Source of the DNA: Psychromonas sp. Urea-02u-13
GTDB lineage: Bacteria > Pseudomonadota > Gammaproteobacteria > Enterobacterales > Psychromonadaceae
Assembly: GCF_002835995.1 (NCBI RefSeq)
Contig: NZ_PJBZ01000079.1
Span: 1 to 34,216 of the forward strand
Direction: 5' to 3'
Length of the DNA stretch: 34,216 nt
The notes under the pieces: model-generated
The model's input: only the letters and a program-made list of their open reading frames with translations
What the model was told of the DNA's origin: nothing
Database searches by the model: none
Shown: positions 1-34,216 of the stretch, piece after piece
Position numbering within the stretch: the stretch's first letter is position 1
Layout of the letters: each line of letters starts with the position of its first letter
Made by a program: the position numbers and the translations under genes

Positions 1-2
1 TA

Positions 3-425
3 TATATCTTACTTAATTTATGGAGTATACGTTTCTCAACATTGATGAAAAGATATGAGAACTACTATCTCATTGGTTTATTACAAACGGGTTTGGGTTT
101 GATTGTTGGCGCGACGGGGCCATTATCACTGGCTATTTTAACGAAACGCTTAACATCAAAAGATGAAATTATAGCGACGAGTGCTCTGTTTATGACCATT
201 AGCCACTTAGCAAAAATACCTGTGTTTATGTTAATTGGCATTTCATTTTTTGAGCATGTTCAGCTATTAACCTTTATGATAATTGGGTCTGTCGTAGGCT
301 ATTTCATTGGGACAAAATTGAGGATCATGGCAAATAATGACGTGCTCATTTTAGTAATTAAGGTTTTATTAAGTTTAATGGCACTTCGAATGCTGTTTGT
401 TGCCATCACGATTGGAGCTCTCTGA
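3..425 (+). CDS. TauE/SafE family membrane permease, C-terminal part (cut by window edge)
   Basis: The reading frame is open from base 3 with no stop, so this is the 3' part of a longer gene and not a small gene starting at the TTG/ATG near 42-45. The protein is almost all hydrophobic, with about four membrane segments. It holds the second-half hallmark GLIVGATGP near residue 30, typical of the TauE/SafE (DUF81, UPF0721) family of sulfite/sulfoacetate-type exporters, which are normally about 250 residues long. The visible part equals roughly the second repeat of the family fold. The substrate cannot be told from sequence. It ends in a TGA at 423-425. Family assignment is fairly sure; function is inference. 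Confidence 0.75.
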   Translation, partial: YILLNLWSIRFSTLMKRYENYYLIGLLQTGLGLIVGATGPLSLAILTKRLTSKDEIIATSALFMTISHLAKIPVFMLIGISFFEHVQLLTFMIIGSVVGYFIGTKLRIMANNDVLILVIKVLLSLMALRMLFVAITIGAL

Positions 426-741
426 TATGCACTACAGAGTCGCGAATAGAAAGTGCCCGTCATTTTTATCACAGTATGGGAGTAAGGCATCAGACAACAA
501 CCCAATGGCTACCGCCTGGTAGTGATAAAAAGTAAATGATTTACGCTAAGTTTTGGAAGACAATGTCTTTTTGTGAAAAAGAAAGTCTGTTTTTAATGGT
601 TTTATTTCTAAGCTGTTGTCTTTATGGCAAGTAAAGTAAGAGGCCTATAACGAGTACGCTGGACTTCAAGTGTTGATTAAATCAATAAACTAAGTAATCT
701 GCCTTTTTAATTAAGATTAATGTCGTTAAGGATGCTCTGAT
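426..741. other. Intergenic stretch, possible gene remnant at its left end
   Basis: No complete gene is seen here. From about 425 to 535 one plus-strand frame reads through 36 codons to a TAA and includes ESARHFYHSMGV followed by TQWLPPG. This looks vaguely like the C-terminus of a GNAT-type acetyltransferase, but it has no start codon or ribosome site. It may be a decayed remnant or chance. The rest is AT-rich and leads to an AAGGA ribosome site ahead of the gene at 742. Confidence 0.35.
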
Positions 742-1122
742 ATGCCTCATATAGAAATTAAGTATTCCGATAATTTGGATATAGATGCCTGTAAAATATT
801 CGATGAATTAGAAAAAGTGATTAATAACATGGATATGAGTGCGGGCGAATGCAAGTCGCGTGCTTATCCTTGTGCTGTATACAAATACTCTCATCTCTTG
901 CTGACCATCTCGTTATTAACTAAGCCTCATCGAGATAATGAATTCACACAAAAATTAAGTCTGGCAATAGAACAAACAATTAAAAAATACCTTAAACAAA
1001 GCCTCTATTTTTCGATGAATATTGAATACAGCATCGCGCATTACACCACTAACATTCATCATGTTGAGGGTGACAGGTTGGAAAGTATGCATGAAACCAC
1101 CAGCCCAAAACCAGTAAACTAA
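742..1122 (+). CDS. 5-carboxymethyl-2-hydroxymuconate isomerase-like protein (tautomerase superfamily)
   Basis: A 126-residue protein that begins MPHIEIKYSDNL, the start of the CHMI (HpaF-like) family. After removal of Met the N-terminal Pro is the catalytic base in this tautomerase superfamily. Length matches the family (about 120-130). The middle part CKSRAYPC and the following hydrophobic strand fit the fold. The last 10-15 residues are low-complexity and run into a short tandem repeat (1111-1156), so the C-terminus may have been extended by repeat growth. An AAGGA ribosome site lies upstream. No other homoprotocatechuate genes are adjacent, so the physiological substrate is unknown. Family is confident, role is not. 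Confidence 0.75.
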   Translation: MPHIEIKYSDNLDIDACKIFDELEKVINNMDMSAGECKSRAYPCAVYKYSHLLLTISLLTKPHRDNEFTQKLSLAIEQTIKKYLKQSLYFSMNIEYSIAHYTTNIHHVEGDRLESMHETTSPKPVN

Positions 1123-1156
1123 AAACCTGTAAACTAAAAAACAGTAAATTTAAAAA
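1111..1156. repeat. Three imperfect copies of a ~15-bp tandem repeat
   Basis: The units CCAGTAAACTAAAAA, CCTGTAAACTAAAAAA and CAGTAAATTTAAAAA follow one another. The stop codon of the tautomerase-like gene (1120-1122) lies inside the first copy. This is seen directly and is likely replication slippage. Confidence 0.7.
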
Positions 1157-1213
1157 GAAGCGCCTAAGCGTGCGTTGCCTGAAGAAAGATTATTACCACT
1201 ATATGGATCTCCA

Positions 1214-1522
1214 ATGAAAGTATTTTACGAAAAGAAAGAATCAGACAAAACCATTGTGTATGTAGAAAAACCTTATTCTTTATACTTTATTTTTATTATC
1301 GCTATTGTGACCAGTTTTTTTGAAAAACAACTGACAGCATTAATAGGCTTAAATTCTACTTATCTGTTTACTGTGGTGATGTTTTTATTAATCTTTTGTC
1401 GATTATTCTTCATGTCGACGATGCGCCGTGAAATTGCACTTGCAAGGCAAGCAGGAAAAATTAAAGTAAGTGGTTCTCGTTTTAGTTTATTCAAACCATT
1501 AACCACTGAAATCGCTAAGTAA
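1214..1522 (+). CDS. Small inner-membrane protein, unknown function
   Basis: This encodes about 102 residues starting MKVFYEKKESDK. Two hydrophobic segments are visible, YFIFIIAIVTSFF and YLFTVVMFLLIFCRLFF, separated by a short loop, with a basic C-terminal tail (RREIALARQAGKIK). The ATG at 1214 has GGATC 6-8 bases upstream and is preferred. An in-frame TTG at 1175 would add 13 residues but has a poorer context. I do not recognise a family. It sits between the tautomerase-like gene and an RNA methyltransferase, all on the plus strand with gaps under 100 bases, so it may be co-transcribed. Confidence 0.6.
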   Translation: MKVFYEKKESDKTIVYVEKPYSLYFIFIIAIVTSFFEKQLTALIGLNSTYLFTVVMFLLIFCRLFFMSTMRREIALARQAGKIKVSGSRFSLFKPLTTEIAK

Positions 1523-1589
1523 TACGATTTAAGCCACGAAACCTTATTAAAAATAAGTCATAAAGTCAGTCATATAGAGTAGAAATATA

Positions 1590-2132
1590 ATGGATGCAAA
1601 GATACAACTGAGTAAAGAGCAACTAAGAGAAACAAAACCCGCACGTGATGAATATTTAAGTAAACCTAAAACGCCGTTAGTCGTGGTATTAGACAATGTA
1701 ACGAATAGCTACAATGTGGGATCTTTCATTCGTTTGGCAGATGCCTTTGCTATCGAAAAAATTGTTGTTTGTGGCGCACTGACTATTTCAGATAAGAAGT
1801 TGAAAAAAGCGTCTCGCAATGAGGCTAAGTGGGTTTCTATTGAATATAGCGACAGCACGACGGACAGCTTACAAACACTAATAGATAACGGTTATACGGT
1901 GTATAGCGTTGAATTATGTCAGGGTTCTGTTGATTACAGTAGCGTTCGTTACCCATCACCGAGTGTCTTAGTATTAGGTAATGAACGTAAGGGTGTGAGT
2001 GAAGCTGCATTAAAGCTAAGTCATCACCTGATACATATACCTATGTATGGCATGGGTAATTCTCTTAATGTTTCAACGGCGGGTGCGATTGTTTTAGCTG
2101 AATGTGCGAATCAAATTAGAAAAAACGGGTAA
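1590..2132 (+). CDS. SpoU/TrmH-family tRNA/rRNA 2'-O-methyltransferase
   Basis: A 180-residue SPOUT methyltransferase without an extra N-terminal RNA-binding domain. All three SpoU motifs are present: motif 1 NSYNVGSFIR (about residues 39-48), motif 2 VLGNERKGVS (about 127-136) and motif 3 IPMYGMGNSLNVSTAGAI (about 149-166). Motifs 2 and 3 form the knotted SAM-binding site and motif 1 carries the conserved Asn and Arg. The enzyme should methylate a ribose 2'-OH in tRNA or rRNA, but the exact nucleotide cannot be read from sequence. The start lacks a strong Shine-Dalgarno site. The gene is followed by a possible terminator hairpin at 2156-2186. Confidence 0.88.
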   Translation: MDAKIQLSKEQLRETKPARDEYLSKPKTPLVVVLDNVTNSYNVGSFIRLADAFAIEKIVVCGALTISDKKLKKASRNEAKWVSIEYSDSTTDSLQTLIDNGYTVYSVELCQGSVDYSSVRYPSPSVLVLGNERKGVSEAALKLSHHLIHIPMYGMGNSLNVSTAGAIVLAECANQIRKNG

Positions 2133-2155
2133 CAGCATTGTTATCACTATTCTGA

Positions 2156-2186
2156 GCGAGAGACTCTTTTTAAAAAGGTGTCTCGC
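2156..2186. terminator. Possible terminator hairpin between convergent genes
   Basis: GCGAGA (2156-2161) pairs with TCTCGC (2181-2186), and the loop region contains the palindrome CTTTTTAAAAAG. It lies between the ends of the plus-strand methyltransferase gene and the minus-strand exonuclease gene, so it could stop both. There is no clean T-run after the stem. Confidence 0.4.
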
Positions 2187-2200
2187 TAAAATAGATTCGT

Positions 2201-2827
2201 TTAAGATGCCGGAGCTAATTTATAATTGGCTAAAAGCTTTGCCACATTGGCTTTGCTTGTTTTAGCCAATTTTTGTATTAAAGAGAAAGGAACATAGTCA
2301 ATATCAGCTTGCTGCTGAATATCATCAAGCATGGCTAACCAAAGCTTTGCTGTCATTTCTGAGTCGTATAATGCCCTATGAAAACTACCCTTTGAAACAA
2401 TGCCTTTATAGTTAATTAAAGTGCCTAATTTATGATTAGGGGCAGCTTGATACAGTCGGCGAGATAGCAATAACGAACAGGCGAACTGCCCCTCATAACC
2501 GAGTGAAATACGCGCTAATTCACTGTCTAAAAAACGTTTATCAAATGATGCATTATGTGCGACTAAGTTTTGCCCTTGAATAAAGTCAGCAAAACGTTGC
2601 ATAACTTCACTGCATGGTGGCGCTTCACTGAGCATTTCATTACTGATACCAGTATAGTCTTCAATAAAATAACTCACCGGACGACCGGGATTCATCAACG
2701 CTTGAAAGCGATCGGTGACAATACCATTTTCAATTTTTACCGCCCCTATTTCAATCGCTCTATCGCCATTATCAGGTGACAAACCAGTGGTTTCAAAATC
2801 GAGAATGACAAGTGAGTTAGCGTTCAT
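2201..2827 (-). CDS. DnaQ-like 3'-5' exonuclease (DEDDh family)
   Basis: A 208-residue protein with the exonuclease motifs in order: Exo I ILDFETTGL (Asp and Glu near residues 10-12), Exo II NLVAHNASFDKRFLDSEL (Asp near 96) and Exo III HRALYDSEMTAKL (His and Asp near 150-155), giving the DEDDh set. It resembles the epsilon proofreading domain of DNA polymerase III and stand-alone exonucleases such as ExoX. About 35 C-terminal residues lie outside the exonuclease core. It is not next to polymerase genes. It probably degrades single-stranded DNA ends or RNA. Its 5' side faces the insertion sequence at 2970, so its promoter region is only about 140 bases long. Confidence 0.85.
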   Translation of the reverse strand: MNANSLVILDFETTGLSPDNGDRAIEIGAVKIENGIVTDRFQALMNPGRPVSYFIEDYTGISNEMLSEAPPCSEVMQRFADFIQGQNLVAHNASFDKRFLDSELARISLGYEGQFACSLLLSRRLYQAAPNHKLGTLINYKGIVSKGSFHRALYDSEMTAKLWLAMLDDIQQQADIDYVPFSLIQKLAKTSKANVAKLLANYKLAPAS

Positions 2828-2960
2828 AGAGGACCATTATTAGATAAGTGTTAGGTGGATTTTGATGACAATATACGTGAATGATAGTTGGCGCAAGTTT
2901 ACCTGATATTAACCTTTCTCACTAACACGGTAAGCATCTTAGAAATATATCTCGTTCCCA

Positions 2961-2969
2961 CGCTCTGCG
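2961..2969. repeat. Left 9-bp target-site duplication of the IS50-like element
   Basis: CGCTCTGCG lies directly before the left end of the element. It matches CGCTTTGCG at 4478-4486 in 8 of 9 positions. Nine bases is the duplication size of IS50/Tn5. Joined with the right flank it rebuilds a palindrome, CCCACGC-TCT-GCGTGG. Confidence 0.85.
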
Positions 2970-4477
2970 CTGTCTCTTATACACAAATAATGCCCTTGAC
3001 TTTTTTATTGGTTATGATCAAATCCTTCTATTTAGCGATAGGGGAAATAATGCTTGTTGATAATACTGAGGCTTGGGCATCGAATATTTTTGGTTCGGCC
3101 AATTTAGGAGACCCTCGCAGGACAACGCGCTTAGTGAAATTAACATCTGATTTAGCATCATCTATAGGAGATTCTGTGGTTAAAGCATGCCAAGACCCCG
3201 CGAGCTCTGAAGGGGCATACAGCTTTATTCGAAATGACAGTATTTGTGTGAAAGAAATTTCACAAGCCGGTTTTTCCCATACGGATAAAAAGGTGAAAAA
3301 TACTCGATTAGTATTAGCAGTACAAGATACAACTAGCTTGACATATAAGCATTCGGTATGTCGTGGCTTAAGTGAAGTCTCCTCTGCAAACTTAAATAAA
3401 ACAAGCAAAGCTAGATCATTATTTGTACATTCAACTGTGATGATCGACGCGGATAGTGAGCTGACACTTGGCCTTGCAAATCAACATTACTGGACTCGCG
3501 AAGAAAAAGTTAAGGGAACAAAAAACGAACAAAGAGAGCGTCCAAAAACAGAAAAAGAGAGCTATAAGTGGGAACGAAATATTTCTGAAATAACAAATAG
3601 GCTGGGTGATTCAAATAATGTAATTGATGTTTGCGACAGAGAAGCTGACATGTTTGAGTACTTAGAGTATCAGATAAGTAACAACAATCGGATGATAGTT
3701 AGAGCAAAAGAGAATCGCCGCTTAGCGAAAACAAATAATAAATTATTTGATGAGTTAGATAATGCCAGTATTTGTGGCTATAAAAAAATCTATATTCCAC
3801 AGCGAGGAAAACGTAAAGCTAGGCATGCAAAACTAGCACTTTCTTATACTCAAGTTGAATTAAAAAAACCAAGTAAGAGCAAAGGAAGTGATTCATTAAA
3901 ATTAAATATAGTTCAATGCCAAGAGGTCAGTGATATAGGGGAAGAGGAGAAGCTTTGTTGGAAGCTCTACACAACTGAGGATATATCGAGTGTTGAAGAC
4001 GCTGAAAAAATAGTGAGATATTATGAATTACGTTGGTGAGTAGAGGAGTTTCATAAAGTTTGGAAATCAGATGGCACTGAGGTGGAGTCTTTGCGCTTAC
4101 AGTGTAGAGATAATATAGAGAGGTTGGCAGTTATCATGGCATTTATCGCTATTCGATTATATCAAATGCGCGAGATTGCACAAAATAACAAGAGAGCGAA
4201 AGATATCCCATGTACAGAGTATATCAGTGGCTTAAGTTGGAAAATACTGTGGAAGGCAACTGAGAAAAAAACAGCACCACCAATAACTCCACCCTCAATC
4301 TACTGGGTATATTATGCGATTGCTAAGCTAGGCCGCTGGCAGGACAGCAAAGGAAGCGGTCGCGTAGGTATGAAAGCTTTTTGGCGAGGATGGATAGAAC
4401 TAATGAAATTAGTAGAAGCCTATGAAATGTTCAAAAACTTCGATCTGGATTAGCTTACACTTGTGTATAAGAGACAG
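2970..4477 (+). mobile_element. Complete Tn5/IS50-like insertion sequence (IS4 group), 1508 bp
   Basis: The left end CTGTCTCTTATACACAAAT (2970-2988) and the inverted right end (reads CTGTCTCTTATACACAAGT from 4477 back to 4459) differ at one base in 19. The right end matches the Tn5 outside end as I remember it, except that base 4 is T, as in the engineered mosaic end. The element is flanked by a 9-bp duplication with one mismatch, and it encodes a transposase clearly related to Tn5 Tnp (3050-4453). The length is close to IS50 (about 1.53 kb). The transposase has a premature stop, so the copy is probably non-autonomous. The single mismatch in the duplication suggests that the insertion is not very recent. 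Confidence 0.95.
3050..4453 (+). pseudogene. tnp: Tn5-like IS4-group transposase interrupted by an in-frame TGA
   Basis: The ATG at 3050 has an AGGGGA ribosome site 4-5 bases upstream, and the protein then aligns with Tn5 transposase from its start (LGDPRRT..RLV, EGAYSFIRN). The DDE residues are visible: Asp in VQDTTSLTY (residue 93) and Asp in VCDREADMFEY (residue 196). The YREK region reads YELRW, then TGA at 4037-4039, then VEEFHKVWK. The stop replaces the residue two before the catalytic Glu (E326 in Tn5). The frame continues unchanged to 4453 (137 more residues), giving 467 codons against 476 in Tn5 Tnp. One base change (CGA to TGA is the simplest) explains the break. The 329-residue product would lack the third catalytic residue and the C-terminal dimerisation part, so it should be inactive. 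Confidence 0.93.
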
Positions 4478-4486
4478 CGCTTTGCG
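4478..4486. repeat. Right 9-bp target-site duplication of the IS50-like element
   Basis: CGCTTTGCG follows the right end directly and pairs with CGCTCTGCG at 2961-2969, with one mismatch. Confidence 0.85.
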
Positions 4487-4568
4487 TGGTAATGCATAAC
4501 GACCACAACTTACAAATCTCAATCAGTCCCACTTCCAAAAGCAGGTTAATTGCTCATCAGAAGAAGGC

Positions 4569-4695
4569 CTTCAGTCATGCATAGCTTGTAGCATCAGCAA
4601 TAGATGTAAGCCAAAAGGCGAACTTGCAGGGAGTTTAAGTGGCGTGTTGTTTGGGAAGTGGAACTTCAGTCCTGCATAGTTTGTGGTATTAGCAA
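4569..4695. repeat. Imperfect 32-bp direct repeat, two copies 95 bp apart
   Basis: Copy 1 (4569-4600) and copy 2 (4664-4695) both begin CTTCAGTC, share TGCATAG and end AGCAA. They agree at 27 of 32 positions by my count. Inverted CCACTTCC and GGAAGTGG motifs also occur near 4530 and 4655. No coding sense is evident; this may be a decayed repeat family. Confidence 0.55.
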
Positions 4696-4739
4696 CACGG
4701 TTATGAAACAGAGATAAATTAATGGAGGGTATAATAAAT

Positions 4740-4782
4740 CAGGTTTAACCTACGCGAATTAAAGTGCGAAAGGTTAAACCTG
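4740..4782 (-). terminator. Strong hairpin after the chemoreceptor gene
   Basis: CAGGTTTAACCT (4740-4751) and AGGTTAAACCTG (4771-4782) form a perfect 12-bp stem with a 19-base loop that contains a further CGC/GCG pair. It begins about 28 bases after the minus-strand chemoreceptor stop. The following minus-strand bases (ATTTATTATA) are only weakly T-rich, so it may be a terminator or an mRNA 3'-end stabiliser. Confidence 0.55.
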
Positions 4783-4810
4783 AAAAGGATTTAAAAGCTT
4801 GTACTGTGCT

Positions 4811-6952
4811 TTAACTGTCACGTAGTTTAAAGGTGGATAATATCTCTTTGAGCAGTGCTGACTGTGATGATACTTGTTCAGAGGCCACTGCACTGGCTTG
4901 TGCGGTGTCGCTATTTTTTTGGATAACACCATCGATTTCGACCACACCTTGATTGATCGTTTCAGCGCCGATGGCTTGTTCTTTACTGGCGTTGGCAATT
5001 TCTTCAACCAGCTCTGTTGTTTTTCTTACTGTATCAATAATGCTTTTCAAGCTGGTGGCTGTTTCGCTGGCAATAAGGCTACCATTTTTAGTTTTTGCTA
5101 CCGAGCCATCGATTAATTTAGAGGTCTCCTCTGCCGCTTTTGTACTTCTGGCTGCTAAGCTACGCACTTCATCGGCGACCACTGCAAATCCTCGGCCTTG
5201 CTCACCTGCGCGTGCTGCCTCAATGGCCGCATTTAAAGCCAGTAAGTTTGTTTGTGCTGCGATATCATCAATAGTGCTGATAAAGCCTGCGATGCTCTGA
5301 CTGGCTTCTGAAATTTCCACCATCGCTTCTATCATTTCATTCATTTTATTACTGCCTTCGAGTGCTTCGGCCTGTGCTTGGCTTGAGAATTGTCGTGCTT
5401 GGTCGGCATTCTCGGCATTCGTTGAAATCTGTGTTGTCAGTTCTGTCAGTGATGTTGAAATGTTTTCTATACTGCCTGCTTGCATTGAAGCGCCTTCAGA
5501 CAACATTGAACTACTAACTGCAACGCTACTACTGCCTTGTGAGATTTCTGAGCTGGCTAGTTGAGTGCGTCCTAATACGTCATTTAAATTGTCGCTCATT
5601 TCTTGTAGCGCAATACCTAAGGTATCTTTGTCAGAGGCTAAGATAACGTTTTGATTAAGATCGCCGGCTGCTATGTTTTGTGCCAAGGCTGCTTTTTCTT
5701 GCAGCGTTGTCATCATTTTTTTCATTTCAGCGAAAATGCCTTTATCTACACCATTGCTTTTTAGCGACATACTTAAGTCGCCAGCTGCCACGGTTTTCGC
5801 TATTTTAGCAATGTAATTCGGCTCACCACCGAGTAAATTCATTACATGACGTGTTAACCATAAGGCGATAACAATACCCGCAATAAGCGCAATCAATGTC
5901 CCGAATATAGCGACACTTAGTACCATTTTTTCAGTGCTTTTTAACGAGTCCATACGTGCATTGAGTAGGCCTCTTTCTCTTTCTTGAAAAGTGCTAATTT
6001 GTCCTCTAAATTTGTCGAAATAGACTTTCCCTTTTGCTTGGCCGATGAGATCTGCCATGTCATCCATCGTTTTGCTATCACCAATTTTACTGCGTAACGC
6101 AATTTGCTGTTTAACCACTAAATTTATCCAGTTATCGATAGTGTCTTTACTTTCGCTTAATAAAGTAACTTGGGCTGGGTTATCTGAGACGGTTTGCGAC
6201 AATTCATTGAGCAGTAGATAAAAATTATTTTTGCCATCATTATAAGGCTGGAGAAATTGATCTTGTCCGGCGAGTAGATAACCGCGCATGCCGGTTTCCA
6301 TATCAACGGCAGAAGCCACTATTGCTTGTGCTTTACCAATAACTTTATAAGTATGTTCAACTCTTTCTGTTAGTCTTCTGAGCTCTTCAATATTGTAGGT
6401 TGTTTGCATTTCTTTTTGACGTATTACCATCAGCTTTTCTTCACGCTCAACAAAGGTGTTTAATTGTGCTCTGAATTTATCAAAGTACTGTTTACCTTTT
6501 GCTTGTTTGATAATGTCAGCCATATCGTTCATGGTTTTCGAATCGCCAATTTTTGTTCTTAATGCGATAGCGGGTTCAGTGACTTTAGTTTGCCATTCGC
6601 CGATAGTGTTTGATATTTCTTTTAATAAAGAGACTTGTGCTGGGTTATCTGAAACCGTTGCTGAAAGCTCGTCGACTAAACGATTAAAAGAATTTTTACC
6701 GTTATCATAGGGGGCGAGAAATGACTTTTTACCTGCTAATAGATAACCCCTCATGCCGGTTTCCATATCAACGGCCGATGCTTCAATTTTGGAGGCGGTT
6801 TCTAATACATCATGAGTATGGTTAACCCATGAAAATTCCTTTACGAGTGATTCAACACTTAAAAAAACAACGATGGTGACCATTATCATTAAGGATAATA
6901 TTAAGCCGTAGCCAGAGAGTAATTTTGATTTAAAGCTCAGATTTGACAACAT
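4811..6952 (-). CDS. Methyl-accepting chemotaxis protein with two tandem CHASE3 domains
   Basis: A 713-residue chemoreceptor. A membrane helix at about 10-33 is followed by a periplasmic region with two copies of the same CHASE3-like module (about 53-175 and 208-330). They are related at an offset of 155 residues and share VDMETGMRGYLLAG, SDNPAQV, IGDSKTM and QAKGK-YFDKFR. A second membrane helix (about 343-366) leads into HAMP segments (about 367-460) and a cytoplasmic signalling domain with the hairpin core DDIAAQTNLLALNAAIEAAR and GRGFAVVADEVR. It should signal to CheA/CheW and be methylated at glutamines/glutamates of the MCP helices. There is no C-terminal pentapeptide for CheR binding. 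AAGGAAAG precedes the ATG. No che genes are nearby, so it is an orphan receptor. The ligand is unknown. Confidence 0.95.
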   Translation of the reverse strand: MLSNLSFKSKLLSGYGLILSLMIMVTIVVFLSVESLVKEFSWVNHTHDVLETASKIEASAVDMETGMRGYLLAGKKSFLAPYDNGKNSFNRLVDELSATVSDNPAQVSLLKEISNTIGEWQTKVTEPAIALRTKIGDSKTMNDMADIIKQAKGKQYFDKFRAQLNTFVEREEKLMVIRQKEMQTTYNIEELRRLTERVEHTYKVIGKAQAIVASAVDMETGMRGYLLAGQDQFLQPYNDGKNNFYLLLNELSQTVSDNPAQVTLLSESKDTIDNWINLVVKQQIALRSKIGDSKTMDDMADLIGQAKGKVYFDKFRGQISTFQERERGLLNARMDSLKSTEKMVLSVAIFGTLIALIAGIVIALWLTRHVMNLLGGEPNYIAKIAKTVAAGDLSMSLKSNGVDKGIFAEMKKMMTTLQEKAALAQNIAAGDLNQNVILASDKDTLGIALQEMSDNLNDVLGRTQLASSEISQGSSSVAVSSSMLSEGASMQAGSIENISTSLTELTTQISTNAENADQARQFSSQAQAEALEGSNKMNEMIEAMVEISEASQSIAGFISTIDDIAAQTNLLALNAAIEAARAGEQGRGFAVVADEVRSLAARSTKAAEETSKLIDGSVAKTKNGSLIASETATSLKSIIDTVRKTTELVEEIANASKEQAIGAETINQGVVEIDGVIQKNSDTAQASAVASEQVSSQSALLKEILSTFKLRDS

Positions 6953-7256
6953 GTTCTTTCCTTCTCATTGCTCTTGTATGGTCTAGTTCGAAGACCCTAT
7001 TTTTAGATGACTTAAATATGGTAAAGATTTTTAGTAAATGCCAATTTAATTGAACATATTTACAGCAAACCTGACATTGAAGAGTTTCAAAGGAGGGGGA
7101 AGAAGAAATAACGATTGTCTTTTTTAAATGGAACTTGTTATTCATTTATTTGAAAGTATAAGCTTTCAATACAGATCGTTGCATTTTGTGAATCGGTTGA
7201 GTCGACAATAGTGTGCGTGTTTACCCTCGGTAATCACGCGACAGAGGTGGCTCGCA
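6953..7256. other. Intergenic region between AraC and chemoreceptor genes
   Basis: This holds the upstream region of the minus-strand chemoreceptor gene and the downstream end of the minus-strand AraC gene. A perfect 7-bp inverted repeat TTGAAAG-tataag-CTTTCAA lies at 7150-7169. I looked for a flagellar-type (sigma 28) promoter before the chemoreceptor and did not find a convincing one. No gene is seen. Confidence 0.5.
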
Positions 7257-8078
7257 TTAAAGTGTTTCATCAAGCCATTGTTTAGGCGATATTCCCATTT
7301 TTTTTCTAAATACGCGCGCCAGTGCAGAGCCATTTTCATAACCCACTGCATTAGCCACCAGTGCGACAGGTTTATGCTGTAATAACAATCCTTTTGCCAC
7401 CAGAATGCGCCAATCAATCACATAATCCCCAGGGCTTTGACCCACTGTGCGCTTAAACAAGTCAGAAAACTTTGAACGTGACATCAAGGCAAGCTCGGCC
7501 ATCTCTTGTAATCCCCATTGACGCTCTGGCGCATCATGTATTGCGAGCAAAACGGTAGACAACTGTGGGTGAGCCAATCCTGCAAGCAAGCCATGCTCAA
7601 TGAGTTTGTTATCGAGCACATGGCGCAATACATAAATAATAAAGATATCCGTTAACGAATTAATCATAGGCAATCGGCCACAATCCTCATTAAACGCTTC
7701 TTCAAACAACCACTGTGCGGTTTTCATCAAGGCGGGACTTTCGCTGAGTTTAAAACACAGCAATGCAGGTAAGGCTTCAGCAATTGGATTTGAGGTGTTT
7801 TCATTATAAATGATATTGGCACAGACCAATGTCGGTGGATTTTCTTCACTGGCAATAATGCGATGCGCGTGTTGCGTAGGGAAAAACATCACCGTGGGCT
7901 CATCGATTAAATGTGCAACACCTTGCTCATCAATGATGGTTATCTCGCCACGTTGCAATAGGTGTAAGTGGCCTTTGTTGGGTTCTCGATTAAAGTTGGA
8001 AATACCGCAGAGATTACCGGTGAAAAATACTTCTGTATTGATAGAGAAGCGCTGAAGAATGACTGATAACGGATCCAT
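7257..8078 (-). CDS. AraC-family transcriptional regulator with N-terminal cupin domain
   Basis: A 273-residue regulator. The N-terminal half is a cupin-like sensing domain (HLHLLQRGEITI, then FFPTQHAHRI, about residues 38-75). The C-terminal ~90 residues hold the two AraC helix-turn-helix motifs: the first around MAELALMSRSKFSDLFKRTV and the second around VANAVGYENGSALARVFRKK, ending GISPKQWL. The layout matches the AraC subgroup with a cupin_6-type sensor. The gene is divergent from the YHS-thioredoxin-bufferin operon that starts at 8237, with 158 bases between, so it is the obvious candidate regulator of that operon. The inducer is unknown; copper or another soft metal, or redox stress, is an inference from context. 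Confidence 0.9.
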   Translation of the reverse strand: MDPLSVILQRFSINTEVFFTGNLCGISNFNREPNKGHLHLLQRGEITIIDEQGVAHLIDEPTVMFFPTQHAHRIIASEENPPTLVCANIIYNENTSNPIAEALPALLCFKLSESPALMKTAQWLFEEAFNEDCGRLPMINSLTDIFIIYVLRHVLDNKLIEHGLLAGLAHPQLSTVLLAIHDAPERQWGLQEMAELALMSRSKFSDLFKRTVGQSPGDYVIDWRILVAKGLLLQHKPVALVANAVGYENGSALARVFRKKMGISPKQWLDETL

Positions 8079-8236
8079 TATTACCTCATTTAGAACAGAT
8101 TTGGACGATTGGGTTCAATGTTAGGACTATGTCATCCCTTTTGCTTTGTTGAAAGCGCTAAATTTACTTCCAAGGAAAACAACCTAATAAATGCATCACC
8201 TTTAAAACCTTAAATCTAAATACATGGAGTAATAAT
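8079..8236. promoter_or_regulatory. Divergent promoter region, AraC gene / bufferin operon
   Basis: These 158 bases separate the AraC start (8078, minus) from the YHS gene start (8237, plus) and must hold both promoters. A GGAG ribosome site lies before 8237. I see no strong -35/-10 pair and no clear long inverted repeat, so promoter positions are not assigned. Confidence 0.5.
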
Positions 8237-8722
8237 ATGAAGCTTTCAACATTTGTAAAATCAACGTTTGTATCAACGGCGCTACTGGCGAGCAGCTTAA
8301 CTTTTGCCGCTAATATTGAAGTCAACGCAAACAGTAATGACATCGCAATCAGCGGTTACGATACGGTTTCTTACTTTACTAAAGGCGCGCCAACAAAAGG
8401 CTCTAACGAATTTACAGCTGCTTATAACGGTGCAATCTATCAGTTTGCTAGTGCTGACAATCGTGACTTATTTAAAGCTGCACCTAGCAAGTATGCACCG
8501 CAATACGGTGGTTTCTGTGCAATGGGTGTCGCGCTAAATAAAAAATTAGAAACAGACCCAACGGCTTGGCATATCCGTGGTGATAAGTTGTACCTGAACT
8601 ACAACAAAGCGGTACAGAAAAAATGGAATACAGACATTCCTGGTTACATCGATACTGCGCAGGTGAACTGGATTGATATTAAAGGTTTAACTGAAGCACA
8701 AATCGAAAAAGTGTACGAATAA
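8237..8722 (+). CDS. Periplasmic YHS-domain protein, first gene of the bufferin-type operon
   Basis: A 161-residue protein with a clear Sec signal peptide (hydrophobic core STALLASSLTFA, likely cut near residue 24). The mature part matches the secreted YHS-domain family: ISGYDTVSYF near residue 38, YGGFCAMGVALNKK with a single Cys near residue 95, WHIRGDKLYLNYN, and a W-rich end. YHS domains are found in metal-handling proteins, and the Cys is a plausible ligand. The gene opens a tight operon: its stop overlaps the start of the thioredoxin gene (TAATG). Location next to a bufferin set suggests a role in periplasmic metal binding or delivery, which is inference. Family assignment is firm. Confidence 0.88.
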   Translation: MKLSTFVKSTFVSTALLASSLTFAANIEVNANSNDIAISGYDTVSYFTKGAPTKGSNEFTAAYNGAIYQFASADNRDLFKAAPSKYAPQYGGFCAMGVALNKKLETDPTAWHIRGDKLYLNYNKAVQKKWNTDIPGYIDTAQVNWIDIKGLTEAQIEKVYE

Positions 8723-9066
8723 TGTCAAATCATGCGATGACGATTAAGCCACTATCAGCGACAGACTCACTTGAGGCATTACTCGCACAACATGAATACT
8801 CATTGTTATTTTTTAGTGCTTCATGGTGTGGGCCTTGTCAGTCGATGACGCCGATAGTAGCCGAAGTCGCTAGCATGATGAGCAAGCGTATCAATGTGAT
8901 TAAGCTGGATGTAGATACTTCTGCAAAATATGCAGAAGAATACGCTATACGCAGTGTACCCACGCTGTTTGTAGTCAAAAACGATGAAATTATTGCCCAA
9001 TGTGTTGGCGGATTAGCAAAATCGAAGCTGACACAGTGGTTAACACAACTTACTGAGAGCCACTGA
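8722..9066 (+). CDS. Cytoplasmic thioredoxin-like protein (WCGPC)
   Basis: A 114-residue single-domain thioredoxin with the canonical active site SASWCGPCQSM (near residues 33-43), the conserved KLDVD strand, and the cis-proline loop RSVPTLFV. There is no signal peptide, so it acts in the cytoplasm. It is translationally coupled at both ends: its ATG overlaps the YHS stop and its TGA (9064-9066) overlaps an upstream ATG of the next frame. An in-frame ATG at residue 6 is an alternative start. Its placement directly before a cysteine-rich precursor peptide gene suggests that it keeps precursor cysteines or the modifying enzymes reduced before export. That link is inference; the fold is certain. 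Confidence 0.92.
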   Translation: MSNHAMTIKPLSATDSLEALLAQHEYSLLFFSASWCGPCQSMTPIVAEVASMMSKRINVIKLDVDTSAKYAEEYAIRSVPTLFVVKNDEIIAQCVGGLAKSKLTQWLTQLTESH

Positions 9067-9101
9067 TGGGTGGCGCTCAATTTAACAAACTAGGAAATAT
9101 G

Positions 9102-9377
9102 ATGAATAAAAAATTATTAGCAAGTGCTGCATTAGCTGCGTTTTTATCGACGAGTGTTGTTACTCAAGCGCAAGCTGCCAGTAAAGAGAAATGTTACGGC
9201 GTTGCACAAGCGGGTCAAAACGATTGCGCTAACTTAGCGGGTACCCATTCGTGCGCGGGCCAATCAAGTATTGATAATGATAAAGGCGAATGGAAATTAG
9301 TTAAAAAAGGCACCTGTTCGACCTTAGGTGGATTGTCGAAATCAGAAGCTAAAAAGTTACATTTAGCCTCTCAATAA
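9102..9377 (+). CDS. bufA: BufA-type precursor peptide (DUF2282), bufferin candidate
   Basis: A 92-residue peptide starting MNKKLLASAALAAF with a Sec signal peptide likely cut after AQA (about residue 25). The core has four cysteines (31, 42, 51, 72) in the DUF2282 pattern EKCYGVAQAGQNDCA, HSCAGQSS and KKGTC. DUF2282 proteins next to DUF692 enzymes are the precursors of bufferins, RiPPs in which a subset of core cysteines is oxidised to thiooxazole-type heterocycles and which bind copper. The related gig cluster of Cupriavidus is induced by gold. AGGA (9092-9095) is 6 bases before the ATG at 9102. The ATG at 9099 is also possible; the ATG at 9066 would spoil the signal peptide. The signal implies cytoplasmic modification followed by Sec export. 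Confidence 0.9.
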   Translation: MNKKLLASAALAAFLSTSVVTQAQAASKEKCYGVAQAGQNDCANLAGTHSCAGQSSIDNDKGEWKLVKKGTCSTLGGLSKSEAKKLHLASQ

Positions 9378-9395
9378 ATTTTCTGGAGAATGAAT

Positions 9396-10268
9396 ATGTT
9401 GGTTAAGAAACATGAAATATTAGTGGGTGTTGGGTTACGCCATGCACACTTTGCCGACATATTAACTTCGCCAAAAGAGGTTGATTTTGTCGAAGTGCAT
9501 TCTGAGAATTTTTTTGGACAGGGTGGTGGTGCTCTATCTGTGCTTAATCAAGTAAGGGAAATCTACCCTGTCAGCTTACATTCGACCGCGATGGGGCTGG
9601 GATCAATAGCTGATATTCCTGCCACTTATTTACAGCATCTAAAACGATTAACCACCAATATTGATCCCTTTTTAATGTCTGAACATGCTTCTTTTACTTG
9701 GGGGCATCATCAAGGGCAGTTAATCAACAGTGGTGACTTATTACCGATTAAACATACCCATCAAAATTTGAAACGTATGTGTGAACAGGTGGACAAAGTG
9801 CAGTCCTTTTTAGGTCGACGTCTTATTATTGAAAATGTCTCTGCTTATATACAGTTTGATGAGAGTGACCTGTCAGAAGCTGAATTTTTAACCCAACTGT
9901 GTCAGCAAACAGGGGCAAAAATCCTCTTGGATATTAATAATATTGCCGTTAATAGCATTAACTTTGAAGGTGGCGACATTCAACAATCTGTCGCTGATTA
10001 TATCAATGTCTTGCCAAAGGACAGTGTTGCACAAATTCACTTAGCGGGGTGTAGTCCTGTATCAGCGGGGCAACTCACGATAGACGATCATGCTTGTCCT
10101 GTTTCCGATGATGTATGGCTAGCTTATCAGCAAGCAATAACACGTTTTGGTGCTGTGCCTACATTGGTGGAATGGGATAACAATTTGCCTGAGTGGTCTG
10201 TGTTGATTAAAGAAGCGCAAAAAGCGCGAGATATCGCGAATATGATTTTAGGGCCGCACTATGAATAA
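9396..10268 (+). CDS. bufB: DUF692 multinuclear non-heme iron oxidase (MNIO), bufferin modification enzyme
   Basis: A 290-residue TIM-barrel-like DUF692 protein. Family landmarks: VGVGLRHAHF at the start, DFVEVHSENFF (about 30-40), VSLHSTAMGLGS (His62), MSEHASF (Glu96, His97), IIENVSAY (Glu146), LLDINNIAVN (Asp179), IHLAG (His215), DDHACPV (Asp231, His232) and LVEWDNNLP (Glu259). The His/Asp/Glu set fits the multi-iron site of MNIOs such as MbnB and BufB, which oxidatively modify cysteines of a precursor peptide using O2. The ATG at 9396 is preferred because GGAG (9385-9388) lies 7 bases upstream; the ATG at 9390 would have only one base of spacing. It lies 18 bases after bufA and overlaps the next gene by 8 bases. 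Expected partner: the DUF2063 protein. Confidence 0.93.
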   Translation: MLVKKHEILVGVGLRHAHFADILTSPKEVDFVEVHSENFFGQGGGALSVLNQVREIYPVSLHSTAMGLGSIADIPATYLQHLKRLTTNIDPFLMSEHASFTWGHHQGQLINSGDLLPIKHTHQNLKRMCEQVDKVQSFLGRRLIIENVSAYIQFDESDLSEAEFLTQLCQQTGAKILLDINNIAVNSINFEGGDIQQSVADYINVLPKDSVAQIHLAGCSPVSAGQLTIDDHACPVSDDVWLAYQQAITRFGAVPTLVEWDNNLPEWSVLIKEAQKARDIANMILGPHYE

Positions 10269-11052
10269 CGTTGCTATTAAACGCGATAATGAACAGCAAC
10301 GTCTTTTAGAGGCGATTTGGCACGATGACGCATCGGTTATCGCACTAAATGGTTTTGAGGAGCAGGGCATCAACATTTATCGCCGTAACTTATTCGCCAA
10401 TGCACAGCGTGCATTAAGCATCAGTTTCCCTACTGTTTTTGAATTGCTTGATAGTGATGTCAGTGAACATTTAACGAAACAATTTTTGCGCTTTTCACCG
10501 CCCCATCAAGGTGATTGGGCGCAGTGGGGGCATGATTTCTCTGCATTTATCAATACGACTGAGATTGGCCAAGATTATGCCTATCTGGCTGATTGTGCGA
10601 CCTTGGATTGGCATGTGCACAGGGCATTACAGGGTAAAGACCAAGTGTTGGACCAAACCACATTACAGCTCCTTGCCGAGGGTGAGCCTGAGCACCTTGT
10701 TATTATCTTTAACGCTAATGTGCAATTGCTTAAAACAGATTACCCGTTAGTGGATATTTTTGATGCGCATCACCATCAAGACAAAACGCAGCGAGAAGAT
10801 GCATTAAACAATGCCAAGCAAGCTTTATCATCCGTATTGGTGGCCCATGATGTGCTGATTTACCGCCCTGAATTTCAGCCTTGTATAAGCCGATTAATCA
10901 GCAGTGAAGGGCTATTTATGCAAGCGTTAATGGCAAAAAAATCATTAGCAGAGTCGTTGGATCTGGTTAGTGATGATGTTCACTTTTCATTTGAAAAATG
11001 GCTGCTCAATGCCATCAAACATAATTTAATTCATTATTTAAAAGAGATTTAA
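10261..11052 (+). CDS. bufC: DUF2063 protein, partner of the MNIO (BufC-type)
   Basis: A 263-residue protein. The N-terminal domain carries the DUF2063 signature YRRNLFANAQRALSISFPTV (about residues 40-59), followed by LTKQFLRFSPP and DWAQWGHDFSAFI. The C-terminal half, after a D/H-rich stretch near DIFDAHHHQ, is more variable, as is usual for the family. In MNIO systems this protein acts as the recognition partner that brings the precursor leader or signal region to the DUF692 enzyme, comparable to MbnC in methanobactin synthesis. It overlaps the bufB end by 8 bases, indicating translational coupling. Only family-level evidence is available, but the gene order fixes the role well. Confidence 0.9.
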   Translation: MNNVAIKRDNEQQRLLEAIWHDDASVIALNGFEEQGINIYRRNLFANAQRALSISFPTVFELLDSDVSEHLTKQFLRFSPPHQGDWAQWGHDFSAFINTTEIGQDYAYLADCATLDWHVHRALQGKDQVLDQTTLQLLAEGEPEHLVIIFNANVQLLKTDYPLVDIFDAHHHQDKTQREDALNNAKQALSSVLVAHDVLIYRPEFQPCISRLISSEGLFMQALMAKKSLAESLDLVSDDVHFSFEKWLLNAIKHNLIHYLKEI

Positions 11053-11054
11053 CC

Positions 11055-11519
11055 ATGACCACTTTAAACACCCTATTTTTATCGACGGGCCAAACATATC
11101 AACGCATCGCAACAAAAATAAGCCTATTAGAGCCGGTGGCTTTATTAGTCGCTCGTTTCTATGTGGGCTGGGCATTTTTCTCTTCGGGTCTTACTAAGTT
11201 AAATAACTGGGACAGTACGCTATTTCTATTTGAAGAAGAATATAACGTGCCATTTTTACCCTTTGAACTTGCTGCTTACATGGGCACGGTTGCAGAGATA
11301 CTGTTACCTTTGTTATTGATGACAGGCCTAGCAAGTCGTTTTTCTGCATTAGGGTTGTTTTTTGTCAATATCGTGGCGGTTATCAGCTTGGAAGAGATTG
11401 CTGCGGCCGCTTATGCGCAACATGTTTTATGGGCAACATTATTGTTACAAATAGTTATTTTTAGCGGTGGTCGTTTTGCCTTTGATTCTCTACTTAAACG
11501 TCATATCAATAAGTTTTAA
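11055..11519 (+). CDS. bufD: DoxX-family membrane protein, last gene of the bufferin operon
   Basis: A 154-residue protein with about four membrane helices. DoxX signature regions: ARFYVGWAFFSSGLTKLNNW (about 33-52), ELAAYMGTVAEILLPLLLM and the final helix ATLLLQIVIFSGG. It starts 2 bases after the bufC stop. DoxX-like proteins close many bufferin/gig operons (GigT in Cupriavidus). A respiratory or redox role in the membrane is suspected but not settled. In this operon it could help recycle electrons for peptide maturation or handle the metal-loaded peptide at the membrane, which is inference. Confidence 0.9.
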   Translation: MTTLNTLFLSTGQTYQRIATKISLLEPVALLVARFYVGWAFFSSGLTKLNNWDSTLFLFEEEYNVPFLPFELAAYMGTVAEILLPLLLMTGLASRFSALGLFFVNIVAVISLEEIAAAAYAQHVLWATLLLQIVIFSGGRFAFDSLLKRHINKF

Positions 11520-11894
11520 ATGAGAATATAGAAGTTACTTTAACTGTTTGTTAGTGAGGTCTTTGTTTATGGTTAAGTAGTAGAAATTAAATATAATAAA
11601 TTCAACGTTAAGTTTGAGAAACCGTCTCTATTGAGACGGATCAAGAGGTGAAAGATCAGCCATTGTGCGATAACGAAATATTTGAGGAATTTTTATTATC
11701 GACGCTAATATTTTTGAATCAAGTATTGCCTTATTTTTAGAATATTGAACCGTGATGTGATAAGGATATTTATGATGTATATATTCCTACTTTAGATTCA
11801 ATGTACTTTACTTCTAGTTTAGTTGGCTCTTTTGGCTTAATATTTGCATTTCATCTACATTATCGTTGTTTTAATTATTTTTAAGGAATTTAGT
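11520..11894. other. Intergenic region after the bufferin operon
   Basis: No gene is seen. A perfect hairpin CCGTCTC-TATT-GAGACGG lies at 11622-11639, about 100 bases after the operon; it lacks a T-run, so termination is uncertain. The rest is very AT-rich and must hold the promoter of the lipoprotein gene, whose AAGGAA ribosome site is at 11882-11887. Confidence 0.5.
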
Positions 11895-13259
11895 ATGAAT
11901 AGATTACTCGCATTGTCAGTATTGGCCTGTAGCGTATTAACAGGCTGTGGCAGTAGCGGTGGTAGTTCTCCGGCGTCAGTTAAAAAATATACGTTTGAGT
12001 TCGTTAAGTTGGATGAGGGTGAAGTATCAACCTGTACAATATTTGACGGATTAGAACAAAATATTGACACTAAGTATGTTGCTTATAAGACAGGGCCACA
12101 AAACATCGATATTCATGATGAAAATGGCATTTACAGTAAAAGTTTAACGAACAAAAATGGCGTAATAACGTTTAGTGAAAATGATGTGCCTGATGGTGGT
12201 TATGTTTCTGTTATCGAATATGTTCCGGGGTCAAAAAATTACCAAGTTTTATCTATACAAAAAGCATTGCTCGGAGACTATTTAATCCGATTAAATACTG
12301 GCTCTGGAAGCGATTGTTATACTACGAATAAAGGAATCTCTAAAAAATCAGGTACAGCCTCTATTACGGATGAGGGTTTAGCATCAAATTACTTCCAGTA
12401 TATAACAACGCAAGAAACGACCTCTCTGTTAGTTGGCACACGTAACTATAAGACTAGTGCTTATACAGATGAAAAAGTATTAGCCAAAGGGTATAACGGT
12501 GATGGTAATGATTTAATTGCTTATGGTTTTAGTACATTAAATGGCACAGCTACAGAATTAAGCGAGGTTCCGGACAGCTTAGATTGGTATACTGACTTTG
12601 ACCTTAATGGCCTTGAAAGTTTAGCGGTGAGCCTTAAAAAAGGTAATTATACATACGCTTGGTTTGACGCTGAATTTGACCCAACTTTAGATACTAGAAA
12701 GTCATTTCCATTTAGTTATGATGAGTCTGAGTGGTTATATACTGCTACGGGGTCAATAAATGATTGGAAATTTCATCATAATGCAAGGTTTACTGATACG
12801 TTAGATGTCAGTTTAATGGCGAATATGGATGACTCTGGAAATCCGGAGATTAGCTATAATGGGACTAGCTATATATTTGATGCACCTGGAATTAGTTCAA
12901 GCAATGATTTAATACAGCGTAGCTACTACTATACAGAAACGACAGGGCCTAATGCGGCGCTAACGCACATTATATATAGCGTGCCAAGTAGTGATGGCAA
13001 AGTCATTATCCCTGATTTAAAGCTAGATTCACCTTTATCACCTGAAGACTTCAGCGATATAGCGGTGTCTATTGTTGCAACAGAATCTATGGATGAAGAT
13101 TTTGTGGAAAGTTTTATGCGCCGTTTTCAACCAGTTGATCCGAATTCAGGAAGCTTCTCATCAAATGAAGATAGTATTTCATTGTTATTGTCGCCTGCTG
13201 ACCAGCTTAAGCAACGTCAAAATACTGAAATGAACGATTATACTCTCGTCGAGCGCTAA
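11895..13259 (+). CDS. Secreted lipoprotein of unknown function (~454 residues)
   Basis: The start at 11895 gives a clean lipoprotein signal, MNRLLALSVL followed by lipobox LTGC at residues 15-18 and a flexible GSSGGSSP linker. With Gly at +2 it should go to the outer membrane. The 11844 start would add 17 residues ahead of the signal and is rejected. The mature part is acidic and rich in Tyr, Ser, Thr and Asp, with beta-strand-like periodicity (DGGYVSVIEYVPGS, YTYAWFDAEFD) and no motif I recognise. Two Cys near the start (STCTIF) and one later (SDCYT) could form a disulfide. It is monocistronic, with a good terminator at 13295. It could be a surface or carbohydrate-associated protein; I make no functional claim. 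Confidence 0.8.
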   Translation: MNRLLALSVLACSVLTGCGSSGGSSPASVKKYTFEFVKLDEGEVSTCTIFDGLEQNIDTKYVAYKTGPQNIDIHDENGIYSKSLTNKNGVITFSENDVPDGGYVSVIEYVPGSKNYQVLSIQKALLGDYLIRLNTGSGSDCYTTNKGISKKSGTASITDEGLASNYFQYITTQETTSLLVGTRNYKTSAYTDEKVLAKGYNGDGNDLIAYGFSTLNGTATELSEVPDSLDWYTDFDLNGLESLAVSLKKGNYTYAWFDAEFDPTLDTRKSFPFSYDESEWLYTATGSINDWKFHHNARFTDTLDVSLMANMDDSGNPEISYNGTSYIFDAPGISSSNDLIQRSYYYTETTGPNAALTHIIYSVPSSDGKVIIPDLKLDSPLSPEDFSDIAVSIVATESMDEDFVESFMRRFQPVDPNSGSFSSNEDSISLLLSPADQLKQRQNTEMNDYTLVER

Positions 13260-13294
13260 TTTTAATGCGCTAAAATATTAACGTATTTGACTAA

Positions 13295-13328
13295 TAAAAC
13301 CTCAGCTTACTGGGGTTTTATTGTTTTG
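13295..13328 (+). terminator. Rho-independent terminator after the lipoprotein gene
   Basis: TAAAACCTCA (13295-13304) pairs with TGGGGTTTTA (13311-13320), with one G-T pair, around a 6-base loop, followed by TTGTTTTGG. Confidence 0.85.
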
Positions 13329-13650
13329 GCCTTAATATATTTGTATTCAAAGGGTGGGGGCTTCAGCTTAAAAGTTGTTATCTTGGATAAGATTCAAATT
13401 TTATGAAATTTAGTTTTTGTAACGGGCTTGTAGTTTACTTATGAATGATTTGTGAACATTAGGTTACAGTGTATGTTTTTTATTTTATTTCTTTGACACA
13501 GTTAATGCTTTTGATGATATCTATGTACCAAAAACATCTATCTAGAGCAATTTAAGATAAAGTGTACAAAGTTACTTGCTACCTAAAGTAGCTTGTAAAT
13601 AATTCATCATAGGGAGTTGATGCTCATTTTTACCTTTTCAGGAGCCGCAT
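13329..13650. other. Intergenic region, promoter of the 13651 gene
   Basis: No gene is seen. A TTGACA at 13493-13498 is followed 17 bases later by GATATC (13516-13521), a weak -10, so a promoter there is possible. A small dyad GCTAC-ctaaa-GTAGC lies at 13578-13592. An AGGAG ribosome site at 13640-13644 serves the next gene. Confidence 0.4.
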
Positions 13651-14010
13651 ATGCAAAACATTCATAAAATAAGTAATCTACCGAATCAAAAAACGATTAA
13701 TTCTATTGCACTTTTAGGTGAAAAATTTACCTCACAGAAACTTGAGTTTCCTCATTTACTGGTTCAGCTAGAAGCGTTAATTAAAGAGTCTAAATTTATG
13801 CTTGAGCATGATAATTCTCTTTGGATGGCAAAGCGTGGTCGTGATTTCTTTAATAATCCCAAATTATTTGCACAAGCTCCACTGACTTATGTTTGCGCCT
13901 TTTTGAGTGAGCTGTTTAAAAAACGTGAGCAAGATGAAACATTAGCGGAAATTCCTGAGACTGTTTTACATCAAGCATTAATTCGTTTGCAAGATTTTAA
14001 GTTACATTAA
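13651..14010 (+). CDS. Small cytoplasmic protein, unknown function
   Basis: This encodes 119 residues starting MQNIHKISNLPNQ, with AGGAG 6 bases before the ATG. It is predicted mainly alpha-helical, has no signal peptide or membrane segment, and has a mixed charge. The stretch LWMAKRGRDFFNNPKLF (about 57-73) is the most distinctive part. I do not recognise the family. It stands alone: a long upstream region and two successive terminators downstream (14017-14048, 14097-14130) mark it as a well-insulated single-gene unit, which argues that it is real and strongly transcribed. Confidence 0.75.
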   Translation: MQNIHKISNLPNQKTINSIALLGEKFTSQKLEFPHLLVQLEALIKESKFMLEHDNSLWMAKRGRDFFNNPKLFAQAPLTYVCAFLSELFKKREQDETLAEIPETVLHQALIRLQDFKLH

Positions 14011-14016
14011 CGGATA

Positions 14017-14048
14017 AAAAGGGCCGTCGATATAACAGGGGCCCTTTT
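14017..14048 (+). terminator. First of two tandem terminators
   Basis: AAAAGGGCC (14017-14025) pairs with GGCCCTTTT (14040-14048). The loop contains CGATATAACA. It begins 6 bases after the stop of the 119-residue gene. Confidence 0.85.
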
Positions 14049-14096
14049 AAATTATCCAGTGCTTAGAGGCACAAATAAAACTGATTAATAAATAAT

Positions 14097-14130
14097 AAAA
14101 AGGGTCCCGATATAACATGGACCCTTTTTT
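14097..14130 (+). terminator. Second of two tandem terminators
   Basis: AAAAAGGGTCC (14097-14107) pairs perfectly with GGACCCTTTTT (14119-14129). The 11-base loop is CGATATAACAT, nearly the same as in the first terminator, so the two look like a duplication. Confidence 0.88.
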
Positions 14131-14461
14131 GATCCCGCTTTAACTATCAACCTTTCAAATAGCATCATCTATTACCTGCAAAGATCACCTATAATGATCG
14201 CCTATAAACATCACCTATACTCATCTCCTATAATTATTACTCTGAATCGTTCCTGTGCCATAAGTCATGCTTAAAAATTAAGATTAAAACATAATCTATA
14301 GCAACTATTTATTCTCAAATAAACGTTCAACTCGCTATATTTACCTATAAATAGAGTAAATCTGTGATGTGGGATTGTTTCCATGAGGAAAGTAATGTTT
14401 TGAGTAGAGTCATAATCGGTAATTTTGTAATATGGTTTTTTAACTTAATATAAGGGTGACG
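14131..14461. other. Intergenic region before the LysR gene
   Basis: No gene is seen. It holds a 13-bp tandem repeat array (14181-14232) and AT-rich sequence leading to the AAGG ribosome site of the LysR gene at 14451-14454. No convincing promoter could be assigned. Confidence 0.5.
14181..14232. repeat. Four copies of a 13-bp tandem repeat
   Basis: The units AAGATCACCTATA, ATGATCGCCTATA, AACATCACCTATA and CTCATCTCCTATA follow at an exact 13-base period (CCTATA starts at 14188, 14201, 14214 and 14227). A degenerate fifth unit (TCTATTACCTGCA) may precede at 14168. Confidence 0.88.
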
Positions 14462-15400
14462 ATGCACAATCGAGCGAATCAGATGCTTATCTTGCACATC
14501 TTAAAAATCAGTGGCAGTTTCACTAAAGCGGCTGAACGATTAGAGGTCTCGACTTCTCATGTTAGTAAGCAGCTGACACAGTTAGAATCAGAGCTGAATG
14601 TGCAACTGGTGCAGCGTACAACACGCAGTTTAACGTTAACCGATGCCGGTATTGAGTTTTCAGAATATTGTGCGCAGTTATATTCTGCTATGCAAAATGC
14701 AGAAGCCGCTATGATGGATGCCACCACACAGATGTCGGGCACAATACGCCTGGCATTATCGCGCTCTTTTGGCACTTTGCATGTCTTGCCGGTATTAGAT
14801 AAATTACAAGAAAACTATCCAGAGATTAACTTTGAAATCACCCTAACGGATCGTAAAATTGATATGTTAGAAGAAGATATTCACCTTTGGATAACCACCT
14901 ATGAAAATATAAATGAAGGTTATATCGCACAGCGTGTGGCGGATGGGCACTTTGTATTAGCGGCTTCTCCTAAATATATTGAAAAGCATGGTGCTCCTGT
15001 ACACCCGCAAGATTTGTCAAATCATAATTGTGTGACTTACCACAGCAGTTTTCGTGATTATAGTGATTGGCCATTTTTGAAAAATAATGAGCAACTAAAT
15101 ATCAGTGTATCAGGGAACTATCGTGTGGATCTTTCTGAAGCGGTGAGAGACGCAGTGATTGCCTCTCATGGCGTTGGTTATATTGCCACTTACCTCTTAT
15201 CAGACGAATTAAAAACAGGTCAGCTAGTGCAATTATTGCCAGATTGGAAAACCAATTTAGAAATGCCTGTTTACGCTGTGTACCCGCGTAAAAAGCATCT
15301 TCCGGAACGACTTAACGCAATAATTTCTTTCTTAAAAGAGAATATTGGCTACCCCGCTTATTGGGATGTGGCACTAACACCTTTTGTTAAACACGCGTAA
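14462..15400 (+). CDS. LysR-family transcriptional regulator
   Basis: A 312-residue LysR regulator. The N-terminal winged helix-turn-helix is clear: GSFTKAAERLEVSTSHVSKQ (about 18-37), then LVQRTTRSLTLTDAG. The C-terminal substrate-binding domain (about 90-300) has the usual two-lobe pattern. The ATG at 14462 is preferred because AAGG lies 7 bases upstream; the GTG at 14456 is too close to it. It lies upstream of deoC on the same strand and may control that cluster, although deo genes in E. coli use DeoR/CytR; this link is inference. It ends before a strong hairpin at 15430. Confidence 0.9.
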   Translation: MHNRANQMLILHILKISGSFTKAAERLEVSTSHVSKQLTQLESELNVQLVQRTTRSLTLTDAGIEFSEYCAQLYSAMQNAEAAMMDATTQMSGTIRLALSRSFGTLHVLPVLDKLQENYPEINFEITLTDRKIDMLEEDIHLWITTYENINEGYIAQRVADGHFVLAASPKYIEKHGAPVHPQDLSNHNCVTYHSSFRDYSDWPFLKNNEQLNISVSGNYRVDLSEAVRDAVIASHGVGYIATYLLSDELKTGQLVQLLPDWKTNLEMPVYAVYPRKKHLPERLNAIISFLKENIGYPAYWDVALTPFVKHA

Positions 15401-15429
15401 CCCTTTCAAATGATGACATCTTTAACTAT

Positions 15430-15474
15430 ATATCAGTAAATAACAGCCACGATTTGTGCATTATTTACTGATAT
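15430..15474. terminator. Perfect 14-bp hairpin between LysR gene and deoC
   Basis: ATATCAGTAAATAA (15430-15443) pairs with TTATTTACTGATAT (15461-15474) around a 17-base loop. It lies 30 bases after the LysR stop. It has no T-run, so it may be a terminator or an operator-like dyad upstream of deoC. In the following bases CGTAA-N6-TCACA near 15568 loosely resembles a CRP site. Confidence 0.5.
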
Positions 15475-15619
15475 GACTGTCTCTTCTTTGTCTGTTTTAC
15501 TCTTCTATATTTTCCATATGGCAATAATGTTTTTACAAAACCCTATATATCGTCTGGTTTTCCGGGCGTAATATTAGTCACATCATTTTCTTCTATCTAA
15601 AAATATTCCGGAGTCATTT

Positions 15620-16396
15620 ATGTCTGATTTAAAAACAGCAGCACTACGCGCACTTAAGTTAATGGACTTAACTACATTAAACGATGATGACACAGATCAA
15701 AAAGTCATTGAGTTGTGTCATAACGCAAAAACAGCGTTAGGTAATACGGCTGCCGTTTGTATTTACCCACGTTTTGTTCCGATTGCTAAAAAGACATTAG
15801 CCGCGCAAGGCACGCCTGAAGTACGTATCGCAACAGTGACTAACTTTCCACACGGTAACGATGATATCGATATTGCTGTTGCTGAAACAAATGCTGCAAT
15901 TGCTTACGGCGCCGATGAAGTTGACGTGGTTTTTCCTTACCGCGCATTAATCGCGGGTAATGAAACAGTGGGTTATGAATTGGTTAAACAGTGTAAAGCG
16001 GCTTGTGGCGATATTACGCTTAAAGTGATCATTGAAACGGGTGAGCTAAAAGAGCCTGCATTAATCAAACTTGCTTCTGAAATATGTATTAAAGCAGGTG
16101 CTGATTTTATAAAAACATCAACGGGTAAAGTGCCGGTTAACGCAACACCAGAAGCTGCTGAAATTATGCTTAAAGTGATCCGCGATATGGGTGTGGCTAA
16201 AACGGTTGGTTTTAAACCTGCTGGTGGCGTAAAAACAAGTCAAGATGCAGCGCAATACTTAGCGATGGCTGATGACATTTTAGGTGCACAATGGGCCGAT
16301 AACATGCATTACCGTTTTGGCGCATCAAGCTTGTTAACGAGCTTACTTAATACCTTAGAAATTACTGATGAAGTAGTTGATTCTGCAGCTTATTAA
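15620..16396 (+). CDS. deoC: Deoxyribose-phosphate aldolase
   Basis: A 258-residue class I aldolase very close to E. coli DeoC along its whole length ([41 protein letters not shown]). It splits 2-deoxyribose-5-phosphate into acetaldehyde and glyceraldehyde-3-phosphate. The catalytic residues are in place: Asp102 in DEVDVVFPY, the Schiff-base Lys165 in DFIKTSTGK and Lys199 in VGFKPAGG (E. coli 102, 167, 201; two residues are missing in between). CCGGAG lies before the ATG. It is followed by deoA 126 bases on, with structured RNA between. It acts in the cytoplasm in deoxynucleoside breakdown. Confidence 0.98.
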
Positions 16397-16405
16397 TCGC
16401 GCTTA

Positions 16406-16483
16406 TTAACAGTGTTTACCACGATGGCATCTGTTTTTATATTAACAATAGATGTCATTCAGGCCTTAGCCATTAACTGTTAA
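16406..16483 (+). other. Structured deoC-deoA intercistronic region
   Basis: TTAACAGT (16406-16413) can pair with ACTGTTAA (16476-16483), enclosing an imperfect inner hairpin CATCTGTT / AACAATAGATG (16428-16454). It could tune the relative expression of deoC and deoA or protect the mRNA. This is seen in sequence; the role is inference. Confidence 0.45.
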
Positions 16484-16522
16484 ATCATCATTCATAACAT
16501 TAAGAAATATTCGGAGATTCAT

Positions 16523-17854
16523 ATGTTTTTACCTCAAGAAATTATTCGTAAAAAGCGTGACGGTGAAGTACTTAGCACCGAAGAAATTAATTTTTTTATT
16601 CAAGGTGTAGCCGACGATACTATTTCAGAAAGTCAGATTGGTGCGTTTGCCATGACTATTTTCTTCAATGAAATGACCATGCCTGAACGTATCGCGCTAA
16701 CGTGCGCAATGCGTGACTCTGGTATGGTGATTAATTGGGATCATATGAAGTTTTCCGGCCCCATTGTTGATAAACATTCAACGGGTGGTGTGGGTGATGT
16801 AACCTCGTTAATGTTAGGTCCTATGGTGGCTGCTTGTGGCGGTTTTGTACCGATGATCTCGGGCCGTGGCCTTGGACATACTGGTGGCACATTAGACAAG
16901 CTAGAATCTATTCCTGGTTATAATATTACTCCTGACAATGCACTTTTTGGCCAAGTGACTAAAGATGCGGGTGTCGCGGTGATTGGTCAAACGGGTGATT
17001 TAGCGCCTGCGGATAAGCGTGTTTATGCAACGCGCGATATCACTGCAACGGTGGACAGTATTTCTCTTATCACTTCTTCTATCCTTTCTAAAAAGCTGGC
17101 TGCTGGCCTTGAGTCATTAGTGATGGATGTAAAAGTAGGCTCTGGCGCGTTTATGCCGACTTACGAAGCTTCTGAAGAATTAGCAAAATCGATTGTTGCT
17201 GTGGCGAATGGTGCAGGTACTAAAACCACTGCTATTTTGACCGATATGAACCAAGTATTAGCCTCTTCAGCGGGTAATGCTTTAGAAGTGCGCGAAGCGG
17301 TGCAGTTTTTAACCGGCGAAGTTAGAAATCCACGTTTATTTGAAATTACCATGGCGCTTTGTGCTGAGATGTTGGTGTTAGGTAACTTAGCAAAAGACGA
17401 GCAAGATGCGCGTGAAAAATTACAAACCGTGCTTGATAATGGTCGTGCAGCTTTATGCTTTGGAAAAATGGTTGCAGGATTAGGTGGACCAAAAGACTTT
17501 ATTGAAAATTATGAACACTATTTAGAAAAAGCGCCGATTGCTAAAGCGGTTTACGCTAATCAAAGTGGCATTGTTTCGGCAATGGATACACGTGCAATTG
17601 GCATGGCCGTTGTTAGTATGGGTGGTGGTCGCCGTGTTGCAACGGACAGCATTGATTATGCTGTTGGTTTTGATCAATTCATTCGTTTAGGTGAAACTGC
17701 CGATAGCCAAAAACCATTAGCGGTTATTCATGCACGCAGTGAAGCGCAATGGCAGGAAGCTGCAAACGCTTTATTAAACGCGATTAAAGTGGGTGATGAA
17801 GCTTATCAAGCGACGCCTGATGTTTATCGTTTGATTCGTGCTGAAGATATTTAA
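16523..17854 (+). CDS. deoA: Thymidine phosphorylase
   Basis: A 443-residue enzyme that phosphorolyses thymidine and deoxyuridine to the free base and 2-deoxyribose-1-phosphate. The family signature is present: [18 protein letters not shown] (about 83-100) followed by [17 protein letters not shown] (about 114-130). Length equals E. coli DeoA (440). It starts [15 protein letters not shown] with CGGAG upstream. A strong terminator follows at 17874-17945, closing a deoCA unit. deoB and deoD are not in the window. Confidence 0.98.
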
Positions 17855-17873
17855 TTTCAATAATAAATATAAT

Positions 17874-17945
17874 GCTTAATACATTGTGCTTATATATCCA
17901 TTATCATGATTGATAACGGGTATAACAATGTATTAAGCTTTTTTT
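17874..17945 (+). terminator. Rho-independent terminator after deoA
   Basis: GCTTAATACATTGT (17874-17887) pairs perfectly with ACAATGTATTAAGC (17925-17938). A nested TTATCA/TGATAA stem lies in the loop, and T7 follows at 17939-17945. Confidence 0.9.
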
Positions 17946-18006
17946 GTTTACGATGTCGAAAACATTTATAGCGTTAATATTAGGATTTATTTATTAGGGC
18001 TTGTCG

Positions 18007-18507
18007 ATGAGCTTACTTTTTGCATTATCCGTTAGCACGGGTATTCTTTCCGCTGTATTAGTTTGGTTTACGGGCCTCTTTGATATCGCAAGCTGGTTGG
18101 CTTTTTTGGGCGCAACTAGCTATTTTGCGTGTACTGATAAAGGTTTTAAAGGGTTAACGCAAGTTTGGCTGACTAATTTTAGTGGTGCGGGTTGGGCAAT
18201 ATTAATCATACTTGCTTCCTCTTATATGCAAGGTGATCTTGCCACTTATGCTGCCACGGCTGTTTTTGCTTTCTGTATGTGCATTCAGGCTAAATTCAAT
18301 CTTCTTAAATTTATTCCCGGTACCTTTATGGGCGCGGCTGCTATTTTTTCTGTAAATGGCCTATGGACATCGGCCTTTATTGGTTTGTTTATTGGCGCTA
18401 TTTTTGGATTTCTAATGAATTATTGCGGTGAGCTTTTGTATAAATACAGTGGTAGGTTATTCAGTAACGAGAAGAATAATTCAAACAAGCATTTAGATAA
18501 TAAATAA
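18007..18507 (+). CDS. DUF1097 inner-membrane protein
   Basis: This encodes 166 residues starting MSLLFALSVSTGI, with five to six membrane helices and typical family stretches such as ASWLAFLGATSYFACTD and FIPGTFMGAAAIF. It matches the DUF1097 family (E. coli YcdZ-like proteins), whose function is not established. The ATG at 18007 has AGGG 7 bases upstream; a TTG at 18001 would add two residues. It lies between deoA and cdd, so a role in nucleoside or pyrimidine metabolism, for example transport, is possible but not supported by motifs. The hydrophilic tail is Asn/Lys-rich. Confidence 0.75.
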   Translation: MSLLFALSVSTGILSAVLVWFTGLFDIASWLAFLGATSYFACTDKGFKGLTQVWLTNFSGAGWAILIILASSYMQGDLATYAATAVFAFCMCIQAKFNLLKFIPGTFMGAAAIFSVNGLWTSAFIGLFIGAIFGFLMNYCGELLYKYSGRLFSNEKNNSNKHLDNK

Positions 18508-18638
18508 GATCATCACTTAGTGAATAGCGCTGAAAATAAAGCGTTAAACGATGAATACACAGATTACATTTTTGCACTTATTATTTGTATATAAGCATAA
18601 TAAAAGTGTTTTATAAAATTGAAGAAAGGGATCTTGCG

Positions 18639-19532
18639 ATGAACAAGCAATTACAAAACGCATTAAACGCATTACCAGAAAATATCGCCATGTATATTAA
18701 ACCTATTGTGGAAGATAAACATTTTGGTGCCACCATTTCAGCGCCACAGTTTGAACAACTGATCAAACAAACCGGACTCACTGACAAACAATTACGCTTA
18801 GCACTGCTGCCTTTAGCTGCCAGTTATTCAATCTCTCCAATTTCAAAATTTTGTGTAGGTGCGATTGCGCGTGGCCTTTCTGGGCAATTATATTTTGGGG
18901 CAAACATTGAGTTCCTTAATGTGCCACTGGGACAATCAGTGCATGCGGAGCAGTCGGCGATTAGTCATGCTTGGATGAAAGGCGAAAAAGGCCTTCAAGA
19001 TATCACTATCAATTACAGCCCCTGCGGACATTGTCGCCAGTTTATGAATGAACTAAGCACTGCAGAGTCGATGAGAGTACAGCTGCCAGAGCAAACTGAA
19101 AAATCGTTGCAGCAGTATTTACCTGAATCATTCGGGCCAAAAGATCTTGATATCGATAGCCGTTTAATGGACGGTAAGCCACTAACACATGTGAGTGCAG
19201 AAGCAGATCAGTTAATGCAAAAAGCGATTGATGCGTTAAATATTAGTCATGCGCCTTATTCAGGTAGCTACGGTGGCATCGCGATTGAGCTTAATACAGA
19301 AGGTGAATCATTCTATTGTGGCGCGTACGCGGAAAATGCAGCGTTTAACCCAAGCTTGCCCGCATTACAGGTGGCGTTGATACAGATGCAGATGGCAGGA
19401 AAAGACTTTTCGACGATCTCAGCGGTTGCTTTGGTAGAGCTTAAAAGTGGGACTATCTCGCATCAAGCCTGTACACAATCTGTTTTAGATGCACTCGCAC
19501 TTGATATTGAATTGAAGTATTTAGCCATTTAA
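18639..19532 (+). CDS. cdd: Cytidine deaminase (two-domain, E. coli type)
   Basis: A 297-residue enzyme that deaminates cytidine and deoxycytidine to uridine and deoxyuridine. Zinc site: His102 and catalytic Glu104 in [11 protein letters not shown], with Cys129 and Cys132 in [11 protein letters not shown], the same numbering as E. coli Cdd. The second, non-catalytic domain follows from about residue 185 ([14 protein letters not shown]). The ATG at 18639 has AAAGGGA upstream; longer in-frame starts are not supported. A terminator follows at 19558. Together with deoC and deoA it forms a pyrimidine (deoxy)nucleoside salvage/catabolism group. Confidence 0.97.
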
Positions 19533-19557
19533 AGGGTTAATTAGGTTTAAATAACTG

Positions 19558-19600
19558 GCGCGTCGATGATGTATTGTTAATCTGAACGCGCTATTTTTTG
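19558..19600 (+). terminator. Terminator after cdd
   Basis: GCGCGT (19558-19563) pairs with ACGCGC (19586-19591), and TATTTTTT follows. It sits between the convergent cdd and HxlR genes. Confidence 0.7.
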
Positions 19601-19616
19601 GTGTATGACTAATTGG

Positions 19617-19994
19617 CTAGCTTGATAGGTTAATATCTTCTGAAATCTCATCTTGTAGTTGTTGCAACGCATCTAATATCTTAATAAATTTACCACCAAA
19701 ATCGGTCACGTTATATTCAACACGTGGCGGTACTTCGTTATAAGCAATTCGCTCAAGAATTCCAAAATCCGTATTTTTCTTTAGGCAAGTATTCAATACC
19801 TTAGTGGTTAAACCTTCGACGTTGCGCACCATCTCGCCAGGACGATTGATATCGTTTGCAATTAATTGGTAAACCGTTAAAGACCATTTACAGCCAACGA
19901 CTGTTTCTACCATACGTGCCGATTTATCTGGTGAAACCTTCCTGAAACTTTTTTCAAAATTATATTCTCTTTTAAATTCATCAAGATGTACCAA
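19617..19994 (-). CDS. HxlR-family transcriptional regulator (start uncertain)
   Basis: The conserved winged helix is clear: VVGCKWSLTVYQLIANDINR, then PGEMVRNVEGLTTKVLNTCLKK, then the wing RIAYNEVPPRVEYNVTDFG. HxlR proteins are small (100-130 residues) repressors, often sensing electrophiles or redox changes. The start is unclear. A TTG at 19994 with an AGG 8 bases upstream gives 125 residues; the first ATG (19913) gives 98 and has its AGGAAGG too far away; a TTG at 20042 gives 141 and has no ribosome site. It is divergent from the SDR-bicupin pair and probably controls it. Confidence 0.8.
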   Translation of the reverse strand: MVHLDEFKREYNFEKSFRKVSPDKSARMVETVVGCKWSLTVYQLIANDINRPGEMVRNVEGLTTKVLNTCLKKNTDFGILERIAYNEVPPRVEYNVTDFGGKFIKILDALQQLQDEISEDINLSS

Positions 19995-20001
19995 AAAGTA
20001 C
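19988..20001. promoter_or_regulatory. Candidate HxlR operator
   Basis: GTAC-CAAAAA-GTAC: two self-complementary GTAC boxes separated by six bases lie between the HxlR core and the SDR gene. Similar GTAC dyads are, as far as I recall, typical of HxlR-type operators. It overlaps the possible TTG start of the HxlR gene. Confidence 0.45.
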
Positions 20002-20101
20002 CTAGCTAACCAAAATGTGCCTGGTTTTTTAATCGCTAACAAGCGCTTAAGATTAACGCATCAAATAAGCCGAAACAACCTATATAAATAAAGAGAACTA
20101 T

Positions 20102-20869
20102 ATGAAATTTAAACAAACTGGCGTAGCGTTAATTATTGGTGGCACAAGTGGTATGGGTTTTGAAACTGCGAAATACCTTGCTCAACATAATGTTGAAGTG
20201 GTGATAGTTGGGCGGAATGAAGCTAAAATTAACCATGCATTAATACAATTAAACACACTGGGTAAAGCAACTGCACTCAAGATTGATTTACACGATAAAA
20301 ACAGCTTACAAACACTCGTTAATTATATTCATGGTGATGAAACAAAAATTACTTATCTGGTTAATACCGCGGGTTCGTTTAATCCAAAACCTTTTCTGGA
20401 ACATGATGAGGCAGACTACGATACTTATATGCAGGTAAACAAAGCCACCTTTATACTTTCTCAGGCGGTTGCGAAGAATATGGCCAAACAAGGGTTTGGT
20501 AGCATTGTGAATATTGGCTCTATGTGGGCAAAACAAGCGATTAAAGCGACCCCTTCTTCGGCCTATTCAATGGCTAAAGCGGGCTTACACGCATTAACGC
20601 AACATATGGCAATGGAATTAGCTGAAGTTGGTATTCGTGTGAATGCGGTTTCGCCTGCAGTGGTTAAAACACCTATTTACGAAGCGTTTATTGAGCCTGA
20701 AGTATTAGATGAAGCGTTAGCAGGGTTTAATGCTTTTCATCCTATTGGCCACATTGGGCGTGCTGATGAAGTCGCACAAACTATCGCTTTTCTATTGTCA
20801 GACCAGGCACAATGGGTAACAGGTGCAGTATGGGATATTGATGGTGGTGTTATGGCGGGGAGAAATTAA
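20102..20869 (+). CDS. Short-chain dehydrogenase/reductase (SDR)
   Basis: A 255-residue classical SDR. Rossmann cofactor motif [12 protein letters not shown] (about 12-23), VGRNEAK with an Arg suggesting NADP(H) preference, NTAG (about 87-90), catalytic Ser in VNIGSMWAK (about 140), YSMAK catalytic Tyr and Lys (about 155-159) and [11 protein letters not shown] after it. The C-terminus [18 protein letters not shown] is standard. The substrate is unknown. It starts ATG at 20102 after AAAGAGA. It ends 3 bases before the bicupin gene, so the two form an operon under likely HxlR control, a layout common for quinone/aldehyde stress systems. Confidence 0.93.
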
Positions 20870-20872
20870 ATA

Positions 20873-21523
20873 ATGTTAAATCTAGATTTCACAAAACGTG
20901 TGGTCATTAATAGTAATGAGCAACAGTGGATTAAAAGTCCGTCTGCGGGGGTATTACGCAAACCGTTAGCGCGCTCTGAAGAGAAAGTAGGGCACATTAC
21001 TAGCATCGTTGAGTATGCGCCAGGCTCCAGTTTTAGTCAGCATGCTCACCCAATGGGTGAAGAGATATTTGTGTTAGAAGGTGTTTTTTCCGATGAGAGG
21101 GGCGATTACCCGAAGGGGACTTATATTCGTAATCCGCCGGGCAGTAAGCACACTCCTTTTAGCCAACAAGGCTGTATTATTTTTGTGAAATTGAATCAGT
21201 TTAATGAACAAGACTTACAAGCTGTGCATATTAATACTCAGCAAACTGAATGGTTTCAGGGCATGGGTGGATTACAAGTGATGCCGTTACATGAATTTGA
21301 ACATGAGCATGTCGCGTTAGTTAAATGGCCTGCTAATGAACGATTTCAAGCCCATAAATATTTTGGTGGAGAAGAGGTGTTAGTGTTATCGGGCGAGTTC
21401 CAAGATGAGCATGGCAGTTACCCTGAAAATACCTGGATCCGTAGTCCACATATGAGTGAGCATTTTCCTTTTGTCGACCAGGAAACAATCCTTTTAGTAA
21501 AAACAGGGCACTTACCGCTTTAA
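20873..21523 (+). CDS. Bicupin protein (ChrR-like cupin domains)
   Basis: A 216-residue protein made of two similar cupin domains. Domain 1 (about 30-110) has SQHAHPMGEEIFVLEG and ERGDYPKGTYIRNPPGSKHTPF. Domain 2 (about 130-214) has QAHKYFGGEEVLVLSG and EHGSYPENTWIRSPHMSEHFPF. The repeated EE(I/V)-VL-G and GxYP-xTWIR patterns show internal duplication. They match the ChrR C-terminal cupin type that binds a metal (Zn, Fe or Mn) through His/Glu. It lies 3 bases after the SDR stop. It may be a small-molecule dioxygenase or a metal-dependent sensor; the substrate is unknown. Confidence 0.85.
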   Translation: MLNLDFTKRVVINSNEQQWIKSPSAGVLRKPLARSEEKVGHITSIVEYAPGSSFSQHAHPMGEEIFVLEGVFSDERGDYPKGTYIRNPPGSKHTPFSQQGCIIFVKLNQFNEQDLQAVHINTQQTEWFQGMGGLQVMPLHEFEHEHVALVKWPANERFQAHKYFGGEEVLVLSGEFQDEHGSYPENTWIRSPHMSEHFPFVDQETILLVKTGHLPL

Positions 21524-21553
21524 GTGCATTATCAATAAGAGCAAAAGCAATTC

Positions 21554-21657
21554 ACCACGAAGGCACGAAGAACACGAAGGTAAGGTCAAAAATAAACCTA
21601 GATTCTAAGCTTTTGATGTTTCTTCGCGCTCTCTGTGTAGCGTAGTGGCTTCGTGGT
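21554..21657. repeat. 104-bp MITE-like palindromic repeat, copy 1
   Basis: It begins ACCACGAAGGCACGAAG and ends GTGGCTTCGTGGT, giving imperfect terminal inverted repeats, with a CACGAAG-rich left arm and CTTCG-rich right arm. It is identical to copy 2 except for about six bases. CACGAAG-type repeats occur in many bacterial genomes. Confidence 0.9.
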
Positions 21658-21693
21658 AATTTATCTGTTTGATTATTGAAGTCAAAGCGATTG

Positions 21694-21797
21694 ACCACGA
21701 AGGCACGAAGAACACGAAGGTAAGGTCAAAACTAAACCTAGATTCTAAGCTTTTGATGTTTCTTCGTGTTCTCTGTGTAACGCAGTGGCTTTGTGGT
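21694..21797. repeat. 104-bp MITE-like palindromic repeat, copy 2
   Basis: This starts exactly 140 bases after copy 1 in direct orientation. The short left flank (AAAGC-ATT) is also shared, suggesting tandem duplication of a 140-bp unit rather than two insertions. Confidence 0.9.
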
Positions 21798-21839
21798 CGT
21801 CTTTGGTTACCTTTATTCTTTGCTGATGGGTGATGCTTT

Positions 21840-22655
21840 TCACTTGCTGGTAAACGGTAATATTAACAAACGAATAATATTAAGCGGTTGTTGTTTGTTA
21901 TATTGGCTGAGGCCCTGTTGTAAGTCTTTATAATCTTGCTTAGGTTTAGCGATATACGAGCCAAATAACTTATCCCATATAATTAAATTAAAACCGTAAT
22001 TACTGTTGGTCTCGCGCACTATTTGACTGTGGTGAATCCAATGCACTTCTGGTGTGACCACAATTTTTCTCAGCGCTAATTCCACTTTTTTAGGTAGTTT
22101 GATATTGCTGTGGTTAAACAGCGCCATGGCATTTAATATTATTTCAAAAATGATAACCGCCATAACAGGAAGACCGAGCATGATAATAAAAGCCATTTTT
22201 ATTATCATCGAAAACAACAGTTCAAAGGGATGAAACCGCACGGCGCTACTCACATCTAATGCTGCTTCACTGTGATGGACTTGATGCATTCTCCACAATA
22301 ATGGCACTTTATGCATTAATACATGTTGCCAATAGATGATGAAATCCATCAGCACAATCGACAGGAAAAAAATGCCGATAGGTGCATAACCACTGCTAAA
22401 CAAATCAATATAATTAAACAAACCTATTGTATTCGTCTGACTCCATTGTGCAGCGCCAACGGCCAACATCGGCAGGCTTACTTTTAATAATAAGCTCGCG
22501 ATAACCACCAAAGCAATGTTCGTTGACCATTGTCTAATGTGGCTACTTTTACGTTTTGCGAGTGGGTAACAATACTCGGCAATCGCCAGTATTACTAATA
22601 ATACGATAAAAATAGTCGGGCGGATGATTTGTTCATTGGCGATGAAGCTATTCAT
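21840..22655 (-). CDS. Sterol desaturase / fatty acid hydroxylase family membrane protein
   Basis: A 271-residue membrane protein with the di-iron histidine boxes of the family: HVLMH (111-115), HQVHH (124-128), FHPFE (His142), NHSN (His182) and HWIHH (205-209). Four to five membrane helices surround them. Such enzymes hydroxylate or desaturate lipids using O2 and a reductant. The exact lipid is unknown; real sterols are unlikely in this bacterium. It overlaps ynjF by 4 bases and is the last gene of the minus-strand ynj run. The pairing with a CDP-alcohol phosphotransferase points to modification of a membrane lipid, which is inference. Confidence 0.92.
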   Translation of the reverse strand: MNSFIANEQIIRPTIFIVLLVILAIAEYCYPLAKRKSSHIRQWSTNIALVVIASLLLKVSLPMLAVGAAQWSQTNTIGLFNYIDLFSSGYAPIGIFFLSIVLMDFIIYWQHVLMHKVPLLWRMHQVHHSEAALDVSSAVRFHPFELLFSMIIKMAFIIMLGLPVMAVIIFEIILNAMALFNHSNIKLPKKVELALRKIVVTPEVHWIHHSQIVRETNSNYGFNLIIWDKLFGSYIAKPKQDYKDLQQGLSQYNKQQPLNIIRLLILPFTSK

Positions 22656-23308
22656 AATGACTCATTATTTTTAGGTACTGTATTTTCAGGTGTTTGTTGA
22701 GCGTTTTTTAACGTGTGGTAACCCGCCCATATTCGGCTAAATGTGGTGATCCAACATAATAAACTAAAGCCAATTGCAAGTTCTGAAAAGTAGTGCGGTA
22801 ATAAACATAACAACACTAAAAAGGCGATGGTTTCAGTGCCTTCAGCCAGACCGCCAATGTAATAAAGCGACTTAGAACGATAAACTGGGTTTTCTATTTT
22901 TCGTTTACTGGCTAACGTAGCAAAGGCTAAAAAGCTAGACCCTGTGCCGATAAATGAGAAGATTAAAAAAGCGCCAGCCACTGCATTTTCTTGTGGTAAC
23001 GCTAAAACAAAGGCAAAGGGGATCAAGGAATAAAAAATGAAGTCTAAGGTGATATCTAAAAAACCACCGGCGTCACTGATACCTTGAAGTCGTGCGACGG
23101 CGCCATCGAGTCCATCAAATATGCGATTGCCTAAAATGAACAGTAAACCCAAGCCATACCATTGAAATGCAATGGCAATAAAAGCAAATACACCTAAGGC
23201 AAACCCCATTAGCGTAATGCTATCTGCTTTTATATTCATCTGGTTGATTTTAGTGGTCATCAACTCAAGTGGTTTACGCACCATTTTTATGGTGTAACGA
23301 TCTAACAT
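22652..23308 (-). CDS. ynjF: CDP-alcohol phosphatidyltransferase, YnjF
   Basis: A 218-residue membrane enzyme that should transfer a phosphatidyl-type group from a CDP-activated lipid to an alcohol. The active-site motif is DGAVAR followed by GGFLDITLD, with seven rather than the usual eight residues between Arg and the Gly; E. coli YnjF, as I recall it, has the same spacing. Further matches are IGTGSSFLAFA and GGLAEGTETI. The ATG at 23308 (MLDRYTIK) has AGGAAG upstream and aligns with the E. coli start; a TTG at 23335 would overlap ynjD. The alcohol acceptor is unknown. It is linked to the ynjBCD transporter genes as in E. coli. Confidence 0.93.
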   Translation of the reverse strand: MLDRYTIKMVRKPLELMTTKINQMNIKADSITLMGFALGVFAFIAIAFQWYGLGLLFILGNRIFDGLDGAVARLQGISDAGGFLDITLDFIFYSLIPFAFVLALPQENAVAGAFLIFSFIGTGSSFLAFATLASKRKIENPVYRSKSLYYIGGLAEGTETIAFLVLLCLLPHYFSELAIGFSLLCWITTFSRIWAGYHTLKNAQQTPENTVPKNNESL

Positions 23309-23316
23309 AGTGCTTC

Positions 23317-23958
23317 CTATTGTTGTTCGGGCCAAATAATCGTTTTGGCATTTAATGGAATATCTTCTTGATCATGTGTGACCATCAAAACGGGTAGGCT
23401 ATTTTGTTTAATTAAATCAAATACCCATTGTCTAAATTCTTGGCGTAATTGTTGGTCTAATTTATTAAAGGGTTCATCTAAAAGCACAGCTTGTGGCTTG
23501 GCTAATAACAGTCTAATCATGCTAACTCTTGCACGTTGGCCACCACTTATTTGACTGGGATTTTTATCAGCAAGCATCAGTAAGTTATGCTCTTCTAAGG
23601 CGATTAGCGCTTGTGTTTTTCTGTGTTTCTTTTTGATGTCATCGGGTAATGCAAAGGCTAAGTTTTGCCATATATTCAAATGTGGAAATAACAAATCTTC
23701 TTGAAAAAGGAAACCAATTTGTCTTTGCTCTACGGCTAGCGAATTAAGTGATTTTCCATTGAGTGATATTTCACCCGATACATTAAAATCGTTAAGAGGG
23801 TGGCCTGCGATAGCGTGCAATAGAGTAGACTTTCCACAGCCACTGGGGCCCATGAGTGATAATACTTCGCCGGCTTTAATTTCAAAGCTCAGGTTATTGA
23901 TGAGTATATTACCCTGTTGGTCACGTAGGCTTAATTGCTTGATTTTTAAGTTGTTCAT
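23317..23958 (-). CDS. ynjD: ABC transporter ATP-binding protein, YnjD
   Basis: A 213-residue ATPase. Walker A GPSGCGKST (about 37-45), Q-loop LFQED (about 83-87), signature SGGQRARV (about 138-145), Walker B AVLLDEP (about 157-163) and H-loop VTHDQE (about 194). It is shorter than most import ATPases and has no C-terminal regulatory domain. It powers the YnjC permease that is encoded 15 bases upstream. The substrate of this importer is not established in E. coli. Confidence 0.95.
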   Translation of the reverse strand: MNNLKIKQLSLRDQQGNILINNLSFEIKAGEVLSLMGPSGCGKSTLLHAIAGHPLNDFNVSGEISLNGKSLNSLAVEQRQIGFLFQEDLLFPHLNIWQNLAFALPDDIKKKHRKTQALIALEEHNLLMLADKNPSQISGGQRARVSMIRLLLAKPQAVLLDEPFNKLDQQLRQEFRQWVFDLIKQNSLPVLMVTHDQEDIPLNAKTIIWPEQQ

Positions 23959-23973
23959 AACAAATTCTTCATA

Positions 23974-25773
23974 TTAAATGCTTCGTGCTTCGTGCTTCGT
24001 GCGTTTGTGTTTGTGTTGCTTCAGCTGTTTTTTAAATGAAAATGGCGTTCGACTTTCTAATGGCCCCGTTTTTTTTGCGATAAACAGCGCCACAGCAAAA
24101 AAGAAAAGTGGGGTAATGGTTTGCAACAATGCATAAATGGCCATGACTCTTCTATCTTGTCCGCTCGATAGTGCCACGGCTTCTGTGGTAATAGTCGCGA
24201 TGCGTCCTGCACCTAACATTAAAGTGGGCAAAAATTGCGCCAGACTAACACTTATTCCGACCGCCATCGAAATGACTATCGCCGGCAGTAACAAAGGTAT
24301 TTTAATGGTCCACCATACTGTCCATGCAGATTTTCCTAAGCTTAACCCTACTTTATTAAAACCTTGGTCAAAGCTACGCCAAGGACCGTCTAAGCTTAAA
24401 TAAATATACGGGAAGACAAAAAATACGTGTGACCAAAGTACCCATAAATAAAAGTGTTCAGCACCAATATAAATAGCGGCTAACTGAATGCCTAATAAGA
24501 GAGAAAGTTGCGGTGCGATAATAGGTGTCACAATCAGAATCATCGGGATCACTAAGCGTACTTTATGCGAGATATTGTTTCTGTTATTAACCTCTAATAA
24601 TACCAGCACCAAAAGTAATGCAATAGTTGCACTTAACATTGCCAAGCCAATGCTGGTTACAAAAGTATCGAATAAATAAGGTAATTCAGATTGCCAGAAT
24701 TGCAGCGACCAGTTTGAAGGTAATATATGTGGGTAGGGCCAGCGTTTGGAAAAGGACCAAACAATAATCATGATTAAGCTTAATGAGCTGGCTAATAAAA
24801 CACTAATTAGGCCTAAGCTTCCTAAGCCAGCTAGACTCGCTTTACTCAGGCGAGTAAATAAAGAAATCCCCTTGCAACCAGTTAACGTTTTTCTGCCACT
24901 AAATTGCCAACTTGTGCATTTTTTGACGATTAACCACTCAACAAAAATCACCGTATAAACTAACAATACACACAGTAGCGCCAGTACCAATGCGCCTGAT
25001 GCTGCCATTAAATGTGTATCGAGATTGGATTCATTTAACCAAGACCAAATCATCACCGGCAAGGTGGATGGAATGCTTGGCCCAATAATAAGCGAGACAT
25101 CCACCACCGACAAGCTGTACGCCATAATCGCAATGATAGAAAAACGCATCTTAGGTAACCATTGTGGAAAGATAACTTTCAGCCATGCTTGCTGCTGGCT
25201 AAAACCAAGGCTTTGTGCGCATTGAAGTGATTGTTTTATATTAAGTTGTTTTAGCAATGCGATGCTCATAAACAAAATAAAGGGCACCTCTTTCAGTGTT
25301 AGTCCGATAATCAAACCCAGTTGATGTTTAATAATTTGTACGTCAGTAAACAGTGCAAACTCAAAGAGCTCAGTGCTTAGTCGTGAAATAAAACCACTGG
25401 GTGTAAACAAAAAGGCAAAACCGATAGCAAAAGCGACATGTGGTAATGCCAGGATAGGCGCAATTGCATTTTCAATTTTTTGCCAATGTTTTGATTGATA
25501 CCAACGTCTTAAAATGACGAAGCTAATGAGAACCGATAGAAAGGTACTGATAATACTGACATTCAGTGTCATTAAAATGGATTGACTAATACCCGGGAAT
25601 TGGGCTAATTGTTCAAAACCAGATAATGACCCGTGAAATTGATTAAGCCGCGGGTTAATCGCAAAGGCTGCTAATAATAAACCGCTTAATCCCGGTAACA
25701 TCGGTAGGAAGCAAAGAACTAAAACCAGTATTAATATACTGGTTTTAGTTGTTTTTTTAATGCAATTATTCAT
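23974..25773 (-). CDS. ynjC: ABC transporter permease, YnjC-like (fused two-half permease)
   Basis: A 599-residue protein with two homologous permease halves of about six helices each, like Fe3+/thiamine/sulfate-type importers with fused permeases. The EAA-like loops are recognisable in half 1 (CAQSLGFSQQQAWLKVIFP, about 183-201) and in half 2 (GLSLGKSAWTVWWTIKIP). It is longer than E. coli YnjC (about 511); the excess includes a basic His/Lys-rich C-terminal tail (KQLKQHKHKRTKHEARSI) that runs into a heptanucleotide repeat (23980-24000). It lies between ynjB and ynjD in one operon and forms the membrane channel. Confidence 0.92.
   Translation of the reverse strand: MNNCIKKTTKTSILILVLVLCFLPMLPGLSGLLLAAFAINPRLNQFHGSLSGFEQLAQFPGISQSILMTLNVSIISTFLSVLISFVILRRWYQSKHWQKIENAIAPILALPHVAFAIGFAFLFTPSGFISRLSTELFEFALFTDVQIIKHQLGLIIGLTLKEVPFILFMSIALLKQLNIKQSLQCAQSLGFSQQQAWLKVIFPQWLPKMRFSIIAIMAYSLSVVDVSLIIGPSIPSTLPVMIWSWLNESNLDTHLMAASGALVLALLCVLLVYTVIFVEWLIVKKCTSWQFSGRKTLTGCKGISLFTRLSKASLAGLGSLGLISVLLASSLSLIMIIVWSFSKRWPYPHILPSNWSLQFWQSELPYLFDTFVTSIGLAMLSATIALLLVLVLLEVNNRNNISHKVRLVIPMILIVTPIIAPQLSLLLGIQLAAIYIGAEHFYLWVLWSHVFFVFPYIYLSLDGPWRSFDQGFNKVGLSLGKSAWTVWWTIKIPLLLPAIVISMAVGISVSLAQFLPTLMLGAGRIATITTEAVALSSGQDRRVMAIYALLQTITPLFFFAVALFIAKKTGPLESRTPFSFKKQLKQHKHKRTKHEARSI
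23980..24000. repeat. Three perfect 7-bp repeats at the 3' end of ynjC
   Basis: GCTTCGT occurs three times in a row (ACGAAGC on the coding strand), encoding the last residues of YnjC. The unit is not a multiple of three, so gain or loss of a copy shifts the frame near the stop codon. It resembles the CACGAAG core of the repeats at 21554-21797. Confidence 0.85.
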
Positions 25774-25800
25774 GTTTTTCTATCATATTCACAGATTAAA

Positions 25801-25855
25801 TGACCTGTTTTAATAAAGGACGTTCAATGGCTAAGTGGCCTGTTTTAATAAAGGG
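25801..25855. repeat. 35-bp spaced direct repeat between ynjB and ynjC
   Basis: TGACCTGTTTTAATAAAGGA (25801-25820) and TGGCCTGTTTTAATAAAGGG (25836-25855) are nearly identical and lie 35 bases apart in the 85-base gap between the ynjC start and the ynjB stop. Role unknown. Confidence 0.75.
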
Positions 25856-25858
25856 AAA

Positions 25859-27064
25859 TTAATGACCATAACGTTGTTGCCACGCTTGTTCGAGTGCTGC
25901 TTGCCAACTAGGGTGAGGCTCCGCAACCGATTTAAACAATTTAGTGTTTGCAGCGCTACCAGTAATATATTGCGTTTTAAGCACTGAAGGGTCGCCCCAT
26001 TGGCTTAAATCCCCTTTTTTAGATTGTGCTTCGGGACTTAACAAAAAGTTAATGGCCACAAGTGCACCTTGTTTTGCATTGGCGTTAAAGGGAATCGATA
26101 AGAAATGGATATTAGATAACGCGCCATTTTCCATCGCATAAGAATCCGTTGTCTCCGCTAGGGTGCCGTTGCTTTGTGCGCTACTGACTTCATTAGGGTT
26201 AAATGAAATCGCTAAGTCTAATTCGCCGTCATCTAACAATTGCATGGTGTGCGCACTTGAGGTCGGGAACTGTTTGCCTTGTTGCCAGCTTAGCGGGTGC
26301 AATTGGTCTAGGTATTGCCACAAGGGTTGCGTCGTTTTAACAAAGGTTTTTTCATCAACCGCTTGATATAAAAGCGCGGGATCTTCCACTAATTCAAGTA
26401 AAGCCGTTTTTAAAAAACTTGTGCCATGAAAAGAGGGCGGTTGTGGGTAGCTGAATTTATTAGGATTTTGTTGGGCAAATGTGAGTAATTGCTTCATCGA
26501 TGTTGGCGGTGTTGGAGTGCGTTTTTTATCGTGGATAAAGATAAGTTGCCCGATGCCCCAAGGCGCTTCTAAGCCCTCAGTCGGTTCTGTAAAGTCATTA
26601 TCGACAGGGAAGTCTTTATTAACAAACTGCCAGCTGGGTAATTGTTGCGCAAAAGGCTGGGTAATGAGCTGGTTTTGTTTCATGTTTTTAAAGTTTTCAC
26701 CATTAATCCAAAGCATATCGATAGTGCCTCCAGTCACTTTACCGGCCGCTTTCTCGGCCAGTAAACGACTAATTGCAGTAGAGATATCATCAACTTTGAC
26801 ATGTTGCAGACGCACATCAAATTGCTGTTGTAATTGTTTGTCTGCCCAACGTAAATAATTATTAATTTGTTGGCTACCACCCCAAGCATAAAAATAAACC
26901 GTTTGCCCCTTTGCTTGTTTCTCAATGCGTGGCCAATCTAAGTTTTTTGATATGGTTGTTGTATCCTGAGCAAGCGAGAAACTCGATGTGCTTACAAAAA
27001 CCGTCGCAATAGCTATTTTTAGTATTACTTTCTTAAGCATTTTTTGCTCCATTAAATTTTTCAT
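25859..27064 (-). CDS. ynjB: Periplasmic substrate-binding protein, YnjB
   Basis: This encodes 401 residues with a signal peptide (LKKVILKIAIATVFVSTSSF, cut near SLA-Q). The mature start WPRIEKQAKGQTVYFYAWGG and the middle segments TIDMLWINGENFKNM and APWGIGQLIFIHD are typical of YnjB-type solute-binding proteins of the extracellular binding protein family 1. It delivers an unknown substrate to YnjC/YnjD. Two starts are plausible: ATG 27064 (AGGGA 6 bases upstream) and ATG 27040 (GGAG 6 bases upstream); the latter gives a more ordinary signal peptide. It lies 38 bases after the TVP38-flavoprotein gene, in the same operon. Confidence 0.93.
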   Translation of the reverse strand: MKNLMEQKMLKKVILKIAIATVFVSTSSFSLAQDTTTISKNLDWPRIEKQAKGQTVYFYAWGGSQQINNYLRWADKQLQQQFDVRLQHVKVDDISTAISRLLAEKAAGKVTGGTIDMLWINGENFKNMKQNQLITQPFAQQLPSWQFVNKDFPVDNDFTEPTEGLEAPWGIGQLIFIHDKKRTPTPPTSMKQLLTFAQQNPNKFSYPQPPSFHGTSFLKTALLELVEDPALLYQAVDEKTFVKTTQPLWQYLDQLHPLSWQQGKQFPTSSAHTMQLLDDGELDLAISFNPNEVSSAQSNGTLAETTDSYAMENGALSNIHFLSIPFNANAKQGALVAINFLLSPEAQSKKGDLSQWGDPSVLKTQYITGSAANTKLFKSVAEPHPSWQAALEQAWQQRYGH

Positions 27065-27102
27065 GAAATCCCTGTCTTTTGTAGATTAATGTACTTTGTA
27101 AA

Positions 27103-29235
27103 TTAATGCTTTCTTGTGAATTGGTGATACTTTTCAACCCACGTTAATATTTTTTGTGGTGCATGGTTTTTCTTCCAAACCCCCGCAGTATATTTTGCTG
27201 CTTCACTCATGGTTGGATAAGGATGAACGGTCGCCAATATTTTATTCAGGCCTAATTTGTAACGCATCGCTAAGGTAAATTCAGCTAATAACTCACCAGC
27301 ATGACTGCCTACAATCGTTGCCCCTAAAATACGATCGCTGCCTTTTGGGGTAATGATTTTTATAAAGCCTAGATCATTACCATCTGCAATGGCGCGATCT
27401 AAGTCATTAATTTCAAATTGGGTTATTTCAATATCAAGTTTGGCTGCTAACGCTTCTTTTTCATTAATACCCACACGTGCAACTTCTGGGAAAGTATAAG
27501 TGACCGCGGGGATAACAGAGTAATCTACTTTGAATTTTTTAAGCGCACCAAATAAACCGTTAACAGCCGCATACCATGCTTGATGCGCTGCAAAATGGGT
27601 TAATTGAATCGGCCCAGTGACATCACCTACCGCGTAGATATTGGGATACTTTGTTTGTAAGTACTCGTTAACTTCAATGGTACCTGTTTTAGTTAAGGCT
27701 ATGTCTAATTTTTCAAGTCCGAACCCTGTCACGTTCGCTTTACGGCCGACGGCAAATAAAACCAAATCAAAAATAACGGTTAATGCTTGCCCATCAACTT
27801 CAAGATGGGCAACTTGCTCGGTGGGTGTTTTCTCGAATTTAACTAATTTGTGTTTCAGTAATAGTGTCACCCCTTCATCGCTTAGCTGCTGCTCAACAAG
27901 ATTAGCCGCATCTTTATCTTCTTTGGCTAATACTTGATCTGCAAATTCAACAATCGTCACGTGGCAACCAAGGCGGTTAAAACATTGGCTAAGTTCTGCG
28001 CCAATCGGGCCGCCACCAATCACTAATAAACGTGTTGGTAATTGCTCAATATCCCAAATGGTATCTGAACTTGCAAATTGAATCGACTCAATGCCTGGAA
28101 TCGCGGGAATGAAAGGTTTCGCGCCGGTTGCGATAACAATGTTTTTAGTGCTAATCACCTGATCGTTAATCTGAACCTGCCATGGATTTAATATTTTAGC
28201 ATCACCTTGTAGGCATTGAACGCCTAATGCTTGATAACGCTCAATAGAATCATGAGGTTCAATTTTACTAATCACATCTTTGATTCTGGTTTGTATTTTT
28301 TTAAAGTCGATGTGGTTAATTTGTGCATCGATACCAAATTTTTGTGCATCATTAATTTCTTTAATATTTTTACAGACTCGAATTAATGCTTTTGAGGGAA
28401 CACAGCCAGTATTTAAGCAATCGCCTCCCATTTTATGTTTTTCAACCAATATGACCTTAGCTTTAACCGCTGCTGCAATATATGAACTGACTAACCCACC
28501 CGCACCTGCGCCAATAACAATCATGTTTTGGTCAAAGTATTTAGGTTTTTTCCAGGCTTTATAAACCACATTACGTTTTACAGTGTTGATGACCATTTTC
28601 AGCAGGAGAGGAAACAGCCCTAATAATGCAAAGGCCATTAATACGTTCGGTGAAACAAGACCGGATAATGAATTTATTTCACTGAGTTGCGTGCCGGCAT
28701 TTAAATACACTAACGTTGCCGGAAACATGCCAAGTTGGCTGAATAGATAATAAGTGCGTGCTTTTATCGGTGTTAATCCCATTAATAAATTGATCATGAA
28801 AAAGGGAAAAACCGGTATTAATCGCAATGACAACAAATACAAAGCACCATCTTTACTGATGCCTGCATTGATGGATGAGAGATGATCTTTAAAGCGTGCT
28901 TGCACCCAATCTTTTAACAGATAACGACTGAATAAAAAGGCGAATAAAGCACCAATGGAACTTGCAAAGGATACTAAAAGCACACTTGGCCAGAAGCCAA
29001 ACAAGGCCGCGCTCAGTAACGTTAGGATTGCGGCGCCGGGCACTGAAAGGGCCGTGGCTAAAACATAAGTCACAAAATATAAACTAAACGCGGTAATAAA
29101 ATTGTGGCTAATAAATTGGGTTAATTGCGCTTGGTATTGTTTTGCATTTTCAAGGCTAATTAAGTGCTTAAATTGAAAAATTAAAATGACCGCAATAAGC
29201 GCGGCAAACGCGAGTGCAATTTTTTTATAGTTCAT
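27103..29235 (-). CDS. TVP38/TMEM64 membrane domain fused to a pyridine nucleotide-disulfide oxidoreductase
   Basis: A 710-residue fusion. Residues 1-220 are a DedA-like TVP38/TMEM64 domain with the helical hairpin signature (VPGAAILTLLSAALFGFW, about 65-82, and RLIPVFPFFMINLLMG, about 138-153). Residues 235-710 are a flavoprotein: FAD motif IVIGAGAGGLVSS, redox-active disulfide GGDCLNTGCVPSKAL (Cys273, Cys278), NAD motif VIGGGPIGAELSQ, second FAD motif NIYAVGDVTG, and C-terminal HPYPTMSEA dimer interface. It lacks the HMA domain and the C-terminal cysteine pair of true mercuric reductase. In E. coli, TVP38 proteins YdjX/YdjZ sit directly before ynjABCDEF, so the linkage is conserved. It likely couples a membrane lipid or ion function to thiol/disulfide chemistry; the substrate is unknown. 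Confidence 0.93.
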   Translation of the reverse strand: MNYKKIALAFAALIAVILIFQFKHLISLENAKQYQAQLTQFISHNFITAFSLYFVTYVLATALSVPGAAILTLLSAALFGFWPSVLLVSFASSIGALFAFLFSRYLLKDWVQARFKDHLSSINAGISKDGALYLLSLRLIPVFPFFMINLLMGLTPIKARTYYLFSQLGMFPATLVYLNAGTQLSEINSLSGLVSPNVLMAFALLGLFPLLLKMVINTVKRNVVYKAWKKPKYFDQNMIVIGAGAGGLVSSYIAAAVKAKVILVEKHKMGGDCLNTGCVPSKALIRVCKNIKEINDAQKFGIDAQINHIDFKKIQTRIKDVISKIEPHDSIERYQALGVQCLQGDAKILNPWQVQINDQVISTKNIVIATGAKPFIPAIPGIESIQFASSDTIWDIEQLPTRLLVIGGGPIGAELSQCFNRLGCHVTIVEFADQVLAKEDKDAANLVEQQLSDEGVTLLLKHKLVKFEKTPTEQVAHLEVDGQALTVIFDLVLFAVGRKANVTGFGLEKLDIALTKTGTIEVNEYLQTKYPNIYAVGDVTGPIQLTHFAAHQAWYAAVNGLFGALKKFKVDYSVIPAVTYTFPEVARVGINEKEALAAKLDIEITQFEINDLDRAIADGNDLGFIKIITPKGSDRILGATIVGSHAGELLAEFTLAMRYKLGLNKILATVHPYPTMSEAAKYTAGVWKKNHAPQKILTWVEKYHQFTRKH

Positions 29236-29721
29236 AAGTTAGTGGGTCCATGTAATAGAAATATAGTGTGGGCCTGTGTGCCCTTAACGGTGTCTGCTTA
29301 ATATTTTATTAAGCGACTGTTGCCTCATTTTTACTTTTTAGGCAATGAAAATAGGCACGTTTTTTTAGCGCTTAATGCTGACAATAATTGCTTGTAATAA
29401 AAGACCGTTGATCAGTCAAAAAAATTTCCAGTAAGCGCAATATAATATTATTGGAACTCATTTGATTATTAAAAAATCAGCGTTTATAGCGCTCAACAAA
29501 TCAATCTGATAACCAGCGAATTTAATAGGTGATTATCCTATTAAGAAAGCCCGTTGAACTCGCCTTTATATTGGTCTAGTAGAACGCCTCGGATTGGAAA
29601 ATAAAAGTGAAAGACAACAATCGACTGAACCCCAATATTATAAGCTATGCTTGTAATACTTGAAGCATCATCATCGTCGTCTAAATAGGTTTTTCCATCG
29701 TATATTAGGGAAAATGACAGC
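29236..29721. promoter_or_regulatory. 486-bp divergent intergenic region with two inverted repeats
   Basis: It separates the minus-strand ynj operon from the plus-strand sensor genes and should hold both promoters. Two perfect dyads stand out: GCTTAATA-TTT-TATTAAGC (29296-29314), about 60 bases before the TVP38-flavoprotein start, and TTAATAGG-TGATTAT-CCTATTAA (29522-29544). Either could be a regulator site. I trust no gene in this stretch. Confidence 0.5.
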
Positions 29722-31788
29722 ATGTTAATTAGTGATATTAGCCTAACCAAAAAGCTATCCCTTAGTTTTGGCATCGTATTGCTTATGCTTTCTTGTTTAT
29801 TAGTGTTCAATAATTCCACCATCAATTTTAGTCAAAATAATTTTAACAAACTGCTCCATAATGACATTGCGATAGAAAATATAGCGGATGATGTTAATAT
29901 TTCTTTATTACAATTGAGACGAAGAGAAAAAGATTTTTTACTCAGAAACAATTTAACCTACGTACAACAACATCAAAAAGAATGGCATAACTTTCAAAAT
30001 AAGATTGAATTATTACAACAAATTGCATCTAAAAATCCACATTTAGCTATTTCAGAGCATATTGAAATGCTCTCTCAAAACGCTGAAAAATATCAAAAAA
30101 GTTTTACTAATCTTGTCAGGGTTAAAGAAAAAATGGGCTTAAATTCTCGTACGGGGCTACAGAGGGATTTCACCCAAGCCGCTCATTCTTTAAGTACTGC
30201 GCTTGCTGAATATGATGTTGCAAATTTATATCAGCAATATTTGTTATTACGACGCTGGGAAAAAGATTTTGTGCGAACGCAAGATGACAAGTATATGCAA
30301 CGGCTATTTTCAACACTACTGAAATATGAAAGCATGCTTTCTCTTAGTGCGTTGCAAGCGAATGCAAAGCAAATGCAACAACAAGCGTTAGCGGGATATA
30401 AGCAAGCTTTAAGTCATTATCTTATTCAGCAAGATAGCCGTGAAAAAGTAATTGCTTATGAGCAGTTAAGGCTGTTCTCACACAAAATGGAAGCCTCTAT
30501 TATGGGGGTGTTTATTGAAAATGGACCGGCTCTCGCGTTGCAAATTCGACGCAATGAAAAGAGCTATTTACTGACGGCTGATGAACATTATGCGACAAAA
30601 ACAAATGCGTCAATTTTGGCGTTAAAAAAGCAAATTAACGCATCAAAAATTCCCGTTAAGCATAGCGAGAATTTACTCGCATTATTGAATACCTATGATT
30701 TTTCGTTTAATCATTTAACTACTGAGAATAAACTCGCATATACGTATACCCAAGCATTACGCAATGCTGCACATAAAATAGAACCGTTACTGCATGTCAT
30801 TAAAAATATCCTTGAAAAGTCTCAACAGAGCGCTTTTAGCGAGACGTTAAACAGTATTAATAATCGCCAAGTTGTCTCTCTTATTATTGGTTTATTTATT
30901 TTATTAGCGGGGTTACTTTCAACGATTATTCTGAGCCGCTTAATCAGTCAGCCAATTAATGCCATGATGAAAGTGGTGACTAATATTGCTAAAGGTGATT
31001 TATCGCTGCGTTTTGAAAATAATAGAGGGGATGAAATCGGTAAACTTGCCACTGCAATTAACGCGATGGTTGAAACACTGAATGAGATTGCTAATCAAGC
31101 TGATTTAATTGCACAGGGGGACTTTTCTGTTGAAATATTACCTCAAAGTAAAACTGATAAACTTGCCATTTCACTCAATGAAATGAAGAACCAAATCACT
31201 TATCGTACACGCTTAATGCAGGAAAGTGAGGGGGCGCTCCAAGCTGCTAATAATACCTTAGTGCAACAAAATGAGCTCAAAAACCAGCTATCTAAAATGA
31301 CCGAGTTTGACAATAAAAGTAATTATTTACAGACAATTTGCGACAAAACTATTTCTTCCTTGGCTAAATTAACAGGGGCTGGCCATGGCGCATTGTATGT
31401 CGCGAATGAAAATAATGGCAATCTTAAAGATTGTTTAACATTGATGGGCAGTTACGCGTTGAAAAAGAACCATGTTTCTCAAGTGGTCCCGATTGGTGCC
31501 GGGCTAGTTGGGCAATGTGCTAAAGAGAAAATGACTATTATTGTGACAGAAGTGCCGGGGGATTATATTTATATTAATTCTGCTTTAGGCAAGCAACTAC
31601 CGCTTAATATTATACTCACCCCTGTGATGTTTGAACAAAAATTGATCGCGGTGATTGAGCTCGCTTCATTTTCTCCTTTCACTCAAGTACAACAAGAAAT
31701 GTTACAGCAAGTGACTGAATATATTGGATTTATTATTAATCAGCAAAAAAGTAAACAATTGCTTAGAGACTTACAAGCAGGCTCTTAA
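29722..31788 (+). CDS. Membrane sensor, helical periplasmic domain - HAMP - GAF, no output domain
   Basis: A 688-residue protein. Membrane helix 10-30; a large helical periplasmic region (about 31-380) with three related motifs RRREKDFLL (66-74), RRWEKDFVR (177-185) and RRNEKSYLL (276-284), as in helical bimodular-type ligand domains; membrane helix about 384-405; a HAMP domain plus a second HAMP-like segment (about 406-500, GDLSLRFENN and GDFSVEILP); coiled coil (about 500-530); and a GAF domain (about 535-680, GAGLVGQCAKEK, VIELASF). It ends QLLRDLQAGS. There is no methyl-accepting, kinase, GGDEF or receiver domain. In full-length relatives a kinase usually follows this point. Its paralog follows on the same strand. 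Confidence 0.88.
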   Translation: MLISDISLTKKLSLSFGIVLLMLSCLLVFNNSTINFSQNNFNKLLHNDIAIENIADDVNISLLQLRRREKDFLLRNNLTYVQQHQKEWHNFQNKIELLQQIASKNPHLAISEHIEMLSQNAEKYQKSFTNLVRVKEKMGLNSRTGLQRDFTQAAHSLSTALAEYDVANLYQQYLLLRRWEKDFVRTQDDKYMQRLFSTLLKYESMLSLSALQANAKQMQQQALAGYKQALSHYLIQQDSREKVIAYEQLRLFSHKMEASIMGVFIENGPALALQIRRNEKSYLLTADEHYATKTNASILALKKQINASKIPVKHSENLLALLNTYDFSFNHLTTENKLAYTYTQALRNAAHKIEPLLHVIKNILEKSQQSAFSETLNSINNRQVVSLIIGLFILLAGLLSTIILSRLISQPINAMMKVVTNIAKGDLSLRFENNRGDEIGKLATAINAMVETLNEIANQADLIAQGDFSVEILPQSKTDKLAISLNEMKNQITYRTRLMQESEGALQAANNTLVQQNELKNQLSKMTEFDNKSNYLQTICDKTISSLAKLTGAGHGALYVANENNGNLKDCLTLMGSYALKKNHVSQVVPIGAGLVGQCAKEKMTIIVTEVPGDYIYINSALGKQLPLNIILTPVMFEQKLIAVIELASFSPFTQVQQEMLQQVTEYIGFIINQQKSKQLLRDLQAGS

Positions 31789-31810
31789 CATTGCAATATA
31801 AGTATGTGAT

Positions 31811-31849
31811 GACACTAATTGACGACACTAATTTACGACAGTAATTGAT
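31811..31849. repeat. Three copies of a 13-bp tandem repeat before the second sensor gene
   Basis: The units GACACTAATTGAC, GACACTAATTTAC and GACAGTAATTGAT follow directly. The last copy includes the first bases of a possible ATG (31848) of the next gene. Confidence 0.85.
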
Positions 31850-31871
31850 GCCCAATAAGGCCGGGGAGAGT

Positions 31872-33404
31872 ATGAAAATGTTACCCAATAAATTTAAAAC
31901 ACTACGTATACAGTTAGTGATTGGCTATTTCCTCATTTTATTCATTTTGTCAATTCAAGCAGTGAATACCTACCGTAATATCAATAATAATAAAGAAACG
32001 GGAATTTGGACAAAACATACACTTAACGTGATTGCCGTTGGTCACCAATTAGAGAAAGAATTACTGAACATGGAGACGGGATTACGTGGTTACCTTATTA
32101 CTGGTAGGTTGAATTTTTTAGTCCCTTTTGAACAAGGTAAAACACATTTTATAAAGGTCTATGAAACGACGTTAGGGTTAGTGTCAGACAATATTGAACA
32201 AGTCCGCTTACTCGAGAAAATAAGGGAGTTGCAAGTCCAGTGGCTCTCGTTAGCTGCCGAACCTATTATTGTTGAACGAGACAAAATAATATTAGGGCAA
32301 GTCACTATGCAAGACATCAGTGTGTTGATTGCAAGCGAAACGGGCAAGCAACTGATGGATCAACTGAGGGCTAAGTTACTTCGATTTGTGGCCAATGAAG
32401 AACAGCTTTTAAAGCAAAGAGAGCTAATGGAGTTTAATAATGATGCTGCAGTACAAAATCAAATTATTTGGGGAAGCGTCTTAGCCATACTGATAGCGGG
32501 CATATTAATATCTTTAACTATCCGCGCTATCACTCGACCTATCATTGAAATGACAGATCTGGCGAAACGCATTGCATCAGGGGATTTATCACAAAAAATT
32601 GCACAACCCGGCTCTGATGAAATTGGTGATTTGGCGAGGTCCATTAATGCCATGGTTGATATTTTAAATGAAATTTCAGATCAGGCTGATGCGATTTCTA
32701 ATGGCGATTTTTCGGTTGAGGTGAAGCAAAAAAATGACCATGATAGGCTTGGCATTGCACTTAATGAGATGAAAAAACAAATAAAAGATCGCACCCTAGC
32801 CATGCAGAAAAGTGAACAGCAAATGCAACGCGCCAACGAAAGCTTACAGTTACAAAATACACTCAAATCTCAAGTATCAAAAATAACAGAGATCACTCAG
32901 GGCGCAACACACCTACCTGCTGTATCGGATGCCATTATTTCTGCTTTGGCCAAAATGACTGAATCTGGCCACGGTATCTTATATATATCCGATCGAAAAG
33001 ACGTCAGCGGAACGGCTTACATGACTCTTTCTTTGATGGCCAGTTATGCTTTTGATAATCGTAAAGGGCTGTTAAATGAAATTACATTAGGTGAAGGGTT
33101 AGTAGGGCAGTGCGCAAAAGAAAAAGAGCAGATTTTGATAACTAATGCCCCTGAAGATTACGTTCAAATATATTCTGGTTTAGGTGAAAAAACACCATTA
33201 AATATTCTCGTAACACCTATTATTTTCGAGAAAAAAGTAATGGGGGTGATTGAACTCGCTTCATTTAGCGCATTTTCAAATGCGCAAAGAGAAATGCTGT
33301 CACAAGTGACTATCAATATAGGGGCGGTGTTTAATAATATTCTAAACCTTGAGCAAACTAAAAAGTTATTAGCCGATACACAAAATAATTCCAAATTACA
33401 GTAG
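31872..33404 (+). CDS. Membrane sensor CHASE3 - HAMP - GAF, no output domain
   Basis: A 510-residue paralog of the preceding protein in its cytoplasmic half. Membrane helix at about 15-35; CHASE3 domain (about 45-185) with LLNMETGLRGYLITG, the same family as the duplicated domains of the chemoreceptor at 4811; membrane helix about 197-217; HAMP plus second HAMP-like segment (GDLSQKIAQPG, GDFSVEVKQ); coiled coil; GAF (about 360-495) with GEGLVGQCAKEK and VIELASFS. It ends LLADTQNNSKLQ without an output domain. GGGGAGAG lies just before the ATG at 31872; the ATGs at 31848 and 31878 are alternatives. The gap from the upstream sensor is 83 bases, so the two are likely co-transcribed. Confidence 0.88.
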   Translation: MKMLPNKFKTLRIQLVIGYFLILFILSIQAVNTYRNINNNKETGIWTKHTLNVIAVGHQLEKELLNMETGLRGYLITGRLNFLVPFEQGKTHFIKVYETTLGLVSDNIEQVRLLEKIRELQVQWLSLAAEPIIVERDKIILGQVTMQDISVLIASETGKQLMDQLRAKLLRFVANEEQLLKQRELMEFNNDAAVQNQIIWGSVLAILIAGILISLTIRAITRPIIEMTDLAKRIASGDLSQKIAQPGSDEIGDLARSINAMVDILNEISDQADAISNGDFSVEVKQKNDHDRLGIALNEMKKQIKDRTLAMQKSEQQMQRANESLQLQNTLKSQVSKITEITQGATHLPAVSDAIISALAKMTESGHGILYISDRKDVSGTAYMTLSLMASYAFDNRKGLLNEITLGEGLVGQCAKEKEQILITNAPEDYVQIYSGLGEKTPLNILVTPIIFEKKVMGVIELASFSAFSNAQREMLSQVTINIGAVFNNILNLEQTKKLLADTQNNSKLQ

Positions 33405-33530
33405 GTAAAACGCAGGAAATTATACTTTTTTATTATTAATAAGAGCGACTTAGTCATAAAAATTATTAAATGAGTCTACTTCCTCTTTATTGGTGTGATT
33501 TTTTAAAAAATTTATCTGGAAATCATTTTG

Positions 33531-34184
33531 TTACACGGACAAGTCGCTTGTATTGCTTACCTCTGCAGTTTTCATTGTTTCAGAAAATGCATAGTTATTT
33601 TTCCCTTGGTGTTTTATTTTGTACATCGCTTGGTCGGCTAAATTAACTAATGCATGAGGATCTTTACCATGCTCAGGGTATAAAGCGATACCAATGCTCA
33701 CACCAATATTTATCTCATTATTTTCATATTGATACGCAGTAGCGACTGTTTTAAGCAGTTTTTCTGCTGCCGTTATAATACATTTTCTATCGCTTATGTT
33801 AGTCAATATAATCCAGAATTCGTCACCTCCAACGCGCGCTACTGTATCACCTTCTCTCAAACTGGTGCTAAGGCGAGTTGCCGTTTCTATTAAAACATGA
33901 TCCCCTGCCTCATGACCAAGCGTATCATTAACCGTTTTAAAACCATCAAGATCAATAAACAAAATAGCCATTTTAGTTTGCTTTCGCTTTGCCTTTTCTA
34001 AGCTGCTTACTAGGCAGTCCATAGCAAGTCGTCTTGTTGGTAGCCCCGTTAGCACATCATGATTCGCCATATGAATAATGCGTTGTTCGGCTTTTTTTAA
34101 CGCTGTGATATCTTCTTTTACCGCAACATAATGACTAATATGTCCGTTTTGCGTATTCTCATGATGTCGATCACTCATTCTCAC
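33531..34184 (-). pseudogene. Diguanylate cyclase (PAS end + GGDEF), 5' part missing
   Basis: The open frame gives about 217 residues. It begins with the tail of a PAS/PAC domain (HISHYVAVKEDITALKKAEQRI) and continues into a complete GGDEF domain: DVLTGLPTRR, FIDLDGFKTVNDTLGHEAGD, VARVGGDEFW (GGDEF at 119-123) and GVSIGIALYPEHG. The inhibitory I-site RxxD (REGD, 110-113) is present five residues before GGDEF. The cyclase should make c-di-GMP. The PAS domain lacks its N-terminal two thirds, and the frame meets a TGA at 34194-34196. Bases from about 34165 look like the end of an insertion element, so the first residues (MRMSDR) are probably element-derived. Whether the remainder is expressed is unknown. 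Confidence 0.75.
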
Positions 34185-34216
34185 CGAAGCCGATCAGTCA
34201 TTCTCATTCATGCCGA
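34165..34216. mobile_element. Probable end of an IS21-like element, running out of the window
   Basis: From TGT at 34165 two 23-bp units follow (34168-34190 and 34191-34213). Both start CGATCA, share TCATTCTCA and end GC, and a third unit starts at 34214. IS21-family elements are known for several tandem repeat copies at each end. The sequence interrupts the PAS domain of the diguanylate cyclase. The family call is tentative because no transposase gene is in view. Confidence 0.5.

Follow-up and report, generated by a model that had tools for sequence, protein, structure and literature searches.

The window, 34,216 nt of contig NZ_PJBZ01000079.1 of Psychromonas sp. Urea-02u-13, carries a tight run of six genes on the forward strand between nt 8237 and 11519, in the order YHS, thioredoxin, bufA, bufB, bufC and doxX. 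The first (8237–8722) encodes a YHS-family protein, secreted as judged by eye, that matches NF041384 at 158.1 bits (cut-off 70) and PF04945 at 32.8 bits (cut-off 30.3). Its stop shares one base with the start of the thioredoxin gene (8722–9066), the product of which carries the sequence WCGPC, scores 80.8 bits against PF00085 and lacks a signal peptide by eye. Next is bufA (9099–9377; PF10048, 82.3 bits, cut-off 22.4), a DUF2282 bufferin precursor with four cysteines that are conserved in the alignment, and a signal peptide recognised by eye only. Its start was set at nt 9099, directly preceded by AGGAAA (by eye), in preference to a start at nt 9066, and this leaves 32 nt after the thioredoxin gene, the largest gap in the run. 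The gene for the MNIO (DUF692) maturase, bufB (9390–10268; PF05114, 292 bits, cut-off 25), follows after 12 nt and overlaps by 8 nt with bufC (10261–11052), which encodes the DUF2063 partner protein (PF09836, 55.1 bits, above cut-off). Two nucleotides further on is doxX (bufD, 11055–11519), for a DoxX membrane protein (PF07681, 59.2 bits, above cut-off). The functions given for these proteins are predicted ones. The open reading frames and families of a preliminary description of this locus were confirmed by ORF and profile searches, including its bufferin/gig set (DUF2282, DUF692, DUF2063 and DoxX), which is borne out by the Pfam scores, and the overlapping or near-overlapping boundaries of the two added genes.

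Divergent from the run is a gene for an AraC-family regulator with a Cupin_6 domain (7257–8078, reverse strand); nothing else in the genome matches Cupin_6. A putative operator (8103–8138, forward strand), in which one GGAC box follows another at a distance of exactly 21 bp, lies between this gene and the YHS gene. When up to 3 mismatches were allowed, the tandem site had a single match in its own genome. The offset of 21 recurs in 29 of 46 AraC–YHS intergenic regions (two regions of 130 nt or less were left out), compared with a mean of 0.02 in 100 shuffles. The corresponding Caulobacter genes are controlled by sigma-F and NrsF according to the relevant part of PMC3511200, which bears out the sigma-factor control given in the preliminary description, whereas a Pfam search of the nine ORFs of nt 4811–13259 found neither a sigma factor nor NrsF, in agreement with its proposal that a divergent AraC regulator takes that place here.

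The core of the run, i.e., DUF2282 precursor, MNIO, DUF2063 protein and DoxX, is common to the Buf1 bufferin systems, represented by the gig operon of Cupriavidus and Legionella and by CC3254–CC3257 of Caulobacter (PMC5413113 and PMC3511200, in part). To this core the run adds the YHS and thioredoxin genes, and its precursor is of a particular subtype, named NLAGTHSC after its motif. The BufB profile NF050167 (MNIO_BufB) gave 306.9 bits, slightly below the cut-off of 310, while the score against BufA2 (NF050166) was 25.5 bits, far from the threshold of 60 for Buf2. A 2025 survey of MNIO clusters (PMC12452194, section 14) describes the proportions in which other conserved genes occur as extremely low. 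A term search of the available portions of four papers on bufferins, MNIOs or gig genes (PMC12452194, main text; PMC5413113; PMC12538549; PMC12668002) found no mention of YHS, thioredoxin or AraC, and within open-licence PMC text no paper was found that joins a YHS domain with DUF692, with thioredoxin and DoxX, or with MNIO.

The gene order of the run was found again across many genera. In a search from the bufA side through 394 genomes of the order, a YHS gene lay directly upstream, on the same strand, at 27 of 29 bufA places of the subtype but at only 1 of 100 other bufA places; three bufA genes with less than 1100 nt upstream were left out, and no p-value is claimed for this comparison, the genomes being related. 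At G602, one of the two places without the link, a degenerate remnant of YHS survives. Given this difference, the grouping of YHS with bufferin genes is not due to chance. The preliminary description had made its proposal depend on conservation of the added genes next to the buf genes in relatives, and for YHS this is what was found. The other additions are more variable. Among 25 clusters sampled from the order, thioredoxin is present in 14 and absent from 11, and the divergent regulator is present in 20. The remaining five have no divergent AraC gene beside YHS in the stretch read and still have YHS adjoining bufA, as do L118–L120, L149 and L168. YHS is the near-constant added gene, and the thioredoxin and divergent regulator are optional.

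At all 29 subtype places read, the two central cysteines of the precursor are embedded in the motif NDC[A/G]NLAGTHSCA, and in bufA of the run eight residues separate Cys2 from Cys3. The same spacing occurs in five bufA genes without an adjoining YHS gene (L194, L204, L205, L246 and L249), so it is the full motif, and not spacing alone, that marks the subtype. A tree of BufB proteins placed 36 of 38 YHS-linked rows, together with two unlinked rows, on one side of a branch with support of 100/99. Eight rows were left out of this tree (six repeats of one place each, and the long branches L246 and L171), L116 was relabelled as YHS-linked (a split cluster), and L244 was counted as YHS-linked despite its degenerate YHS. 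By sequence comparison, the YHS link, the precursor motif and the separate BufB branch together place the run in a real subclass of Buf1 (DUF2282) bufferin systems, one that is linked to YHS.

In sister genomes, the regulator and YHS genes also occupy this site without any bufferin genes. This pair stands alone in Psychromonas G012, G014 and G018, where the tandem site is the same as in the window, and in Vibrio, Photobacterium and f10 genomes; among Psychromonas, a single syntenic site either has or lacks the thioredoxin–buf part. In a quick tree of YHS proteins (without hits below 100 bits or shorter than 110 residues, or rows identical in their last 110 residues), 53 of the 54 distinct rows in the window's subclade adjoin bufferin genes, an AraC/Cupin_6 regulator, or both, which sets this subclade apart within the NF041384 family. 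Fifteen of its rows are AraC plus YHS without bufferin, indicating that YHS has a use that needs no adjoining bufferin. The six-gene arrangement with its own regulator thus stands as a distinct, conserved variant under a non-sigma regulator, but not as one fixed unit, since thioredoxin or a divergent AraC may be missing and AraC plus YHS may occur without bufferin. These pairs could mean that AraC and YHS form an independent stress unit, and that the bufferin genes merely lie behind its promoter, sharing regulation without joint action. We regard this as possible though rather improbable, given that clusters lacking a divergent AraC keep YHS beside bufA, and that YHS follows one bufA subtype. 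In addition, two other YHS subclades precede bufA genes in which seven residues separate Cys2 from Cys3 (L159/L175 and L171/L275), pointing to separate couplings of YHS with other bufA genes.

The YHS protein has one cysteine, Cys94, which is invariant in 157 of 157 relatives, as are Asp42 and the Gly92 of a GxC motif formed with Cys94; exactly one cysteine is present in 36 of the 42 buf-linked YHS proteins. The relevant part of a review (PMC13188914) describes NF041384 as a (seleno)protein family with the selenocysteine motif GxU, and this fits Gly92-x-Cys94, the window protein having GxC where the Sec form has GxU. An AlphaFold model of the protein has a mean pLDDT of 91.0, and none of the solved structures explains its chemistry. 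The canonical YHS/TRASH ligand set, which according to section 11 of PMC4626032 consists of three Cys and an Asp (or Cys), is absent from the window protein. With a single invariant cysteine and this site missing, the protein seems more likely to have a redox role than to bind metal; of the two steps proposed in the preliminary description, the dedicated redox step is plausible, and a periplasmic metal step by YHS is not supported. YHS might nevertheless bind or deliver metal in the periplasm, serving as a copper chaperone or sensor by which the bufferin is loaded or unloaded: in a Mycobacterium phlei cyclase, the YHS domain is described as a probable copper sensor (PMC4626032, in part), the neighbouring gene belongs to a copper-buffering peptide family, and Asp42 and Cys94 could be two ligands. 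We consider this unlikely, as the three canonical cysteine ligands are missing, most buf-linked proteins have only one cysteine, and a Sec form within the family (PMC13188914, in part) suits catalysis more than storage.

Some features of the locus recall RclR–rclABC of E. coli, where a divergent AraC-type regulator also precedes genes that include a small periplasmic and an inner-membrane protein, and where a link to copper exists via RclA. The counterpart inner-membrane protein is RclC (DUF417), which is akin to DoxX. That system has no bufferin genes, and although RclR is the best NCBIfam match of the window's regulator (NF040475), the score of 81.7 bits is far under the equivalog cut-off of 400. 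By eye, 52 of 53 YHS-linked regulators have a cysteine near position 24. In a smaller alignment, cysteines were found at the places of RclR Cys21 and Cys89 in 13 of 13 regulators, whereas in the larger one Cys24 sits three columns off Cys21, and by script none of the 53 has both cysteines in the RclR columns. The Cys89 column is cysteine in 9 of 9 control rows as well (L296 and L298 among them are themselves YHS-linked regulators), and the cysteine likeness to RclR appears weak. It is quite doubtful that the regulator is an RclR-like reactive-chlorine switch and the operon an oxidant response in which bufferin removes copper that worsens oxidant damage. In favour of this reading are the best NCBIfam match, the cysteine near position 24, and the behaviour of RclR in E. 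coli, where oxidation of Cys21 and Cys89 activates the protein and the Cu(II) reductase RclA is under its control (PMC7464077, in part); against it are the low score, the column counts of the larger alignment and the lack of an rclA-like gene in the run.

Sequence comparison establishes the gene set and how it recurs, the subtype of the precursor, the distinct branch of BufB and, in front of YHS, a conserved tandem site with its 21-bp offset. In the mechanism that we propose for the YHS-linked Buf1 subclass, copper and/or oxidant stress would lead the AraC/Cupin_6 protein to bind the tandem site and turn on a single transcript. Cytoplasmic BufA would be held reduced by the operon's thioredoxin where there is one, and by others elsewhere, while BufB and BufC would convert its two central cysteines to metal-binding thiooxazoles; thiooxazole chemistry and periplasmic copper binding are described for bufferins in the introduction of PMC12452194. 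Modified BufA would then leave via Sec, with DoxX providing a membrane step. The YHS protein, presumably exported too, may act in the periplasm on or with bufferin of the NLAGTHSC subtype. Rather than a metal store, it would most likely be a redox partner with a single thiol (Cys94), protecting or resetting either the modified bufferin or the outer disulfide of that bufferin. We assign this mechanism as a whole a probability of roughly 50%. A more specific version is tentative: YHS would be a hitherto unrecognised bufferin partner, a redox enzyme of the periplasm with a single Cys (or Sec), servicing the thiooxazole peptide of the distinct NLAGTHSC subclass, and in marine gammaproteobacteria a dedicated oxidant-sensing AraC/Cupin_6 regulator would couple copper buffering to thiol-oxidant defence. 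The 11 of 25 clusters without thioredoxin count against the overall mechanism, as do the AraC–YHS rows without bufferin, the weak cysteine likeness to RclR and the bufA genes with a spacing of eight and no YHS.

A known type of operon for a metal-buffering peptide is found here in a distinct, conserved form, providing a lead on how the peptide is handled and controlled. With one added gene that is near-obligatory, and a precursor that differs between its two modified cysteines, the subclass offers a handle on the fate of bufferin after export and on the tie between metal buffering and redox stress. It lends itself to direct testing, given how compact the gene set is, how the tandem site is conserved, and that Psychromonas offers natural presence/absence pairs.

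The same genome has a second bufferin cluster (contig C288), with none of the added genes within the 14 kb read. BufB of the run matches the solved MNIO chains 3bww, 8hci and 7dz9, and the thioredoxin of the run is separate, in a tree, from the other thioredoxins of the genome that were included there.

The YHS gene and those encoding thioredoxin, the DUF2282 bufferin precursor (bufA), the MNIO maturase (bufB), its DUF2063 partner (bufC) and DoxX follow one another in that order on the forward strand (8237–11519), and an AraC/Cupin_6 regulator gene (7257–8078) is divergent from them. Successive genes are only −1, 32, 12, −8 and 2 nt apart (with the bufA start set at 9099), making it likely, judging by this spacing, that the run from YHS to doxX is a single transcript. 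A second bufferin cluster in the same genome (contig C288) consists of bufA-bufB-bufC-doxX, with neither of the extra genes (YHS, thioredoxin) in the 14 kb read. Adjoining the regulator is a gene (4811–6952) for a chemoreceptor in which CHASE3 occurs twice, together with a signalling domain of the MCP type.

From the YHS side, at least 576 relatives were found. Among the best 80 of these, 19 have a bufA behind YHS (same strand, bufA start −60 to 600 nt behind YHS), and in one more (locus L171) doxX sits between YHS and bufA. The 19 are from Moritella, two Psychromonas, Motiliproteus, a Colwellia MAG, Pseudoteredinibacter, a Cellvibrionaceae MAG, Alteromonadaceae M269, Cognaticolwellia, Thalassotalea, two Marinobacter, a Pseudomonadales MAG, two Oceanospirillales, Ningiella, Glaciecola XM2, and two alphaproteobacteria (PA4 and Sandarakinorhabdus). 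From the bufA side, a profile (A5) built from 13 bufA of the subtype with an NLAGTHSC motif separated the bufA of 394 order genomes into two score groups, 29 places at ≥136 bits and 100 at ≤84 bits. By a profile search of the same genomes (E ≤ 1e-25), 27 of the 29 high scorers have a same-strand YHS no more than 1500 nt upstream, versus one of the 100 low scorers (genome G397), a descriptive contrast among genomes that are kin. The preliminary description of a YHS-extended bufferin operon was right, and its support is now stronger than the sequence alone could give. The two unlinked high scorers are in G427, with no YHS adjoining, and G602, with a degenerate YHS remnant. In the class sample, DUF2282 occurs in 86 of 321 genomes and YHS beside it in only two of those (the window's genome and G029; coordinates compared by eye), so the variant is rare overall; three places there exceed 100 bits with A5, the two YHS-linked ones and an unlinked one in G166.

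The 27 linked bufA of the order sample form 25 clusters, two with tandem bufA. A divergent AraC gene directly adjoins YHS in 20 of the 25, thioredoxin is present in 14, and both occur together in 12. Thus, of the six-gene unit proposed earlier, the YHS link stands and thioredoxin as a fixed part does not. The emphasis should be on a YHS-bound bufferin subclass, not on six genes with thioredoxin, and on a regulator-plus-YHS half able to stand alone. Seven of the 19 YHS-side clusters (L113, L114, L116, L117, L121, L127 and L128) have thioredoxin placed after YHS and before bufA; in both Marinobacter clusters it is behind doxX. The exact order of the window, AraC-YHS-Trx-bufA-bufB-bufC-doxX, recurs in Cognaticolwellia, the Colwellia MAG and the two Oceanospirillales. 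At L278 (G468:C1:1066000-1078000) the order is AraC-YHS-Trx-bufA-doxX (3561–6307), with no bufB or bufC found within the 12 kb read; G468 has a second YHS cluster, L277, with both genes, suggesting that the bufA of L278 is modified in trans. Two Psychromonas genomes carry nearly identical tandem bufA copies 320 nt apart (L037, 4553–5418; L038, 4482–5350).

All 29 high scorers among the order genomes have the sequence NDC[A/G]NLAGTHSCA, and in Cognaticolwellia this region reads NDCSNIAGTHSCA. Cys2 and Cys3 are separated by eight residues in 25 of 28 distinct YHS-linked bufA, mostly from the YHS-directed search, and by seven in the other three. For the 49 distinct bufA that lack YHS and whose upstream stretch is long enough to judge this, the spacing is six in 32, seven in 14 and eight in three; a further three were set aside for too little upstream sequence. 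Two more unlinked bufA (L246, L249) have the eight-residue spacing with a different sequence there. According to PMC12452194, the central cysteines are the modified residues of Buf1, which places the subtype difference inside the modified core. In a midpoint-rooted BufB tree of 87 rows, 38 (36 YHS-linked, plus G166 and G427) are set apart at 100/99, and the other two YHS-linked rows (L159, L175) are placed elsewhere. In the neighbour of G427 in this tree, L244, the YHS gene ahead of a subtype bufA is degenerate and has lost the Cys94 motif (YHS at 965–1351); the bufA of G427 is without any YHS.

An AraC-type activator is expected to have a layout of tandem direct repeats spaced by two turns. 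A [G/A]GAC[G/T/A]A pair exactly 21 bp apart was found in 29 of 46 AraC-YHS intergenic regions, a set in which some places are included twice (L113 = L037, L114 = L038); of the regions with bufferin 22 of 26 have it, and of those lacking bufferin seven of 20. At the remaining offsets between 12 and 30 there were no pairs, but for 23 (two) and 30 (one), and 100 shuffles gave the 21 bp pair with a mean of 0.02 and a maximum of 1. The pair is absent from four intergenic regions despite bufferin (L117, L124, L127, L128) and from those of Vibrio and f10, which by eye keep a single box resembling GAACGATT or GGACGATT. Among regions without bufferin, Psychromonas L036, L039 and L040 carry the same site, and L135, L137 and L143 look different. 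Allowing up to three mismatches, the tandem pattern matches the window's genome once, at 8103, with zero mismatches; the reversed control pattern gave 0 and 2 matches. The regulator resembles RclR of E. coli, scoring far below the RclR cut-off. By eye, Cys24 is present in 52 of 53 YHS-linked regulators; the case for an RclR-like cysteine is weak, because Cys24 is three columns off RclR Cys21 in a larger alignment and the Cys86 column also holds cysteine in all nine control rows (two of these being YHS-linked regulators).

The YHS protein of the window has a single cysteine. Asp42, Gly92 and Cys94 are invariant in all 157 distinct YHS sequences, and Gly92-x-Cys94 agrees with the GxU motif of NF041384, a YHS family included among selenoprotein families in a review (PMC13188914). 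An AlphaFold model from 129 sequences was good (pLDDT 91.0); no useful relative came from solved structures.

With gene content, YHS linkage, bufA subtype and tandem site established, roles for the additional proteins can be suggested. In bufferin systems, as described in PMC12452194, BufB-BufC make thiooxazoles on BufA, export is by Sec, and copper is sequestered in the periplasm. Thioredoxin may be the reductant of BufA cysteines or of the MNIO cycle; whether MNIOs need an external reductant is called unclear in a preprint (PMC12668002). YHS would be a periplasmic partner acting by its single thiol, and the regulator a putative sensor of stress.

A quick tree of the 157 YHS places 54 in one subclade (SH-aLRT 99), of which 38 are buf-linked; the 16 that are unlinked all have a divergent AraC, except L122. 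Two further subclades contain couplings to bufA of the seven-residue Cys2–Cys3 spacing (L159/L175 in one, L171/L275 in the other). The window's YHS (8237–8722) is 91% identical to those of G024 and Moritella (L033, L112), compared with 71–79% for seven other genomes of its genus, and these identities suggest transfer between the Moritella group and that of the window. The Moritella-type clusters read are without thioredoxin. At a syntenic Psychromonas site, G009 and G020 carry the Trx-buf block, which G012, G014 and G018 lack; genes on both flanks are common to all, and some other genes there differ. Regulator and YHS are kept without bufferin, and hence have a use of their own. Their pairing seems wider than the bufferin-linked system, since at L283 in G029:C4 (1132–2734) a second YHS gene, with a weaker score, also has a Cupin_6 AraC gene running divergently from it. 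Several Psychromonas carry, near the AraC-YHS site, what we take from its sequence to be a CbiM-like gene for cobalt/nickel uptake (L035, 5481–6089; L036, 9798–10406; L037, 11343–11951; L039, 1016–1624; L040, 1565–2173).
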